Assembly: GCF_017676345.1 (NCBI RefSeq) | Contig: NZ_JAFFZM010000011.1 | Span: forward strand, 62,001-126,000 | DNA: 64,000 bases | Source of the DNA: Streptomyces smyrnaeus | Lineage (GTDB): Bacteria > Actinomycetota > Actinomycetes > Streptomycetales > Streptomycetaceae | Reading direction: 5' to 3' | Shown here: one piece after another, positions 1-64,000 of the stretch | How positions within the stretch are numbered: the first letter of the stretch is position 1 | Layout of the letters: every line of letters starts with the position of its first letter | Position numbers and translations under genes: made by a program | The notes under the pieces: generated by a model | Databases searched by the model: none | What the model was told of the DNA's origin: nothing | The model's input: the letters and a program-made list of their open reading frames with translations, nothing else

Positions 1-1593
1 CAGCGCGCGGCCCGCTCGGGGGACGCCGACACCACCGGCGGGCGGCCCCGCTGGCCGATGGTGGTGCTGCGCACGCCCAAGGGCTGGTCGGGCCCCCGCG
101 AGCTGGACGGGGAGCCGGTGGAGGACACCTGGCGCTCCCATCAGGTGCCGCTGCCCGGGGTGCGGGACGATCCGGAGCGGCTGCGGCAACTGGAGCGGTG
201 GCTGCGCTCCTACCGGCCCGACGAACTGTTCGACCAGGACGGCAGGCCGCGGCCCGAGGTGCTTGCGTGCGTGCCGGAGGGCGACCTGCGGCTGGGCGCC
301 GTCCCGGAGGCGAACGGCGGCCGGCTGCTGCGCGAGCTGCCGCTGCCTCCGCTGGAGTCGTACGCGGTGCCCGTGGAGCGGCCCGGGGCCGGGGCGCACG
401 AGCCCACACGGGTGCTCGGTGAGCTGCTGAAGGGGCTGCTGGAGGCCACCGCGGAGCGCCGGGACTTCCGGCTGTTCGGCCCGGACGAGACGGACTCCAA
501 CCACCTCTCCGCGGTCTACGGCGCCTCGGACCGCGGCTGGCAGGCCGAGCTGCTGGGCACGGACACCCATCTGGGCCGGCACGGGCGGGTGCTGGAGGTG
601 CTCTCCGAGCATCTGTGCCAGGGCTGGCTGGAGGGGTATGTGCTGACCGGCAGGAACGGGCTGTTCGCCTCCTACGAGGCGTTCGCCAACCTGGTCGCGA
701 GCATGGCGTCGCAGCATGTGAAGTGGGTGCACAGCGCGCGGGAGGTCGCGTGGCGGCGGCCGATCGCCGCGCTCAACTACCTGCTGACCTCGCACGCCTG
801 GCGTCAGGACCACAACGGCTTCTCCCACCAGGACCCCGGCTTCATCGACCACGTACTGAGCAAGAGCCCGGACGTGGTGCGGGTCCAGCTGCCGCCGGAC
901 ACCAACACGCTGCTGTGCGTGGCCGATCACGCGCTGCGGGCCAGGGACACCGTGAACGTGGTGGTGGCGGGCAAGCACCCGTGCTTCGACTGGCTGGACC
1001 TCGAACAGGCGCGTACGCACTGTGCGCGCGGCCTGGGGGTGTGGGAATGGGCCGGGACCGAACGCGGCGATGCCGGGCCCGACGTGGTGCTCGCCTGCGC
1101 GGGGGACGTGCCCACCCACGAGACGCTGGCGGCGGCCTCGCTGCTGCGCGAGTGGCTGCCCCAACTGGCGGTGCGGGTGGTCAATGTGGTGGACATGGCG
1201 CGGCTGATGAGCCCCACCGAGCATCCGCACGGGCTGGACGACGCGGAGTTCGACACCGTCTTCACCCGGGACCGGCCGGTGATCTTCGCGTACCACGGCT
1301 ATCCGTGGCTGGTGCACCGGTTGACCTACTCCCGCGCGGTGCACGGGCAGCTGGCGGTACGCGGCTACCGCGAGTCGGGTTCGACGACGACACCGTTCGA
1401 CATGGTGGTGCGCAACGGCATGGACCGCTACCACCTGGTGATGGACGTCGTCGACCGGACGCCGGGGCTCGGCGCGCGGGCTGCGGGCGTATGGCAGCGG
1501 GCGGCCGACATGCGCGAACGGCACCGGCGGTACGTCGTCGAGCACGGCACGGACATGCCGGAGGTCACCGACTGGCGCTGGCCCGGCCGGTGA
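1..1593 (+). CDS. xfp: Phosphoketolase, 3' part (5' end outside window)
   Basis: The frame is open from the first base, so the start lies upstream. The 530 residues present are roughly the C-terminal two thirds of a family of about 800 residues. Xylulose-5-phosphate/fructose-6-phosphate phosphoketolase is a cytosolic thiamine-diphosphate enzyme that splits the sugar phosphate to acetyl phosphate plus a shorter sugar phosphate. Family signatures seen are the ASYEAF and ALNYLLTSHAWRQDHNGFSHQDP-type middle region, the AGKHP segment, and the C-terminal stretch around VRNGMDRYHL. The thiamine-binding N-terminal domain is not in the window. It converges with the encapsulin genes, with a strong hairpin between them. 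Confidence 0.95.
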   Translation, partial: QRAARSGDADTTGGRPRWPMVVLRTPKGWSGPRELDGEPVEDTWRSHQVPLPGVRDDPERLRQLERWLRSYRPDELFDQDGRPRPEVLACVPEGDLRLGAVPEANGGRLLRELPLPPLESYAVPVERPGAGAHEPTRVLGELLKGLLEATAERRDFRLFGPDETDSNHLSAVYGASDRGWQAELLGTDTHLGRHGRVLEVLSEHLCQGWLEGYVLTGRNGLFASYEAFANLVASMASQHVKWVHSAREVAWRRPIAALNYLLTSHAWRQDHNGFSHQDPGFIDHVLSKSPDVVRVQLPPDTNTLLCVADHALRARDTVNVVVAGKHPCFDWLDLEQARTHCARGLGVWEWAGTERGDAGPDVVLACAGDVPTHETLAAASLLREWLPQLAVRVVNVVDMARLMSPTEHPHGLDDAEFDTVFTRDRPVIFAYHGYPWLVHRLTYSRAVHGQLAVRGYRESGSTTTPFDMVVRNGMDRYHLVMDVVDRTPGLGARAAGVWQRAADMRERHRRYVVEHGTDMPEVTDWRWPGR

Positions 1594-1607
1594 CCTCCGG
1601 CACCCTC

Positions 1608-1639
1608 GGGGTCGCCCCCTGCCACCTGGGGGCGACCCC
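1608..1639. terminator. Bidirectional hairpin terminator
   Basis: Perfect 12-bp stem (GGGGTCGCCCCC against its complement) with an 8-nt loop, in the 99-bp gap between the convergent phosphoketolase and encapsulin genes. No clear U-tract, as is usual in Streptomyces. Confidence 0.75.
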
Positions 1640-1692
1640 TGTCTTGCGGCCTGGCGGCCGTTGTCCTGGGGTCCGGTGACCGTCCGAGCGGG

Positions 1693-3078
1693 TCAGACCT
1701 CGACGTCCTCCAGGATGCCGAGCGCGTCGGGCACCAGGACGGCGGCGGAGAAGTAGACGCTCACCAGGTAGGAGATCAGCGCCTTCTCGTCGATGCCCAT
1801 GAAGCGGACGTTGAGGGAGGGCTGGATCTCGTCCGGGATGCCGGTCTGGTGCAGTCCGATCACGCCCTGGTCCTCCAGGCCGGTGCGCATGGCCAGCACC
1901 GAGGTGGTGCCGTCCTCGCGTACCGGGATCTTGTCGCAGGGCAGCAGCGGGATGCCGCGCCAGGCGTGCGCCCTGCTGCCCTCCACCTCGGTGCGTTCCG
2001 GGTAGACACCGCGCTTGCTGCACTCCCGGCCGATGGCGGCGATGGCGCGGGGGTGGGCCAGCAGATAGCGGGTCTTGCGGCGGCGTGAGATCAGCTCGTC
2101 CAGGTCCTCCGGGGCGGGCGGACCCGACCGGGTGCGGATGCGCTGGCTGAGATCGGCGTTGTACAGCAGCCCGAACTCGCGGTTGTTGACCAGTTCGTTC
2201 TCCTGGCGTTCGCGCAGTGCCTCGATGGTGAGCCGCAGCTGCTCCTGCACCTGGTTCATCGGGTCGTTGTAGAGGTCGGCGACGCGGCTGTGCACCCTGA
2301 GCACGGTCTGCGCGACGGCCAGTTCGTACTCGCGCGGATTGAGTTCGTAGTCGACGAACGTGCCCGGTAGCGGCTGCTCGCCGGCGTGCCCGGAAGCCAG
2401 GGCGATGTCGGCCTCGCCGCGCCGGTTCTGCGCGGGGACGGAGCGGGAGAGCAGCGTGGCGAGGTGGTCGCGCAGCGGTTGGGAGGCGTCCACGATCTGC
2501 TGGAAGGTGCTGCGGGGCAGGGCGAGCACCGTGCAGCGCGTGGTGGCGCGGAGGGTGTGCTCCCAGCTGCCCGGCTGTGGGGTGAGGATCTGGTCGCCGG
2601 CGTGGTCGCCGTCGGCGATGACGCCGAGCTCGATCTCGTCGTCGTACTGCCCCGCCGCCCGCTTGACGACGCGCCCGTGCGCGATCAGCAGCAGTTCGTC
2701 GGCGGGTTCGCCGCGGACGGCCAGTGCCTCACCGGGCGCGTACTCGCGCTGGGTGAAACCCTCGGCCAGGGCGCGCAGTGCCGACTCGTCCTCCAGGCCG
2801 CGCAGCAGCGGGATCTCCCGCAGCTCGGCCGGGATGACGCTGACATCCGTGCCGGTGGAGACGAACTCGATCCTGCCGTCACCCAGGGTGTGGGTGAGTC
2901 GCCTGTTGACGCGGTAGGTGCCGCCGGTGGTCTCCGTCCAGGGCAGTACGCGCAACAGCCAGCGGGGAGAGATCCCCTGCATCTGCGGCGGCGTCTTGGT
3001 CGTGGTGGTGAGCTTCCGCGCGGCCGCTGTGGAGAGGCTGGAGCGGTCCTGCTGGACTTCTTCGGGATGCGTCGTCAT
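1693..3078 (-). CDS. Family 2B encapsulin shell protein (EshA-like), copy 1
   Basis: 461 residues. Often auto-annotated as a Crp/Fnr regulator, but the architecture is that of a family 2B encapsulin. It has an N-terminal arm (shared motif [20 protein letters not shown] at about 28-47), an inserted cyclic-nucleotide-binding-like domain at about 90-210, then an HK97-type shell domain ([24 protein letters not shown] onward) ending in [15 protein letters not shown]. No helix-turn-helix is visible. Family 2B proteins assemble into protein compartments, and those studied carry terpene cyclases or prenyltransferases; EshA of S. griseus is in this group. The inserted domain lacks an obvious canonical cAMP phosphate-binding cassette, so ligand binding is uncertain. 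ATG start with AGGAA upstream. The paralogue lies 87 bp upstream in the same direction. Confidence 0.9.
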
Positions 3079-3165
3079 CTGTGCCCAGTTCCTGGTGTTT
3101 CCGGCTGCCTGTTTTCCTGGTGTCGCCGACGGCGGTTTTCCGCCGTGCCCGCTCGGGGGTTGCTG

Positions 3166-4578
3166 TCAGTGCCCGAGTTCGACGTCCTCGAGGATTCCGA
3201 GCGCGTCGGGTACGAGTACGGCGGCGGAGTAGTAGGCGCTCACCAGGTAGGACATGACGGCCGTTTCGTTGATGCCCATGAAGCGGACCGAAAGGCTCGG
3301 GCTGTACTCGTCGGGAATTCCCGTCTGGTGGAGTCCGACGACTCCCTGTGCCTTCTCGCCGGTACGCATCGCCAGGACAGAGGTGCTGCCCTGCGGACTG
3401 ACCGGGATCTTGTTGCACGGCAGGATGGGGACGCCGCGCCAGGCGGGCACGGAGTGGCCCTCGTAGTCGACGGACTGCGGGTACAGGCCGCGCTTGCTGC
3501 ACTCGCGGCCGATCGCGGCGATCGCCTTGGGGTGGGCCAGGATGACGCTGGGGTCCTTCCAGACGGTGGCCAGCAGCTCGTCCAGGTCGTCCGGGGTGGG
3601 CGGCCCGGAGCGGGTGTGGATGCGCTGCTTCATCTCCGCGTTGTGCAGCAGCCCGACCCGGCTGTTGTTGACCAGCTCGTGCTCCTGGCGTTCGCGCAGC
3701 GCCTCGATGGTGAGCCGCAGCTGCTCCTCGAGCTGGTTCATGGGGTGGTTGTACAGGTCGGCGACCCTGGTGTGGACGCGCAGCACCGTCTGGGCGACTT
3801 CCAGCTCGTACTCGCGAGGGGTCAGCTCGTAGTCGACGTAGGTGCCCGGCAGCGCTGCCTCGCCCACATGTCCGGAGGCCAGCTCGATCGCGGATTCGCC
3901 GTTCTCGGTGCGCTGGGACGGGATCAGGGCGCGGGTCGCGGCCAGGTGGGAGCGGAGCGACGGGGAGTCGGCCAGGACGGCGTCGAAGGCGCGTCGCTCC
4001 AGGGTGAGGACGGTGCCGCTGGTCAGCGAGGTGAGGGTGTGATCCCAGGTGCCGGCCTGGCCGGTCAGCCGGTCGTCGCCGACGAAGTCGCCGTCCGCGA
4101 GCACGCCCTGGGTGATGTCCTCGTCGTACCTGCCGCGGACGCTGCGGCGCAGCTTGCCGTGCGCGATCAGCACCAGCTGGTCGGCGGGCCGGCCCTCCTC
4201 GACGATCACTTCTCCGGGGCGGAAGTCGCGCTGCTCGCAGCGGCCGGCGAGGGCTTCCAGCACCTCCTGGTCCTCGTAGCCGCGCAGGGCCGGCAGCTCG
4301 GTCAGCTCCAGAGGGATGACCCGTACCTCGGAGCCGGTGGAGACGAACTCCACGCGGCCGTCACCGAGGGTGTGGCTCAACCGCCGGTTCACCCGGAAGG
4401 TGCCGCCGGTCACCTGCACCCAGGGCAGGACCCGCAGCAGCCACCGCGAGGTGATCCCCTGCATCTGCGGGGGTGTCTTCGTGGTGGTCGCGAGATTCCG
4501 GGCCGCTGCTGTTGCCAGGCTCTGCTGGGCCTGCTCGGCACTCTCGTTTCCGGAATTCCGCTCCGCCGCAGTCGTCAT
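3166..4578 (-). CDS. Family 2B encapsulin shell protein (EshA-like), copy 2
   Basis: 470 residues from the ATG at 4578. That start is chosen because both paralogues then begin MTT; an in-frame TTG at 4611 would add 11 residues. Same order as copy 1: N-terminal arm, cNMP-like insertion (about 85-205), HK97-like shell domain, and the same C-terminal ILEDVE ending plus LGH. The two proteins are clearly paralogous but diverged, above all in the inserted domain, which suggests a two-component mixed shell rather than a recent duplication. It is first in a two-gene unit and has a long (523 bp) upstream region. No terpene cyclase, methyltransferase or prenyltransferase gene is adjacent, although such cargo genes usually are in this family. 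Confidence 0.9.
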
Positions 4579-5101
4579 CCGACACCGCCAATCCTCGTGA
4601 TGATCCGTCAATTCACACGCTGCGGGCCGAAGTTATGCGAGGCGCGGGAGCGGCGGCAATCGCTCGAAAGATGACGCCGCACTCCGAATGCCCGCGCGAT
4701 TCCCGGGGTAAAGCCGCCGCCTTCCTCCCGAACCGCTCACTCACAGTGACGGAGCGCGGGGAATTCTCACTGTTTGCGACTCCGCCTTCGCGAAGCACGC
4801 TCTTTCCGCTTGGGAAATCCCCGGAAGGCGCGCGGGCGCACCAGGGGGCGCGCGCACATCCGATCCGCGCCCGCTGTCCGATGCCGACAACCCACTCAGT
4901 AAACTCGGCGGACCACGAGGGGAACGAAGCGAGCCCAGGCAGAACCCGAGGACGGAAAGGGAGCCGACGGCCCCGAAGGACCGACGGCCCGAGGAACGGC
5001 AGAAGGTCACAGAACGGCGACTCAGGGCTCTTCGGCCCTTCTCGTGCATGTACCGCGCCCGATGAGGTACGTAAGGGACGGCGAGAAGGGGGTGAGCGGC
5101 G
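4579..5101. other. Long intergenic region upstream of the encapsulin pair
   Basis: 523 bp with no convincing gene: the open frames across it lack matched codon usage and ribosome sites. It is less GC-rich than its surroundings. On the minus strand TTGCCG (4659-4654), a 16-bp spacer and CATAAC (4637-4632) make a possible promoter for the encapsulin genes, about 55 bp before the ATG. I see no other structure I can name. Confidence 0.5.
4632..4659 (-). promoter_or_regulatory. Possible promoter of the encapsulin pair
   Basis: Minus-strand -35-like TTGCCG and -10-like CATAAC separated by 16 bp. The match is modest; it is offered because this is the only plausible pair close to the first encapsulin gene. 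Confidence 0.3.
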
Positions 5102-5704
5102 GTGCGCATGATCGTCGGCCTGTGGCGCTGGCGCGGGAACCCGCTGTGCCGCGGCACCGACCGCCGAGAGGCTTGGCTGTCCCTGTGGGCCGCGCTGCTG
5201 ATCGCCCTGGGAGTTCCGCTGGCAGGCTGGGCCGCCGCGGACGCCGCCCACGAGGCGCTGCTGCGTACGGCCCACGAGCAGCAGCACGAAAGACAGCGGA
5301 TCCAGGCGACGGTCCAGCACGTCACCGTGCTGCCGCCGCTGGACTCCGAGACGGAGACGGCCGCCGGGGCACAGAACCGCAACCGGGTCACGGCACGCTG
5401 GACGGGGCCCGAGGGCAATACGCACACCGGAACCGTGATGCTGCGCCATCCGGTGGAGCCGGGCAGCCGCTTCCCTGTGTGGACCGACGCGCAGGGCCGG
5501 CTCACCTCCCGCCCGATGAGCGCCCGCAGCGCCCGTTCGTACTCGCTGCTGGCCGGACTGGCCGCCGCCGCCTTCGCCGCCGGAGCGCTGGAGGGCGGAC
5601 GGCGGGTGACCGTACGACTGCTGTTGCGCCGCCGGTACGCGCGCTGGGACGAGGAGTGGGTGCGCATCGGTCCCGACTGGGGCCGCACCGGCGCCGGCAA
5701 CTGA
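5102..5704 (+). CDS. Rv1733c-type two-helix membrane protein
   Basis: 200 residues with a short cytoplasmic N-terminus, TM1 at about 25-46, an extracytoplasmic domain of about 100 residues (starting with an EQQHERQ-rich stretch), TM2 at about 147-168 and a basic C-terminal tail. This is the layout of the actinobacterial Rv1733c family, whose function is unknown. GTG start at 5102 with AAGGGGG upstream; an ATG two codons on is an alternative. It lies upstream of the beta-helix/AAA+ gene with a 182-bp gap, so common transcription is possible but not shown. Confidence 0.75.
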
Positions 5705-5886
5705 CGGGCCCGCACGGTCCCGGAGCGGTTTCGAAAGGGCATCCGTGCCGGTCACTCGGTTGGACCCGTCACCGCGGACCAACAGCGCACGCTACGGTGG
5801 TGCGGCCGGCACGGACGGCGCACTCGGCATTCCGTGCGACAGGCTTAACGCATCTTGGTACGCACGAGGTTGGGGCACAGCACTCC

Positions 5887-8379
5887 ATGGCACAGGGCTC
5901 GGTCCAGGTCACGCACAGCGGGACGTCGCGGTGGCGGCGGCGCACGGGCGAGTACACGTCGTTGTCCGCCGCGCTGGAGGCCGCGGGCGACGGCGACGTA
6001 CTCACCGTGGCACCGGGAACCTACCGGGAGAACCTCGTCATCGAACGCATGGTGACCTTGCGCGGCCCGGAGCGCGGCGGCGCCGGGCCCGTCCGTATCG
6101 CACCGACGGAAGGGGTGGCGCTGACCGTACGCTCCGCCGCGCTGGTCCAGGACCTCCAGATCGAGGGGCAGGACTCGGCCGTGCCCGCCGTGCTGGTGGA
6201 GGACTCGGCACCGGAGCTGGCCGGGCTGCGGGTGATGACCCGCTCGGCCGCCGGGATCGAGGTGCGCGGCGGTGCCCGGCCCACGGTGCGGCGCTGCACG
6301 GTGGACAACCCGGCCGGGATCGGCCTCAGCATCACCGGCGGGGCGAGCGGCGTGTACGAGGAGTGCGAGGTGGTGGCCGCCGGCCAGTCCGGTGTCCTGG
6401 TGCGCGACGGCGCGCGTCCCCGCATCGCGCACTGCAGGGTGCATCTGGCCTCCGGGGCCGGTATCGCGCTGCAGGGCGAGGGCAGCACGCTGGAAGCGGT
6501 CGGCTGCGAGGTGTACGAGATCAAGGGCAGTGGGCTGCGCGTCGCCGCGCGCGCCAGCGGGCACTTCACCGACTGCCAGGTGCACCGCACCTCCGCCGAC
6601 GGCGTCACCCTCGACACCGACGCGGTGCTCACCCTCGCGGACTGCGACATCCACGACATCCCCGAGAACGCGGTCGATCTGCGCTCCCGCTCCGTTTTGA
6701 CGCTGACCCGCTCCAAGGTGCGCCGCTTCGGCCGAAACGGCCTGTCGGTGTGGGATCCGGGCACCCGCGCGGACGCCAACGGCTGCGAGATACACGAGAG
6801 CACGGGCGACTATCCGGCGGTGTGGGTCAGCGACGGTGCGACAGCGGTGCTGGACACCTGCCGGGTGCATTCGGTGCCCGACGCGCTGTTCGTCCTCGAC
6901 CGGGGTTCGCGCGCCGATGTGCTGGACAGCGACCTGTCCCAGGTGCGCGGCACCGCCGTCTCGGTGAGCGACGGTGCCGTCGTGCAACTGGACGACTGCC
7001 GGATCAGCAAGGCCGCCACCGGGGCCTGGTTCCGCGACCACGGCAGCGGCGGAGTGCTCAACGGCTGCACCATCGACCAGGCGGCGACCGGCGTCATCGT
7101 CACCAAGGGCGCGGACCCCACCATCGAGCGCTGCACGGTCAGCGGCTCCGGCGAGGCCGGGTTCTACGTGTCGGCCGAAGGGCGCGGGACCTTCCACAAC
7201 TGCCGGGTGACCGGCTCGCGCGGCTACGGGTTCCACGTCATCGACGGCTGCCGCACCACGCTGCGCCGCTGCCGCACGGAGCGGTGCACGCGCGGGGGCT
7301 ACGAGTTCGCCGAGGAGGGCCCGACGGTCGAGGACTGCACCAGCGACGAGAGCGCGGCGACCGTCGTCGCGCCGTCGGCGACCAACGGTGCGGCCTCCTC
7401 CACGCCCTCTGCCGCTTCCGCCGCCCCCGCCGAGGGCCCGGCAGGGCTGCTGACCGCGCAGGCCGCGCTCCCCCGGCAGCGTTCGGGCAGCTCGTCGACG
7501 GAGACCGCGGCAGCCGCGCCGGCGGCCGATCCCGCTGCGGACGGCGGCCCGGACGGCGAGGACGCGGCCCGTCCGGCCAAGGAGGTGCTGGGCGAACTCG
7601 ACGCGCTGGTCGGGCTGGAGAGCGTCAAGCGAGAGGTCAGGGCGCTCACCGACATGATCGAGGTCGGCCGCAGGCGGCAGCGCGCTGGGCTCAAGGCGGC
7701 CTCCGCGCGTCGGCATCTGGTCTTCACCGGCTCGCCCGGTACCGGCAAGACCACGGTGGCCCGCCTCTACGGCGAGATCCTGCGCTCCCTCGGCGTGCTG
7801 CGGCGCGGCCATCTGGTGGAAGTCTCCCGCGTCGATCTGGTGGGCGAGCACATCGGGTCGACAGCGATCCGCACCCAGGAGGCGTTCGAGCGGGCCAAGG
7901 GCGGGGTGCTGTTCATCGACGAGGCGTACGCGCTCGCGCCGCAGGACTCGGGCCGCGACTTCGGCCGGGAGGCCATCGACACGCTGGTGAAGCTGATGGA
8001 GGATCACCGCGACGACGTAGTGGTCATCGTGGCGGGCTACACCACCGAGATGGAGCACTTCCTGGCCGCCAACCCGGGCGTCGCCTCCCGTTTCTCCCGC
8101 ACGATCACCTTCGGCGACTACGCACCGGAGCAACTGCTGCGCATCGTCGAACAGCAGGCCGAAGAGCACGAGTACCACCTGGGTGAGGGCGCGCGGCAGG
8201 CGCTGCTCGGCTACTTCGCCCGGCTGCCCAAGGGTCCCTCGTTCGGCAACGGGCGCACGGCACGTCAGACGTTCGAGGCGATGGTCGAGCGGCACGCGGG
8301 CCGGGTGGCTCAGCTGCCCGACCCGAGCACCGACGACCTCACCCTGCTCTACCCCTCGGACCTGCCCGACTCCGCCTGA
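5887..8379 (+). CDS. Right-handed beta-helix / CbxX-type AAA+ ATPase fusion
   Basis: 830 residues from the ATG at 5887; the frame is open further upstream but loses coding character there. Residues about 20-480 are repeated short rungs (patterns such as [10 protein letters not shown] and VVQLDDCRI) typical of a parallel beta-helix of the pectate-lyase fold. An Ala/Ser/Thr-rich linker follows (about 480-560), then an AAA+ domain with Walker [10 protein letters not shown] near 614-622, Walker B LFIDEA near 675 and an arginine-rich SRFSRT near 735. The AAA+ part is of the CbbX/SpoVK/EccA type, a family that remodels partner proteins. The helix may be the binding or sensing surface (inference). 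No signal peptide, so cytosolic. The last 31 bp overlap the convergent gene. Confidence 0.85.
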
Positions 8380-10844
8380 ACCGCCCCGGCTCCGGCCGCG
8401 TCGGCCGGTTCGGGGGCCGGGTCGGCGGCCGGGTCGGACTCGGGCCGGGGCTCGGGCTGGCGCGGCACGCCCTCGGTACGCTCGTGGAACGACCGGAAGC
8501 GGGCCCGGAGGCGCTTGAGCAGCCCGGCGCGCTCCTGGGCGAAAGCCGGGTCCGCCTGGTAGTCGCCGTGCGCCAGGATCGGCTCGGGCAGCGGCAACTC
8601 GCGGGTGCGGCCGTAGACGAGGGGGTCGCGGAGCGGGCCGCGGTCCACGCCGCGGCACTCCTCGGGCGGGCCGGGTTCGGGAGTGTCGGCCCGCTCGGGC
8701 CGCACGGGTCCTCCGATGGGATCGGTCAGCCGCCACAGGTTGCGCCAGCACTCCAGGCCGCCGTGCAGCGCCGCGAGCCGGTGCGGTCCGAAGTAGGCGG
8801 GGAACCAGCGGCCGTACAGGCGCTCCAGCGGTGAGCCGTAGGTGAGCAGCGCGATCTGGCGGCGGGTTTCGGGGTCCAGCTGCCAGACGGCGGCGGCCGC
8901 CAGCACACTGCCCTGGGAGTGGCCGGAGATCACCAGGCGCCGTTCGGGCTGCTGGTCGGTCCACATCGCCATCCGCCAGGCCAGGTCGGGCACGGCGCGT
9001 TCCGCGTAGCAGGGCGGCGCGAACGGGTGGGCGCAGCGCGGCCAGAAGGTGCCCACGTCCCACAGGATGCCGATGGTGCGGCGGGCCGAGGCGTCCTTGT
9101 AGGCGCGGCGGCTCCAGGCGAGCAGCAGGACGAAGGCGAAGCCGACCAGCCAGGAGCCGAGGGCCTGCACCGTGTCGGCGAACCCCGCGACGATGTCGGG
9201 GGCGCCCTCGGCCGCCTCGCCGGGCACCTGGCCGGTCGCCATGGTGCCTACCACCGCCGCGCCGCCCAGCACGAGCGTGGCGGCGGCGACGGTGGCCACC
9301 AGCCAGGGTGCCTGGTCGGTGAGTCCGGCCCGGGCGATGGCCGACGCGATGTGCCGTGACCGGGTCTCATCGGGCAGGAAGCCGGGATAGCCGGCCGCCA
9401 CGTCGTCGGTGAGCCGCCGCGAGTCGCGCCACACCCGGAAGACGAACCAGCAAGCGAGCAGCAGCACCAGCGCGAGCAGCACCGGGATGATGGACGCCTG
9501 CCAGGTGAGCACGGTGGGCGGGCCGTCGATGTGGCCGCCGGTCCGGCCCGGGGTGCCGGGCCCGTCCAGCCAGTCCCCGACCCGCTGGCAGACACCGCCG
9601 GAGAGCAGGCCGCCGAGTGCGCAGGCGAGCATGCCGACGGAACCGGAGGCCAGTCCGCCCAGCGCGGTACGGGGCACCCGCGTGACGCGGTGCAGTGACA
9701 GTCCGAGGACACCGAGGGCTACCACGAGCGCGCCCTGCAGCACCGCGAGGACGCTGAACGCCTGGTCGCCCGGGAGTGTTCCGCCGGAGGTCCAGCCGGG
9801 GCGGCTCCAGCCGCTGTGCACGACGGCGAGCAGCAGGACGGCCAGCGAGGCACCGGGAAGGCCGTGCACGGCGAGCGAGTCGGTCTCGCGGTCCGGTTCG
9901 CTCTCCTTGCGGCCCTTGCGGCAGACGACGAGCAGTACCCACGCCGCACCGGCGAGCACCAGCCCGGCCAGCAGCCAGCCGCACACGTCGAGCACGGCGT
10001 TGCCGCCGGGTGCGCGGTCGTGGCGGGTGGTGGCGGCGGTGAGCGCGGCGGCGACGGTCAGGAACCCGGCGGCGGTGTGCGCGGCCCGCAGCCGGGAGAC
10101 GAGGCGCTTGCCGTACCAGAAGCCGGGCAGCGACAGCGGCGGGCGTCCATCGGCTGCCGGATGGTCCTCCGGGACGGTGCGCTCCAGCGGCGGCTGGGAC
10201 TCGTAGGCGCTCCAGGTGCGGTGCGAGAGCCACCACAGCAGCACCGTCACCGCGGTGGGCAGGACGGCGGCCAGTGCGAGCCTGCGGCCGGGCTGGCTCC
10301 ACCAGCCGCCGGAGTCGCCGGCTTCCTGCGGCGCGGCCATGAAGGCGAGCCAGGACCGCTCCTCGGCGCAACGGGCGGCTCCAGCGCACTGCCAGGCGAT
10401 CAGATCCAGCGCGACCTCGCACACGGCCGCGACCAGCAGCACGGTCAGTGAGAGCGCGATCAGCCGGACCAGGAGGCCGTGCAGCCGCACGGTGCGGTGG
10501 CGGCCGTGCGCAGCGGGCCGGGTCCAGTGCGCGAGGTTGGCCACCATGAACGGCAGCAGGATGAGCCACAGGGCGCGCGCCCCGTTGCCCGAGGTGAGGT
10601 TCGACCAGCAGTACGCCTCCGGGACCGGCTTGCCCGCGTAGTCCTGGGGGCGCCGCTCGGCGTCCTTGTCGTCGGTGCGGCGGTGTATCGCCGCCGTGCT
10701 GTCTCCGGTGACGCGCTCGGTGCGCGGGTCGCCGAGCATCTCGGCGGGGGTGGTGCCCCCCACCCCGTGGACGAGCAGTTCGAGCGCGAGGCCCGGCGTG
10801 TTCCCGCGCGCCCCGTTGCCGTTGCGTGCGTGGTCTGACGGCAC
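8349..10844 (-). CDS. Large polytopic membrane protein with alpha/beta-hydrolase motif
   Basis: 831 residues, GTG start with GGGGGAA eight bases upstream. The N-terminus carries an oxyanion-hole-like LLVHGVGG (about residues 23-30). The middle has many hydrophobic segments (roughly 10 possible helices, including [17 protein letters not shown] and later pairs). Near residue 640 is the nucleophile elbow GHSQG, in [17 protein letters not shown]. Hydrolase pieces on both sides of a membrane block suggest a membrane-bound lipase or esterase-like enzyme; substrate unknown. Its stop lies inside the 3' end of the beta-helix/AAA+ gene. Confidence 0.75.
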
Positions 10845-11070
10845 TGTGGCTTCCCCCGAGTCCCCCGAACGGTGTGTCAGCTGTGTCGGCTACGGGTGAC
10901 AGCATCACCGCCGGGCCCTGCGGAGTGCCAGCCCCTCAAGGGTGAAGGTGGAGTGGGGAGTGCCGGATCCGGGCAGGAGCGCCCCCGTTGTGCGCGTGGG
11001 AGGATGGCTCCACCGGCGGCCTCCCCCACAGCCCCGACAGGTCGGTCAGGAAGGAATGGAGACAGCGGCA

Positions 11071-11922
11071 GTGAGCGACAACCAGAACCTCCTCGCCGAG
11101 CAGCGGCGCGCGCTGATCCTGGAGGAGGTACGGCGACGGGGCGGGGCGCGGGTCAACGAACTGACCCGGAAGCTGTCGGTCTCGGACATGACGGTGCGGC
11201 GCGACCTGGACGCGTTGGCCCGGCAGGGCGCCCTGGAGAAGGTGCACGGCGGCGCGGTGCCGGTCGCGGAGGCGAGCACCCACGAGCCGGGGTTCGAGGC
11301 GAAGTCCTCCCTGGAGCTGAGCGCGAAGGAGGACATCGCGCGTGCGGCGGCCACCATGGCGCAGCCGGGTACCGCGATCGCGCTCTCCGGGGGCACCACG
11401 ACGTTCGCGCTGGCCCGGCAGCTGCTGGACGTACCGAATCTGACGGTGGTCACCAACTCGGTGCGGGTCGCCGATGTCTTCCATTCCGCGCAGCGTTCGG
11501 GTGCCGGGGGCGCCGGGAGCCGTCCGGGTGCGGCGACGGTGGTGCTGACGGGCGGGGTGCGTACCCCCTCGGACTCGCTGGTCGGATCGGTCGCGGACGC
11601 GGCGATCCGTGCGCTGCATTTCGACGCGCTGTTCCTGGGGGTGCACGGCATATCGGTGGAGGCGGGGCTGTCCACACCGAATCTGGCGGAGGCCGAGACG
11701 AACCGGCATTTCGTCGGCTCGGCGCGCCGGGTGATCGTGGTCGCGGACCACACCAAGTGGGGGACGGTGGGGCTGAGTTCGTTCGCTTCCTTGGATCAGG
11801 TGGACGCGCTGGTGACGGACAGCGGGATGCCGCCCGCGGTGCGGGAGGAGATCCGGGAGCGGCTGCCGGAGCTGGTGGTGGCCGGGGAGCAGGACGTCGA
11901 GGGGGCCGCGGGCGCGCTGTGA
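11071..11922 (+). CDS. DeoR-family transcriptional regulator
   Basis: 283 residues. N-terminal winged helix-turn-helix (VNELTRKLSVSDMTVRRDLDAL, about 22-43, followed by LEKVHGGA), then the DeoR sugar-phosphate-sensing domain (ALSGGTTTF, VVTNSVRVAD, LFLGVHGIS, and VVADHTKWG near the end). Such proteins repress carbohydrate genes and are released by a phosphorylated sugar. GTG 11071 is chosen because TGGAG lies nine bases before it; the ATG at 11056 has its purine tract almost touching it. The effector and targets cannot be read from the context. Confidence 0.9.
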   Translation: MSDNQNLLAEQRRALILEEVRRRGGARVNELTRKLSVSDMTVRRDLDALARQGALEKVHGGAVPVAEASTHEPGFEAKSSLELSAKEDIARAAATMAQPGTAIALSGGTTTFALARQLLDVPNLTVVTNSVRVADVFHSAQRSGAGGAGSRPGAATVVLTGGVRTPSDSLVGSVADAAIRALHFDALFLGVHGISVEAGLSTPNLAEAETNRHFVGSARRVIVVADHTKWGTVGLSSFASLDQVDALVTDSGMPPAVREEIRERLPELVVAGEQDVEGAAGAL

Positions 11923-11944
11923 CGGCGGGACCCGCTCCGGCTGC

Positions 11945-11977
11945 CCGCGGCCGTGCTGTCCGGCCGCCCGGCCGCGG
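11945..11977. terminator. Possible hairpin terminator after deoR-like gene
   Basis: Nine-bp perfect stem CCGCGGCCG with its complement and a 15-nt loop, 23 bp after the DeoR stop. The long loop and extreme GC content make it a weak call. Confidence 0.4.
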
Positions 11978-12030
11978 CTAGGGTGGTGGGGCTCCGCACG
12001 TCCGTTCGCGTACCGCTGGGGGTCGTTCGT

Positions 12031-12519
12031 ATGGCACGTCAACTGTCGGCACGGCAACTGCACCCCGTCGAGCTGGACTTCGCCGACACCGCACCGCTGC
12101 GGCTGCCCTTCACCGCAGACCTGGGGGTTGCGCCCGAACGCGTGTACACGGCGCTGGCCGACGAGTTGGAGGCATGGCCGCGCTGGTTCACGGCGGTCAC
12201 CGAGGTGCGGCCGACCGCCGGCGGCAAGGGCCGGGAGGTCCGGTTGAAGGGCGGGGGCTTCTTCGACGAGACGGTGCTGGCGGCGCATCCTGGCGAGCGG
12301 TACACCTACCGGATCGACCGCACCAACGCGCCCGGCATCCGCGCGATGCTGGAGGACTGGAACCTGGCCCCCTCACCGGCCGGCGGCACCCGGGTGCGCT
12401 GGACGATGGCCGTGGCGGGCACCCCGGCGCTGCGGGCCGTGCTGCGGCTGGGCAGGCCCGGGCTCGGCGCCTCGTTCCGGGACGCCATGCGCAAGCTGGA
12501 GCACAGGCTGCGCCCCTGA
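12031..12519 (+). CDS. SRPBCC (START-like) family protein
   Basis: 162 residues starting at an ATG with GGGGG nine bases upstream. The pattern fits the polyketide cyclase/dehydrase-like SRPBCC fold: PFTADLGVAPERVYTALADEL near the N-terminus, W-P-R-W-F at about 50, a central sheet ending in VRWTMAVAGTPAL, and a C-terminal helix (FRDAMRKLEHRL). Such proteins form a hydrophobic pocket and bind or act on small molecules; the ligand is unknown. A -10-like TAGGGT at 11979 may drive it. Confidence 0.75.
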   Translation: MARQLSARQLHPVELDFADTAPLRLPFTADLGVAPERVYTALADELEAWPRWFTAVTEVRPTAGGKGREVRLKGGGFFDETVLAAHPGERYTYRIDRTNAPGIRAMLEDWNLAPSPAGGTRVRWTMAVAGTPALRAVLRLGRPGLGASFRDAMRKLEHRLRP

Positions 12520-12564
12520 GCGACGGCCGGCAGCGTGATGGCGGAGGCCGTCTGCGCAGCGTGC

Positions 12565-13758
12565 CTAGCGGTGCTCCGTCCACGCGCCGGTGGCCAGGAA
12601 CCGCTCCAGGGTGCGTACATAGGGACCGATGTCCAGCCCCTGCTCGGCGAGCCAGACGTCCGAGTAGTACTTGTCCAGATACCTCTCACCCGGGTCGCAC
12701 AGCAGGGTGACGACGCTGCCCTGTTCGCCCGCCGCCAGCATCTCGGCGACGATCCGCAGGCTGCTCCACAGTCCGGTGCCGGTGGAGCCGCCCGCCTTGC
12801 GCCCCAGCACCCGGTCGAGGGTGCGTACGGCAGCCACGCTGGCGGCGTCCGGGACCTTCATCATGCGGTCGATGGCACCGGGCACGAAGCTGGGCTCCAT
12901 ACGGGGCCGCCCGATGCCCTCGATACGGGACCCGGTCGCGCTGGTGGCCTCCGGGTCGCCGCGCGTCCAGCCCTCGAAGAAGCAGGAGTTCTCCGGATCG
13001 GGGACGCATACGCGGGTGTCGTACTGCATGTAGCGGATGTAGCGCGCGAAGGTCGCCGAGGTGCCGCCGGTGCCCGCGGTGGCCACGATCCAGGCGGGCT
13101 CCGGGTGGCGCTCGCGGCTCAACTGCCCGTAGACGCTCTCGGCGATGTTGTTGTTCCCGCGCCAGTCGGTGGCCCGCTCGGCGTAGGTGAACTGGTCCAT
13201 GAAGTGTCCGCCGCTCTCGGCGGCGAGCCGGGCGGAGACCTCGTAGACGGTGCGCGGATCGTCCACCAGATGGCAGGTGCCGCCCTGGAACTCGATCAGC
13301 CGGGTCTTCTCGCTGCTCGTCGTGCGGGGCATCACCGCGATGAACGGCACTCCGATCAGCTTGGCGAAGTACGCCTCGCTCAGCGCGGTGGAACCGCTGG
13401 ACGCCTCGATGACGGGACGGCCGGGGCGGATCCAGCCGTTGCACAGCGCGTAGAGGAACAGCGAGCGCGCCAGGCGGTGTTTGAGGCTTCCGGTCGGGTG
13501 GGTCGACTCGTCCTTGAGGTACAGGTCGATACCCCACTCCTCAGGGAGTGGGAAGGCGAGCAGATGGGTGTCGGCGCTGCGTCCGCTCTCGGCGCGCACC
13601 TTGCGTACCGCCTCCTTCAGCCAGCCTCGCTGGTCCGGATCGCTGCGGTCGACGTCCTGGGTGGGCAGGTCGGCGACGGGAGGGGCGGGTTCGGTGGCGC
13701 TCACGAGGCCGATCATAGAGGGGGGCCGGTAGACAGGCGCGGACGTGGGCATGCTCAC
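12565..13758 (-). CDS. PLP-dependent cysteine synthase-family enzyme, Cds1-like
   Basis: 397 residues of the fold-type II PLP family. The Schiff-base lysine is in [10 protein letters not shown] (near residue 90), followed by [19 protein letters not shown] and the phosphate-binding [14 protein letters not shown]. The overall pattern, with a long N-terminal extension and the C-terminal DKYYSDVWL, resembles the mycobacterial L-cysteine desulfhydrase Cds1 more than biosynthetic CysK/CysM, so it may break cysteine down to sulfide, ammonia and pyruvate. The start is unsure: GTG 13758 and ATG 13752 both lack a ribosome site. Confidence 0.8.
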
Positions 13759-13842
13759 GGCGAGGGGTGGAGTTTCTCCGGGTGTACGGACACCGCTCGG
13801 GGGTACCCCTGCTTGGCAGAATCCGGTGGGAGGCGGTGTGTA

Positions 13843-14154
13843 GTGGCGGAGCCGGAGTTCGACGCGACTGGGGTTGGGATCAGCCGGATGCTTCGCTCAC
13901 TCACCCGGGCCGGCCATGTGCTGGTGCGGGACGGCGAGCTGGTGTTGCTGACCAGCTACGGCAGTGAGATCGACAGCGCGCCGGTCGACGAGGTGCGGGT
14001 CAGCGGCTACGGGCTGCGGGACCAGGCGCTGGCGACCTTGCGGGGCAGAAGTTATCTGCTGCGGTTCGGCCTGGGCCATCGGGAGGAGCTGCTGTCGGCC
14101 GTGCGTACGGCACGGGCGAAGGCCGCCGCCGAGCGCGGCGTACTCGGCAGATGA
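13843..14154 (+). CDS. Small conserved-looking protein of unknown function
   Basis: 103 residues from a GTG at 13843 with GGGAGG nine bases upstream, a good ribosome site that decides the start. The sequence contains [20 protein letters not shown] and a C-terminal basic helix ([12 protein letters not shown]). It looks like a compact alpha+beta domain without membrane segments. I do not recognise the family. It is divergent from the Cds1-like gene and precedes the RsbW-like gene by 141 bp. Confidence 0.7.
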
Positions 14155-14295
14155 CCAGGCACCGGCTCACTGTGTGACTGAATCGTCGCTGAGCGTTTGC
14201 ACCTCCGCTCGTCCGCTCTCATCCTGGCTCTGTAGCGCACGTCACATGTGATCCGTCCCCGCCCCCGGGCGGCCCCTCGTGAGGGAGTCACAGTC

Positions 14296-14919
14296 GTGAT
14301 CAGTCCACCGAGCAGCACGAGCAAACACACCACCCCGGCGCGGCACTGTGCCGTGGAGTTCCAGGCGCTGCCCTCGCGCATAGGCCAGGTGCGCAGGATC
14401 GTCTCCGCACAGCTGCGGTACTGGCGCCTGGACGCCCTCATCGACGCCACCGCCCTCGGGCTGACCGAGCTGCTGGCCAACGTGCATCGGCACGCCGAGC
14501 CCGAGGGGCGAAGCGACGCGGACGGCCCGGCGCCCGCCGACAAGCACTGCACCGTGGAACTCTCCTACATGTGGAACCGGCTCACGGTCTCGGTGCGCGA
14601 CCACGACCCCCGGCTGCCGCAGGTGCGCGGCTCCGCGTCCCGTGAGCCGCTGTCCACCAGCGGGCGCGGTCTGGCGCTGGTGGCCTCCATCAGCGAGAGC
14701 TGGGGCATGCGCGCCCAGACCGACGGCTCCGGGAAGATCGTCTGGTTCTCCCTCCCCGCCCCCGCACCGGATACGGCGGACCGGCGCAAGGGCCAGGACC
14801 GGGGCCAGGGCCGAGGCCGGGACCGGGAGGGCGGCACGGCACGCGAGACGCCGCCGGGTTCCACTCCTCCCGCCCCCGTACCGCCCCCTGCCGAGGTGGA
14901 GCCGGCCGCAGCGGGCTGA
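14296..14919 (+). CDS. RsbW-like histidine-kinase-fold ATP-binding protein
   Basis: 207 residues. HATPase motifs are present: N box TELLANVHRHA (about 55-65), G1-like VSVRDHDP, and G2 SGRGLALVASIS. There is no phospho-acceptor or sensor domain, which fits the stand-alone anti-sigma/serine kinase-like ATPases that are numerous in Streptomyces and bind sigma factors or anti-sigma antagonists. After the domain comes a low-complexity tail rich in Arg, Gly and Pro. GTG 14296 is preferred over GTG 14248 because GAGGGAG lies eight bases before it. No partner gene is adjacent. Confidence 0.8.
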   Translation: MISPPSSTSKHTTPARHCAVEFQALPSRIGQVRRIVSAQLRYWRLDALIDATALGLTELLANVHRHAEPEGRSDADGPAPADKHCTVELSYMWNRLTVSVRDHDPRLPQVRGSASREPLSTSGRGLALVASISESWGMRAQTDGSGKIVWFSLPAPAPDTADRRKGQDRGQGRGRDREGGTARETPPGSTPPAPVPPPAEVEPAAAG

Positions 14920-14947
14920 GGCGGCCTCGACCGCGCCGCCCGAAGGA

Positions 14948-16765
14948 CTACTCGGTGGCGACGGCGCGCAGCACATCGAGGCGGGCCGCCCTGCGGGCCG
15001 GGCACCAGCCGGCCAGCAGACCGGCGACGATCCCGACGAGGGCCACCACGGTCAACTGGAGCAGCGGCAGGCTGAAGACGCTCAGCCCCCTGCTGTCGGT
15101 GGCCCGTACCAGCGCCCAGCCCAGGAACCCGCCGAGTCCGAGCCCGCCGAGCGTGCCGAAGGCGGCGACGAGCACGGACTCCCACCGCACCATGGCCCGC
15201 AGTTGGCTGCGGGTCTGGCCGACCGAACGGAGCAGCCCCAGCTCCCTGGTGCGCTCGTGCACGGCGAGGTTGAGGATGTTGGCGATGCCCAGCAGGGCGA
15301 TGAGGACGGCGAGCCCCAGCAGCGCGTACACGAGGGTGAGCATCATGTCGATGCCGCCGGCCGCGGACTGCGCGTACTCCTCGCGGGTCTGTACGTCCGG
15401 GTTGCCGTAACGGTCGGCCACCCGCTCGACGGCGTCCCGGCCCGCTTCCTGCGATACGCCGTCCTTGAAGGTGACCGACAGCAGGCTGTCGGCGTCCTGC
15501 GTGCGGTGCGGCTCCCACGCCTGGTGGGTGAGGACGTAGTCACCGGTCAGTTCGCTCTGCTCGTAGACGGCGCGGACGGTGAAGCGCTGCTCGGTGCCGT
15601 CGCTGAAGGTGAGCGTCGTGCTGGAGCCGGGCCGCCAGCCGTGGTCGGCGGCCTCGCTCCGTGAGACGGCGATGCCACGGGTGCCCAGACCGGTGAGCGA
15701 GCCGTCGACCTCGCCCAGGTGCATGACGCGGGGCAGCTGGGCCGGCTCGGTGACGGTCAGCTCCTGACCCCTGCCGTCGACGCGGGCCACTCCCTGTCCC
15801 AGGTCGAGCGCGATGTCCACCTCGGGCAGCCGCTGCACGGCAGGCGCCAGCTCGGGGCTCAGGCCGCTGCCGCCGGCACCGAACCCGGGGTGCTGACCGC
15901 GAGGTCCCCGGCGAAGTTGCGGCTGACCGTCTCGTCCGTCGTCGCCTTCAGCGAGGAGGCCAGGCACACCGCGATCCCGACTCCGAGCGACAGCAGCAAG
16001 GAGAGGGCGCTGATGACCAGCGGGCCCTCTGAAAGGGGAATCCGAGTGCGCGCAGCAGCGCGTTCTCACGGGTGCGCTGAGCGACGACGATGGCGAAGGT
16101 GTTGTGGATCGAGAAGACGGCGACCAGCAGCGCGATACCGGAGAAGACGAGCAGCAGGCTGGTGAAGAGGGTCAGGAACTGGCCGGAGACGTTCTCGGAG
16201 TTCTCCTCGGCCGCCTCCTGGCCCGTGACGGCCTCGATTCCCTCGGGCAGCGCCGCCTCCAGCCGCTCGGCGAGCTGCCGCTGGCTGGTGCCGTCCTCGG
16301 CACGCACCCGGATGGAGGTGGCGGTGCCCGGTTCGGGCATCAGATGTCGCTCCGCGTCCGCGCGGGTCAGTCCGGTGAAGGTGGCCTGCCCCATGCCGCT
16401 CTCCCCGCCGAAGGTGACCAGGCCGACGATCTTCACCCGCAGGGGGTCGGGGGGTGCGCAGGGTCGTAACGTCGCCGATTTCGAGCTTGCCGGAGGCGGC
16501 GGCGCCCTCGTTGACCACGACCTCCAGGGGCGCGGGGCGCACGGCCCCGGGAGAGCGCGTAGGGGTTGAGTTGCTTGTCGCCGATCCAGTTGCCTGCGGT
16601 GGTGGGCGGACCCTGCCCGCCGACGGGTTCGCCGTCGGAGCCCACGAGCTGTCCGGCGCCCTCGACGCTGGGTTCGGCCGCTGCGACGCCGGAGGTGCCG
16701 CGGCTGCGCGTGCGGGAGCTGCCACCGGTGCGTGCGGGGACAGAGTGCTCGGTGCTCGTCGGGCT
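14948..16765 (-). pseudogene. FtsX-type ABC transporter permease, degraded
   Basis: Remnant of a permease of about 850 residues with two FtsX domains. Recognisable blocks occur in order but in different frames: periplasmic segment (EGAGQLVGSDGEPVGG, frame around 16433-16768), its continuation (EVVVNEGAAASGKLEIGD), then KIVGLVTFGGES to TRENALLRALG, then GPLVISALSLLLSLGVG and TTDETVSRNFAGDL, then the intact last 340 codons ending RLDVLRAVATE. Frame changes lie near 16545, 16445, 16035 and 15890 (the last fits a one-base loss). TM1 and about 200 residues in the middle are missing. The product could not be made; sequencing error alone would not explain the internal deletions. Confidence 0.8.
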
Positions 16766-17290
16766 CATCGGGCCGCCCGGCGAGCGCCCTGGCCACGGCG
16801 ACGCTCCCCCAGTGCCTCAAGGGCCTGGGGGCACCCCCAGCTGCTGGCCGCCGGAGAGCTCGCCGGGCCGGTGGTGCAGCCGGTCGCCGAGCCCGACGAC
16901 ATCGATGAGGGCCTCGGTCCACTCCGGGTCGGGGCGGGAGCCGGCCAGGTCCTGCGGGAGGGTGATGTTCTCGGCGACGGTGAGGGTCGGCAGCAGGTTG
17001 AACGACTGGAAGACGAAGCCGACGCGCTCCCGGCGCAGCAGGGTGAGCTTCTTGTCGCTGAGGGAGCCCAGTTCGGTGCCGCCGATGTAGGCCTGCCCAA
17101 AGGTGAGGGTGTCCAGCCCGGCGGCGCAGTGCATGAGGGTGGACTTGCCGGAGCCGGAGGGGCCCATGATGGCTGTGAAGCGGCCCGTCCCGAAGCCGAG
17201 CGTCGCGCCGTCGAGTGCGCGGACCTCCGCGTCACCGCTGCCGTAGACCTTCACGGCAGCGGTGACGCGTGCGGCAAAGGTGCCGCTCAC
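16766..17290 (-). pseudogene. ABC transporter ATPase (MacB/LolD type), truncated and interrupted
   Basis: Starts at a GTG overlapping the upstream stop by 4 bp (GTGA). Walker A GPSGSGKST, Q-loop FQSFNLLPTLTVAENI and signature GELSGGQQ are intact. Then a 35-bp repeat (16805-16839) shifts the frame; reading past it gives RVAVARALAGRP. Immediately after, near 16766, the sequence jumps into the permease: Walker B, the H-loop and the whole C-terminus are deleted. An ATPase without Walker B cannot hydrolyse ATP, so the operon is dead. Confidence 0.85.
16805..16839. repeat. Small GC-rich repeat inserted in the ABC ATPase
   Basis: 35-bp segment beginning TCCCCCAGTGCC and ending GGCACCCCCA, with internal complementary C5 and G5 runs that can fold. 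It has the look of the short C/G-run repeats scattered in Streptomyces genomes. Removing exactly these bases joins the ABC signature GGQQ in frame to RVAVARALAGRP, so it reads as an insertion rather than native sequence. Confidence 0.65.
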
Positions 17291-17601
17291 CGCTTGCCGC
17301 CCGTGGGCCCGCCGTGCCGCTCGCGGGTGCTCTCGTGCAGTACGGAGACGCGGCGCCAGTACTCGTCCTCGTCGATCTCGCCCTGGGCGAAGCGCCGGTC
17401 GAGCAGGTCGAGCGGGCTGCCGGTGCCGTCCTGTGCCGGGTGCGGCTGCGCTCCCCAGGCGGCGCGGGCGCCGCGGTGGCCGCGCCGGACGGTGCGCAGC
17501 AGGAAGACGCCGCCGGCGATGACGGCGGCCCAGATGAGCGGGAAGAACAGGATCCAGGGTCCCGGGCCCCCGTCGTTGTGCCATTGCGCCAGAGTCTGCA
17601 C
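17287..17601 (-). CDS. SHOCT-domain membrane protein
   Basis: 104 residues from GTG 17601, with GAGGAG nine bases upstream; the longer open frame upstream lacks coding character. One transmembrane helix (WILFFPLIWAAVIAGGVFLL, about 13-32), a basic stretch, then a C-terminal SHOCT motif (DLLDRRFAQGEIDEDEYWRR). SHOCT proteins are short oligomerisation-type partners often found with transporters. It is the first gene of the operon and its TGA overlaps the GTG of the broken ATPase by 4 bp, so its partner transporter is lost. Confidence 0.8.
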   Translation of the reverse strand: MQTLAQWHNDGGPGPWILFFPLIWAAVIAGGVFLLRTVRRGHRGARAAWGAQPHPAQDGTGSPLDLLDRRFAQGEIDEDEYWRRVSVLHESTRERHGGPTGGKR

Positions 17602-17613
17602 GGCCCTCAACTC

Positions 17614-17649
17614 CTCGGTAGCGGTCGATGGTGCGTTCTCGCTACCGAG
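17614..17649. promoter_or_regulatory. Inverted repeat upstream of SHOCT-ABC operon
   Basis: Perfect 10-bp arms CTCGGTAGCG and CGCTACCGAG separated by 16 bp, starting 13 bp before the SHOCT start codon. Could be an operator or a leader hairpin. Confidence 0.4.
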
Positions 17650-17698
17650 AGTGCGCGCCGACCGGGGGCCGGGGCGTCGTACGGCCGGCGGCAGTACC

Positions 17699-17718
17699 GG
17701 TACCTCCCGGGGAGTACC
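17699..17718. promoter_or_regulatory. Palindromic box, possible NarL-type regulator site
   Basis: Imperfect palindrome GGTACCTCCCGGGGAGTACC about 100 bp upstream of the SHOCT-ABC operon. A related box (TACTCC-N4-GGAGTA) lies just upstream of the histidine kinase gene at 24420-24435, so both may be sites of the same response regulator (inference). Confidence 0.4.
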
Positions 17719-17773
17719 ACGAGGGGCGCGCGCTGCTCCGCGACGGCTTTGTGCCGCCCGGCGGCGGGGCGGG

Positions 17774-18337
17774 CTACTCCGCCGGGAGAAGCCCGGGCGA
17801 CGCGGGCCGCGGCCCCTGGGACGGCCGTCGGCCGGTCTCGCGGCGCATGCAGACACGGGGCCAGCGGTCCAGCCCCGCCTTGCTCTCCTTGGCGCGGATC
17901 TCCCGCAGCCCGGGCGTCAGTTCGTGCTCCGCGAGGGTGCGGAAGCCCAGGCGCGCGTAGTAGGGCGCGTTCCAGGGGACCTCGGCGAAGGTGGTGAGGG
18001 TGAGCGCGGGCATCCGGTCGGCGGCCGCCCGCGAGGCCAGGTGGTCCAGGAGGGCTCGCCCGATGCCGCGCCGGGCGCGGTCCGGGTGGACGGAGACCTG
18101 CTCGACGTGCAGGCAGCCGTCGACCGGTTCGGCGAGCGCGTAGGCGGCGGGCGGGCCGTCCTCGACCGCGGCGACCCACAGTCCGCCGGTGTCCGCGAAC
18201 TCGCGCAGGATCTCCAGCGAGGGTGGCTCGTCGTCGGCTATCTCGTCCATGCCGAGGTCGCGGAACCACCGGCCCGCTGCCCGCTCGATCTCCTGGAGTC
18301 TGTCGAGTTCGCGGGCGGTCCCCGCTCGGATGCGCAT
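17774..18337 (-). CDS. GNAT-family N-acetyltransferase
   Basis: 187 residues from ATG 18337, with GGGAGG eight bases upstream. Typical GNAT features: LWVAAVEDGPPAAYAL strand pair, the acetyl-CoA binding VEQVSVHPDRARRGIGRALL (Q/RxxGxG/A form RRGIGR), and the late NAPYYARLGF motif. Acetyl-group transfer from acetyl-CoA to an unknown amine. It follows the ROK regulator by 4 bp, so the two are cotranscribed. Confidence 0.9.
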   Translation of the reverse strand: MRIRAGTARELDRLQEIERAAGRWFRDLGMDEIADDEPPSLEILREFADTGGLWVAAVEDGPPAAYALAEPVDGCLHVEQVSVHPDRARRGIGRALLDHLASRAAADRMPALTLTTFAEVPWNAPYYARLGFRTLAEHELTPGLREIRAKESKAGLDRWPRVCMRRETGRRPSQGPRPASPGLLPAE

Positions 18338-18341
18338 GGGG

Positions 18342-19574
18342 CTATCCTCCCAGCGTCCCGATCGGGTCATCGAGTACCGGCTGCCAGGCCAGTTCGGCGG
18401 CGCCGACCAGGGAATTGTGCTCCAGTTCGCTGGGCAGGACGGGCACACTGCCGCTGCGTCCCCACAGGCTGCGGTCCGCGACGACGCCGCGCAGCCGTTC
18501 GCCGTCGGCCTCCACCAGGGCGCGGTGCAGTCCGGCGAGCACGATGCGGTCGGGGTTGAGGATGTTGACGAGGCCGGCGAGGCCCAGCCCGAGCCGGTCG
18601 ATGAGCCGGCCGGCCGCCTCCCGGACGCCGGGGTCGTCGGCGTACCGGGTACGGACCAGTTCCGCGGCCTGCGTCAGCAGGGAGGTGCCGGAGTCGGCCG
18701 TACGCCCGGCGGCGTCGAAGAGCGCCACCGGGTCGGTCTCCACGTCCAGGCAGCCGCGGCTGCCGCAGTGGCAGGGGCGGCCCTCGGGGTCGACGGTCAG
18801 ATGGCCGACCTCCAGGGCGAGGCCCGAACTCCCGGTGTGCAACCGTCCGTCGAGCACCAGCGCGCCACCCACGCCGTGGTGTCCGGTGCCGACGACGAGC
18901 AGATGGCGGGCTCCGCGCCCGGCACCGTGCCGGTGCTCGGCCAGCGCCGCGACGTTGAGGTCGTTGGCGGCGAAGCCGGCGACCGCGGCGCCGTGCACCT
19001 GGTCGGTGACGCCGGTTTCGGCGAGGCAGGCGCGGAAGGTGTCGCGTACCGGGGCGCCCGCCTCCCAGGCGAGGTGCAGCGGGTTGAGCGCGGTGCCTTC
19101 CGGCTCGGCGACGGCCGAGGGCACGGCGAGCCCCGCGCCCACACAGCGCCGCCCGGTGGTGCGCAGCAACTCGGCGCCCACCTCGACGACTTCGCTGATG
19201 ACCTGCGCCGGGTCGGCGTCCACGATGCCGCAGCCGGGGGCGGTGGCGACGATGCGCCCACCGAGGCCGACGAGGGCGGCACGGTAGCCGTCCGCGTGGA
19301 TCTGTGCGGCCAGTGCCACGGGTCCGGCGGGGTCGATGGCGAGCCGGTGGGAGGGGCGGCCCTGGCTGCCGACGGGAGCGGTGGGGTGGGCGTCGACGGT
19401 GATGAGCCCGAGGGCTTCCAGCTCGGCGGCGACAGCTCCGGCGGTGGCGCGGGTCACGCCCAGTTCGGCGGTGAGCACGGCGCGGGTGGGCGCCTGCCCG
19501 GTGTGGACCAGTTCCAGTGCGGGCCCGAGCGCCGAACGCCCTCTGTCCAACCTTGTTGTACGCGTCTGGGTCAC
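18342..19574 (-). CDS. ROK-family transcriptional repressor
   Basis: 410 residues from GTG 19574. N-terminal winged helix (APTRAVLTAELGVTRATAGAV, about 30-50), then a ROK sugar-binding domain with zinc motif CHCGSRGCLDVE (near 255) and GHLTVD. Such proteins repress sugar uptake or catabolic genes and respond to the sugar. It is divergent from an MFS transporter whose likely promoter lies inside this gene's first codons, so one operator could control both. Cotranscribed with the GNAT gene. Confidence 0.9.
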   Translation of the reverse strand: MTQTRTTRLDRGRSALGPALELVHTGQAPTRAVLTAELGVTRATAGAVAAELEALGLITVDAHPTAPVGSQGRPSHRLAIDPAGPVALAAQIHADGYRAALVGLGGRIVATAPGCGIVDADPAQVISEVVEVGAELLRTTGRRCVGAGLAVPSAVAEPEGTALNPLHLAWEAGAPVRDTFRACLAETGVTDQVHGAAVAGFAANDLNVAALAEHRHGAGRGARHLLVVGTGHHGVGGALVLDGRLHTGSSGLALEVGHLTVDPEGRPCHCGSRGCLDVETDPVALFDAAGRTADSGTSLLTQAAELVRTRYADDPGVREAAGRLIDRLGLGLAGLVNILNPDRIVLAGLHRALVEADGERLRGVVADRSLWGRSGSVPVLPSELEHNSLVGAAELAWQPVLDDPIGTLGG

Positions 19575-19585
19575 CCCTCTATTCT
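19556..19585 (+). promoter_or_regulatory. Likely promoter of the MFS gene (leaderless)
   Basis: TTGTAC (19556-19561), 18-bp spacer, TATTCT (19580-19585), then six bases to an in-frame GTG at 19592. The geometry fits a leaderless transcript starting at the GTG. The promoter overlaps the start of the divergent ROK repressor gene. Confidence 0.55.
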
Positions 19586-19591
19586 CTCTTT

Positions 19592-20851
19592 GTGCCGACA
19601 CTAAACAAAATACGGTCGGCGCTCGCCGGTGCAACGGGGCACGGCGGCCGGTCCATGGCCGCTCCCCACCGCTCGGACCTGCGCCGCTTCCGCTACGCCC
19701 TGACCGCTCTGTTCGCTCTCGACGGATTCCTCTTCGCCGGATGGGTGGTGAGGATTCCCGCAGTCAAGGCCCAGACAGGCGCCTCCGCCAGCACGCTGGG
19801 CCTCGCGCTGCTCGGCGTGTCGGCGGGGGCCGTGGCCACCATGATGGTGACCGGACGGCTGTGCGCCCGCTTCGGCAACCAACCCGTCCTCCTCGCCTGC
19901 GGATTCCTGCTGCCGCTCAGCGTCGCACTGCCGCCGCTCACCGGCTCGGCACTCGCACTGGGACTGGTGCTGCTGGTCTTCGGCGCCGCCTACGGCGGGA
20001 TGAACGTCGCCCTCAACAGCACCGCGGTGGAGCTGATCACCGCGCTGCGCCGCCCGGTGATGCCGGGCTTCCACGCCGCCTTCAGCCTCGGCGGCATGGT
20101 CGGCGCGGGCCTCGGCGGGCTGCTCGCCGGGCAGTTGACCGCCACCCGGCACCTGCTGCTGCTCACCGCCGCGGGGCTGGTCGTCGCCGCACTCGCCGCC
20201 CGACCGCTGCTGCGCTTCCAGCTGCCGGGCGCACGACGCCCGGGCGGGGAGGGACCCGACGGCACACCCGGTACCGCCGGACCCCCGCGGCCGGCCGGGC
20301 GCAGCCGCCGGCCGGTCGCCGTACTGGGCCTGATCGCGCTGTGCACGGCGTACGGCGAAGGCGCACTGGCGGACTGGAGCGCGCTGCATCTGACGGACGA
20401 TCTGGGCGCGAGCGCGGCCCTGGCCGCCTCCGGCTACTCGGTGTTCGCCGGAGCCATGACGCTGGGCCGGCTCTCGGGCACCACGCTCGTCGAGCGGCTG
20501 GGCCCCGGCAAGGTGCTGATCGGCGGCGGTGTACTGGGCTGCTGCGGCATGCTGCTGGGTTCCCTCGCACCGTCGGTGTGGCTCGTCCTGGGCGGCTTCG
20601 TCCTCACCGGCCTCGGCCTGGCCAACGTCTTCCCCATCGCCATCGGGCGCGCCGGCGATCTCGCGGGCCCCAGCGGGGTCGCGGCCGCCTCCACCTTCGG
20701 CTACGGCGGAATACTGCTCGGCCCGGTCGCCATCGGTTTCCTCGCCGACTGGTTCTCGCTGCGGTCGGCGCTGCTGACGGTCGCACTGCTCGCGGCGTTC
20801 GCCTCGGTGACGGCGGCGGCGACGCGCAAGAGGGTGCTGCCGGAAGGGTGA
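19592..20851 (+). CDS. Major facilitator superfamily transporter
   Basis: 419 residues from GTG 19592, chosen because a promoter-like TTGTAC/TATTCT pair ends six bases before it; ATG 19655 (398 residues) is the alternative and has no good ribosome site either. Twelve hydrophobic helices, first FALDGFLFAGWVVRIPAVKAQ, with the MFS loop GRLCARFGNQPVL after TM2. Likely a drug or sugar efflux pump of the inner-membrane-regulator type (PF07690). Divergent from the ROK repressor, which probably controls it. Confidence 0.85.
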   Translation: MPTLNKIRSALAGATGHGGRSMAAPHRSDLRRFRYALTALFALDGFLFAGWVVRIPAVKAQTGASASTLGLALLGVSAGAVATMMVTGRLCARFGNQPVLLACGFLLPLSVALPPLTGSALALGLVLLVFGAAYGGMNVALNSTAVELITALRRPVMPGFHAAFSLGGMVGAGLGGLLAGQLTATRHLLLLTAAGLVVAALAARPLLRFQLPGARRPGGEGPDGTPGTAGPPRPAGRSRRPVAVLGLIALCTAYGEGALADWSALHLTDDLGASAALAASGYSVFAGAMTLGRLSGTTLVERLGPGKVLIGGGVLGCCGMLLGSLAPSVWLVLGGFVLTGLGLANVFPIAIGRAGDLAGPSGVAAASTFGYGGILLGPVAIGFLADWFSLRSALLTVALLAAFASVTAAATRKRVLPEG

Positions 20852-20969
20852 GCAGGGCCGGGAGACGACCGGGAGCAGGGTCTCCTTCTTCTCCCGCTGG
20901 CCAGAATCTTTCGTTTGCCGTCACTCAGGCCAGTGTTATGGCAGGCCAACGGCTCGCACAGTGGAACCC

Positions 20970-21806
20970 ATGAACACCACTTGGACGCTGGACCGCACAT
21001 TCGAAAGCGCCGCCGGAACGGTGCGCTGGGCCGCCCTCGGCGACCCGGCGCAGCCGCCCGTGGTGCTGCTGCACGGCACGCCCTGGTCCTCCTACACCTG
21101 GCGGAACGTCGCCCGCGCCCTCTCGGCCGACCACCGCGTGTACGTGTGGGACATGCCGGGCTACGGCACCTCTGCACAGTACGAGGGACAGGACGTCACT
21201 CTGGGGTCGCAGGCCCGAGTGTTCACCCAGCTGCTCCAGCACTGGGGACTGGAGCGGCCCGCCGTGATCGCGCACGACTTCGGCGGCACGGTGGCCATGC
21301 GCGCGCATCTGCTGCACGGCGCGCTCTACGAACGGCTCGCGCTGGTGGACGTCGTGGTGGCCTTCGACTCCTGGGGCTCGCCCACCTACAAACTGATGGG
21401 TGGGCACCCGGACGTCTTCGCGCAGCTGCCGGCCGCTCTGCACGGCGCCATGGTCCGTGAGTACATCTCCTCCGCCAGCGCGCGGGGCCTGCACCCGGAC
21501 GTGCTCGACGAGCTGGCCCGGCCCTGGCTGAGCGAGGCGGGACAGCCCGCCTTCTTCCGGCAGATCTCCCAGAACGACCGGCGCTGGACCCACGAGGTCG
21601 AGGAGAGGTACGGCGAGACGGCGGTGCCCGTCCTCGTCTGCTGGGGCAGCGACGACGCGTGGATCCCGGCCGACAACGCGCAGCGGCTCGCCGACCGTAT
21701 CCCGTCGGCCCGGCTGCACATGATCGAAGGCGCGGGCCACCTCGTGCAGGAGGACGCTCCGGCCGAACTGACCGCGGCACTGGTCCGGTTCCTGGACGGA
21801 AAGTGA
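20970..21806 (+). CDS. Alpha/beta hydrolase, epoxide hydrolase / haloalkane dehalogenase-like
   Basis: 278 residues from ATG 20970 (GTG 20961 would add three). Oxyanion motif HGTPWSSYTWRNV (about 34-46), nucleophile elbow AHDFGG, where the nucleophile is Asp (near 100), acid region VCWGSDDAWI and catalytic His in EGAGHLVQED. An Asp nucleophile points to epoxide hydrolases or dehalogenases rather than esterases. The Trp that follows the Asp in most haloalkane dehalogenases is Phe here, so an epoxide hydrolase or unknown activity is more likely. Confidence 0.85.
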   Translation: MNTTWTLDRTFESAAGTVRWAALGDPAQPPVVLLHGTPWSSYTWRNVARALSADHRVYVWDMPGYGTSAQYEGQDVTLGSQARVFTQLLQHWGLERPAVIAHDFGGTVAMRAHLLHGALYERLALVDVVVAFDSWGSPTYKLMGGHPDVFAQLPAALHGAMVREYISSASARGLHPDVLDELARPWLSEAGQPAFFRQISQNDRRWTHEVEERYGETAVPVLVCWGSDDAWIPADNAQRLADRIPSARLHMIEGAGHLVQEDAPAELTAALVRFLDGK

Positions 21807-21843
21807 GCGTCCCCCGGCAAGAGCCGGTGCTAGCGTCGCGTCC

Positions 21844-22308
21844 ATGGCAAACGTGCTGCGCACACCGAAGGGGCTGCTGCGAGCCCTGAACTGGTATCCG
21901 CCGTACCGCTTCGCGGGCATCCGCGTACTGGAGATCGCCGACGACTGGAGCAGCGCCCGGGTACGGCTACGGCTCAGCCGGCTGAACCGGAACTACTTCG
22001 GCACCCAGTTCGGCGGCTCGCTCTACTCGATGAGCGACCCGTTCTGGGCGCTGCTGACGGTCAACAGCCTCGGCCGGGAGTACGTGGTGTGGGACAAGGC
22101 CGCCGAGATCGAGTTCGTCTCCCCCGGACGGGGCGATGTCTACACCGAGTTCAAGCTGACCGAGGACCGGCTGGAGGAGATCCGCGCCGCCACGGCGGAC
22201 GGCTCCAAGGCGCTGCCCTGGTTCGAGTCGACGGTCACGGCGGCCGACGGCACCCTCGTCGCCCGCGTCCGCAAACAGCTCTACGTCCGCCGCAAGCGGG
22301 ACAGCTGA
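21844..22308 (+). CDS. DUF4442 hotdog-fold (thioesterase-like) protein
   Basis: 154 residues. The hotdog pattern is seen in LNRNYFGTQFGGSLYSMSDPFWALL (helix) and the strands AAEIEFVSPGRGDVYTEFKL and ARVRKQLYVRRK. The family is related to PaaI/YiiD acyl-CoA thioesterases; substrate unknown. No ribosome site precedes the ATG, but TAGCGT lies seven bases before it, compatible with leaderless expression. It converges on the response regulator gene across a strong hairpin. Confidence 0.8.
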   Translation: MANVLRTPKGLLRALNWYPPYRFAGIRVLEIADDWSSARVRLRLSRLNRNYFGTQFGGSLYSMSDPFWALLTVNSLGREYVVWDKAAEIEFVSPGRGDVYTEFKLTEDRLEEIRAATADGSKALPWFESTVTAADGTLVARVRKQLYVRRKRDS

Positions 22309-22339
22309 CCGGCAGGCGGCCCTCCGCCGCCTGCCGGTC
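22307..22339. terminator. Bidirectional hairpin terminator
   Basis: Perfect 13-bp stem GACCGGCAGGCGG with a 7-nt loop, starting at the stop codon of the DUF4442 gene and ending 26 bp before the stop of the convergent response regulator. Confidence 0.75.
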
Positions 22340-22364
22340 GCCTCCGGCACTCCGCCCCCGGCTC

Positions 22365-23030
22365 TCAGCCGAGCCAGCCCGGCCGCACCAGGCCCGACTC
22401 GTAGGCGAGAACGACAAGTTGGGCGCGGTCGCGGGCGCCCAGCTTGACCATCGTGCGGCTCACATGGGTCTTGGCGGTCAGCGGCGAGACGACCAGCCGA
22501 CGGGCGATCTCCTCGTTGGAGAGCCCTATCCCCACCAAGGCCATCACCTCCCGCTCCCGCTCGGTGAGTTCGGCCAGCCCCTCGATCCCGGTGGGCTCCT
22601 TGGACCGGGCCGCGAACTCCTCGATGAGCCGCCGCGTGACACCCGGCGACAGCAGCGCGTCCCCGGCGACCACGGCACGCACGGCGCGCACCAACTCGTC
22701 CGGCTCGGTGTCCTTGACGAGAAAGCCCGAGGCGCCCGAGCGCAGCGCCTCGAAGACGTACTCGTCCAGCTCGAAGGTGGTCAGCATGACCACCCGCACC
22801 GCTCGCAACTGAGGATCTGAGGTGATGCGGCGGGTGGCGGCCAAGCCGTCGACGAGCGGCATCCGGATGTCCATCAAGGTGAGGTCGGGAGCGAGTTCGC
22901 GTACCGACGCGACCGCCTCCTCGCCGTCGGCCGCCTCCCCCACCACCTCGATGTCCGGCTGCGCGTCCAGCAGCGCACGGAATCCGGCGCGCACCAGAAG
23001 CTGGTCGTCGGCCAGCAGCACACGGATCAC
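22365..23030 (-). CDS. NarL/LuxR-family response regulator
   Basis: 221 residues. Receiver domain with the acidic pocket LLADDQ, phospho-acceptor Asp in LTLMDIRMP (about 54) and the KDTEPDELVRAVRAV helix; C-terminal LuxR helix-turn-helix (LTEREREVMALVGIGLSNEEIARRL region, about 155-180). It receives phosphate from the kinase encoded 48 bp upstream and binds DNA. Boxes at 24420-24435 and 17699-17718 are candidate targets. Confidence 0.95.
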   Translation of the reverse strand: MIRVLLADDQLLVRAGFRALLDAQPDIEVVGEAADGEEAVASVRELAPDLTLMDIRMPLVDGLAATRRITSDPQLRAVRVVMLTTFELDEYVFEALRSGASGFLVKDTEPDELVRAVRAVVAGDALLSPGVTRRLIEEFAARSKEPTGIEGLAELTEREREVMALVGIGLSNEEIARRLVVSPLTAKTHVSRTMVKLGARDRAQLVVLAYESGLVRPGWLG

Positions 23031-23078
23031 GCTCTGCCTCCCCTTCTCGGCGGCTCTGCGGCTCTGCGGCCGGGGCGC

Positions 23079-24368
23079 TCACTGTAGCGGCGCCCTGTTC
23101 TCCCCGGAACGCAGCGGGATCGTCGCCCGGACCCGGAAGCCACCGTCCGCGCGCCGCCCCGCCTCGACGGTCCCGCCGAACGCCGCGGCCCGCTCACGCA
23201 TCCCCGTCAGCCCGTTGCCATCGCCTGTCGGCCCGCTACCGGTCGCCGGCCCCTCGTCGTCGACCAGCAGTTCCAGCACATCGGTGCCGTAGCGGATACG
23301 GACGTCGGCGGTACGGGAGCCGGAGTGCCGCACGATGTTGGTGAGCGCCTCCTGCACGACGCGGAACGCCGCGAGGTCGGCGCCCGGCGGCAGCGGTACG
23401 GGCGTGCCCTCGGTGCGGGTGGTGACCCGGAGCCCCGCGCTCGCCGCCTGTTCGGTGAGTTCCCCGAGCCTGTCGAGCCCCGGCGCCGGCGCGCGGGGCG
23501 CGTCCCCCGGCGCCCGCAAGGTGGCCAGCACCTGCCGGACCTCGCCGAGCGCCTCCTTGCTGGCCGCCTTGATGGTGGTGAGCGCCGCGCGGGCCTGCGC
23601 GGGGTCGGAGTCCAGCAGTGCGAGCCCGACGCCCGCCTGCACATTGATCACGGAGATGCTGTGCGCCAGTACGTCGTGCAGCTCGCGGGCGATCCGCAGC
23701 CGCTCCTCGTCCGCCCGGCGCGCGGCGGCCTCCTCTTCCTCCCGCGCCCGGCGCTCCCGCTCGGCGAGGCGCACCCGGGCCAGCTCTCCGGCCGTGCACA
23801 GCGCGACCATCCATACGGCCATGAACAGGTCGGTTCCCCACGGTCCCGGCCCCTCCGGTGGCAGCCAGCGGTGGAAGGCGTGGAACGCCAGCAGATGCCC
23901 CAGCCACAGCATCCCCAGCGCGCCCCAGGTCGCGTACCGGTACCCGGCGACGAGCGCGGCGAACCCGGCGACCACGACGCTGAACAGCGCCGGCCCGTAG
24001 GGATAACCGGCCGCCAGATACGCCAGTGTCACCGCCGAGGCCCCGAACACCGTCGTACGCGGAAACCGGTGCCGCAGCAGCAGCAGAACCGGCCCGAGCG
24101 CCAGCAGCACCCGGGCCGCGACATCCAGGCCCACGGTGTCCGCCCGCTGATTGTGCGCCGCGAAGCCCGTACCGACCTGCTGGAAGACGAGCACGGCGAG
24201 CGAGGAGAGCCACGGGATGTGCCGCCGCGCCCGCCCCGGCCCGAACCGGCGCCGCCACGGCAGCAGCGGCCACCACGACTCCCCCGCTGCGGCCCGGCTC
24301 GCGGAAGTCGGGGGTGTGGGGGCGCCGGGCGGGTCGGCGGAGGGCGGAGTGCTGGTCACGACCTTCAC
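23079..24368 (-). CDS. Two-component sensor histidine kinase (HisKA_3, NarX/DesK type)
   Basis: 429 residues from GTG 24368 (GTG 24359 is possible). Pro-rich N-terminus, four to five membrane helices (about 50-185) with very short external loops, a charged coiled-coil (AERERRAREEEEAAARRADEE), the phospho-acceptor box IARELHDVLAHSIS (His near 236) and an HATPase domain with the G box GNGLTGMRERAAAFGG. The lack of a large external domain suggests sensing in or at the membrane, as in cell-envelope stress kinases. Operon with the response regulator. Confidence 0.92.
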   Translation of the reverse strand: MKVVTSTPPSADPPGAPTPPTSASRAAAGESWWPLLPWRRRFGPGRARRHIPWLSSLAVLVFQQVGTGFAAHNQRADTVGLDVAARVLLALGPVLLLLRHRFPRTTVFGASAVTLAYLAAGYPYGPALFSVVVAGFAALVAGYRYATWGALGMLWLGHLLAFHAFHRWLPPEGPGPWGTDLFMAVWMVALCTAGELARVRLAERERRAREEEEAAARRADEERLRIARELHDVLAHSISVINVQAGVGLALLDSDPAQARAALTTIKAASKEALGEVRQVLATLRAPGDAPRAPAPGLDRLGELTEQAASAGLRVTTRTEGTPVPLPPGADLAAFRVVQEALTNIVRHSGSRTADVRIRYGTDVLELLVDDEGPATGSGPTGDGNGLTGMRERAAAFGGTVEAGRRADGGFRVRATIPLRSGENRAPLQ

Positions 24369-24419
24369 GCTAGCCCCGGGGCGCACACCGCGGCGTCGGC
24401 CGAGCGCGGTCAGCACGGC

Positions 24420-24435
24420 TACTCCCCGCGGAGTA
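24420..24435. promoter_or_regulatory. Palindrome upstream of the kinase gene
   Basis: TACTCC-CCGC-GGAGTA, perfect 6-bp arms, 52 bp upstream of the kinase start. Possible autoregulatory site of the NarL-type regulator; a similar box lies at 17699-17718. Confidence 0.4.
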
Positions 24436-24488
24436 CACGGGCCCCGGACCTGCCGCGATACGGCGCGACGCGGTCCCGGGCGCTCGCC

Positions 24489-25199
24489 TCAGCGGCGCAG
24501 CCCCACCTGGTCGGCAAGACGCTCGACGGCGTGGTCGAAGAACGCGTCCCGGGCGTCGACGACTCCGGTGAAGTGCCCGAACAACTCGAAGCCGACCAGC
24601 CCGAAGAGCTGGGACCACGCCGCGACGGCCTCCGCGGCGACCGCCGGGGGCAACTCCACACCGATGATCCCGACCAGCCGTTCGGCATCCTTCAGCACCG
24701 CTTCCGGCGCCGCAGCCCCGCGTGCGGGCTCGCGCAGCGCACCGCAGGCGTACGCGTCGCGCAGCACGGCGAACAGGGCGAGCCCCACCCGGGCGGCCGA
24801 CTGCGTGGTGCTGGACGGCGCGGAGTACCCGGGAACGGGCGAGCCGTAGATCAGCGCGTACTCGTGCGGATGCGCCAGTCCCCACCCGCGTACCGCCCGG
24901 CAGACGGCCCGCCAGCGGACGAGATGCGAGTCCCCCACCGACTCGGCGTCGGCGAGCGCCGCTTCGGCCGCTGCTCCGACCGCGTCGTAGGCGTCCGTGA
25001 TCAGCGCCGTCAGCAGATCGTCGCGGCTGGGGAAGTACCGGTAGAGGGCCGACGAGACCATGCCGAGGCCACGGGCGACGGCGCGGAGGGAGAGCCGCGA
25101 GGCGCCCTCCTCCGCGAGATGGCGGCGCGCCTCGTCCTTGATCGCGGTGGTGATCTCCCCTCGGGCCCGCTGCCGGGCGCCCTGAATCCTGCTGCTCAT
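24489..25199 (-). CDS. TetR-family transcriptional regulator
   Basis: 236 residues from ATG 25199. N-terminal helix-turn-helix (ASRLSLRAVARGLGMVSSAL and YRYFPSRDDLL, about 34-63) and a C-terminal WHG-like ligand domain (DAYACGALREP, LFGLVGFELFGHF). Divergent from the DDN-like gene. The region between the two genes is filled by a 19-bp-period palindrome array that could contain its operators. Ligand unknown. Confidence 0.92.
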   Translation of the reverse strand: MSSRIQGARQRARGEITTAIKDEARRHLAEEGASRLSLRAVARGLGMVSSALYRYFPSRDDLLTALITDAYDAVGAAAEAALADAESVGDSHLVRWRAVCRAVRGWGLAHPHEYALIYGSPVPGYSAPSSTTQSAARVGLALFAVLRDAYACGALREPARGAAAPEAVLKDAERLVGIIGVELPPAVAAEAVAAWSQLFGLVGFELFGHFTGVVDARDAFFDHAVERLADQVGLRR

Positions 25200-25202
25200 G
25201 GC

Positions 25203-25362
25203 GAGCAGTGTCGCAGGTGTGAGAGCAGCGCTCAACAAAGCGATCGGCGCTCACCAGTGTGAGCACCGCCCTGCAGCGAGAGCACTGCTCTTGCCCAGCC
25301 GCCCCAGGAGTGCAACACTGCTCTACATCGAGAGCACCGCTCTCGAAGTGGAGCACCAGTTC
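25203..25362. repeat. 19-bp-period palindrome array A (GAGC-N3-GCTC)
   Basis: Units with centres at 25208, 25228, 25247, 25266, 25285, then (after a phase slip, degenerate unit near 25299) 25318, 25337 and 25356. Best units: AGAGCACTGCTCT (25279-25291) and TCGAGAGC-ACC-GCTCTCGA (25328-25346). The array fills most of the gap between the divergent tetR and DDN-like genes. It shares the 16-mer CGAGAGCACCGCTCTC with array B at 32548-32845. Confidence 0.75.
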
Positions 25363-25401
25363 ACGCCTTCACGCCGTGTCCACCCTTGATGGAGGAATCC
25401 G

Positions 25402-25857
25402 ATGCCGCCCACGCCGTACGTCAAGCGCCCCGGCTGGTTCACCAACAACGTGCTGAACCGCACCGTCGCCTGGTTCTCCCGGCGAGGCATCAGCCTGGCA
25501 GGGTCCAATGTGCTCGCGGTCAAGGGCCGCAAGAGCGGCGAGTGGCGCCGTACACCCGTCAATCCACTCACCCACGAGGGCGGGACCTACCTGGTAGCGG
25601 CCCGTGGACACGTGCAGTGGACGCACAACATGCGCGCGGCCGGCGGCGGCGAGATGTTCCACGGCAGACGGGGGCGGCGCTTCACCGCGGCCGAGGTACC
25701 GGACGAGGAGAAGCCGGAGATCCTGCGGGCGTATCTGCGCAAGTGGAAGTGGGAGGTCGGGGCGTTCTTCGAGGGTGTGGGTCCGGACTCCTCCGACGAG
25801 GAGCTGAGGGCGGCGGCCGTCCGCCACCCCGTCTTCCGGCTCACCTACGTCGACTGA
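25402..25857 (+). CDS. Deazaflavin (F420)-dependent nitroreductase-family protein (DDN-like)
   Basis: 151 residues with GGAGG seven bases before the ATG. Split beta-barrel of the DDN/nitroreductase family: NVLAVKGRKSGEWRRTPVNP (about 37-56, the F420 phosphate-binding region in this family), YLVAARGHVQWTHNMRA and the C-terminal PVFRL. Members use reduced F420 to reduce quinones or nitro compounds in actinobacteria. It is divergent from a TetR gene that may repress it. Confidence 0.85.
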   Translation: MPPTPYVKRPGWFTNNVLNRTVAWFSRRGISLAGSNVLAVKGRKSGEWRRTPVNPLTHEGGTYLVAARGHVQWTHNMRAAGGGEMFHGRRGRRFTAAEVPDEEKPEILRAYLRKWKWEVGAFFEGVGPDSSDEELRAAAVRHPVFRLTYVD

Positions 25858-25901
25858 CGCCTCCCGCGCGGATCAACACGGCTCAACGCGGATCACACGG
25901 A

Positions 25902-27374
25902 TCACGCGGGACGCCGGGACGTCGCCTGGTCGCCGCCGCCTTCCCCGCCGTCACCGTCGCCGCCGTCACGCTGTGCGCCGCCGCTGCCGGTCCCGGCACC
26001 GCCGTCGGCCCCGGATACGCCCGTGTCCTGCGCGGCCTCCGCCTCCTGTTGTGCGGCCTCGCGACGGTCGAGGGTGTCCAGCGCGCGGCGGGCCACGGGG
26101 TGGACGCGGACGACCTCGGCGAGCGAGGTGGCCCCGCGGGTGAAGCGGGCGAAGACGTTCCAGGCGGGGCGGAACCCGGTGAGTGCGGCGTGGAAGAGCC
26201 CCGGGCGGCGGGAGAAGATCCGCAGCAGCCGCCGCCCCACGCCCATCTCGACGCCGAGCCCCGCCTTGACGGCAAAGGCGTAGTTGAGGGCCTGCCGCCG
26301 GGCGTCCACCGCGTCGTGCGCCTCGGCGATCCGTACGGCCCACTCCCCCGCCAGACGTCCCGAGCGGAGCGCGAAGGAGATGCCCTCGCGGGTCCAGGGC
26401 TCCAGCAGCCCGGCCGCGTCACCGCAGACCAGTACCCGGCCGCGGGAGAGGGGCGAGTCGTCGGCACGGCAGCGGGTCAGATGCCCCGAGGAGACGCGGG
26501 GCTCGAATCCGGCCAGGCCGAGGCGGCCGATGAAGTCGTCCAGATAGCGCTTGGTGGCCGCGCCCTCGCCGCGGGCGGAGATGACGCCGACGGTGAGGGT
26601 GTCGCCCTTGGGGAAGACCCAGCCGTAACTGCCCGGCAGCGGGCCCCAGTCCACCAGTACGCGCCCGGCCCAGTCCTCGGCGACGCTCTGCGGGACCGGG
26701 ATCTCGGCCTCCAGCCCCAGGTCGACCTGGTCCATCTTGACCCCGACATGGGCCCCTATCCGGCTGGCGCTGCCGTCGGCGCCGACGACGGCCCGGGCGA
26801 GAACGGGTCGTTCCTCGCCCGTCAGGACGACGGCGACCGTGCGGCGGTCGGGCACGGCCGGACCGTGCTGTTCGACCCGGGAGACCGTCACTCCGGTGCG
26901 TACCTCGGCTCCGGCCTTGACGGCGTACTCGACCAGGCCGTTGTCGAACTCGTCCCGGTTGACGAGCCCGAAGAGCATGTTGCGGGAGCGGCGGGTGCGG
27001 GTGAGCTTGCCGTTGAGGGCGAAGGTCACGGCGTGCACACGCTCGCGCAGGGGCAGGTCGAAGCCGGGGGGCAGCGCGTCGCGGGAGGGGCCGATGATGC
27101 CGCCGCCGCAGGTCTTGTAGCGGGGCAGTTCGGCCTTCTCCAGGAGCAGAACGCTGCGGCCCGCGACGGCGGCCGCGTAGGCGGCCGAGGCCCCGGCGGG
27201 TCCGGCGCCGACCACGACGACGTCCCAGACGGGGCGGTCCTCTCCCCCGTCCGCCACGGGTCCCTCGGCGGGGCGCTCGACGGGGTGCTCCTCACCGGAC
27301 CCACCCGCCTGGCCCGTGCCGGCGTTCCCCGCGGGCTCGACGTCCTCGTTCCCGGCTGCGTGCTCGCTGCTCAC
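25902..27374 (-). CDS. FAD-dependent oxidoreductase, geranylgeranyl reductase family
   Basis: 490 residues from GTG 27374 (GGGAG 11 bases upstream). After a disordered acidic N-terminus comes the FAD dinucleotide motif VVVVGAGPAGASAAYAAA (about 52-69), the family signature PRYKTCGGGI, the second FAD motif VLVCGDAAGLLEPWTREGI and a C-terminal low-complexity tail rich in Gly, Asp and Ala. Members reduce isoprenoid double bonds (for example geranylgeranyl chains) or act in menaquinone and lipid metabolism; the substrate here is not evident. Confidence 0.88.
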   Translation of the reverse strand: MSSEHAAGNEDVEPAGNAGTGQAGGSGEEHPVERPAEGPVADGGEDRPVWDVVVVGAGPAGASAAYAAAVAGRSVLLLEKAELPRYKTCGGGIIGPSRDALPPGFDLPLRERVHAVTFALNGKLTRTRRSRNMLFGLVNRDEFDNGLVEYAVKAGAEVRTGVTVSRVEQHGPAVPDRRTVAVVLTGEERPVLARAVVGADGSASRIGAHVGVKMDQVDLGLEAEIPVPQSVAEDWAGRVLVDWGPLPGSYGWVFPKGDTLTVGVISARGEGAATKRYLDDFIGRLGLAGFEPRVSSGHLTRCRADDSPLSRGRVLVCGDAAGLLEPWTREGISFALRSGRLAGEWAVRIAEAHDAVDARRQALNYAFAVKAGLGVEMGVGRRLLRIFSRRPGLFHAALTGFRPAWNVFARFTRGATSLAEVVRVHPVARRALDTLDRREAAQQEAEAAQDTGVSGADGGAGTGSGGAQRDGGDGDGGEGGGDQATSRRPA

Positions 27375-27446
27375 GATGTGTTGTGCTCCCGCTTGACCTC
27401 GGCTTACGGATGGCCCATCGCATCCTACGGGCCCGCCAATGTGCGA

Positions 27447-27469
27447 TACACATGTCTCCGTACACGTGT
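27447..27469. promoter_or_regulatory. Paired ACACRTGT motifs in divergent promoter region
   Basis: TACACATGT and TACACGTGT, 14 bp apart, between the divergent FAD-reductase and peptidase genes. ACACGTGT is itself a palindrome. Possible operator; regulator unknown. Confidence 0.35.
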
Positions 27470-27500
27470 GCCAACGTCGCGCCCACAAGGAGCGTTCCCC

Positions 27501-29021
27501 ATGCAGCAGCCTTCGTCCGACCCGACGGCTATGCCTTCCTCGCCTGCTTCGTCCACTTCCTCCGCGTTCTCCGGATCAACGGCATCCCCTGCGTCCACCG
27601 TCTCCACTGCTCCTGCCACCTCGGAGACCGGTCAGGGGCCCGACGCCGGCTACGCGTCGGGGGTGGCCGCTACCGTCGCCGCGCTGATGCCGCGGGCGCG
27701 GACCGAACTCGCCGAGCTGGTGGCGTTCCGCTCGGTGGCCGACCCGGAGCAGTTCCCCAAGAGCGAGTGCGAGGACGCGGCCGCCTGGGTCGCTCAGGCG
27801 CTGCGCGCGGAAGGCTTCCAGGACGTGGCAACGCTGGACACCCCGGACGGCACCCAGTCCGTCTACGGACTTCTGCCCGGTCCGGTCGGGGCTCCCACGG
27901 TGCTGCTGTACGCGCACTACGACGTACAGCCGCCGCTGGACGAAGCGGCTTGGCGCACCCCGCCGTTCGAGCTGACCGACGGCGCGGACGGCCGCTGGTA
28001 CGGACGCGGCGCGGCCGACTGCAAGGGCGGGTTCCTCATGCATCTGCTCGCCCTGCGCGCCGTCAAGGAGAACGGTGGACTGCCCGTCTCGGTGAAGATG
28101 ATCGTGGAGGGCTCGGAGGAACAGGGCACCGGAGGGCTGGAGCAGTACGCGCGGCAGCACCCCGAGTTGCTGGCGGCGGACACCATCGTCATCGGGGACG
28201 CGGGCAACTTCCGCTGCGGGCTGCCGACCGTCACCGCCACGCTGCGCGGTATGACGCTGCTGCGCGTGCAGGTGGAAACCCTGGAGGGCAACCTGCACTC
28301 GGGCCTGTTCGGCGGCGCGGCCCCGGACGCGCTGGCAGCGCTGCTGCGCACCCTGGACTCGCTGCGGGACGCCGAGGGCAACACCGTGGTCGACGGACTG
28401 GAGTCGGACGCGCGCTGGGAGGGCATGCCGTATCCCGAGGAGGACTTCCGGCGCGACGCCAAGGTGCTGGACGGGGTCGGCCTCCTCGGTGACGGCGCCG
28501 TCGCCGACCGGCTGTGGGCGCGCCCCGCCGTGACCGTGCTGGGCATCGACTGCCCGCCAGTCGTCGGCGCGACGCCCTCGGTGCACGCCTCGGCCCGCGC
28601 GCTGATCTCGCTGCGGATCCCGCCGGGCACCGATGTCGAGAAGGCCATCGAGCTGCTGGTCGCGCACGTCGAGTCGCACGTCCCGTGGCAGGCGCGGGTG
28701 TCGACCGAGGTGATCGGCAAGGGCCAGCCGTTCAGCGCCGACACCTCCAGCCCGGCGTACACCGCGATGGCCGCGGCACTGAGCACGGCGTACGACGGGC
28801 AGCAGATGCAGATCGCGGGGATGGGCGGCTCGATCCCGCTGTGCAACGCCCTGGACGCGCTCTACCCGGACGCCGAGATCCTGCTCATCGGGCTGAGCGA
28901 GCCCGAGGCGCAGATCCACGCCGTGAACGAGAGCGTGGACCCGCGCGAACTGGAGCGGCTGGCCGTTGCCGAGGCGCTGTTCCTGCGCGGCTACGCGGAG
29001 CAGGCAGCCGGGACCGCCTGA
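27501..29021 (+). CDS. M20-family metallopeptidase (dipeptidase)
   Basis: 506 residues with AAGGAG eight bases before the ATG. The first 50 residues are a Ser/Pro/Thr-rich tail. Zinc-ligand motifs of the M20 family follow: LLYAHYDVQPP (His and bridging Asp context), GRGAADCKGG, the catalytic EGSEEQGTGG, and the distal zinc-ligand His in EAQIHAVNE. Cytosolic dipeptidase or aminoacyl-hydrolase; exact substrate unknown. Confidence 0.92.
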   Translation: MQQPSSDPTAMPSSPASSTSSAFSGSTASPASTVSTAPATSETGQGPDAGYASGVAATVAALMPRARTELAELVAFRSVADPEQFPKSECEDAAAWVAQALRAEGFQDVATLDTPDGTQSVYGLLPGPVGAPTVLLYAHYDVQPPLDEAAWRTPPFELTDGADGRWYGRGAADCKGGFLMHLLALRAVKENGGLPVSVKMIVEGSEEQGTGGLEQYARQHPELLAADTIVIGDAGNFRCGLPTVTATLRGMTLLRVQVETLEGNLHSGLFGGAAPDALAALLRTLDSLRDAEGNTVVDGLESDARWEGMPYPEEDFRRDAKVLDGVGLLGDGAVADRLWARPAVTVLGIDCPPVVGATPSVHASARALISLRIPPGTDVEKAIELLVAHVESHVPWQARVSTEVIGKGQPFSADTSSPAYTAMAAALSTAYDGQQMQIAGMGGSIPLCNALDALYPDAEILLIGLSEPEAQIHAVNESVDPRELERLAVAEALFLRGYAEQAAGTA

Positions 29022-29085
29022 GCGCGGGGCGCGACGTGCTCGTACGGGAGCGGGTCGGGCACGCGGCCGGCCGGTGGCCCGGACA

Positions 29086-30132
29086 TCAGCGCAGCAGGTT
29101 GCCCGAGCGAGTGGCACCGGTCGGCACGCCGCGCTCCAGGTAGAGCGGGTGCCCCGCCCGCCGGGCCTGCAGGGCGCAGCGCAGCCGCTCCAGACGTACC
29201 GGAGGCAGCAGTTGCGCGGCTTCCTCCTCCGTGACGAAGCGCCAGCCGCGGAGTTCGGCGCTGGGCAGCAGGAGCGTCGCGGCGTCCTCGGTCGCCAGCC
29301 GTCCACCGTCGAAGAGCAGCCGCATCCCGCCGAACCCCGGCGGGTGCGGCGGCTCCCAGTCGACGACGAGCAGCGCCAGCTCGCCGGCCAGCCGCAGCCC
29401 CAACTCCTCGAACACCTCCCGCACGCCGGCGGCACTGGGGGCCTCGCCCTTCTCGACGACGCCGCCGGGGAACTCCCAGCCGGGCTTGTAGGTGGGGTCG
29501 ACGAGCAGTACCCGGTCACGGTCGTCGAAGAGCAGGATCCCGGCGGCGACCGTCTCCGCCGTCGGCTCGGGCGTCTGCACGATGTCCACGGCACCCTCCC
29601 CGGCGCTGATCGCCTCGGCGAGGCGTTCGGCGGTGCGGCGGGGGGTGAGGTGGGTGGTGTCGACGGTGCCCGCTTCCGCGGTGATCCAGGGCAGCGCCTC
29701 CCGGTAGGGGCGCAGATGGCTCAGGGCCCAGGCCCGGGTCGCGCCGCCGTCCGCGGCGGCACGGGTGTCGATACGCTCGCGCAGCACGGGTTCCTCGGCG
29801 TGCAGCAGAAGGTGACGTACGGGTATGCGGCGCGCGGCGAAGGCGCCGAACATCTCGTCCCGGTACTCACGACGCAGCAGCGTCAGCGGGGTGATCAGCG
29901 GTCCTGGAACCTCGCACAGCAAAGCGGCGGCCGTGTCCACCACGAGCCGCCGCCATGAGCGCAGGTCCTGGAAGTCGGCTGTCTGCGCCAGTTGCTCCTT
30001 CGGCAGCATCCAGCGCAGCTGGGCGCCGATGACTTCGGGATCGTAGAGCGTGCTGCCCGGGAGCAGGTCCAGGAGTTCGTACGCCGCGGTGGTCTTGCCC
30101 GCGCCGAACGCTCCGTTCAGCCAGACGATCAC
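29086..30132 (-). CDS. TmrB-like P-loop protein fused to a Nudix hydrolase
   Basis: 348 residues. Residues 1-175 resemble TmrB-type ATP-binding proteins: IVWLNGAFGAGKTT at 2-15 (Walker A) and a kinase-like helical region. Residues 193-340 are a Nudix domain with a canonical box at 224-246 (GX5EX7REVXEEXGL: Gly224, Glu230, Arg238, Glu239, Glu242, Glu243). TmrB confers tunicamycin resistance in Bacillus; Nudix enzymes cleave nucleoside-diphosphate derivatives. The two in one chain suggest handling of a nucleoside or UDP-sugar-like compound (inference). Confidence 0.85.
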   Translation of the reverse strand: MIVWLNGAFGAGKTTAAYELLDLLPGSTLYDPEVIGAQLRWMLPKEQLAQTADFQDLRSWRRLVVDTAAALLCEVPGPLITPLTLLRREYRDEMFGAFAARRIPVRHLLLHAEEPVLRERIDTRAAADGGATRAWALSHLRPYREALPWITAEAGTVDTTHLTPRRTAERLAEAISAGEGAVDIVQTPEPTAETVAAGILLFDDRDRVLLVDPTYKPGWEFPGGVVEKGEAPSAAGVREVFEELGLRLAGELALLVVDWEPPHPPGFGGMRLLFDGGRLATEDAATLLLPSAELRGWRFVTEEEAAQLLPPVRLERLRCALQARRAGHPLYLERGVPTGATRSGNLLR

Positions 30133-30289
30133 GGTGTTCCCCCCTCATCCGTTTCCCCGTTCAGTTGCCCGCATCACCCGGTGCGGGAAACGCGCCGGGG
30201 CGGCTCTCCCGGCGCCGGAAGAGGCACGGCGCCCGCGCCCCGGCGCGTACGGCAGGCGCGTGCGACCCCGCAGGAGGAGCCGGGCACGG

Positions 30290-30426
30290 CCCGACGCCGT
30301 GATCCGGCCACGATCGGCCGGACGTCGGTCGCAGGTGGCCGGTCGCCGGTCGCCGGTGGACGGAGGACGGTGGACGGAGGGCTGCTGCCGGACGGAGAGT
30401 TGCTGCCGGACGGACGAGGGCACCGG
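30290..30426. repeat. Low-complexity short repeats
   Basis: Intergenic run of imperfect short direct repeats, such as GGTGGACGGAGG twice and TGCTGCCGGACGGA twice, with GGTCGCC units before them. No gene or clear hairpin. The rest of the 30133-30426 gap shows nothing further. Confidence 0.5.
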
Positions 30427-30996
30427 TCAGCTGGGGGACCAGCCGGGGTCGCGCCCGGTGAGCATGAGCAGCCGCTCGAACGGGGTGGCCTCGGGCGGCG
30501 GGGGGATCTCCTCGCCGAACACCCCGGCCTTCCGGGCCATGGGGGCCATCTCCTCGAACTCGGGCCCGACTTCACCGAGCGCGGCCGGATCGGGCCGGTA
30601 GTCCTGTCCGGTGGCCCGAGCCAGGTCCCAGCCGTGGATGACCAGATCGCCCATCACCATGTACGCAACCGTGCGCTGCGGCAGCCCCATGCCCTGCGAG
30701 ACGCCCTCCAGTGCGTCGGGCGCCGACCACGCCTCGGCCAGTTTGACCGTCTCGTCGCCGAAACGGCTGCGCCAGTCCCCTTCGAGATAGTCGGGCGTGG
30801 TGCTGAAGTCGGCGGTTCCCCTGGCGGCAAGCGCCTGGAAGCTGACGACGACGTGGAAGAGGTGGTTCAGCAGTGCCCGCACGTCGTACTCGGCGCAGGG
30901 CGTGGGCCAGGTGAGCTGTTCGTCCTTGATACCGCTGACCACCGGATCGGTGGCGCGGGCGGCGCTGTCGATGAGGGGAGAGAGTGCGTTCGCCAT
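30427..30996 (-). CDS. TIGR03086-family metal-binding (DinB/MDMPI-type) protein
   Basis: 189 residues. Four-helix DinB-like fold: the metal ligands expected are the His in LLNHLFHVV (about 43-50) and the His in DLVIHGWDLARATG (about 117-130). Actinobacterial members are often mycothiol-dependent isomerases or transferases of the maleylpyruvate isomerase type. Divergent from an AraC regulator, with 62 bp between starts, so that regulator may control it. Confidence 0.85.
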   Translation of the reverse strand: MANALSPLIDSAARATDPVVSGIKDEQLTWPTPCAEYDVRALLNHLFHVVVSFQALAARGTADFSTTPDYLEGDWRSRFGDETVKLAEAWSAPDALEGVSQGMGLPQRTVAYMVMGDLVIHGWDLARATGQDYRPDPAALGEVGPEFEEMAPMARKAGVFGEEIPPPPEATPFERLLMLTGRDPGWSPS

Positions 30997-31058
30997 ACCG
31001 TCACGCTATGCCCGGCGGTCCCCAGGCACTTGAAGAAACACGACATAGGATTTCCGCC

Positions 31059-31934
31059 ATGGCAGGCCGAAGCGACGATGACGAGGGCCGGGGCGCCGGT
31101 CCGCGCCGGGACACCCGGGGCATCGTGCTGGCTTGCGATCTGCTGGCCCGGGTCCGGTTCCGCCGCAGACTCCCTGCCGAACCGCTCCGTCGATGGGTCG
31201 AGCACTACTGGCTGATCGACTGGGACCTGGAGGAACCGTACGTCTCCCAGGTCGTGCCGCACCCGTGCGTCAACGTGGTCTTCGAGCGGCGCGGGCCGGC
31301 GGACCTCGCTCCGGGGACCGGACTGGTCGCCGGGGTGGGCACCGGCGTCTTCTCGACCAAGTTGGAGGAGGTCGGCCGGGTGTGCGGGGTGCAGTTCAGG
31401 CCCGGCGGCTTCCGCCCCTTCCTCACACCGCCCCACCCGCTCTCCACGCTGACCGGCCGCCAACTACCGCTCGAAGAGGTGTTCGGTTCTACCGAGGACG
31501 TACCGTCCTGGATCCTGGACCCCGACCGGGAGGACGAGCGGGTGACGGCGCTCGACACCTTCCTGCTCTCCCTCTCCCCGGCCCGGGACCCGGCCGCCGA
31601 GCGGGCCATGGCGCTGGCACACCGGGTGCGCACGGACCGCTCCGTACTGCGCGTCGAACGTCTCGCCGCGGACGCCGGTATGTCCGTGCGCACCCTCCAG
31701 CGTCTGTTCGCCACCTACGTCGGGGTGACTCCGAAGTGGACGATCCTGCGATACCGCGTCCATGAGGCCATGGAGCACGCCACCACCCACCCCGAGACGG
31801 ACTGGGCCCGTCTGGCCGCCGACCTCGGGTACAGCGATCAGGCCCACCTGGTGCGCGACTTCACCGCCGCCGTGGGCGTCACCCCGTCCGCGTACGCCCG
31901 CGCCGCGGCACAGGCCCCGTCGGCCACCGGCTGA
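31059..31934 (+). CDS. AraC-family transcriptional regulator
   Basis: 291 residues from ATG 31059 (AGGA about eight bases upstream). N-terminal ligand domain of the DUF6597 type (RRWVEHYWLIDWDL, VVPHPCVNVVFE, GVQFRPGGFRPFL) and a C-terminal double helix-turn-helix (RVERLAADAGMSVRTLQRLF, about 193-212, and WARLAADLGYSDQAHLVRDF, about 248-267). Divergent from the DinB-like gene. Confidence 0.92.
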   Translation: MAGRSDDDEGRGAGPRRDTRGIVLACDLLARVRFRRRLPAEPLRRWVEHYWLIDWDLEEPYVSQVVPHPCVNVVFERRGPADLAPGTGLVAGVGTGVFSTKLEEVGRVCGVQFRPGGFRPFLTPPHPLSTLTGRQLPLEEVFGSTEDVPSWILDPDREDERVTALDTFLLSLSPARDPAAERAMALAHRVRTDRSVLRVERLAADAGMSVRTLQRLFATYVGVTPKWTILRYRVHEAMEHATTHPETDWARLAADLGYSDQAHLVRDFTAAVGVTPSAYARAAAQAPSATG

Positions 31935-32173
31935 ACTGCCGTCGCGGGCGCGCAGTGTACTCGGACGTAGGCGCGGCAGTGCGGCGGACGGGGACGGAGC
32001 AGCGCACGGGGCCGCGATAGGGACGTGTGCCGCACGCCGGAGCTGGATACCCGCTGGGCTGCGGCGCACCCGAAGAGGCCGCAGCCTGGAGACCACGGCG
32101 CCGGCCGGCGAAGTGACCGACGAGTCGGTGCCGAAGAAACCGGAATCCCTGCCACCGAGGAGGCCGGAACCTC

Positions 32174-32500
32174 ATGTCAGCACAGCAGCCGAACTCACTG
32201 CCGTTGCCCGACTACGACCAGTTGCCGGCGGGGAGTGTGGAGCACCGGATCAGGTCGCTGGGAAGTGACGAGGTGCGGCAGCTCCTGGAGTACGAGCAGG
32301 CACACGCCGACCGGCCGCAGGTGAAGCAGACCCTGACCGCGCGCCTTGACCAGCTCGCATCCGGCGCCGAGCCCTCCGGCGGCGACCCCCGCGCAGCGGG
32401 ACCCGACATTCCGCCCGACACCCCTGGCTCCTCCCCCGTCTCCCCGGCCAGTGCGGCCGAACCGGAAGAACCCCTCCGGCACGGCAAGCACGAACTGTAG
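32174..32500 (+). CDS. Small acidic protein of unknown function
   Basis: 108 residues with GAGGAGG about 11 bases before the ATG. A short structured core (LPLPDYDQLPAGSVEHRIRS to LEYEQAHADRPQVKQTLTAR, about 10-60) is followed by a Pro/Ser/Ala-rich disordered tail. It resembles small actinobacterial proteins with a helical DUF8129-like core; no function is known. Followed directly by palindrome array B. Confidence 0.6.
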   Translation: MSAQQPNSLPLPDYDQLPAGSVEHRIRSLGSDEVRQLLEYEQAHADRPQVKQTLTARLDQLASGAEPSGGDPRAAGPDIPPDTPGSSPVSPASAAEPEEPLRHGKHEL

Positions 32501-32547
32501 GCCGACCGGGTCCCACCGCCGCGCCGGACAGAACGGCGCTCAACTCC

Positions 32548-32845
32548 GAGAGCACCGCTCTCCCATCGGAGCGCCGCTCCTGGGAGGGGGCACCGCTCTT
32601 CCCTCGAAGCCGTGCTCCCCAGCGGGCCGGTGCTCTTCCACCGGAGCGGCGCTCTTGAGGCCGGAGTGCTGATCTTCGGCCGGAGCACCGCTCTCCCACT
32701 GGAGCGGCGCTCCTCAGCGGGGCGGTGCTCCTCCGCAGGGCGGTGCTCCTCCACCGGAGCGGCGCTTCACCGGATGAGCGCCGCTTCCCCCACGGATCAG
32801 CCACACTTTCGCCGGATCAGCGCCGCTCCCCCGGAGCGGCGCTGC
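32548..32845. repeat. 19-bp-period palindrome array B (GAGC-N3-GCTC)
   Basis: Sixteen units, most 18-20 bp apart, with centres at 32555, 32574, 32593, 32612, 32630, 32649, 32669, 32688, 32707, 32725, 32743, 32762, 32781, 32800 (degenerate), 32823 and 32839. Consensus unit GGAGC-NNC-GCTCY with a connecting YTCCNC tract. The period is not a multiple of three, so it is not coding. It occupies the gap between the 3' end of a small gene and the 3' end of the ROK kinase, so it is not in a promoter. Shares a 16-mer with array A at 25203-25362. Confidence 0.8.
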
Positions 32846-32869
32846 TTCGCCGGGCTGCCGACCCGGCCC

Positions 32870-33814
32870 TCATGCCACGCGTTCGCCCAGCAGCCGCCAG
32901 CCCGCTGCCGCGGCGCCGATCAGTCCGGCGTCGGTGCCGGTGGCGGCGGGGGTCAGTTCGAGGTGGCGGATGTAGGGCAGGGTCGCGTAGCGCTCCAGTT
33001 CCGCGCGGAGCGGGGCGAAGAGGACCTCGCCGGCGCGGGCGACCCCGCCGCCGATGACCGCGATGTCGAGTTCGACCAGGGCGGCGGTGGCCGCGATGGC
33101 GGCGGCCAGTGCTCGCGCGGCGCGGCCGAAGGCGGCACGGGCCACCGGGTCGCCGGCGCGGGCGGATGCGGCGACTCCCGCCGCTGTGGCGTCCTGGTCA
33201 GGGCCGGGCCGCCAGCCCGACTCCAGGGCGCGGCGGGCGATGTTGGTGCCGCTGGCGATGGTTTCGACGCAGCCGCGCGAGCCGCAAGGGCAGGGGTCGC
33301 CGTCCATGTCGACGCTGATGTGCCCGATGTGACCGGCGTTTCCGGTGGGTCCGGAGTGGAGGGCGCCGCCCAGGATCAGACCCCCGCCGACGCCCGTGGA
33401 GACAACCATGCACAGGGCGTCGGTGCGGCCTTTGGCGGCGCCCTGCCAGTGTTCGGCCGCGGCGATGGCCGGGCCGTCGCCGATCAGCGAGACGGGGAGG
33501 CCGCCCGCCCGTGCGCGCACGTCGGCGATCAGCGGGTGGTCGCGCCAGGCGGGGATGTTGACCGGGCTGACGGTGCCGGCCTTGGCGTCCACGGGTCCCG
33601 CACTGCCGATACCGACGGCGCCGACCCGGTGCCAGTGCGCGGTGGCGGCCAGTTCGCCGACCACCTCGTCGACGGTCGCACGCAGCCGCTCCGCGCTCTC
33701 CTGCGCCGGGGTGGGCCGCTGGACGCGGGCCAGCAGTCCGCCGCCGCTGTCCACCAGCGCACCCGCGATCTTGGTACCGCCGATGTCGAGCGCGGCGACG
33801 AGGTCGTTGGGCAT
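32870..33814 (-). CDS. ROK-family sugar kinase (glucokinase-like)
   Basis: 314 residues from ATG 33814 (GGAG ten bases upstream); the longer open frame is not coding. ATP-binding ALDIGGTKIAGALVD at 7-21, substrate and zinc region GHIGHISVDM and CPCGSRGCVETIASG (near 165-180). No N-terminal helix-turn-helix, so this is the kinase form: phosphorylation of glucose or a similar hexose with ATP. Divergent from a LacI regulator with a palindromic operator between them. Confidence 0.9.
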   Translation of the reverse strand: MPNDLVAALDIGGTKIAGALVDSGGGLLARVQRPTPAQESAERLRATVDEVVGELAATAHWHRVGAVGIGSAGPVDAKAGTVSPVNIPAWRDHPLIADVRARAGGLPVSLIGDGPAIAAAEHWQGAAKGRTDALCMVVSTGVGGGLILGGALHSGPTGNAGHIGHISVDMDGDPCPCGSRGCVETIASGTNIARRALESGWRPGPDQDATAAGVAASARAGDPVARAAFGRAARALAAAIAATAALVELDIAVIGGGVARAGEVLFAPLRAELERYATLPYIRHLELTPAATGTDAGLIGAAAAGWRLLGERVA

Positions 33815-33901
33815 GGCTGGTCGACTCCTGCGCGTGCGGTTGGACGGACCCGCACGGTGCGCGGGGCGGACCGCCTCAGTCTGGCAAGACTTACGTGATC
33901 T

Positions 33902-33913
33902 GACAACGTTGTC
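33902..33913. promoter_or_regulatory. LacI-type operator
   Basis: Perfect 12-bp palindrome GACAACGTTGTC with a central CG, as in LacI/GalR-family operators, in the 164-bp gap between the divergent kinase and LacI-family genes (88 bp before the kinase start, 66 bp before the regulator start). Confidence 0.65.
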
Positions 33914-33978
33914 CAGACCGCTGTCGGCGCCGCCGCTATGCTGCTGCGTAATCGCGATCAACGACAAGGACATGACCT

Positions 33979-35109
33979 GTGACCGCCGACGCCTCCGACA
34001 CCGCCGACCCCGCACGTCCCCCGTTGCCCGCGGGAGCGGCCCCCGCGGGCTCCCGGGCGGCCGCGGCGCGCCGAGGGGGACGCCGCCATGCGGGCCGCCC
34101 GACCATGAAGGACGTGGCGGCGCAGGCAGGCGTGGGTCTCAAGACCGTCTCCCGGGTCGTCAACGGCGAGGCGGGAGTCTCCAGCGACACCGAGCGGCGG
34201 GTGCAGGAGGCCATCACCTCGCTCGGTTTCCGGCGCAACGACAGCGCCCGGGTGCTGCGCAAGGGCACCACGGCCAGTGTCGGCCTGGTGCTGGAGGACC
34301 TGGCCGACCCGTTCTACTCGCCGCTCAGCCGGGCGGTGGAGGAGGTCGCGCGGGCCCACGGTGCGCTGCTGATCAACGGATCGAGCGCGGAGGACCCGGA
34401 GCGGGAGCAGGAACTGGCGCTGGCGCTGTGCGCCCGCCGTGTCGACGGGCTGGTGATCGTGCCGGCCAGCGACGACCACCGCTATCTGGCGCCGGAGATC
34501 GCCGCGGGGGTCGCCACCGTCTTCGTCGACCGGCCGCCGGGGCGGATAGCGGCCGATCTGGTGCTCTCCGACAACTTCGAGGGCGCTCGGACCGGCGTCG
34601 CCCACCTGATCGCGCACGGGCACCGGCGTATCGGCTTCATCGGCGACCGGCCCGGCATCCACACCGCCAAGGAGCGGCTGCGGGGCTATCGGGCCGCGAT
34701 GGCGGAGGCGGGGCTGCCGGTGGCCGACGCCTGGGTGGCGCCCGGCAGTACGGACTCCGACCGGGTGCGGGCCGACGCCGCCCGCATGCTGGACGGCACC
34801 GACGGCACCGAGCCGGTGACCGCCTTCTTCTCCGGCAACAACCGGGTGACGGTCACGCTGGTGCGGGAGTTGGCGGCGCCCGAGCGGCGGGACCGGCCCG
34901 TGGCGCTGGTCGGCTTCGACGATTTCGAGCTCGCGGATCTGCTCTCACCCCCGGTCACGGTCGTCGCCCAGGACCCGGCGGATCTCGGCCGCAGCGCAGC
35001 CGAGTTGCTGTTCAGGCGGCTGGACGGCGCCGACGACGAGCCCCGTACCGTCTCGCGTCCCACGGCGCTGATCGCCCGCGGCTCGGGCGAGATCCCGCCG
35101 GGCGACTGA
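33979..35109 (+). CDS. LacI-family transcriptional regulator
   Basis: 376 residues, GTG start with AAGGA eight bases upstream. A disordered 40-residue Ala/Arg-rich N-terminus, then the LacI helix-turn-helix and hinge (TMKDVAAQAGVGLKTVSRVV, about 42-61) and a periplasmic-binding-protein-like sensor domain (GLVLEDLADPFYSPL, IGFIGDRPGIHTA, VALVGFDDFELADLL). Probably represses itself and the divergent sugar kinase; the sugar is unknown. Confidence 0.92.
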   Translation: MTADASDTADPARPPLPAGAAPAGSRAAAARRGGRRHAGRPTMKDVAAQAGVGLKTVSRVVNGEAGVSSDTERRVQEAITSLGFRRNDSARVLRKGTTASVGLVLEDLADPFYSPLSRAVEEVARAHGALLINGSSAEDPEREQELALALCARRVDGLVIVPASDDHRYLAPEIAAGVATVFVDRPPGRIAADLVLSDNFEGARTGVAHLIAHGHRRIGFIGDRPGIHTAKERLRGYRAAMAEAGLPVADAWVAPGSTDSDRVRADAARMLDGTDGTEPVTAFFSGNNRVTVTLVRELAAPERRDRPVALVGFDDFELADLLSPPVTVVAQDPADLGRSAAELLFRRLDGADDEPRTVSRPTALIARGSGEIPPGD

Positions 35110-35150
35110 GACCGCCCCGGGTTCGGACGAGACGCCGTCCGGAGCATCAA

Positions 35151-35176
35151 GGGCATCACAGGCCTCTGTGATACCC
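35151..35176. terminator. Hairpin terminator after lacI-like gene
   Basis: GGG-c-ATCACAG, loop GCCT, CTGTGAT-a-CCC: a 10-bp stem with one mismatch, 41 bp after the stop. The remainder of the gap to 35402 holds no recognised feature. Confidence 0.5.
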
Positions 35177-35402
35177 GAGAAGCCGGAGAGGATGGCACCT
35201 GACGAGGACTGATTCCACCTCGGCACCATGCGGTAGGCGCCGTGGACGGGCGGCAGCGGAGCGCGCCCGCTCCTTCTCGGGCCGGGTCGCCCTCGGCGCC
35301 CGCGCGATGGCGACGACGCCCTCGGACACCGGCTACCCCCGAGGAATCCGCCCCGTCAACCGTGCCCGCGGGAGGGTCCAACTCCCGTGCTTAAGTGGGG
35401 TC

Positions 35403-35927
35403 ATGGCTGACAAGACCCCGGATATGACCCCTCCTGCCCAACCCGCGGCGACGAGCCCCTCCGAGGCCGCGCCGACCGCCCTGGCCGCCCCTGACGTACT
35501 GCGGACCGCGGCCGGCTACCAGGTGCGGCGCCTGTATCAGGCGTATGCAGGGGCGTGGTTGCGTGCTGTCGGCCAGACACTGACCGGACCGCAGTTCGCC
35601 GTCCTGACGACGGTGGGGGCCAGCCCCGGCAACGACCAGACCTCGCTCGCCTGCGCCGTGGCGCTGGACACCTCCACCATGGCGGATCTGGCCCGCCGGC
35701 TGGAGGATCGCGGGCTGCTGGAGCGCAGGACCGCCGCGGCGGACGGTCGCCGCAAACTGCTGTTCCTCACCCCGGAGGGCGAGCGGGCGCTTCAGACGGC
35801 CGACGCCCGGGCGCGGAAGCTGGACGAGCGGCTCCTGGAGCGGTACGACTCGGCGGACCGCGACCGGCTCCTGCGGGAACTGACCGCCCTCGCCGACGAC
35901 TGGGAGCGGCTGGGCAGCGACCTCTAG
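35403..35927 (+). CDS. MarR-family transcriptional regulator
   Basis: 174 residues from ATG 35403; TTAAGT lies about seven bases before it, which would suit leaderless transcription. A Pro/Ala-rich 35-residue arm, then the MarR winged helix: GPQFAVLTTVGASPGNDQTSLACAV, DTSTMADLARRLEDRGLLERR (recognition helix and wing start, about 90-110) and RRKLLFLTPEGER. No divergent target lies close by. Confidence 0.9.
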   Translation: MADKTPDMTPPAQPAATSPSEAAPTALAAPDVLRTAAGYQVRRLYQAYAGAWLRAVGQTLTGPQFAVLTTVGASPGNDQTSLACAVALDTSTMADLARRLEDRGLLERRTAAADGRRKLLFLTPEGERALQTADARARKLDERLLERYDSADRDRLLRELTALADDWERLGSDL

Positions 35928-36061
35928 CAGCGGCCGGGGACACTGCCGGCCTCCGGGCGCCTGCCCGTGTGCGGAGGCGGAGGCCGGTGGTGTGCGCCGG
36001 TCGGAGCCGGGCGACCGCGCGAGACCTGGGCGGCCGCCCGGGGAACAGGAACGTCGCGCCT

Positions 36062-37339
36062 TCAGCGACCCGCGAGCCGGTCGAGTTCGGCACGGTCGAG
36101 TCCGCAGACCTCGGCGACCTCCGCGCTGTCCAGCGCACCGCAGTCGAGGCCGCGCAGCAGATATCCACTGAGCGCGCGGGCGGTGGCGGGCTCGTCCATC
36201 ACGTCGCCGCCCGCCTGGCCCACGTAGGCGGCGAGCCGTTCGCCCGCGCGCCGCATGCCCTCGCGGTAGAAGGCGTAGACGGCGGCGTAGCGGGTGGGCA
36301 GGTGGCCGGGGTGCATGTCCCAGCCCTGGTAGTAGGCGCGGGCGAGCGAGCGCCGTACCAGGGAGTGGTGGAGCCGCCAGGCGTCGTGCACCTGTGCCCG
36401 GTCGCCGGTGGGAACGACGTTGGTGGATCCGTCGGAGAGCCGCACGCCGGTGCCGGCGGCGGCGACCTGCATCACGGCCTTGGCGTGGTCGGCGGCCGGG
36501 TGGTCCATCGCCTGATAGGCGGCGGAGACCCCGCAGGAGGCGCTGTAGTCGAAGGTGCCGTAGTGCAGCGAGGTGGCGCGGCCCTCCGCGGCGTCGATCA
36601 GCCGGGCGACGGTGGCCCGGCCGTCGGCGCCGAGGATCGATTGGGTGGTCTCGATCTGGATCTCGAAGCCGATACGGCCGGCGTCCAGGCCGCGGGCCTT
36701 CTCGAACTCCTCGCACAGCCGGGCCATCGCGGTGACCTGCTCGGGGTAGGTCACCTTGGGCAGCGTCAGCACCAGCCCGTCGGGCAGCCCGCCCGCTTCC
36801 AGCAGTCCGGTGAGGAAGAGGTCGAGGGTGCGGATGCCGCGGTCGCGGACGGCCGCCTCCATGCACTTCATCCGGATCCCGGCGCAGAACGGCGCGGGTC
36901 CCTCGGCGCCCTCCGCGAAGGCCCCGGCGATCAGCTCGGCGGCGCGGACGGCGGCGTCGTCCTCCTCGTCGTCGGACCGGACCCCGTAGCCGTCCTCGAA
37001 GTCGATGCGCAGGTCCTCGACGGGCTCACGGCGCAGTTTGTCCCGGAGCCGGGCATGGACCGGACCGGCCAGTTCCTCGTCCATGCCGAGGACCGCGGCG
37101 AGGGCTGCGGCGTCGGGGGCGTGTGCGTCCAGCAGCGCGCCGGCGGCCTCGCCCCACTCCCGCACGGTGCCGGGCGTCACGACGTCGGCGGGTACGTACA
37201 CGGTGTGCACCGGCTGCCGGGTGCCCGGGTCCCCCGGGTAGCGCCGGGCGAGTTCGGCGTCCACCGGTTCGAGCAGCCGGGAGACCCCCTCCAGCACTCC
37301 GCTGTCCAAGCTCGTACCGACCGTCCCGCCCTGCGCCAT
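36062..37339 (-). CDS. DUF6986 family protein, HpcH/citrate-lyase-like aldolase fold
   Basis: 425 residues from ATG 37339 (GGGAG five bases upstream). The TIM-barrel family of malate/citrate lyase beta subunits is suggested by RIDFEDGYG (metal-binding acid pair near 111-119), LVLTLPKVTYPEQV, and GFEIQIETTQSILG with its conserved Glu. The C-terminal half (LVRRSLARAYYQGWDMHPGH) is specific to this actinobacterial group. Activity is unproven; a C-C lyase acting on a CoA ester or 2-oxoacid is a family-based guess. Confidence 0.75.
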   Translation of the reverse strand: MAQGGTVGTSLDSGVLEGVSRLLEPVDAELARRYPGDPGTRQPVHTVYVPADVVTPGTVREWGEAAGALLDAHAPDAAALAAVLGMDEELAGPVHARLRDKLRREPVEDLRIDFEDGYGVRSDDEEDDAAVRAAELIAGAFAEGAEGPAPFCAGIRMKCMEAAVRDRGIRTLDLFLTGLLEAGGLPDGLVLTLPKVTYPEQVTAMARLCEEFEKARGLDAGRIGFEIQIETTQSILGADGRATVARLIDAAEGRATSLHYGTFDYSASCGVSAAYQAMDHPAADHAKAVMQVAAAGTGVRLSDGSTNVVPTGDRAQVHDAWRLHHSLVRRSLARAYYQGWDMHPGHLPTRYAAVYAFYREGMRRAGERLAAYVGQAGGDVMDEPATARALSGYLLRGLDCGALDSAEVAEVCGLDRAELDRLAGR

Positions 37340-37722
37340 CTGTACTCCCTCTCCCGCACACCGACCAGGCATCAACAAAACGTTGAAGCCAGTGCCGTGA
37401 CGCTAATGGCGGCCTGAGCAGCCAGTCAAGGGTCTCCCTCGCGGACCGCACCCGCGGGCCGCGAAGGGGTGCCGACCGGACCCGGCCATGGTTTCCGGTC
37501 GTCGTGGAGCACCGGGTAACAAGCCATCCGGGCCGAACAGGTGTGGCGCGAAAGGATGTTGCCGCAGGTTGCGAGAGCCTCGGAGGTGTCACTTTCCGCC
37601 ACTGATTCAATGCGAAACGTTACTGAAACATAAGGGGTCGATGTGCTTTATTCCCACGGACTCGGCAAACTCACTTTCGCCGATAGATCCGGCACTTACC
37701 TCAAAGCGGAAGGAAGCACACA
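37340..37722. other. Intergenic region between DUF6986 and inhibitor genes
   Basis: 383 bp with no gene. It contains the inverted repeat TCAAC-N5-GTTGA at 37372-37386 near the DUF6986 start and, nearer the inhibitor gene, a relatively AT-rich leader (about 37600-37700) where its promoter must lie; I cannot place the hexamers with confidence. Confidence 0.5.
37372..37386. promoter_or_regulatory. Operator-like inverted repeat upstream of DUF6986 gene
   Basis: TCAAC-AAAAC-GTTGA, 33 bp upstream of the DUF6986 start codon. The size and spacing suit an IclR- or TetR-type dimer; no regulator gene is adjacent. Confidence 0.35.
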
Positions 37723-38172
37723 ATGCGGAAGACCGCACCCTGGCGCACCGTCCTCACCACGGCGGCTGCTGTCACGGGGGCCGTCAGCGCCCTCGCGCTC
37801 ACGGCAGCACCTGCCGAGGCCGCGCCTGCGAAGGCCACCTCGCTCTACGCACCCTCGGCCCTGGTGCTCACCATCGCGGACGGTGAGAGCGCCGCGACCG
37901 CGGCACCACAGCGTGCCGTCACGCTCAGCTGCACGCCCGGCCCGTCCGGGACCCACCCCGCCGCCGCGAAGGCCTGCACCCAGCTGCGGGCGTCCGGCGG
38001 GGACTTCGAAGCACTGGCCGACGACGCGGGAAGCACCTTCTGCACCAAGGAGTGGCGCCCCGTCGTCGTGACCGCCCAGGGCGTGTGGGAGGGCAAGCGC
38101 GTCGACTACGAGCGTGTCTACGGCAACAACTGCATGAAGCGGGCCGAGGGCGCCTCCGTCTTCGCCTTCTGA
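37723..38172 (+). CDS. Subtilisin inhibitor (SSI family), secreted
   Basis: 149 residues; GGAAGGA eight bases before the ATG. Signal peptide of about 33 residues (basic start, ALTAAPAEAA before the cut). The mature domain has the SSI signatures SLYAPSALVLTI, SAATAAPQRAVTLSC and VTAQGVWEGKRV, ends in SVFAF, and has four Cys for two disulfides. The reactive loop CTKEW puts Lys at P1, so trypsin-like proteases should also be bound. Secreted inhibitor of extracellular serine proteases during development in Streptomyces. Confidence 0.95.
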   Translation: MRKTAPWRTVLTTAAAVTGAVSALALTAAPAEAAPAKATSLYAPSALVLTIADGESAATAAPQRAVTLSCTPGPSGTHPAAAKACTQLRASGGDFEALADDAGSTFCTKEWRPVVVTAQGVWEGKRVDYERVYGNNCMKRAEGASVFAF

Positions 38173-38201
38173 CGGGCAGCCCGCGTCTCCGACAAACGCC
38201 G

Positions 38202-38238
38202 AGGAGCCCCGCACCGAACGCATCGGTGCGGGGCTCCT
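38202..38238. terminator. Bidirectional hairpin terminator
   Basis: Perfect 15-bp stem AGGAGCCCCGCACCG with a 7-nt loop between the convergent inhibitor and etfA genes, 30 bp after the inhibitor stop. Just beyond it lies a perfect 16-bp palindrome CTTCGAGCGCTCGAAG (38257-38272), within a cluster of CTCGAA repeats before the etfA stop. Confidence 0.85.
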
Positions 38239-38294
38239 GTGCGAACCCTCGAAGGACTTCGAGCGCTCGAAGGGCCGAGAGTGCTCGAAAGGCG

Positions 38295-39257
38295 TCAGCC
38301 CTTGCGGGTCTTGATCTCCTCGGTCAGCTGGGGGACGACCTCGAACAGGTCGCCGACCACGCCGTAGTCGACCAGGTCGAAGATCGGGGCCTCGGAGTCC
38401 TTGTTGATGGCCACGATCGTCTTCGAGGTCTGCATACCGGCGCGGTGCTGGATGGCGCCGGAGATGCCGGTGGCGATGTAGAGCTGCGGGGAGACGGTCT
38501 TACCGGTCTGGCCCACCTGGTGCGAGTGCGGGTACCAGCCGGCGTCGACCGCGGCGCGGGAGGCGCCCACCGCGGCGCCCAGCGAGTCGGCCAGGCCCTC
38601 GATCAGCGGGAAGTTCTCGGCGCCGTTGAGGCCGCGACCGCCGGATACCACGATGGCGGCCTCGGTCAGCTCGGGGCGGCCGGTGGACTCGCGCGGGGTA
38701 CGCGAGGTGACCTTGGTGCCGGTGGCCGCTTCGCCGAAGCTCACCGACAGCTGCTCGACCGTACCGGCGGCGGAGGAGGCCTCCGGGGTGGCCGAGTTCG
38801 GCTTGACGGTGATGACCGGGGTGCCCTTGGTGATCCGGGACTTGGTGGTGAACGCGGCGGCGAAGACCGACTGCGTGGTCACCGGGCCCTCGTCACCGGC
38901 CTCCAGGTCGACGGCGTCGGTGACGATGCCGGAGCCGAGGCGCACCGCGAGACGTGCGGCGATCTCCTTGCCCTCGGCGGAGGAGGGGACCAGCACTGCG
39001 GCGGGCGAGACGGACTCGTAGGCGGCCTGCAGGGCGTCCACCTTGGGGACGACGAGGTAGTCGGCGAACTCCGGCGCGTCGGCGGCCAGTACACGGGTGG
39101 CGCCGTACTCGCCGAGCGTCTTGGCGGCGTCCTCGGCGTTCGGGCCGAGGTGCACGGCGACCGGGTCGCCCAGCCGGCGGGCGAGGGTCAGCAGTTCGAG
39201 GGTGGGCTTGCGGACGGCGCCGTCCACGTGGTCGACGTAGACAAGGACTTCAGCCAT
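38295..39257 (-). CDS. etfA: Electron transfer flavoprotein alpha subunit
   Basis: 320 residues, ATG with GGAG nine bases upstream. N-terminal ETF domain ([20 protein letters not shown]), then the C-terminal FAD domain with [33 protein letters not shown] and [14 protein letters not shown]. With EtfB it accepts electrons from acyl-CoA dehydrogenases and passes them to the quinone pool. It follows etfB by 87 bp in the same direction. Confidence 0.97.
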
Positions 39258-39344
39258 GGGGTGCTCTCCTGCGGAAGATCAAAGGGAGGTCGGAGGGAAG
39301 GTGCGCGACCGGGCGCGCGGGGAACCGCGGCGCGCCGGGCCGCC

Positions 39345-40136
39345 TTAGACGAACTTGCGCTCCGCGAGGAAGGCGGCCAGCTGCTTGCCGCCGTCGCCCT
39401 CGTCCTTGACGACGGTGCCCGCGGTGCGCGCCGGGCGCTCGGCCACGTCCTCGACCTTGGTCCAGGCGCCCTCCAGGCCGACCTCTTCGGCCTCGATGTC
39501 CAGGTCGTCGAGGTCCAGCGACTCGACGGGCTTCTTCTTGGCGGCCATGATGCCCTTGAAGGAGGGGTAACGCGCCTCGCCCGACTGGTCGGTGACGGAG
39601 ACGACGGCCGGGAGCTGGGCCTCCAGCTGCTCGGTGGCGGCGTCGCCGTCGCGGCGCCCGGTCACCTTGCCGTCCGCCACGGAGACCTCCGACAGCAGCG
39701 TCACCTGCGGCACGCCCAGCCGCTCGGCGAGCATCGCGGGCAGCACGCCCATCGTGCCGTCGGTGGAGGCCATACCGCACACGACCAGGTCGTATCCGGT
39801 CTTCTCGATGGCCTTGGCCAGGACGTAGGAGGTGCCGAGCGCGTCGGTGCCGTGCAGGTCGTCGTCCTCGACGTGCACCGCCTTGTCCGCGCCCATGGAC
39901 AGCGCCTTGCGCAGGGCGTCCTTGGCGTCCTCCGGGCCGACGGTGAGCACGGTGATCTCCGCGTCGTCGACCTCGTCCGAATCCGCGATCTGCAGTGCCT
40001 GCTCGACCGCGTACTCGTCCAGCTCGGAGAGCAGGCCGTCGACCGACTCACGGTCGGTGGTCAGGTCCTCCGCGAAGTGCCGGTCACCGGTGGCGTCGGG
40101 CACGTACTTCACACAGACAACGATCCTCAAGCTCAC
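39345..40136 (-). CDS. etfB: Electron transfer flavoprotein beta subunit
   Basis: 263 residues from GTG 40136 (GGAG about eight bases upstream). Begins LRIVVCVKYVPDA; the AMP-binding fold shows EYAVEQALQI, DAKDALRKALSMGADKAVHV and the signature MAAKKKPVESLDLDDL. Forms the heterodimer with EtfA. The promoter region contains a palindrome typical of fatty-acid-responsive TetR sites. Confidence 0.97.
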   Translation of the reverse strand: MSLRIVVCVKYVPDATGDRHFAEDLTTDRESVDGLLSELDEYAVEQALQIADSDEVDDAEITVLTVGPEDAKDALRKALSMGADKAVHVEDDDLHGTDALGTSYVLAKAIEKTGYDLVVCGMASTDGTMGVLPAMLAERLGVPQVTLLSEVSVADGKVTGRRDGDAATEQLEAQLPAVVSVTDQSGEARYPSFKGIMAAKKKPVESLDLDDLDIEAEEVGLEGAWTKVEDVAERPARTAGTVVKDEGDGGKQLAAFLAERKFV

Positions 40137-40202
40137 GCCGGCTCTCCTACTGCTTCGACTCACGGGTTCCGGTCCGGTGGGACCGGGCGTCCGTCCACAA
40201 TA

Positions 40203-40216
40203 TTACTCGTCAGTAC
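40203..40216. promoter_or_regulatory. TetR-type operator overlapping the etfB promoter
   Basis: TTACTCGTCAGTAC: TACT-N4-AGTA arms, 67 bp upstream of the etfB start and overlapping a -10-like TAATAT (40205-40200, minus strand). The form matches operators of TetR regulators of fatty-acid oxidation in actinobacteria. Confidence 0.45.
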
Positions 40217-40365
40217 ATCCAGCACGTTCCCCGTTCTCAAGACCGTCGAGGTGTGACGTTGCCAACGGGGAGAGTGAACAGCCCAACTCCATCACGCGGG
40301 ACGGTGCGAAGCGAGTGCCCCGCAGCGGGATCTCGATCACGCCGGAGCGCCGGGAGGGGCGCGCT

Positions 40366-40719
40366 TCAAGCGATGGCGCGCCCCAGCGCGGCGATGACAT
40401 CCGGCTTGCGGGGCTGCCCCTGGGCGCGTTGGACGATCCGCCCCTCGGCGTCGAGAACGAGAACGGTGGGCGTACCGGTCACCCCCAGTTCCCGCACGAG
40501 CGCCAGGTGGTCCTCGGCGTCGATCTCGACATGGGCGACGCCCTCGACCATGGCGGCCACCTCGGCGAGCGTGCGGCGAGTGGCACGACAGGGCTGGCAG
40601 AAGGCGCTGGAGAACTGGACGAGGGTGGCCCGCTCCCCGAGCCCCTCCTCGGCGCCGATCGCCTCGGCGCTCACCCTCCCCGGACCTTCGGCCGGGACGG
40701 ATTCCCGCGCCCGCTCCAT
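40366..40719 (-). CDS. Thioredoxin-family protein
   Basis: 117 residues from ATG 40719, chosen because GAGGGG lies six bases upstream; ATG 40755 is in frame but has no ribosome site. Thioredoxin fold with active site FCQPCRA (CXXC near residue 43), cis-Pro region GVTGTPTVLVL and a final helix. The CQPC dipeptide differs from thioredoxin's CGPC, so the redox potential and partners may differ. Stand-alone gene, divergent from plsC. Confidence 0.88.
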   Translation of the reverse strand: MERARESVPAEGPGRVSAEAIGAEEGLGERATLVQFSSAFCQPCRATRRTLAEVAAMVEGVAHVEIDAEDHLALVRELGVTGTPTVLVLDAEGRIVQRAQGQPRKPDVIAALGRAIA

Positions 40720-40822
40720 GACGAACCCCTCGCTTCCCGTACTTCCGGCGTGCATACGGACAAGTCTGCCGTGAGGGTAGCCAGGAGCAACGCTTTGGGG
40801 AACGATCTGCCGCAGTCGGAAG

Positions 40823-40869
40823 TTACGCATCCGTAAGTACCGGCAACCCAAGTTGAGTACCGGCATCCC
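40823..40869. promoter_or_regulatory. Palindrome and direct repeats between trx-like and plsC genes
   Basis: TTACG-CATC-CGTAA at 40823-40836, followed by two copies of AGTACCGGCAWCCC 20 bp apart (40836-40849, 40856-40869), ending 20 bp before the plsC start. Likely regulator binding sites; no candidate regulator adjacent. Confidence 0.4.
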
Positions 40870-40889
40870 GAGACGAAGGGTTCCCCGAC

Positions 40890-41609
40890 GTGGCAGATCT
40901 CCTCTACCCGCCGGTGATCGGTGCGGCGCGAGCGTGGTTCAAGGCTCTCGACCTGCGCTTCGACATCCGCGGCACCACACATGTGCCCTCACGCGGCGGC
41001 GCCGTACTGGTGAGCAACCACATCAGCTATCTGGACTTCATCTTCACCGGGCTGGCGGCCCGCCCCGCCAAGCGGCTGGTGCGGTTCATGGCCAAGGAGT
41101 CGGTTTTCCGGCACAAGGTCTCCGGTCCGCTGATGCGGGCGATGAAGCACATACCGGTGGACCGCTCACGCGGCGAGGACGCCTACGCGCACGCGCTCAA
41201 GGCGCTGCGGTCCGGAGAGGTCATCGGCGTCTTCCCGGAGGCGACGATCTCACCCTCCTTCACGCTCAAGGACTTCAAGACCGGTGCGGCCCGGCTGGCC
41301 CAGGAGGCCCGGGTACCGCTCGTCCCGATGGCACTGTGGGGTACGCAGCGGCTGTGGACCAAGGGCCACAAGCGGGACTTCGGCCGCAACCACTTCCCCG
41401 TCAGCATCCAGGTCGGCGAACCGATCGAGCCCGGCCAGGAAGAATCGGCACTCAGCGTCACCGAGCGGCTGCGCGACCGGATGCAGGAGCTGCTGGAGGC
41501 GGCCCAGCGCACCTACCCCGCCACGCCACAGAGCGCCGCCGACGCCTGGTGGCTACCCGCCCACCTGGGCGGCACAGCCCCCACCCCCGCGCAGGCCCAA
41601 GCGCTGTAG
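40890..41609 (+). CDS. plsC: 1-acylglycerol-3-phosphate acyltransferase (PlsC family)
   Basis: 239 residues, GTG start with AAGGG nine bases upstream. Acyltransferase motif I NHISYLDF (NHX4D, about 42-49), motif II region PAKRLVRFMAKES, motif III FPEATIS (variant of FPEGT, near 114) and motif IV VPLVPMALWG. Transfers an acyl chain to lysophosphatidate at the membrane surface in phospholipid synthesis. Streptomyces carry several paralogues, so the exact acceptor is not certain. Confidence 0.88.
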   Translation: MADLLYPPVIGAARAWFKALDLRFDIRGTTHVPSRGGAVLVSNHISYLDFIFTGLAARPAKRLVRFMAKESVFRHKVSGPLMRAMKHIPVDRSRGEDAYAHALKALRSGEVIGVFPEATISPSFTLKDFKTGAARLAQEARVPLVPMALWGTQRLWTKGHKRDFGRNHFPVSIQVGEPIEPGQEESALSVTERLRDRMQELLEAAQRTYPATPQSAADAWWLPAHLGGTAPTPAQAQAL

Positions 41610-41625
41610 GGAGGAGTGCGCCCCC

Positions 41626-42054
41626 TCACCGGCCCGCATCCGCGAGCAGCCGCAGCAGCGGGGCCGCCGCCAGCACCCGCGCGGCCTCCTCGTCCGACAG
41701 CGTGCCGAGGCGCTCCAGCAGCACCTCCGCCTCGCCGTGTGCCACGCCGCGCAGCGCGCTGACGCCCTCCTCGGTGACGGCCACGCGCGTGGCACGGCCG
41801 TCGGTCGGGTCGGGTTCTCTGCGGACCAGCCCCAGCGTCTCCAGCTCCGCCACGACGGAGGTGGCTGTCGGCTGGGAGCAGGGGACCCGGTCGGCGACGA
41901 CGCCGATCCTGCTGGGACCGGCCTCCGTCAGCATCGACAGGACGATCAGCTGGGTGGGTTGCAGGCCTCCCGTTGGGCTGGCCCGCCGCAGCGACCGCAG
42001 CAGCCGGTGCAAGGCCAGGACCATCTCGAACGCCGCGTCCTGCCGGGTCCCCAT
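41626..42054 (-). CDS. MarR-family transcriptional regulator
   Basis: 142 residues. Winged helix: QPTQLIVLSMLTEAGPSRIGVVADRV, SQPTATSVVAELETLGLVRRE (recognition helix) and ATRVAVTEEGVSAL in the wing. Convergent with plsC (16 bp between stops) and downstream of the asparagine synthase gene, with 63 bp between. Confidence 0.9.
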   Translation of the reverse strand: MGTRQDAAFEMVLALHRLLRSLRRASPTGGLQPTQLIVLSMLTEAGPSRIGVVADRVPCSQPTATSVVAELETLGLVRREPDPTDGRATRVAVTEEGVSALRGVAHGEAEVLLERLGTLSDEEAARVLAAAPLLRLLADAGR

Positions 42055-42117
42055 CGCTCCCCCATGTCTCGTCCTGACCGGATCAGCGGATCGTGCGCTG
42101 ATCAGGTCTTGATCGGG

Positions 42118-43959
42118 TCAGGAGAGTGTAAGCGTCGGTGCGTACATGTCGATCCACAGCGCCAGGTCGAGGACCCGCTCCAGACCGCGCCGGCCGGCCT
42201 GGGTGATCTGCGGGGCCTCGACCTGGACCGCGTGCTGCAGCCAGTCCTTGCTGACCAGGTCGAAGACCTGGTGGGAGGGCTTGGCCAGCAGCTCCTTGGC
42301 GTTCTCCTGCAGTGCCGTGTGGTACTTCGGGTCCTGCGTGGAGGGGTAGGGGCTCTTGACCCGTTCGTAGACGGAACGGGGCAGCACGTCGGCGGTCGCC
42401 TCCCGCAGCAGGCTCTTCTCCCGGCCGTCGAACGACTTGAGCGCCCAGGGGGTGTTGTAGACGTACTCGACCAGTCGGTGGTCGCAGAACGGTACGCGCA
42501 CCTCCAGGCCGACGGCCATGCTGGCGCGGTCCTTGCGGTCGAGCAGGACGCGGACGAACCGGGTGAGGTGCAGATGGCAGATCACCCGCATCCGGTACTC
42601 GAAGTCGCTCTCCCCCTCCAGGCGCTGGACACCGGAGACGGCCGAGGAGTAGCTGTCGCGCACATAGCCGGGCAGATCGAGGGCGCGGGCGAGGGAGTCG
42701 TCGAGGACATCGCTGTCCTCGCCCATGTCCCGGGAGAACCGGACCAGCCACGGGAACGTCTCGGCCTTGCGTGCCTCCTCGTCGAAGAACTGCTTGTAGC
42801 CGCCGAAGACCTCGTCGGCCGACTCGCCCGACAGCGCGACCGTCGAGTGCTGCCGGATGGCCTTGAACAGCAGATGGAGCGAGGCGTCCATGTCTCCCAG
42901 GCCCATGGGTATGTCGCGGGCCCTGATGACGCGGGAGCGCACCTCGGGGTCGGCGAGGTCGTCGGAGCTGAGGACGATGTCCTGGTGCTCGGTGGCGGAC
43001 TCGCGGGCGACGTCGTGCACGAACGGCGTGTCGGGGGTGCCACGCAGCTCGTCGGGGACGAAGTTCTCGGTCTGCCCGACGAAGTCGACGGCGAAGCTGC
43101 GTACCGTCTCACCGCTCTCGCGGAGCCGGCGGGCCGCCAGTGCGGTCATCGCCGAGGAGTCGAGCCCGCCGGACAGCAGGGTGCAGCGCGGTACGTCGGA
43201 GACGAGCTGTCGGCGCACGATGTCGTCCAGCAACTCCCGCACCCGCGCGACCGTCTCGTCCTTGTCGTCGGTGTGCGGCCGGGTCTCCAGCTGCCAGTAG
43301 ACGTGGGTGCGCACGCCGCTCTCACCGACGGTCACCACCGTGCCCGGCTCGACCTCGCGCATGCCCTCCCACACGGCGTGGCCGGGCGTCTTGACGAAGG
43401 CGAACACTTCACGCAGGCCGTCGAGTGAGACCTCGCGGCGGGCCAGCGGGTTGGCGAGGATCGCCTTGGGCTCCGAGCCGAACAGCACGCCGTCGGCGGT
43501 CTCGGCGTAGTAGAAGGGCTTGATGCCCATCCGGTCGCGCACCATGACCAGCTGCTTGGAGCGGCCGTCCCAGATGGCGAAGGCGTACATGCCGTTCAGC
43601 CGTTCGGCCAGGGCCGGGCCCCACTCCAGATAGGCGCGCAGGACCACTTCGGTGTCCGAGTCGGTGCCGAACCGGTGGCCGCGGCCGGTCAGTTCGCGGC
43701 GCAGCTCGGTGTAGTTGTAGGTCTCCCCCGAGTAGACCAGGGCGACGGTGCCCTCGGGGGTCTCGACGGTCATCGGCTGCCTGCCACCGGGAAGATCGAT
43801 GATCGCGAGCCTGCGGTGTCCCAGCGCGGCGGGCCCGGCCGTCCAGGTGCCGGCGTCGTCCGGACCGCGGCAGGACATGGTGTCCGTCATGGCGTCGACG
43901 GTCGTCCGCTCGGAGACCAGGTTCCTGTCGTAGGAGACCCATCCGGTGATTCCGCACAT
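42118..43959 (-). CDS. Asparagine synthase (glutamine-hydrolysing), AsnB type
   Basis: 613 residues. The N-terminal glutaminase has Cys2 as nucleophile (MCGITGWVS), RGPDDAGTW, RLAIIDLPGG and SGETYNYTELR. The C-terminal synthetase has the PP-loop SGGLDSS (near 250) and SGESADEVFGGYKQFF, DRKDRASMAVGLEVRVPF. It makes asparagine or amidates a related carboxylate. GGAGGA lies just before the ATG. Streptomyces hold several paralogues with roles in specialised metabolism or cell-wall amidation; nothing nearby decides between these. Confidence 0.9.
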   Translation of the reverse strand: MCGITGWVSYDRNLVSERTTVDAMTDTMSCRGPDDAGTWTAGPAALGHRRLAIIDLPGGRQPMTVETPEGTVALVYSGETYNYTELRRELTGRGHRFGTDSDTEVVLRAYLEWGPALAERLNGMYAFAIWDGRSKQLVMVRDRMGIKPFYYAETADGVLFGSEPKAILANPLARREVSLDGLREVFAFVKTPGHAVWEGMREVEPGTVVTVGESGVRTHVYWQLETRPHTDDKDETVARVRELLDDIVRRQLVSDVPRCTLLSGGLDSSAMTALAARRLRESGETVRSFAVDFVGQTENFVPDELRGTPDTPFVHDVARESATEHQDIVLSSDDLADPEVRSRVIRARDIPMGLGDMDASLHLLFKAIRQHSTVALSGESADEVFGGYKQFFDEEARKAETFPWLVRFSRDMGEDSDVLDDSLARALDLPGYVRDSYSSAVSGVQRLEGESDFEYRMRVICHLHLTRFVRVLLDRKDRASMAVGLEVRVPFCDHRLVEYVYNTPWALKSFDGREKSLLREATADVLPRSVYERVKSPYPSTQDPKYHTALQENAKELLAKPSHQVFDLVSKDWLQHAVQVEAPQITQAGRRGLERVLDLALWIDMYAPTLTLS

Positions 43960-43977
43960 GCTTCTTCCTCCGGCTCC

Positions 43978-44037
43978 GACCTTCGGTGCGCAGGCCGATA
44001 TGCCCCCACTCCCCGTGAGGAAGTTTCACCGAAGGTC
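43978..44037. promoter_or_regulatory. Long-range inverted repeat in the asnB-type gene leader
   Basis: Perfect 11-bp arms GACCTTCGGTG and CACCGAAGGTC separated by 38 nt, beginning 19 bp upstream of the start codon. Within a transcript this would be a stem next to the ribosome site; as DNA it could be a two-site operator. The AT-rich stretch at 44045-44080 is the probable promoter zone. Confidence 0.4.
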
Positions 44038-44187
44038 ACGTGTATCGGCCATCTATACATTTGCCACTGTGTCACAACCATGTTTCGCCGCACACCCGGG
44101 ACCACGGAGGAACGGAGGAATCACGCCAGTTGTCCGCACATCCGCGGGCGGGGCGCCACCCATGCGGCACCCCGCCCGGACACCGGA

Positions 44188-44769
44188 CTACAGCGCCGTG
44201 TCCAGCAGGTGCCACAGGTGCGCACGGTCCCTGGCCTGCCGCAGCGCACGCAGGACGACCGGGTGGGGCTCGGCGTAGAGCACCGGATAGTCGCACTCGC
44301 CCTTCTCCGGCCAGACGGAGAAGGCCAACTGCTCACGGTCGAGGCTGAACTGCGCGTTCACCCCCGGCTTGTTGCCCCGCGCGTCCTGCCGCACCCAACG
44401 CCGCGCACCGGGGAGCCGCAGCGCGATCAGCCCGTGCAGCACGTTCAGCTTCTGGTAGCAGAAGCCCGCGGGGATGCCCTCCGCGCGCAACAGGGCGACC
44501 AGGGCATGGGACTTGGCGTGACAGATGCCGACCCGCTGGGCGAGCACGTCGGAGGCGCGCCAGGTGAGGCGCCAGTCGTCCACATCGGCGGAGTGCGGGA
44601 TGGCGTCACGGACGAACTCGTAGGCAGCGCGGGCGTATGCGGCCAGATCGCCGTCGGTACGGGCACTCAGCCGGGCAGCCGTCTCGCGGACCAGCGGGTG
44701 GGTGTGGTCGACGGCTTCGTCGGCGGCCAGATAGGCGGACTCGTCGGCGGTGACGGGTGTGAGCATCAT
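44188..44769 (-). CDS. Transglutaminase-like cysteine peptidase domain protein
   Basis: 193 residues. Catalytic Cys in VGICHAKSHALVALLRAEGIPAG (near 82), His in VLHGLIALRLPG and Asp in RWVRQDARG complete the triad of the transglutaminase-like fold. Cytosolic, single domain; such bacterial proteins act as proteases or amidases more often than cross-linkers. No ribosome site before the double ATG. It sits downstream of a 13-bp-stem hairpin. Confidence 0.85.
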   Translation of the reverse strand: MMLTPVTADESAYLAADEAVDHTHPLVRETAARLSARTDGDLAAYARAAYEFVRDAIPHSADVDDWRLTWRASDVLAQRVGICHAKSHALVALLRAEGIPAGFCYQKLNVLHGLIALRLPGARRWVRQDARGNKPGVNAQFSLDREQLAFSVWPEKGECDYPVLYAEPHPVVLRALRQARDRAHLWHLLDTAL

Positions 44770-44787
44770 GCCACGTCAGCCTAGGGC

Positions 44788-44825
44788 GCAGCCCACCGTA
44801 GCTCAATGGAATTACGGTGGGCTGC
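44788..44825. other. Perfect hairpin with tRNA-like arms
   Basis: GCAGCCCACCGTA, 12-nt loop, TACGGTGGGCTGC: 13-bp perfect stem between the threonine aldolase stop and the transglutaminase start. It may end the aldolase operon or be an operator. Read as RNA on the plus strand, GCCCACC-GTAGCTCAATGG resembles the 5' acceptor and D arm of a tRNA, and GGTGGGC a matching 3' acceptor strand, with no anticodon or T arm. Confidence 0.5.
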
Positions 44826-44859
44826 ATAAATATTCAGACGGTCGGGCAGGTGCCCTCCC

Positions 44860-45978
44860 CTACCGGGCCATCTCCTCGCGGAGCGCGGCGAGGAAGCCGT
44901 CCACGTCCTGCTCGGTGGTGTCGTACGAGCACATCCAGCGCACGTCGCCCGCGGCCTCGTCCCAGAAGTAGAAGCGGTAGCGCTTCTGCAGACGCTCGCT
45001 CACATCGTGCGGCAGGCGGGCGAAGACGGCGTTGGCCTGGACGGGGTGGAGGATCTCCACGCCCTCCACCGCCCTGACGCCCTCGGCCAGGCGCTGCGCC
45101 ATCGCATTGGAGTGGCGGGCGTTGCGCAGCCACAGGTCGCCCGCGAGCAGCGCCTCCAACTGCACCGAGATGAAGCGCATCTTGGACGCGAGCTGCATCG
45201 ACAGCTTGCGCAGGTGCTTCATGTGGCGGACCGCGTCCGGAGAGAGCACCACGACGGCCTCACCGAAGAGCATGCCGTTCTTGGTGCCACCGAAGGAGAG
45301 GATGTCCACGCCCGCGGCGTTGGTGAACGCACGCATCGGGACGTCCAGCGCGGCGGCCGCGTTGGCGATACGGGCCCCGTCGAGGTGGACCAGCATGCCG
45401 CGCTCGTGCGCGTGGTCGCACAGGGCGCGTATCTCCTCCACCGTGTAGAGGGTGCCCAGCTCGGTGTTCTGGGCCAGCGAGACCACCTGCGGCATGGCGC
45501 GGTGCTCGTCGTCCCAGCCGAACGCCTCCCGGTCGATCAGCTCGGGGGTGAGCTTTCCGTCCGGGGTGGGCACGGTGAGCAGTTTCAGACCGCCGACCCG
45601 CTCGGGCGCTCCGCACTCGTCGACGTGGATGTGCGCGGTGTCGGCGCAGATCACCGCACCCCAGCGGTCGGTGAGCGCCTGCAGCGCGACGACGTTGGCC
45701 CCGGTGCCGTTGAAGACCGGGAACGCCTCGGCGCGCCGCCCGAAGTGGCTGCGGACGACGGACTGCAGATGCTCGGTGTACTCGTCCGCGCCGTAGGCGG
45801 ACTGGTGACCGCCGTTGGCCACCGCCAGCGCCGCCAGGATCTCCGGGTGCGCGCCCGCGTAGTTGTCACTGGCGAAACCGCGGATGTCCGGATCGTGACG
45901 GCGCTTGGCGTCGGTGGCTTCGGTGGCCGGCTCCGCCTGGGGCCGGGCGGATCGGTTCAGGGGTTGGGCGTCAGCCAC
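44860..45978 (-). CDS. Low-specificity L-threonine aldolase family PLP enzyme
   Basis: 372 residues from GTG 45978. Fold-type I PLP enzyme: FASDNYAGAHPEIL at the N-terminus, FNGTGANVVAL, HIHVDECGAP, VHLDGARIANAAAAL (Asp that binds the pyridine nitrogen) and the Schiff-base lysine in LSFGGTKNGMLFGEAV (near 200). Splits threonine or similar beta-hydroxy amino acids into glycine and an aldehyde. Its start overlaps the end of the SDR gene by 22 bp, so expression is coupled. Confidence 0.9.
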   Translation of the reverse strand: MADAQPLNRSARPQAEPATEATDAKRRHDPDIRGFASDNYAGAHPEILAALAVANGGHQSAYGADEYTEHLQSVVRSHFGRRAEAFPVFNGTGANVVALQALTDRWGAVICADTAHIHVDECGAPERVGGLKLLTVPTPDGKLTPELIDREAFGWDDEHRAMPQVVSLAQNTELGTLYTVEEIRALCDHAHERGMLVHLDGARIANAAAALDVPMRAFTNAAGVDILSFGGTKNGMLFGEAVVVLSPDAVRHMKHLRKLSMQLASKMRFISVQLEALLAGDLWLRNARHSNAMAQRLAEGVRAVEGVEILHPVQANAVFARLPHDVSERLQKRYRFYFWDEAAGDVRWMCSYDTTEQDVDGFLAALREEMAR

Positions 45979-46748
45979 AGGCGGGTTCCGTTCAGCTCTT
46001 CGGCGGGCTTGTTCCAGGTGTCGACAACGGCCTTCGCGAGGTCCTTGACGTCCGTGAAGCCCGCGAACTTCGCGTTCGGCCGGTCGGCGCGCATCTGGTC
46101 GTGCACCAGTGCCTTGACCACCAGGATGACAGCGGCCGCCGGGGGGCCGTCCTCGCCCCCCGCCTTGCGGAAGGAGTCGCCGAGCGCCAGCGTCCATGCC
46201 TCGGCCGCCGCCTTGGAGGCCGCGTAGGCGGCGTTCCCGGCGGTCGGCTTGCTCGCGCCCAGCGCGCTGATCAGCAGGAACCGGCCATCGCCCGTGCGCT
46301 TGAGCGGGGCCTCGAACGCGAGGGAGGTGTGCTGGAGGGTGCGGACGAGGAGGTTGTGCAGGGTGTCCCAGTCGGCCAGGTCCGTCTCGGCGAACGACGA
46401 GGAACCACGCCAGCCGCCGACCAGATGCACCAGACCGTCGATACGGCCGAACTCCTTCTCCGTCTTGTCCGCCCACGCCCGGGTCTCCTCCAGGCTGAGC
46501 AGGTCGACGGTGTCCCCGGTGACGGTGGCTCCGCCATGGGCGAAGCGTGCGGCGTCCACCGCCTGCGCGAGGCGCTCGGCGTCCGCGTCGCACGCCACGA
46601 CGGTGGCGCCCTCCTCCGCGAGCCGCAGCAGCGTGGCCTGCCCCGCGGGCCCGGCCGCGCCAGCGACCGCGATCACCCGCCCCTGCAGATCGCCCTCGCC
46701 GTTGCCCTCGTAGCCCCGCCGTGTCGTCGAGTCCGTGCTGCCTGTCAT
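45957..46748 (-). CDS. Short-chain dehydrogenase/reductase (SDR)
   Basis: 263 residues from ATG 46748, chosen for GAGGAGG eight bases upstream; an ATG at 46805 overlaps the preceding stop (ATGA) but has no ribosome site. Rossmann motif AVAGAAGPAGQAT (a loose variant of the GxxxGxG motif), GLVHLVGGWRG, and catalytic YAASK with an upstream Ser (LLISALGAS). Probable NAD(P)H oxidoreductase. Middle gene of the DUF6421-SDR-aldolase operon. Confidence 0.88.
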   Translation of the reverse strand: MTGSTDSTTRRGYEGNGEGDLQGRVIAVAGAAGPAGQATLLRLAEEGATVVACDADAERLAQAVDAARFAHGGATVTGDTVDLLSLEETRAWADKTEKEFGRIDGLVHLVGGWRGSSSFAETDLADWDTLHNLLVRTLQHTSLAFEAPLKRTGDGRFLLISALGASKPTAGNAAYAASKAAAEAWTLALGDSFRKAGGEDGPPAAAVILVVKALVHDQMRADRPNAKFAGFTDVKDLAKAVVDTWNKPAEELNGTRLWLTPNP

Positions 46749-46801
46749 CTCCGTCGCCTCCTCGCGCTCCGACCCTCCGCTGTGCCCTGCGGGCGGCCCG
46801 C

Positions 46802-48217
46802 TCATGCGGCGGCGGCCCGGGCCGGACCGGCAGCGGTGATGCCCTGGGTCGATGCGATCACACTCCGCAGCTTCTTCGCGAGGGCCTCGTAGAACATGCT
46901 GAGCGGAAACTCGTCGGGCAGCACCTCGTCCACCAGCTTGCGCGGCGGAAGGGTCAGATCCAGCGCGTCCGGGCCCTTGGCCCAGGTGGAGCCGGGGTGC
47001 GGGGCCAGATAGGTGGAGACCAGCTCATAGGCCTTGAACCAGTGGACGATCTTGGGCCGGTCGATGCCGGCGCGGTAGAGCGTCTCGATCTCCTCGCGCA
47101 GCGCGACGGTCACCCGGCGGGCGCGGTCCCAGTCGATGGACAGCTTGTTGTCCCGCCAGCGCAGCGCGTCGTGCTGGTGGAGGTAGGCGAACAGCAGCTG
47201 CCCGCCGAGGCCGTCGTAGTTGCGCTTGCGCTCGCCGGTGACGGGGAAGCGGAAGAGCCGCTCCAGGAGCATCGCGTACTGCACGTCCCGCCCCTGCGGC
47301 ACCCCGTCGGCCTCCAGCTTCACACCCTCGTGGAAGGCGGTCAGATCGCAGCGCAGCTCCTCCAGGCCGTACATCCAGAACGGCTGCCGCTGCTTGATCA
47401 TGAAGGGGTCGAAGGGCAGGTCGCCGTGGCTGTGGGTGCGGTCGTGGACCATGTCCCACAGCACGAACGTCTGCTGGCAGCGCTCCTGGTCGGCGAGCAG
47501 CTGCTGGGCGTCCTCGGGGAGTTCGAGGCTGGTGACCTCGCAGGCGGCCTGGACGACGCGGCGGAAGCGGGCCGCCTCGCGGTCGCAGAAGATGCCGCCC
47601 CAGCTGAAGCGCTCGGGCGCCTCGCGCACGGCGATGGTCTCCGGGAAGAGCACGGCGGAGTGGGTGTCGTAGCCGGAGGTGAAGTCCTCGAAGGTGATGC
47701 CGCAGAACAGCGGGTTGTCGTAGCGGGTGCGCTCCAGCTCGGCCAGCCAGTCGGGCCAGACCATGCGCAGGACGACCGCCTCCAGATTGCGGTTCGGGTT
47801 GCCGTTCTGCGTGTACATCGGGAAGACGACCAGGTGCTGGAGGCCGTCGGCGCGGTTGTGCGCGGGCTGGAAGGCCAGCAGCGAGTCCAGGAAGTCGGGC
47901 ACGCCGAAGCCGTCGTCGGCCCAGCGACGCAGATCGGTCACGACGTCCCGGTGGTACTCGGCGTCGTGCGGCAGCAGCGGGGAGAGCTCTTCCACCGCGG
48001 CCACGACGCGGTCCAGCTCGGTCCGGATCTCCTGGCGGTCGGGGGCGCCCTCGGCGTCGAAGTCGATCGAGCCGTCCTTGGCCTGGGCCGGGCGGATGGC
48101 CTCCACCGCGGTCTTCAGCGCCGACCAGGCGGGGTGTGCGGCCACACTCTCGGCAGCTCCGCCCGGTGACGGCGAAACGCCGCCCTGAGCGGGTGCGGGC
48201 GAAAGAATTTCCGTCAT
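46802..48217 (-). CDS. DUF6421 family protein
   Basis: 471 residues with GGAGGGG about six bases before the ATG. A soluble protein with no signal or membrane segment. Conserved-looking blocks include FPMYTQNGNPNRNLEAV, a His-rich WDMVHDRTHSHGDLPFDPFM (HXXXHXH, near 260, possible metal site), RKRNYDGLGGQLLF and IVHWFKAYELVSTYLAP. The family has no known function. It is the first gene of a coupled three-gene operon with an SDR and a threonine-aldolase-like enzyme, which suggests a metabolic enzyme (inference). Confidence 0.75.
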   Translation of the reverse strand: MTEILSPAPAQGGVSPSPGGAAESVAAHPAWSALKTAVEAIRPAQAKDGSIDFDAEGAPDRQEIRTELDRVVAAVEELSPLLPHDAEYHRDVVTDLRRWADDGFGVPDFLDSLLAFQPAHNRADGLQHLVVFPMYTQNGNPNRNLEAVVLRMVWPDWLAELERTRYDNPLFCGITFEDFTSGYDTHSAVLFPETIAVREAPERFSWGGIFCDREAARFRRVVQAACEVTSLELPEDAQQLLADQERCQQTFVLWDMVHDRTHSHGDLPFDPFMIKQRQPFWMYGLEELRCDLTAFHEGVKLEADGVPQGRDVQYAMLLERLFRFPVTGERKRNYDGLGGQLLFAYLHQHDALRWRDNKLSIDWDRARRVTVALREEIETLYRAGIDRPKIVHWFKAYELVSTYLAPHPGSTWAKGPDALDLTLPPRKLVDEVLPDEFPLSMFYEALAKKLRSVIASTQGITAAGPARAAAA

Positions 48218-48464
48218 GTTGACCCCTCCACAGGAGAAACTAGCGTGCGGCCACCGTATCCGGATGAGCGGCTCGTCTCAAGGGGAGAACACAGAAGATT
48301 ATCCTGCCGATCACGGGGGTAGGCCGTAGTTTTTCCGGCTCCCCACCGTTCAGACCATCTCCTTTTCCAGTTCTCCGGGGGTACCCACGGTGTCCGGCAG
48401 GATGCGGGGCGAAGCCCGCTAGTCTGGCGGCCCACCGTCGTCCCCGCACGAAAGCGAGAGCGCC

Positions 48465-49148
48465 GTGCCACTGCTGACCGTCGGACACCGCGGAGTGATG
48501 GGCGTCGAGCCCGAGAACACGCTGCGCTCCTTCGTCCGCGCCGAACGCGAAGGGCTCGACGTCCTCGAACTCGACCTGCATCTGAGCAAGGACGGCGAGC
48601 TGGTGGTGATGCACGACGCGGATGTCGCGCGCACGACCGACGGCAGCGGCCCGATCGGCGACTTCACCCTGGCCGAGCTGCGCGAGCTGGACGCCGGTCA
48701 GGGCGAGCGGGTACCCGTGTTCGAGGAGGTCGTGGACGCGGTACGCAGTCCGCTGCAGGCGGAGATCAAGGACCGCGCCGCCGCGCGGGTGCTCGCCGAG
48801 ACCATCGAGCGGCGGCAGCTGCACGAGCGGGTGACCGTGATCTCCTTCCACGCCGAGGCGCTGCGCGAGACCCGCCGGCACCTGCCCGACATCCCGCTCG
48901 TACTGGTGGCGGGACGCTCCTCGCCCACCGCCCCCGAACGGGCCCAGGAGCTGGGCGCTGGCATGATCTCGCTGGAGCTGCAGCACATCGACGCCGAGAT
49001 CGTGCGCAGGGCGCACGACGCCGGGATCGAGGTCATCAGCTGGACCGTCAACACCGACGAGGAGCTGGCCCGCGCCCGCGAGCTGGGACTGGACGGCGTG
49101 GTCACCGACATGCCCGCCGTTAAGCGGGCGGTGGAGCGTTCCGGCTGA
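48465..49148 (+). CDS. Glycerophosphodiester phosphodiesterase
   Basis: 227 residues, GTG start. GDPD motifs: TVGHRGVMGVEPENTLRSF (HRG plus ENT), ELDLHLSKDGELVVMHD (metal ligands and general acid His), LQAEIKD, and the late ISWTVNTDEELARARELGLDGVVTD. Hydrolyses glycerophosphodiesters to glycerol-3-phosphate and an alcohol. No signal peptide, so cytosolic. A -10-like TAGTCT lies at 48420. Confidence 0.93.
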   Translation: MPLLTVGHRGVMGVEPENTLRSFVRAEREGLDVLELDLHLSKDGELVVMHDADVARTTDGSGPIGDFTLAELRELDAGQGERVPVFEEVVDAVRSPLQAEIKDRAAARVLAETIERRQLHERVTVISFHAEALRETRRHLPDIPLVLVAGRSSPTAPERAQELGAGMISLELQHIDAEIVRRAHDAGIEVISWTVNTDEELARARELGLDGVVTDMPAVKRAVERSG

Positions 49149-49178
49149 GGCCGTCGCGGAGCCGTCCGCGGCGCCCGG

Positions 49179-49733
49179 TCACTCGCCCAGCGGCTTGACC
49201 AGTAGTTCGAAGGCCAGATCGGTGCGCTGCGGGATCCCGAAGCGCTCGTCACCGTAGGGGAAGGGGCTCAGCTCGCCGGTGCGGGTGTAGCCGCGCCGCT
49301 CGTACCAGGCGATCAGGTCCTCGCGCTGCCGGATCACCTGCATCTGCATCTGCTTGGCGCCCCACTCGGCACGCACCGTGCGCTCGGCCTCCGCCAGCAC
49401 CGCGCGGCCGACCCCGCCGCCCTGCAGCCGGGGGCTGACGGCGAACATGCCGAAGTACGCCTCCTGGCCCCGGTGTTCGAGCTGGCAGCAGGCGATGACG
49501 ACGCCGTCCCGCTCGACGACCAACATGATGCTCTTCGGGTCCCGGACCACGGCGGCGACCCCCTCCGGGTCGGTGCGCCGGCCGTCCAGCAGATCGGCCT
49601 CGGTGGTCCAGCCCGCACGGCTCGCCTCGCCCCGGTAGGCGGACTCCACGAGTTCGGTGAGGACGGGGATGTCCGCCTCGGTGGCGTGGCGGAAGGTCAG
49701 GGGCAGCTCGCCCCGCTGTGCGGTGTCGCTCAT
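49179..49733 (-). CDS. GNAT-family N-acetyltransferase
   Basis: 184 residues from ATG 49733. GNAT motifs: LTFRHATEADIPVLTELVESAY at the start, YFGMFAVSPRLQGGGVGRAVL (acetyl-CoA binding Q-G-G-G-V-G) and IAWYERRGYTRTGEL near the end. Acceptor unknown. Divergent from the VOC gene (45 bp between starts). Confidence 0.92.
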   Translation of the reverse strand: MSDTAQRGELPLTFRHATEADIPVLTELVESAYRGEASRAGWTTEADLLDGRRTDPEGVAAVVRDPKSIMLVVERDGVVIACCQLEHRGQEAYFGMFAVSPRLQGGGVGRAVLAEAERTVRAEWGAKQMQMQVIRQREDLIAWYERRGYTRTGELSPFPYGDERFGIPQRTDLAFELLVKPLGE

Positions 49734-49778
49734 GTCCGCCGACCCTATCCGGCCCGGTCGCGGAACTAGAGTGCGGGC

Positions 49779-50171
49779 ATGGTGCATGTTCTGAGCAGCC
49801 GGGTTCTGCTGCGGCCCACCGATCCGGACAGGTCGCGGGCCTTCTACGGCGAGACGCTCGGCCTGGAGATCGCCCGCGAGTTCGGTACCGGGCCCGAGCG
49901 AGGCACCGTCTATTTCCTGGGCGGCGGCTTCCTCGAGGTCTCCGGGCGCAGCGACCAGCCCCCGACCCCCTCCCTCCAGCTCTGGCTCCAGGTCGCCGAC
50001 GCCTCCGCCGCGCACGAGGAGCTGCGCGCGGCGGGAGCCACGATCGTCCGACCGCCGGTCGAGGAGCCCTGGGGCCTGATCGAGATGTGGATCGCCGACC
50101 CGGACGGCCACCGCCTCGTCCTGGTCCAGATCCCCGCCGATCACCCACTGCGCTACCGGCCGGGCATCTGA
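49779..50171 (+). CDS. VOC (glyoxalase/bleomycin-resistance fold) family protein
   Basis: 130 residues. Two beta-alpha-beta-beta-beta repeats: VLLRPTDPDRSRAFYGETLGL and LWLQVADASAAHEELRAAGA, with the possible metal ligand Glu in LIEMWIADPDGH. Could be a dioxygenase-like enzyme or a drug-binding protein; not decidable here. Confidence 0.88.
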   Translation: MVHVLSSRVLLRPTDPDRSRAFYGETLGLEIAREFGTGPERGTVYFLGGGFLEVSGRSDQPPTPSLQLWLQVADASAAHEELRAAGATIVRPPVEEPWGLIEMWIADPDGHRLVLVQIPADHPLRYRPGI

Positions 50172-50229
50172 TCCGGACCGTGGTCCCGGCGGCTCGGCGT
50201 ACCGGTCGACGGCGGGGCGCCCGGCGCGG

Positions 50230-51762
50230 TCATCGGGCAGGCACCGGGCACAGCGAGGCGAGCACGGCGATGCCCTCGGCGATCGCCGTGGGGGTGGCGG
50301 CCGCGTAGCCGAGGACGAGGCCGGGCCGGTCGGGCCGCTGGGTGTGCCAGGACAGCGGCTGGGTCTTGACGCCGAGTGCGAGGGCGCGGGCGGCCAGCTC
50401 GGTGTCGCGGACGCCCGGCGGCAAGGTGACCATCAGGTGCAGCCCCGCGGCGGCGCCGTGCACACGGGCGTGCGGCAACCGGGTGCGGATGGCCGCGATC
50501 ATGGCATCACGACGGGCGCGGTGGCGGCGCCGGATGAGCCGCAGATGGCGTTCGAGGGCGCCCGATTCCATCAGCCTGGCCAGTACGAGCTGGGGCAGGG
50601 CGGCGTTGCCGAGGTCGGCGAAGCGTTTGGCGTCGGTCAGTGCTGTGCGGTAGCGGGCGGGAGCCAGCAGCCAGCCGACCCGGAGGGCGGGGGCGAGGAG
50701 TTTGGAGACGCTGCCGGAGTAGCAGACGTGCTCCGGGGCCATCGCCGCCAGCGCCGCCACCGGGGCGCGGTCGTAGCGGTGTTCGGCGTCGTAGTCGTCC
50801 TCGACGAGCAGGCCGCCCTCCCCCGCCCAGCGCAGCAGTTCCCGGCGGCGCTCACCGCCGAGGACGACACCGGTGGGGAACTGGTGCGCCGGGGTCAGCA
50901 GCACGGCGGGCGCCGCGGTGGCGCGGAGCGCGTCGACGCGTACGCCCTCGGAGTCGACGGGCACGGGCGGGGTCGTCAGCCCCCAGTTGTGCAGATGCTG
51001 GCGGGCGCCCAGGGAGCAGGGGTCCTCGACGGCGAGCCGGTCGACGCCCTCGGCGCGCAGCACCTGGGCCACCAGACCGAGTGCCTGCGCGGTGCCGGCA
51101 ACGATGATGATCTCCTCGGGCTCGGCCGTGATGCCCCGGTTGACGCGCAGCCATCCGGCGACCGCGCGGCGCAGCGCGAGGGTGCCGCGCGGGTCGCCGT
51201 ACCCCAGGTCGTCGGAGGCCAGTTCGGCCAGCACGGCCCGTTCGGCCCGCAGCCAGGCGGTACGGGGGAACGCGGCGAGGTCCGGCTGGCCCGGGGACAG
51301 GTCGATACGGGCGGGCGCGGCACGGAAGGCGTCGAAGGCGTCGGTGCCGGGCGGGGTGTCGAACACACCGGTGGCCGCCGGACCGCCGGTGGCGGCGCTC
51401 CCGGCGGGGTTCGCCGGACCGGACGCCCCGTTCAGCGGGGTGGCGGCGACCACGGTGCCCGCACGACCCCGGCCCACCACGTGGCCGTCCTCGACCAGAC
51501 GGCGGTAGGACTCGGTCACCACGCCCCGAGACACCTGGAGGTCGGCGGCCAGGACGCGGGTGGCGGGCAGCCGGCTGCCGGTGGGCAGCCGGCCGTCGGC
51601 GATGGCGCGTCTGATCTCCCCGACGAGCCAGTCGGACAGCCCGCCCTTGGGTGCCTGGTCGGCGGTGAGCTGGAGGAAGTCGGAGGCGGCGGGAGCGTCC
51701 GGACCCCCTTTCACCGTCCCGCATTTGGTCCTGTCGACCGAAGATCCTTTGGCTCTGTTCAC
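50230..51762 (-). CDS. MocR/PdxR-type GntR regulator with aminotransferase domain
   Basis: 510 residues. GntR winged helix ([39 protein letters not shown] region, about 48-86), a Gly/Ala/Pro linker, then a fold-type I aminotransferase domain with PLP lysine in YSGSVSKLLAPALRVGW. These proteins sense PLP or amino-acid derivatives and activate a neighbouring gene. It is divergent from a LysE exporter with only 28 bp between start codons, so the exporter is its probable target. Confidence 0.93.
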   Translation of the reverse strand: MNRAKGSSVDRTKCGTVKGGPDAPAASDFLQLTADQAPKGGLSDWLVGEIRRAIADGRLPTGSRLPATRVLAADLQVSRGVVTESYRRLVEDGHVVGRGRAGTVVAATPLNGASGPANPAGSAATGGPAATGVFDTPPGTDAFDAFRAAPARIDLSPGQPDLAAFPRTAWLRAERAVLAELASDDLGYGDPRGTLALRRAVAGWLRVNRGITAEPEEIIIVAGTAQALGLVAQVLRAEGVDRLAVEDPCSLGARQHLHNWGLTTPPVPVDSEGVRVDALRATAAPAVLLTPAHQFPTGVVLGGERRRELLRWAGEGGLLVEDDYDAEHRYDRAPVAALAAMAPEHVCYSGSVSKLLAPALRVGWLLAPARYRTALTDAKRFADLGNAALPQLVLARLMESGALERHLRLIRRRHRARRDAMIAAIRTRLPHARVHGAAAGLHLMVTLPPGVRDTELAARALALGVKTQPLSWHTQRPDRPGLVLGYAAATPTAIAEGIAVLASLCPVPAR

Positions 51763-51790
51763 CAGCCCATTGTGCCGGGAGGGTCAAGGC

Positions 51791-52405
51791 ATGGAGTTTC
51801 TGCTGACCGCACTGGTGGTCGTCGTGACGCCCGGCACCGGTGTCCTGTGCACCCTCGCGGCCGGGCTCTCGCACGGCAGACGAGCCGGTCTGCTGACCGC
51901 CCTCGGCTGCACCCTCGGCACCCTCCCGCAGGCGCTGGCGGCGGTCACCGGTCTCGCCGCGCTGCTGCACGCCGGTTCGGTGGCGTTCCAGGTCCTCAAG
52001 TACCTGGGCGTCGGCTATCTGCTCTGGATGGCCTGGAGCACACTGCGGGAGGCGTCCGCGCCGGCGGTGCCGGAGGGGGACGACGAGGCCCGGGGTGCTC
52101 AGCGCCCGGCGTCGCGGATCATCGTGTCCGCCGTACTGCTCAATGTTCTCAATCCGAAGCTGACACTCTTCTTCATGGCGTTCCTGCCCCAGTTCGTCCG
52201 GGAGGACGACCCGCACGCGCTGTGGCGGATGGCGGAACTGAGCGCCGTGTTCGTGCTGCTGACCATGGTGGTCTTCGCCGGCTACGGACTGGCGGCGGCG
52301 ACCATGCGCGCCCACGTCGTCGCACGGCCGCGGGTGGTGCGCTGGATGCGCCGGGTCTTCGCCGGTACGTTCGCCGCGCTCGGTGCCCGACTCGCCTTCT
52401 TCTGA
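51791..52405 (+). CDS. LysE-family translocator
   Basis: 204 residues, GGAGGG eight bases before the ATG. Six hydrophobic helices; family marks VVVTPGTGVLCTLAAGLSHGRRAGLL (about 9-34) and VLLNVLNPKLTLFFMAFLPQF in the middle. Exports amino acids or their derivatives through the membrane. Divergent from the MocR regulator. Confidence 0.92.
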   Translation: MEFLLTALVVVVTPGTGVLCTLAAGLSHGRRAGLLTALGCTLGTLPQALAAVTGLAALLHAGSVAFQVLKYLGVGYLLWMAWSTLREASAPAVPEGDDEARGAQRPASRIIVSAVLLNVLNPKLTLFFMAFLPQFVREDDPHALWRMAELSAVFVLLTMVVFAGYGLAAATMRAHVVARPRVVRWMRRVFAGTFAALGARLAFF

Positions 52406-52439
52406 CCACACCACCGGCCCTCACAAGGAGAGAGCAACC

Positions 52440-53138
52440 ATGCACTTCGAGCACTCCCCGCAGCTGTGGCGGGACTTCCCCCGACTGGTGCCCGGCGTGC
52501 TGCACGCCAAGGGCATCACGGCCGATGCGGCCGTCGAGGGCGACGTGGAGCGGCTGTCCGCACGGGCGGCGGCCCGCAACGCACACGACGGGGGCCAGGA
52601 GAGCGCGCTGCCGCAGATCCAGGCGTGGCGGCGGGCCTTCGCGACGCTGGGGCTCAAGCCGACCCAGTACCGCTGCGCGGCCGAGTCGCTGCTGCGGCGC
52701 TTCCGCAAGGAGGGCTCCCTGCCGGGCATCCACCCGCTGATCGACCTGTGCAACGCCGCCTCGCTCGCCTTCGCGATCCCGGTGGGCGTCTTCGACCTGG
52801 CGCGGATCACCGGCGATCTGCGGGTGCGGCACGCCGAGGGCGACGAGGTCTACGAGACCTTCAGCGGCAGCGAGGAGCACCCCGAACCCGGCGAGGTGAT
52901 CTTCGCCGACGACGCGGGCCGGGCGCACGCGCGGCGCTGGACCAACCGGCAGAGCGGCCACTCCGCCGTGCGGGAGGAGACGGCCGAGGTACTGATCATC
53001 GCCGAGGGCCTGCATGAGAAAGCGCCGGATGAGGTGGCGGAGCTGATGGACGTTGTGGCCGACGCGCTGCGCGCCCACTGGGCGGTCGTCCCCCGCGCGG
53101 CGGTGCTCACCCGGTCGGTCCCCCGGTTCGAGCTGTAG
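52440..53138 (+). CDS. B3/B4 tRNA-binding domain protein
   Basis: 232 residues from ATG 52440 with AAGGAG nine bases upstream. It contains the B3/B4 domain of phenylalanyl-tRNA synthetase beta as a stand-alone protein: WRRAFATLGLKPTQYRCAAE, IHPLIDLCNAASLAFAIPVG and FSGSEEHPEPGEVIFADDAG. The domain is an editing-type module that can bind mischarged tRNA or free amino acids. It lies 34 bp after lysE, so likely cotranscribed with an amino-acid exporter. Confidence 0.88.
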   Translation: MHFEHSPQLWRDFPRLVPGVLHAKGITADAAVEGDVERLSARAAARNAHDGGQESALPQIQAWRRAFATLGLKPTQYRCAAESLLRRFRKEGSLPGIHPLIDLCNAASLAFAIPVGVFDLARITGDLRVRHAEGDEVYETFSGSEEHPEPGEVIFADDAGRAHARRWTNRQSGHSAVREETAEVLIIAEGLHEKAPDEVAELMDVVADALRAHWAVVPRAAVLTRSVPRFEL

Positions 53139-53178
53139 CCGTCCGGCTGCGCCACCGTTGTGCGGCGCAGCCGGGCGG
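53139..53178. terminator. Bidirectional hairpin terminator
   Basis: 15-bp stem CCGTCCGGCTGCGCC with one G-U pair and a 10-nt loop, directly after the B3/B4 stop and 9 bp before the stop of the convergent acyl-CoA dehydrogenase gene. Confidence 0.75.
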
Positions 53179-53187
53179 CGGCCGGGT

Positions 53188-54423
<1,236 letters not shown>

Positions 54424-54455
54424 CGTCGGGGTCCTCCGCCTGTCTCCGGAATTCG

Positions 54456-54468
54456 TTACCATCGGTAA
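54456..54468. promoter_or_regulatory. TetR operator in the acyl-CoA dehydrogenase/tetR gap
   Basis: TTACC-ATC-GGTAA, a perfect palindrome of 5-bp arms, 33 bp upstream of the dehydrogenase start. A second, half-matching copy (TTACC-CGT-GAGTA) begins at 54480. Spacing and context suit the adjacent divergent TetR protein. Confidence 0.6.
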
Positions 54469-54585
54469 TCCGCAGTCTGTTACCCGTGAGTAGCACCTGT
54501 CAACTCCCGTTCGCCCAGGCGTTCGCGCACGTGAGGGTGTTACGTTGCGGCGGGGAAATCGCAGACAGGGGCGGGGAGACACACC

Positions 54586-55230
54586 ATGGGGACCGCACGG
54601 CAGGCCGACCGGGCCGACAGTACCGAGCAACGCCGCAGACAGCTGTTGGAGGCCGCCGAGCGAGTCGTGCTGCGCGACGGTCCCGGGGCCTCCATGAACG
54701 CCATCGCCGCCGAGGCGGGCATCACCAAGCCCATTCTCTACCGGCACTTCGGCGACAAGGGCGGCCTCTACCGCGCACTCGCCATCCGGCACACCGACGC
54801 CCTGCTGGCTTCCCTGCGCGCCGCACTCGACGCCCCCCGCGAGCGGCGCGAGCGCGTCGAGGCGACCCTGGACACCTATCTGGCCGCCATCGCGGCCCAT
54901 CCGCAGGTCTACCGGTTCCTGATGCATCCGGCCGAGGACTCCTCCAGCAGCGAGCGCGGGTTCGACGTGGGACAGCACTCGGCACCGCTGCTGCGGCGGC
55001 TGGGCGAGGAGCTGGCCAAGGTGATCGCCGAACGGCTCGACCTGGGGCCCGAGAGCGAGGAACTGGCCCGGGTGTGGGGGCACGGCATCGTCGGCATGAT
55101 GCATGCCGCCGGTGACTGGTGGCTGCGGGAAAAGCCGTGCGACCGGGCCCGATTGGTACGGCACCTGGCGGATCTGCTGTGGGGACGGCTCGCAGCCGCG
55201 GGCGACCGCGTGGGCGGACCCCGCTTCTGA
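54586..55230 (+). CDS. TetR-family regulator (fatty-acid type)
   Basis: 214 residues. N-terminal helix-turn-helix: [32 protein letters not shown] (about 34-65). C-terminal ligand domain with [15 protein letters not shown] and [18 protein letters not shown], a pattern common in regulators of acyl-CoA metabolism. Divergent from the dehydrogenase; likely represses it and itself, with release by an acyl-CoA (inference). Confidence 0.92.
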
Positions 55231-55281
55231 GCCCCCTCCCGCTTTGCTGGTCAGGGGTGCCCGGCGCGTCGTCCGCAGCCT

Positions 55282-55333
55282 GCGGGCCCCCGTGGCTGGT
55301 CGCGCACTTCCCCGCGCCCCTTCACGCCCCTTA
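55282..55333. repeat. Streptomyces-type intergenic repeat
   Basis: Contains GTGGCTGGTCGCGCACTTCC followed by CCGCGCCCCTT, the form of a short repeat often seen between genes in Streptomyces. It lies between the convergent tetR and deformylase genes and could serve as a terminator. Confidence 0.55.
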
Positions 55334-55867
55334 TCGGATGCGCCCTCCCGCCTTGCGGAGCGTGCGGCGGCGGGTCCATCCCGTGAGCCGGTCCGTGTAG
55401 ACGCTGCCCTCCAGATGGTCGTACTCGTGCTGCAGGCAGCGCGCGAAGTAGCCGGTGCCCTCGATCCGCACCGGAGCCCCGGCCGCGTCCTCGCCCTCGA
55501 CGACGGCCACGTCGGCGCGCCGGGTGGGGGCCTCCAGCCCGGGCAGCGAGAGGCAGCCCTCGGGGCCGCGCACGGTCACCCCGTCCATGCGCACCATACG
55601 GGGATTGACCACATACCCACGGTGACGGCGGTCCTCGTCGTCCGGGCAGTCGAAGACGAACACCCGCAGCGGTACGCCGATCTGGCAGGCGGCCAGCCCC
55701 ACCCCGTGGGCCGCGTACATCGTCGCGTACAGGTCCTCCACCAGCCTCGGCAGCCTGCCGCGGTCCTCGGCCGCCACCGGGCGGCTGGGAGTGTGCAGCA
55801 CCGGGTCGCCGTACGTCCGCAGCGGGTGTACGGCACCCGAACCGCCGGGAATGGGGCCGCGTCGCAT
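55331..55867 (-). CDS. def: Peptide deformylase
   Basis: 178 residues from ATG 55867. All three metal-site motifs are present: [10 protein letters not shown] (near 60), EGCLSLPG with the Cys ligand, and QHEYDHLEG with the two His ligands and catalytic Glu. Removes the formyl group from new proteins. No ribosome site, but TACGCT lies seven bases upstream, so the mRNA may be leaderless. Streptomyces usually have more than one copy. Divergent from murT (120 bp). Confidence 0.93.
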
Positions 55868-55987
55868 GGCAGTCAGCGTACGCCCGGCGACGCATTGTCG
55901 ATCTTCCCAGGGGTGGCGCGGTCGGGGCCCCGGCAGGATCTCGGTAGGCTTCTCTTCATGCGCGAGGGGCAAGGAGGTTCAGACACG

Positions 55988-57226
55988 ATGGCAGGCAACA
56001 CGGAGCCGCTGTCGCCACGGTCCCGGCTGGCCGTGACGGCGGGCAGGGCAGCCGCGGCGGTGTCGCGGGCTGCGGGCCGCGGCAGCGGGTCGGTGATCGG
56101 CGGCAAGGTAGCGCTCAGGCTCGACCCTGACCTGCTGCAACGGCTTGCCCAGCACCTGGACGTGGTCCTGGTGTCCGCCACCAACGGCAAGACGACGACC
56201 ACCCGGCTGATCGCCGAGGCGCTGCGCGCCAACGGCGAGGTGGTCTCCAACGCGCTGGGCGCCAACATGCCTGCCGGTATCACCTCGGCGCTGGCCGGCG
56301 GCTCGGACGCGCGCTACGGCGTCATCGAGGTGGACGAGAAGTACCTTGCCGGCGTGGCCAGGGACGTGACCCCGAAGGCCATAGCGCTGCTGAACCTCTC
56401 CCGTGACCAGCTCGACCGCGCCGGCGAGACGCGGATGCTCGCCGAGCGGTGGCGCGAGGGCCTCTCGGGGCAGAAGGCCGTCATCATCGCCAACGCCGAC
56501 GACCCGCTGGTGGTCTGGGCGGCCTCCTCCTCCCCCAATGTGGTGTGGGTGGCCGCAGGCCAGGAGTGGAAGGACGACGCCTGGTCCTGCCCGGCCTGCG
56601 GCGGCGTGATGCAGCGCCCCGGCGACGACTGGTTCTGTGCCGAGTGCGGCTTCCGCCGCCCCCTCCCCACCTGGGCGCTGTCCGGCGATCACGTACTGGA
56701 TCCGCACGGCTCCGCCTGGCCCATCCACCTCCAGCTCCCCGGCCGCGCCAACAAGGCGAACGCCGCCACTTCCGCCGCCGTGGCCGCCGCCTTCGGGGTG
56801 CCGCCGCAGGTCGCGCTGGAGCGGATGTACGCGGTCAAGGCCGTCGCCGGACGGTACGACGTGGTGCAGTACCAGGGCCGGGACATGCGGCTGCTGCTGG
56901 CCAAGAACCCCGCCGGATGGCTGGAGACGTTCTCCCTGATCGACCCGCCGCCGACCCCGGTGATCCTCTCGGTGAACGCCCGCAGCGCGGACGGCACCGA
57001 CACCTCGTGGCTGTGGGACGTGGACTACGGGCGGCTGGCCGGGCACCCCATCTGCGTCCTCGGCGACCGCAAGCTGGACCTCGCGGTGCGGCTGGAGGTC
57101 GCGGGGGTCCCCTTCCAGGTGTGCGAGAGCCCCGAGGACGCGGTACGCAGGTGCCCGCCGGGGCGGATCGAGACCATCGCGAACTACACCGCGTTCCAGG
57201 ACCTGCGCCGCGCCGTCGGCAACTGA
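55988..57226 (+). CDS. murT: Lipid II isoglutaminyl synthase, MurT subunit
   Basis: 412 residues, AAGGAGG ten bases before the ATG. Mur-ligase middle domain with P-loop VSATNGKTTTTRL (near 60-72), VIEVDEKYL, and LLNLSRDQLDRAGE. A four-Cys zinc ribbon is inserted (CPACGG near 202 and CAEC near 218). The C-terminal DUF1727 domain has RYDVVQYQGRDMRLLLAKNPAGW. With GatD it converts the D-glutamate of lipid II to isoglutamine at the inner face of the membrane. gatD follows by 69 bp. Confidence 0.97.
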   Translation: MAGNTEPLSPRSRLAVTAGRAAAAVSRAAGRGSGSVIGGKVALRLDPDLLQRLAQHLDVVLVSATNGKTTTTRLIAEALRANGEVVSNALGANMPAGITSALAGGSDARYGVIEVDEKYLAGVARDVTPKAIALLNLSRDQLDRAGETRMLAERWREGLSGQKAVIIANADDPLVVWAASSSPNVVWVAAGQEWKDDAWSCPACGGVMQRPGDDWFCAECGFRRPLPTWALSGDHVLDPHGSAWPIHLQLPGRANKANAATSAAVAAAFGVPPQVALERMYAVKAVAGRYDVVQYQGRDMRLLLAKNPAGWLETFSLIDPPPTPVILSVNARSADGTDTSWLWDVDYGRLAGHPICVLGDRKLDLAVRLEVAGVPFQVCESPEDAVRRCPPGRIETIANYTAFQDLRRAVGN

Positions 57227-57295
57227 TCACCCGTATCTTGGGGTTCCGGGCCGTCGCGCGCCCGACCCATCGATCCGCTCAAGGAGACTGGCGGC

Positions 57296-58024
57296 ATGAG
57301 TGACACGAGTCTGCGTGTGGTCTGGGTCTACCCCGACCTGCTGAGCACGTACGGCGACCAGGGCAACGTGCTCGTGGTGGAGCGGCGGGCGCGGCAGCGC
57401 GGTCTGGACGTCCAGCGGCTGGACGTCCGCTCGGACCAGCCGATCCCGACGTCCGGTGACATCTATCTGATCGGCGGCGGGGAGGACCGGCCGCAGCGGC
57501 TGGCGGCCGAGCGGCTGCTGCGCGACGGCGGTCTGAACCGGGCCGTGGACAACGGTGCCATCGTCTTCGCGGTGTGCGCCGGCTACCAGATCATGGGCCA
57601 CGAGTTCGTCAACGACCTCGGCGAGCGCTCCGCCGGGCTCGGGCTGCTGGACGTGGTCAGCAGCCGGGGCGAGGCCGAGCGGTGTGTGGGCGACGTCCTC
57701 GGCGAAGCCGACGACCAGCTGCGCCTCCCCGAGCTCACCGGCTTCGAGAACCACCAGGGCATCACCCACCTCGGCCCCGGGGTGCGCCCGCTCGCCCGGG
57801 TGCGGCTCGGCAACGGCAACGGCACGGGTGACGGCACCGAGGGTGCCTGGCGGGACACGGTCTTCGGGACGTACCTGCACGGCCCGGTGCTGGCCCGCAA
57901 CCCGCAGATCGCGGATCTGCTGATCAAGCTGTCGCTCGATGTGAACGCGCTGCCACCGACCGACGACACCTGGTACGAGGCCCTGCGGCAGGAGCGGATC
58001 GCCGCCGCGACGCAGCCGGCCTGA
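57296..58024 (+). CDS. gatD: Lipid II isoglutaminyl synthase, glutaminase subunit GatD
   Basis: 242 residues, AAGGAG nine bases upstream. Class I glutaminase fold of the CobB/CobQ type: nucleophile Cys in FAVCAGYQIMG (near 94), GFENHQGITHLGPG, and the catalytic His in GTYLHGPVLARNP. Supplies ammonia to MurT. Operon with murT; strong terminator follows. Confidence 0.97.
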   Translation: MSDTSLRVVWVYPDLLSTYGDQGNVLVVERRARQRGLDVQRLDVRSDQPIPTSGDIYLIGGGEDRPQRLAAERLLRDGGLNRAVDNGAIVFAVCAGYQIMGHEFVNDLGERSAGLGLLDVVSSRGEAERCVGDVLGEADDQLRLPELTGFENHQGITHLGPGVRPLARVRLGNGNGTGDGTEGAWRDTVFGTYLHGPVLARNPQIADLLIKLSLDVNALPPTDDTWYEALRQERIAAATQPA

Positions 58025-58060
58025 TCCTCCCACTCCGCGCCTGATCCTCCCACTCCGCGC
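58021..58060. repeat. Perfect 20-bp tandem duplication at the gatD stop
   Basis: CTGATCCTCCCACTCCGCGC occurs twice head to tail; the first copy contains the TGA of gatD. Confidence 0.95.
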
Positions 58061-58101
58061 GGCGCTTGTCCGGTGGCTCGTTCCCACCGGATCGAGTGAC
58101 G

Positions 58102-58151
58102 GAACCGTCCGCTGAGGCCGCCCCCGTGAGGGCGGCCTCAGCGGGCGGTTC
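58102..58151. terminator. Strong hairpin terminator after murT-gatD
   Basis: 22-bp stem (GAACCGTCCGCTGAGGCCGC and two more pairs) with one G-U pair and a 6-nt loop. Confidence 0.9.
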
Positions 58152-58193
58152 TAGTCTGGTGCGGGCTTATCGGTCGGTTGCGGGAGAGTTCGG

Positions 58194-59150
58194 ATGGATC
58201 ACGGCGGACACGGCATGACGATGGACCTACCGCCGTTCACGGTCGCGCGGGGCCTGGAGTTCACGGGCGAGCCGTTCTTCATGGTGGGGTGCCTGCTGGC
58301 GCTGGCGCTCTACGGCTGGGGCGTGGTGCGGCTCCGGCGCAGGGGCGACACCTGGCCGGTGGGGCGCACCGTCGGCTTCGCGGTCGGTGTGGCGACGGTG
58401 GCGCTGGTGATGTGCACCGCGCTCAACGAGTACGGCATGGTGCTCTTCAGTGTGCACATGGTGCAGCACATGGTGATCAGCATGCTGTCGCCGATCCTGT
58501 TGCTGCTCGGCGCCCCCGTCACGCTCGCGCTACGGGCGCTGCCCTCGGCGGCCCGCAGCCAGGGGATGCGCAAGGGGCCGCGCGAGGTGCTGGTGGCACT
58601 GCTGCACAGCCGCTACGTGCGGGTGATCTCGCATCCGGCGTTCACCATCCCGCTGTTCATCGCGAGCCTGTACGCGCTGTACTTCACCCCGCTGTTCGAC
58701 TTCCTGATGGGCTCCAAGGCCGGGCACATCGCGATGATGGTGCACTTCCTCGCCGTCGGCCTGGTCTTCTTCTGGCCGATCATGGGCGTGGACCCGGGCC
58801 CGCACCGCCCCGGCTATGTGATGCGGATGCTGGAGCTGTTCGCGGGAATGCCGTTCCACGCCTTCTTCGGCATCGCGCTGATGATGGCCTCCGAGCCGAT
58901 GGTGGAGACCTACGCCGATCCGCCCGCCTCGCTGGGGGTGAGCGCGCTCTCGGACCAGACGGCGGCCGGGGGCATCGCCTGGGCGTTCAGCGAGATCCCC
59001 TCGGTGCTGGTGCTGATCGCGCTGGTGTTCCAGTGGTATGTGACCGAGCAGCGCCAGGCCCGCCGCCGGGACCGCAAGGCCGACCGGGACGGCGACAAGG
59101 AACTGGCCGACTACAACGCCTACCTCGCCTCCTTGCAGACCCGGGGATGA
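58194..59150 (+). CDS. Cytochrome c oxidase assembly protein (CtaG, caa3 type)
   Basis: 318 residues, GGGAGAG six bases before the ATG. The His-rich start MDHGGHGM is a possible copper site. Six or seven helices, with family marks SVHMVQHMVISMLSPILLLLGAP, HPAFTIPLFIASLYALYFTP, VHFLAVGLVFFWPIMGVDP and MPFHAFFGIALMM. Members help insert copper into cytochrome oxidase. A -10-like TAGTCT lies at 58152. Confidence 0.9.
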   Translation: MDHGGHGMTMDLPPFTVARGLEFTGEPFFMVGCLLALALYGWGVVRLRRRGDTWPVGRTVGFAVGVATVALVMCTALNEYGMVLFSVHMVQHMVISMLSPILLLLGAPVTLALRALPSAARSQGMRKGPREVLVALLHSRYVRVISHPAFTIPLFIASLYALYFTPLFDFLMGSKAGHIAMMVHFLAVGLVFFWPIMGVDPGPHRPGYVMRMLELFAGMPFHAFFGIALMMASEPMVETYADPPASLGVSALSDQTAAGGIAWAFSEIPSVLVLIALVFQWYVTEQRQARRRDRKADRDGDKELADYNAYLASLQTRG

Positions 59151-59325
59151 GAGCACACACCGCCGCCGGGCGCCCGTAGGGGCGCGTGGCGGCGGCTGAC
59201 ACGGGCGCATTGAGGTGCGCAGTGGCGCACGGGGCCGCGAGCGAGGGACCATGGGGACCTGGCCGCGGCCCTTGTGCGTGCGCGACCGTGCGTCCCGGGG
59301 CCGCCGGGAGGAGGACGGTGTTGTG

Positions 59326-59499
59326 ATGTCTGGGCTGACGCGCATGCCGGTGTCCGCGAAGGCGATGACCGTCTGCACGGTCGTCGGTCTCGTGGTGGTG
59401 ACGGCGTACACCGCGGCGCTGGGGAGCAGCGGGTGGCTGTGGTTCTGCTGGGTGGTACTGGGCCTGGTCACCCTTGGTGTGTTCGCCACCCGTGAGTGA
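59326..59499 (+). CDS. Small two-helix membrane protein
   Basis: 57 residues from ATG 59326 (GTG 59323 is also possible) with GGAGGAGG just upstream. Two hydrophobic segments: TVCTVVGLVVVTAYTAAL and WLWFCWVVLGLVTLGVFA. Conserved position after the CtaG gene is plausible, but function is unknown. Confidence 0.7.
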   Translation: MSGLTRMPVSAKAMTVCTVVGLVVVTAYTAALGSSGWLWFCWVVLGLVTLGVFATRE

Positions 59500-59529
59500 C
59501 AGGACGCGAGGGCAGGCCGTGACACGACA

Positions 59530-59578
59530 GTCGGGCCCCGCGGTCCGCCCCTGGCAGGGGTGGACCGCGGGGCCCGAC
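59530..59578. terminator. Very strong bidirectional hairpin
   Basis: 24-bp stem starting GTCGGGCCCCGCGG with one G-T mismatch and a minimal loop, between the small membrane protein gene and the convergent PfpI gene. Confidence 0.85.
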
Positions 59579-59623
59579 CGCTACGGACCGTATCGGGGAG
59601 GAGCAGCCGACCGTCGGCTGCCG

Positions 59624-60163
59624 TCAGCTGCCGACGCCGAACTCCGCCAGGAACGCCTTGTCGAACGCCTCCAGGTCGTCCGGCTTGCGGCTGGTGATCA
59701 GCTTGTTGTTGCCCCCGTCGCAGACCTTGACCTGCTCGTCGACCCAGGTGCCACCGGCGTTGCGGATGTCGGTACGCAGGCTGGGATAGGAGGTCAGGGT
59801 GCGGCCGCGCACCACGTCGGCCTCGACCAGGGTCCAGGGCGCGTGACAGATCGCCGCGACGGGGAGACCCGAGTCGAAGAAGCCCCGCACGAATGCGACG
59901 GCCTGCTCGTCGGTGCGCAGCAGGTCCGGGTTGGCGACACCACCGGGCAGTACGAGCCCGTCGAAGTCGCCGGGTGCGGCCTGCGGGACGAGTTGGTCGA
60001 CGGGGAAGGTGTCGGCCTTGTCCAGATGGTTGAACGCCTGGACGGTGTCGCCTCGGGTGGAGAGCAGCACAGGCGTACCGCCCGCGTCCTTGACGGCGTC
60101 CCAGGGGTCGGTCAGCTCGATCTGTTCGGCGCCCTCGGGCGCGACGAGAAAGGCAACACGCAC
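59624..60163 (-). CDS. DJ-1/PfpI-family protein (type 1 glutamine amidotransferase-like)
   Basis: 179 residues from GTG 60163 (AAAGGA ten bases upstream); GTG 60172 is too close to that tract. FAND-type fold with VAFLVAPEGAEQIELTDPW, LVLPGGVANPD and the nucleophile elbow AAICHAPW (Cys near 103). Members act as deglycases, chaperones or stress peptidases. Mono-cistronic. Confidence 0.9.
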   Translation of the reverse strand: MRVAFLVAPEGAEQIELTDPWDAVKDAGGTPVLLSTRGDTVQAFNHLDKADTFPVDQLVPQAAPGDFDGLVLPGGVANPDLLRTDEQAVAFVRGFFDSGLPVAAICHAPWTLVEADVVRGRTLTSYPSLRTDIRNAGGTWVDEQVKVCDGGNNKLITSRKPDDLEAFDKAFLAEFGVGS

Positions 60164-60356
60164 GTGCCTCACGTCCTTTCCGTCATCTCGTGTGCGCTCC
60201 AGCGGGTCCCCACTGAGCGCACACCTATGCGTGGGGGCGCGGCTGTCCAGGAGCAGGCGCGCACCGGCGCGGGACGGCGCGGACCTGCGCTTCAGCGCCC
60301 CTTTCGGGCCATCCCTCGCACGCCCGGAGCCGGCCGGGAAAAAAATCGGACGGCGA

Positions 60357-60383
60357 TGTCGAGAATCGGCTTCCGGCTCCGTC
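60357..60383 (+). promoter_or_regulatory. ECF42-type promoter
   Basis: TGTCGA (60357-60362), 17-bp spacer, CGTC (60380-60383), about 45 bp upstream of the DGPF gene's ATG. ECF42 sigma factors are known to use TGTCGA in the -35 and CGA/TC in the -10 region, so the module probably drives itself. Confidence 0.7.
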
Positions 60384-60435
60384 CCAGGGGTGAACGCGAC
60401 CACAATGGGCCGCACGAGCACCGAGGAGAGCCACG

Positions 60436-60843
60436 ATGGCCAAGTATCTGCTGCTGAAGCACTACCGAGGCGCCCCGGCCGCGATCAACGACGTGCCGAT
60501 GGACCGGTGGAGCCCCGAGGAGATCTCGGCACACATCCAGTACATGAACGACTTCGCGGCCCGGCTGGAGAAGACCGGCGAGTTCGTCGACGGCCAGGCA
60601 CTCGCCCCCGAGGGAGCCTGGGTCCGCTACGACGGCGAGGGACGCCCGCCGGTCACCGACGGACCCTTCGCGGAGACCAAGGACCTCATCGCCGGCTGGA
60701 TGGTCATCGACGTCGACAGCTACGAACGCGCCGTCGAACTGGCCGGAGAGCTGTCGGCCGCCCCCGGCGCCGGCGGCAAGCCGATCCACGAGTGGCTGGA
60801 ACTGCGCCCGTTCCTGACCGAACCGCCCACCATCACCGAGTGA
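60436..60843 (+). CDS. YciI/DGPF-domain protein
   Basis: 135 residues, GAGGAGAG before the ATG. YciI-like fold with the DGPF signature in PPVTDGPFAETKDLIAGWMVIDVDSYERA (about 72-100). DGPF proteins are the usual partners of ECF42 sigma factors; their molecular role is not settled. The sigma gene begins 8 bp after its stop. Confidence 0.93.
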   Translation: MAKYLLLKHYRGAPAAINDVPMDRWSPEEISAHIQYMNDFAARLEKTGEFVDGQALAPEGAWVRYDGEGRPPVTDGPFAETKDLIAGWMVIDVDSYERAVELAGELSAAPGAGGKPIHEWLELRPFLTEPPTITE

Positions 60844-60851
60844 CACCACCG

Positions 60852-62069
60852 ATGGACGAGGCCTTGCCCAGGAGCCTCACGCCGAGCGTGATCGCCGTCC
60901 TCGTCCGCCGCGGAGCCGACTTCGCGGCGGCCGAGGATGCCGTGCAGGACGCTCTGGTCGAGGCGCTCCGGGTCGGGGCGGCCGACCCGTCCCCGTCCTC
61001 TTCGGGCAGCGGGCACCCGGTGCGGGACACCAAGGGCTGGCTGGTCACCGTGGCCTGGCGCAAGTTCCTCGACGCGACGCGCGCCGACGCCGCCCGCCGC
61101 CGGCGTGAGAAACGCGTCGAGGAGGAGCCGGCTCCCGGGCCGCCGCCCGCGGTGGACGACACCCTCCAGCTCTACTTCCTGTGCGCCCACCCGTCGCTGA
61201 CCCCGGCCTCGGCGGTCGCGCTCACGCTGCGCGCCGTCGGCGGGCTGACCACCCGCCAGATCGCCCAGGCCTATCTGGTGCCCGAGTCGACCATGGCGCA
61301 ACGGATCAGCCGGGCCAAGCGCACCGTCTCCGGTGTGCGTTTGGACCGGCCCGGCGATGTCGCCACCGTGCTGCGCGTCCTCTACCTGGTCTTCAACGAG
61401 GGCTACTCCGGCGATGTCGATCTGGCCGCCGAGGCCATCCGGCTCACCCGGCAGCTCGCGGCCCGCATCGATCACCCCGAGGTGGCCGGGCTGCTCGCCC
61501 TCATGCTGCTCCACCACGCCCGGCGGGCCGCCCGGACCGCGTCCGACGGCAGCCTGGTGCCGCTCGCCGAGCAGGACCGCGGCCGGTGGGACACCGCATT
61601 GATCGCCGAGGGCGTCGGGATCCTGCAGGCGGCCCTGGCCCGTGACCGGCTGGGCGAGTTCCAGGCCCAGGCCGCGATCGCGGCGCTCCACGCCGACGCG
61701 CCGACCGCCGAGGAGACCGACTGGGTGCAGATCGTCGAGTGGTACGACGAGCTCACGCGCCTGACCGACAGTCCGGTCGTCCGGCTCAACCGCGCGGTCG
61801 CCGTCGGGGAGGCCGACGGACCGCGCGCCGGCCTGGCGGCGCTCTCGGAGCTGGACGCCTCTTCCCCGAGCTCCCGGCTGCGCTCGTCGAGCGGGGGACA
61901 CCCTGTTCCCCGCCACACCGCGGTGGCGGCGTACCTCCATGAGCGCGACGGCGACCTGGCGACGGCGGCACGGCTGTACGCCGAAGCGGCGCACAAGGCA
62001 CCCAACCTCGCCGAGCGCGACCACCTGATGCGCCAGGCCGCCCGGCTCAACGCCCGCCGGGACCGCTGA
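60852..62069 (+). CDS. ECF42-group RNA polymerase sigma factor
   Basis: 405 residues. Region 2 (AVLVRRGADFAAAEDAVQDALVEAL, DTKGWLVTVAWRKFLD), region 4 (LTTRQIAQAYLVPESTMAQRISRAKRT) and the long C-terminal extension of about 200 residues with a TPR-like pattern (YLVFNEGYSGDVDLAAEAIRL, QAAIAALHADAPTAEETDW) that marks ECF42 and is needed for activity. Two odd Ser/Gly-rich inserts: DPSPSSSGSGHPV near residue 45 and SPSSRLRSSSGGHPV near 340; the latter looks like an in-frame mini-repeat. No good ribosome site; translation may be coupled to the DGPF gene. Confidence 0.92.
   Translation: MDEALPRSLTPSVIAVLVRRGADFAAAEDAVQDALVEALRVGAADPSPSSSGSGHPVRDTKGWLVTVAWRKFLDATRADAARRRREKRVEEEPAPGPPPAVDDTLQLYFLCAHPSLTPASAVALTLRAVGGLTTRQIAQAYLVPESTMAQRISRAKRTVSGVRLDRPGDVATVLRVLYLVFNEGYSGDVDLAAEAIRLTRQLAARIDHPEVAGLLALMLLHHARRAARTASDGSLVPLAEQDRGRWDTALIAEGVGILQAALARDRLGEFQAQAAIAALHADAPTAEETDWVQIVEWYDELTRLTDSPVVRLNRAVAVGEADGPRAGLAALSELDASSPSSRLRSSSGGHPVPRHTAVAAYLHERDGDLATAARLYAEAAHKAPNLAERDHLMRQAARLNARRDR
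61862..61903. repeat. In-frame mini-repeat within the sigma factor gene
   Basis: TTCCCCGAGCTCCCGGCTGC through GAGCGGGGGACACCC has the form of a common Streptomyces C/G-run mini-repeat with complementary CCCCG and CGGGG ends. It encodes the SPSSRLRSSSGGHP insert that interrupts the otherwise regular C-terminal extension. Confidence 0.5.
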
Positions 62070-62098
62070 CGCTGATTCCCCGTCGGAAGCGGTGGCCG

Positions 62099-62971
62099 TC
62101 AGCCCTCCTCGGCGCCGGGCTGCTTGCCCGTCGGCAGCACCGGGTGCCTGCCGAGGATGAAGACTCCCACGACCACGGCCACCAGCCCGGCGACCTCACC
62201 CGCCAGGGCACCCGGTGTGAGCCGGATGGAGTCCCCCAGGAAGCCGATGCCGCAGGCGATCCCGGCCAGCGGCTCGGAAGCCGTCAGGGAGGGCAGCGAC
62301 ATCCGCAGCGGCCCGCCCTCGAAGGCGCTCTGCACCAGCACCAGCCCGACCACGGCGAGGACGACGATGGTGTACGGCTGCCAGCTCGTCAGCAGACCAC
62401 CCAGCCCGGAGGAGCTGTAGATCCCGCCGGAGACCCGGGTCAGGGCGTCCTGGAGCCCGTAGAGCGCTCCGGCCGCGGTCGCCAGCAGGGGTGGTTCCTT
62501 GAAGAGTTCGAGCCGGCGTGCGACGAGCACCAGGACGGCAGCGATCCCGGCCAGCAGTCCGAAGATCAGCCAGTGCCGCAGGGGGCCCGCGTCGCGGTCC
62601 GTGCCCTCCGGTCGGCCCGCCACGATGAAGGCGGTCACTCCCCCGCTGAGCAGCACCACCCCGGCCCAGCCGGACCAGCCGAGCCGCTGGCTGCTCAGCC
62701 GCCGTGCGAAGAGCATCGCGAACAGCAGGTTCGTCGCGAGCAGCGGTTCGATGGTGGACAGGTCGCCCTGTGTCAGGGCGAACGCGCTGGTGAGCTGACC
62801 GACCACCATGCTGCCGATGCCCAGCAGCCAGCGCGGAACGCGCACCAGGTCGAGCAGCAGCCGGAAGGAGAGCACATCGGCGGTCGGGGCGCGGGAGGCG
62901 GCGTCCTGTTGCAGCACGAAACCCAGCCCGAGGAAACAGGCGGCGACCAGCCCGTAGACGTAGAGAGTCAC
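62099..62971 (-). CDS. DMT-superfamily (EamA-like) permease
   Basis: 290 residues from GTG 62971. About ten hydrophobic helices, starting LYVYGLVAACFLGLGFVLQQDAA, with an internal EamA-type repeat (TQGDLSTIEPLLATNLLFAML and ASEPLAGIACGIGFL, each with the conserved Glu-Pro). Probably exports a small metabolite. Convergent with the sigma factor gene; no dedicated terminator seen. Confidence 0.88.
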   Translation of the reverse strand: MTLYVYGLVAACFLGLGFVLQQDAASRAPTADVLSFRLLLDLVRVPRWLLGIGSMVVGQLTSAFALTQGDLSTIEPLLATNLLFAMLFARRLSSQRLGWSGWAGVVLLSGGVTAFIVAGRPEGTDRDAGPLRHWLIFGLLAGIAAVLVLVARRLELFKEPPLLATAAGALYGLQDALTRVSGGIYSSSGLGGLLTSWQPYTIVVLAVVGLVLVQSAFEGGPLRMSLPSLTASEPLAGIACGIGFLGDSIRLTPGALAGEVAGLVAVVVGVFILGRHPVLPTGKQPGAEEG

Positions 62972-63282
62972 GGGGCCCCTTTCCACCGACCGGACGGTGC
63001 GAGTGCGTCGAGGGCGTGCGCACGCCTGTCCACGCCGTCCGCCTGGGAACAGCGCCGCCGAGACTAGGCGCCGGTGCGGGCGGACACCACGACACCCGCC
63101 CCGGCAGCGGGCGGCACGCCCCCTAAGCATGAAAGCGCCAGGGCCGAATGGCGCCCGGCGCCCGGCCGGGCCCGCCCGCGAGTACGTCCGGTGAAGCGCG
63201 CGGCGAGGACGCCTCTAGCCGGCGGCGGCAGCATGGGGCCGACGTGGATCCTCATCCCACCAGGCAGGAGCTCGAACGGGAC

Positions 63283-64000
63283 GTGAACAAGGACATGACA
63301 GTCGGCCCCTTCCCCAGGGAGCGCCGGCACACCGCCTTCTTCCTCCGGGAGCTCCGCGGCTTCGCACCGGTGTTCCTGGGCGCCGAGATCGACATGACCG
63401 CCGTACGGCGCCACCAGCGGGACGCGGCAGCGCACGGCGGCAGCTGCTCGACCGTCGCCTATGTGCTGTACACGGCGGCACGGGTGCTGGCCGCCCACCC
63501 CGAGGCCAATGCCGCGCTCCGCGGCCGGCTGCGCCCCCGGGTGGCCCGCTACGGCACGGTGGCCGGCAAGCTGACGCTGGACAAGCGGCTCGGCGGGCGC
63601 CGCGTGGTCCTCTCCGCCGTGCTGCCCGGTCTGCACACGATGAGCCTGCGCGACATCGCCGGGCAGATCGCACACCACCGCGACGGCGACCCGGAGCGGA
63701 TGCCCGAGTACGCCGGCGTGCGCGCTCTGCATCACCTCCCGGGACCGCTCGGGCACCTCGCCTACCGGCTGGCCACCCGGCCGCTGCGCCGCCGGATCAC
63801 CACCAACGGCACGTTCTCCGTGACCTCGCTGGGCCACCGGCCGGTCACCTCGTTCCACTCGTCCGGTGGCACCACGATCACGCTGGGCCTGGGCGGTGTG
63901 GCCGAGCGCCCGGTGGTACGCGACGGGAGGATCGCCGTCGCACCGGTACTGCCGCTGTCCCTCACCTTCGATCACCGGGTGATCGACGGCGCCGAGGCGG
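63283..64000 (+). CDS. 2-oxoacid dehydrogenase E2-type acyltransferase domain protein, 5' part
   Basis: Runs off the window end with no stop; 239 residues seen from GTG 63283 (AGGAG 12 bases upstream). GTG 63244 and ATG 63295 are alternatives. It reads as the CAT/E2 catalytic fold without lipoyl domains: [59 protein letters not shown], and the catalytic [14 protein letters not shown] (HXXXDG) at the edge. Such stand-alone domains occur in actinobacteria and may transfer acyl groups from CoA; not part of an E1-E2 operon in view. Confidence 0.85.

Follow-up and report, generated by a model that had tools for sequence, protein, structure and literature searches.

An array of operator-like palindromes in Streptomyces smyrnaeus and a TetR-family regulator that may bind it

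The 64,000-nucleotide stretch of Streptomyces smyrnaeus DNA that was analysed here (the window) contains a tandem array of short palindromes in the gap between two convergent genes. We propose that this main array is an operator array that has expanded to about 17 sites; it would bind, and probably also titrate, a TetR-family regulator with a TetR_C_33 (WHG-type) domain encoded 7.3 kb away. This reading rests on sequence comparisons, and we would give it an even chance of being correct. The evidence for it comes from the regulator's own promoter, which holds the same palindrome at the same pitch, from the conservation of these sites upstream of orthologous genes, and from the independent variation of the two palindrome arms. 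The strongest rival is a near-neutral satellite that was seeded from an operator.

The main array and its flanking genes

The main array is a real tandem array. Its autocorrelation at lag 19 amounts to 0.492, compared with a mean of 0.305 (sd 0.026) in 1000 dinucleotide shuffles, and the maximum in these shuffles at any lag from 10 to 60 was 0.421. The value of 0.492 was also the highest over lags 10 to 60 among 320-bp segments taken every 20 bp along the 64 kb. Autocorrelation had been suggested as a check in the original prediction, and the 19-bp peak does stand above the shuffled controls. Tandem Repeats Finder reported a period of 19 bp at 32628-32766 and 32758-32853, and a period of 18 bp at 32704-32752. 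The degenerate 11-bp core, the 8-bp gap and the 19-bp period of the main array do not correspond to a CRISPR, in which nearly identical repeats alternate with longer, unique spacers. Elsewhere in the window, at 58019-58060, a 20-bp unit (GCCTGATCCTCCCACTCCGC) is present in 2.1 copies with 100% identity.

The original prediction had described about 16 units beginning at 32548. The periodic array stood, whereas the count and the start had to be revised to about 17 units with the first, GAACGGCGCTC, at 32531. Within 32531-32844, 16 cores match the consensus at 9 or more of its 11 positions, and five are perfect copies of GAGCRSYGCTC. The first 13 predicted centres were exact to the base, the cores starting five bases before them at 32550, 32569, 32588, 32607, 32625, 32644, 32664, 32683, 32702, 32720, 32738, 32757 and 32776, with steps of 18-20 bp up to the last of these. 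The three remaining centres, given as about 32800, 32823 and 32839, were only approximate and fit a badly decayed unit at 32795 and two cores with 10 of 11 matches at 32818 and 32834.

Table 1. Coordinates of the two arrays and the neighbouring genes in the window
Feature	Coordinates	Strand	Remarks
TetR-family regulator, 236 aa, TetR_N + TetR_C_33	24489..25199	-	candidate array binder
Second array, same core and 19-bp pitch	25204..25361	.	divergent promoter between tetR and F420 gene
F420H2-dependent quinone reductase family gene	25402..25857	+	divergent partner of tetR
108-aa ORF (ORF108)	32174..32500	+	stop adjoins array on left
Main array, ~17 units, 11-bp palindromic core	32531..32844	.	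consensus GAGC-RSY-GCTC, mostly 18-20 bp steps
ROK family kinase gene	32870..33826	-	stop adjoins array on right; start codon approximate

The gap that holds the main array measures 369 bp. The flanks are convergent, as had been described, with the stop of ORF108 at 32500 and that of the ROK kinase gene starting at 32870. The similarity of ORF108 to the lipid droplet-associated protein Rv1109c family is weak and falls below the cutoff. The remark that operators are unexpected between convergent gene ends was a fair one, and the main array is unlikely to be a plain promoter operator. An iteron-like array had been offered as one option, and in the strict sense it does not hold: the two flanking genes are the ROK kinase gene and ORF108, neither of them a replication initiator gene, and the array unit recurs at several other places in the same genome. 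Judged by these flanks and by the recurrence of the unit, the main array does not look like a plasmid iteron.

Pure assembly error appears an unlikely source of the main array, because Streptomyces oryzae carries a similar array that starts at the stop codon of the same ROK gene.

The TetR-family regulator and its conserved sites

In the second array (Table 1), six sites match the core at 9 or more of 11 positions (25223, 25242, 25261, 25280, 25313 and 25332), three of them perfectly, and weak sites lie at 25204 and 25351. All eight perfect cores of the window fall within the two arrays, five in the main array and three in the tetR promoter. The nearest solved structures of the regulator, as judged by sequence, are those of Rv1816 (5d1r, E 2.4e-37) and SCO4313 (2oi8, E 1.2e-30), and its TetR_C_33 domain is also named WHG. 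Since the promoter of its gene has such sites at the pitch of the main array, this regulator is the likely binder, and the protein-binding option of the original prediction thereby gains support and a named candidate. The quinone reductase gene is likely to be co-regulated with tetR. Just past its stop codon, at 25867-25909, lies a short GGATCA-rich repeat that has a 19-bp period and does not contain the GAGC core.

The palindrome is conserved upstream of tetR orthologues beyond chance. Sites that match the core at 10 or more of 11 positions were counted in the 300 bp upstream and the first 30 bp of genes for relatives that are 39-100% identical, with start positions extrapolated from tblastn. 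After removal of two duplicate sequences, the 66 inputs left 64 loci, nine of which had first been found through the motif or its arrays, which makes their use circular; the other 55, with the S. smyrnaeus genome itself included, were found through the protein alone. At least two sites were present at 53 of these 55 protein-found loci, the exceptions being a Pseudonocardia locus (L141) and a metagenome-derived locus (L131) with one site each. In the full set at least one site was found at 64 of 64 loci and at least two at 62, compared with 104 and 1, respectively, of 1280 random control windows from the same loci. Moreover, 96 of 96 Streptomyces tetR promoters, a set that overlaps with the 55 and 64 loci, contain at least two sites. 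The named sources of site-bearing orthologues include Streptomyces, Microtetraspora, Tsukamurella, Georgenia and Pseudokineococcus, and one Streptomyces tetR gene (genome G021) is preceded by up to 13 sites within 450 bp.

Among five genes that were tested at these loci (those for TetR, a response regulator, a kinase, the F420 reductase and a GGR homologue), tetR was the only constant one. The other four were all undetected at 11 of 32 loci, and six of these 11 span just 3-5 kb. In two genomes, G127 and G177, a 4-kb insert (L242 4368-8500 and L243 10981-15128) parts tetR from the F420 gene, and two sites remain on each side of it.

The variation among units suggests that the unit functions as DNA, through recognition by a protein dimer, and not as an RNA hairpin. 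As column conservation computed from motif-chosen sites is biased, units were instead taken by phase alone from 16 periodic stretches; these gave 127 units, 120 of them distinct within their array, the stretches themselves having been found via the motif and some being orthologous to each other. In the 120 distinct units the arms carry 0.7-2.1 bits of information and the spacer 0.02-0.5 bits. Over the four arm pairs, both sides were changed in 4 units, where 4.5 would be expected if the changes were independent, and one of the 4 was complementary. The outer two of the three centre bases were complementary less often than expected (43 versus 57.6). The 120 distinct units showed no covariation of the arms of the kind expected from the stem of an RNA hairpin. 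Both half-sites are thus conserved and vary independently of each other, as a protein dimer would impose.

Dispersal, gain and loss of the arrays

Pairs of sites with a 19-bp spacing (at most one mismatch) occur in 118 of 199 Streptomyces genomes, compared with 3 of 199 for a reversed-pattern control. Exact pairs were matched in 76 of the 199 genomes, and the matching control gave 7 matches in 6 of 199. Among the 75 exact pairs listed, with start-to-start distances of 12-41 bp, at least 30 were spaced at 19 bp and at least 32 at 37-39 bp. Of these 32, among the matches listed, five represent one orthologous coding place, and six pairs at 37 bp and two at 38 bp are internal repeats of individual arrays in G194 and G216.

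The places occupied by arrays were recorded in a handful of genomes picked for their arrays rather than in a genus-wide census, and gene limits outside the window are our own ORF calls, with 16 proteins checked by Pfam. Several arrays lie in convergent gaps, namely between a metallo-hydrolase and a Crp-family gene in G021, at the end of a HAD hydrolase gene in G223 and G074, at argR in G006, and between an NmrA-like and a PALP-family gene in S. oryzae. The same HAD hydrolase gene end in G144, where no partner gene was called, likewise carries an array. Since other convergent gaps hold arrays too, the placement outside promoters is not peculiar to the main array of the window.

Sites were also found upstream of cydA, which encodes cytochrome bd oxidase subunit I, in G071 (L210 14665-14966), G144 (L216 14917-14946), G223 (L200 4520-4568) and G074 (L204 2765-3130, 16 units). 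This suggests a respiratory or quinone-linked target in that clade, of which G223 and G074 have no detected regulator orthologue. Further units are located in the spacer before a Hen1 gene and inside a two-ABC-transporter gene downstream of cydA. In the S. smyrnaeus genome itself, units lie next to a CbiQ-family gene, either at its beginning or immediately upstream of it. At the start of what is apparently the same gene, S. oryzae has an array of about 400 bp (L224 7701-8097) with a higher-order repeat of 72 bp (19+19+34).

Units are present inside coding genes as well, specifically those for a DUF2891 protein and a GFO/IDH/MocA oxidoreductase. The statement that a 19-bp period rules out coding was therefore too strong, as units like those of the main array lie within the DUF2891 gene of the same genome. 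There (contig C45, L046 18460-18595) they code for a linker that varies in length and sequence among our strain, Streptomyces spirodelae and S. oryzae, with the reading frame kept. Palindrome pairs in the GFO/IDH/MocA gene (L103 11922-12087) have similar counterparts in G163, G211, G026, G022 and G134. G022 and G026 are both without the regulator, and protein constraint or relic operators are both conceivable.

As judged from comparison with its relatives, the main array is evolutionarily unstable. S. spirodelae is syntenic, with 85-89% identity in 8 of 9 aligned blocks, and here the main array is absent and the two stop codons are 3 bp apart, compared with 369 bp in S. smyrnaeus. S. oryzae has an array of about 270 bp with different spacers that begins at the stop codon of the same ROK gene; its contig with ORF108 ends just after ORF108, so that the junction falls outside the sequence. 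The search of close relatives that the original prediction had proposed thus gave a divided answer, with the array absent from one species and present in the other. In G127 and G177, ORF108 was undetected and no array was found beside the ROK gene. A DNA search with 32174-33000 in 61 genomes, including that of S. smyrnaeus, returned mostly matches to the flanking genes and no orthologous array; the matches to parts of the array in G021 are arrays at other places. A gain before the split from S. oryzae or a loss in S. spirodelae may each fit these data.

In S. oryzae, a second TetR gene (L250 1851-2540), whose product is 35% identical to the regulator of the window, lies near the array beyond the ROK gene. 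It stands where the window has ORF108, and a rearrangement at the array is possible.

Association with the regulator and possible roles of the arrays

Because the main array lies between two 3' ends, it would be unlikely to switch a promoter and more likely to act as a decoy, and its position outside promoters, in a convergent gap, fits such a role. It has probably grown recently, through the tandem duplication of operator units. Regulator dimers would occupy consecutive sites, perhaps cooperatively, with each 19-bp step made up of a palindrome of about 15 bp and some 4 bp more. The array would most likely serve as a decoy of high capacity that sequesters the regulator. Provided that tetR is repressed by its own product, such a decoy would raise regulator synthesis, and it would alter the threshold at which the real targets are released, these being the regulator's own promoter, the quinone reductase gene and perhaps cydA in other species. 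For E. coli, PMC7505660 describes that decoy sites raise the expression of an autorepressed gene and of its targets.

Genomes with the regulator have array pairs more often than those without it. In the raw comparison, pairs were present in 102 of 142 genomes with TetR and in 16 of 57 without (odds ratio 6.5), a value that is inflated because pairs in the tetR promoter itself are counted. With own-promoter pairs subtracted, for which 60 more promoters were added, the odds ratio is 3.1 and still significant. In this comparison, in which ancestry was ignored, a pair elsewhere in the genome was found in 46 of 96 genomes with and 12 of 53 without the regulator (Fisher p 0.003), and at least three such pairs in 27 of 96 versus 4 of 53 (p 0.003, ancestry likewise ignored). 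Genomes with more sites in the tetR promoter also tend to have more pairs elsewhere (rho 0.48, p 7e-7, n=96, again with ancestry ignored). The same correlation was not significant in the 30 best-TetR genomes (rho 0.22, p 0.24), and it reached a rho of 0.58 in 37 genomes, seven of which had been chosen because of their arrays. The 96 positives comprise the genomes ranked highest in the regulator search, with G001 (79% complete) left out. The 53 negatives omit G074 and G118, which are less than 90% complete, and G019 and G218, in which the regulator gene is split; negative here means no match better than about 1e-50, and several negatives hold more distant relatives. In the regulator search, 14 candidates were scored per genome, and 18 genomes were searched again with a profile.

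Arrays had been expected, though not as a defining property, to be missing where the regulator is missing, and this was not the case. G223, which consists of one contig, and G006 contained no relative of the regulator at E 1e-15 with the orthologue profile, and both carry intergenic arrays, G223 with 20 pairs at up to two mismatches and G006 with a convergent array of five units. G074 (82% complete) has large arrays and a regulator match at the level of paralogues only. G071 and G144 share several array places with G223 and do have the regulator. A recent loss of the regulator from the genomes that hold arrays without it is possible.

Further observations count against the regulator reading. 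S. spirodelae does without the main array; a number of conserved pairs are intragenic and might be preserved by constraint on the encoded protein; and two of the four genomes with cydA sites (G223 and G074) have no detected orthologue. A near-neutral satellite seeded from an operator, which may still bind TetR while having no selected role at this place, is to be considered as a possible, if less favoured, account. Such a satellite would have grown by tandem duplication where extra DNA does little harm. It is a serious rival because intergenic arrays are present in G223, G006 and the incomplete G074, where no orthologue was detected. It also agrees with the lineage-specific occurrence of the main array, which is absent from the 3-bp gap of S. 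spirodelae and was not found beside the ROK gene in G127 and G177, with the varying lengths and the higher-order 38-bp and 72-bp repeats of other arrays, and with the units in the variable linker of the DUF2891 protein. Since the presence and the length of the array vary among close relatives, satellite-like growth, which the original prediction had listed as slippage, is itself supported. On the other hand, arms are kept while spacers drift in the phase-chosen units, which requires selection or else repeated homogenisation. Genomes with the regulator more often have pairs elsewhere, and a position that is probably regulatory, the region upstream of cydA, has sites in G071, G144, G223 and G074, perhaps through one inherited event. 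Pure neutrality is made less likely by the arm conservation and by the regulator-linked enrichment, without the matter being settled.

Binding of the arrays by some other protein, such as a second TetR paralogue, for which the tetR promoter would be only one target, is improbable. The intergenic arrays of the regulator-less G223 and G006 and the closeness of the second TetR gene of S. oryzae (35% identical) to an array would suit this idea, whereas the sites accompany the tetR gene from genus to genus even without the other neighbours tested, and occur in 96 of 96 Streptomyces promoters examined. We give similarly little weight to the view that the regulator does more than repress locally and coats the 19-bp arrays scattered over convergent gaps, operon spacers and coding sequence, so that the covered arrays would serve as chromosomal landmarks or as transcription barriers between neighbouring genes and would be rapidly gained and lost as Streptomyces species diverge. 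This would liken the regulator to dispersed-site TetR proteins such as SlmA.

It is very improbable that both convergent transcripts enter the array and are terminated or stabilised by a chain of hairpins, the multi-hairpin RNA end of the original prediction: the array does sit between two 3' ends, and both strands of the gap fold far better than shuffled sequences (z -7.0 and -6.5), but palindromes fold as RNA by construction, which makes this strong folding non-discriminating, the arm changes are uncompensated and show no covariation, the same units are present in the divergent promoters upstream of tetR, and an Rfam search of 31900-33500 gave two weak matches, none at gathering score.

Among known systems, one close kind is that of autoregulated TetR regulators with palindromic operators in a divergent promoter (here PF13305/TetR_C_33, with Rv1816 and SCO4313 as structurally solved relatives). 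As in those systems, a regulator gene and a divergent redox-enzyme partner have palindromes between them that are kept across orthologues. Autoregulated TetR promoters typically hold one or two operators, whereas here there are up to 13 sites in 450 bp (G021) and large arrays outside promoters. The E. coli datA locus, a cluster of DnaA boxes, is a natural titration locus. The main array resembles it as a dense cluster of sites away from the promoters it would influence, for which a role as protein buffer is proposed, and differs from it in that the presumed binder is a TetR regulator, the pitch is an even 19 bp and titration is inferred. REP and BIME elements are dispersed short palindromes; the present units likewise are short palindromes that recur in intergenic gaps, but they have a fixed direct pitch of 19 bp, arms without covariation and a tie to a TetR promoter.

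Intragenic, transcriptionally inert sites of E. coli PhoB are described in PMC10294691. Like those, the sites described here would be regulator sites outside promoters; unlike them, they are tandem, have a fixed pitch and are known from sequence alone. Bacterial satellites, with a count of those in S. coelicolor, are treated in PMC6749651, Rv1816 is covered in PMC9430723, and PMC4681348 contains a general remark on palindromes in 3' UTRs. Searches with the motif string and with words, whose scope mostly excluded subscription papers, found, among the papers listed, no description of the GAGC-RSY-GCTC motif or of arrays like these. TetR proteins that regulate themselves through palindromic operators are of a known kind, and long, dispersed, fixed-pitch arrays of one operator outside promoters look like a new form of it.

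Our findings turn an anonymous repeat into a testable regulator-and-site system, in which a conserved actinobacterial TetR protein is paired with an operator-like site that has been multiplied into regular arrays, at different places in different Streptomyces species. A respiratory or quinone signal is hinted at by the cydA sites of one clade and by the divergent F420H2-dependent quinone reductase gene. Should the arrays indeed bind the regulator and titrate it, they would represent a natural, fast-evolving way of tuning a threshold through changes in decoy-site number. Otherwise, they would be a clear case of a transcription-factor site that has turned into a bacterial satellite.
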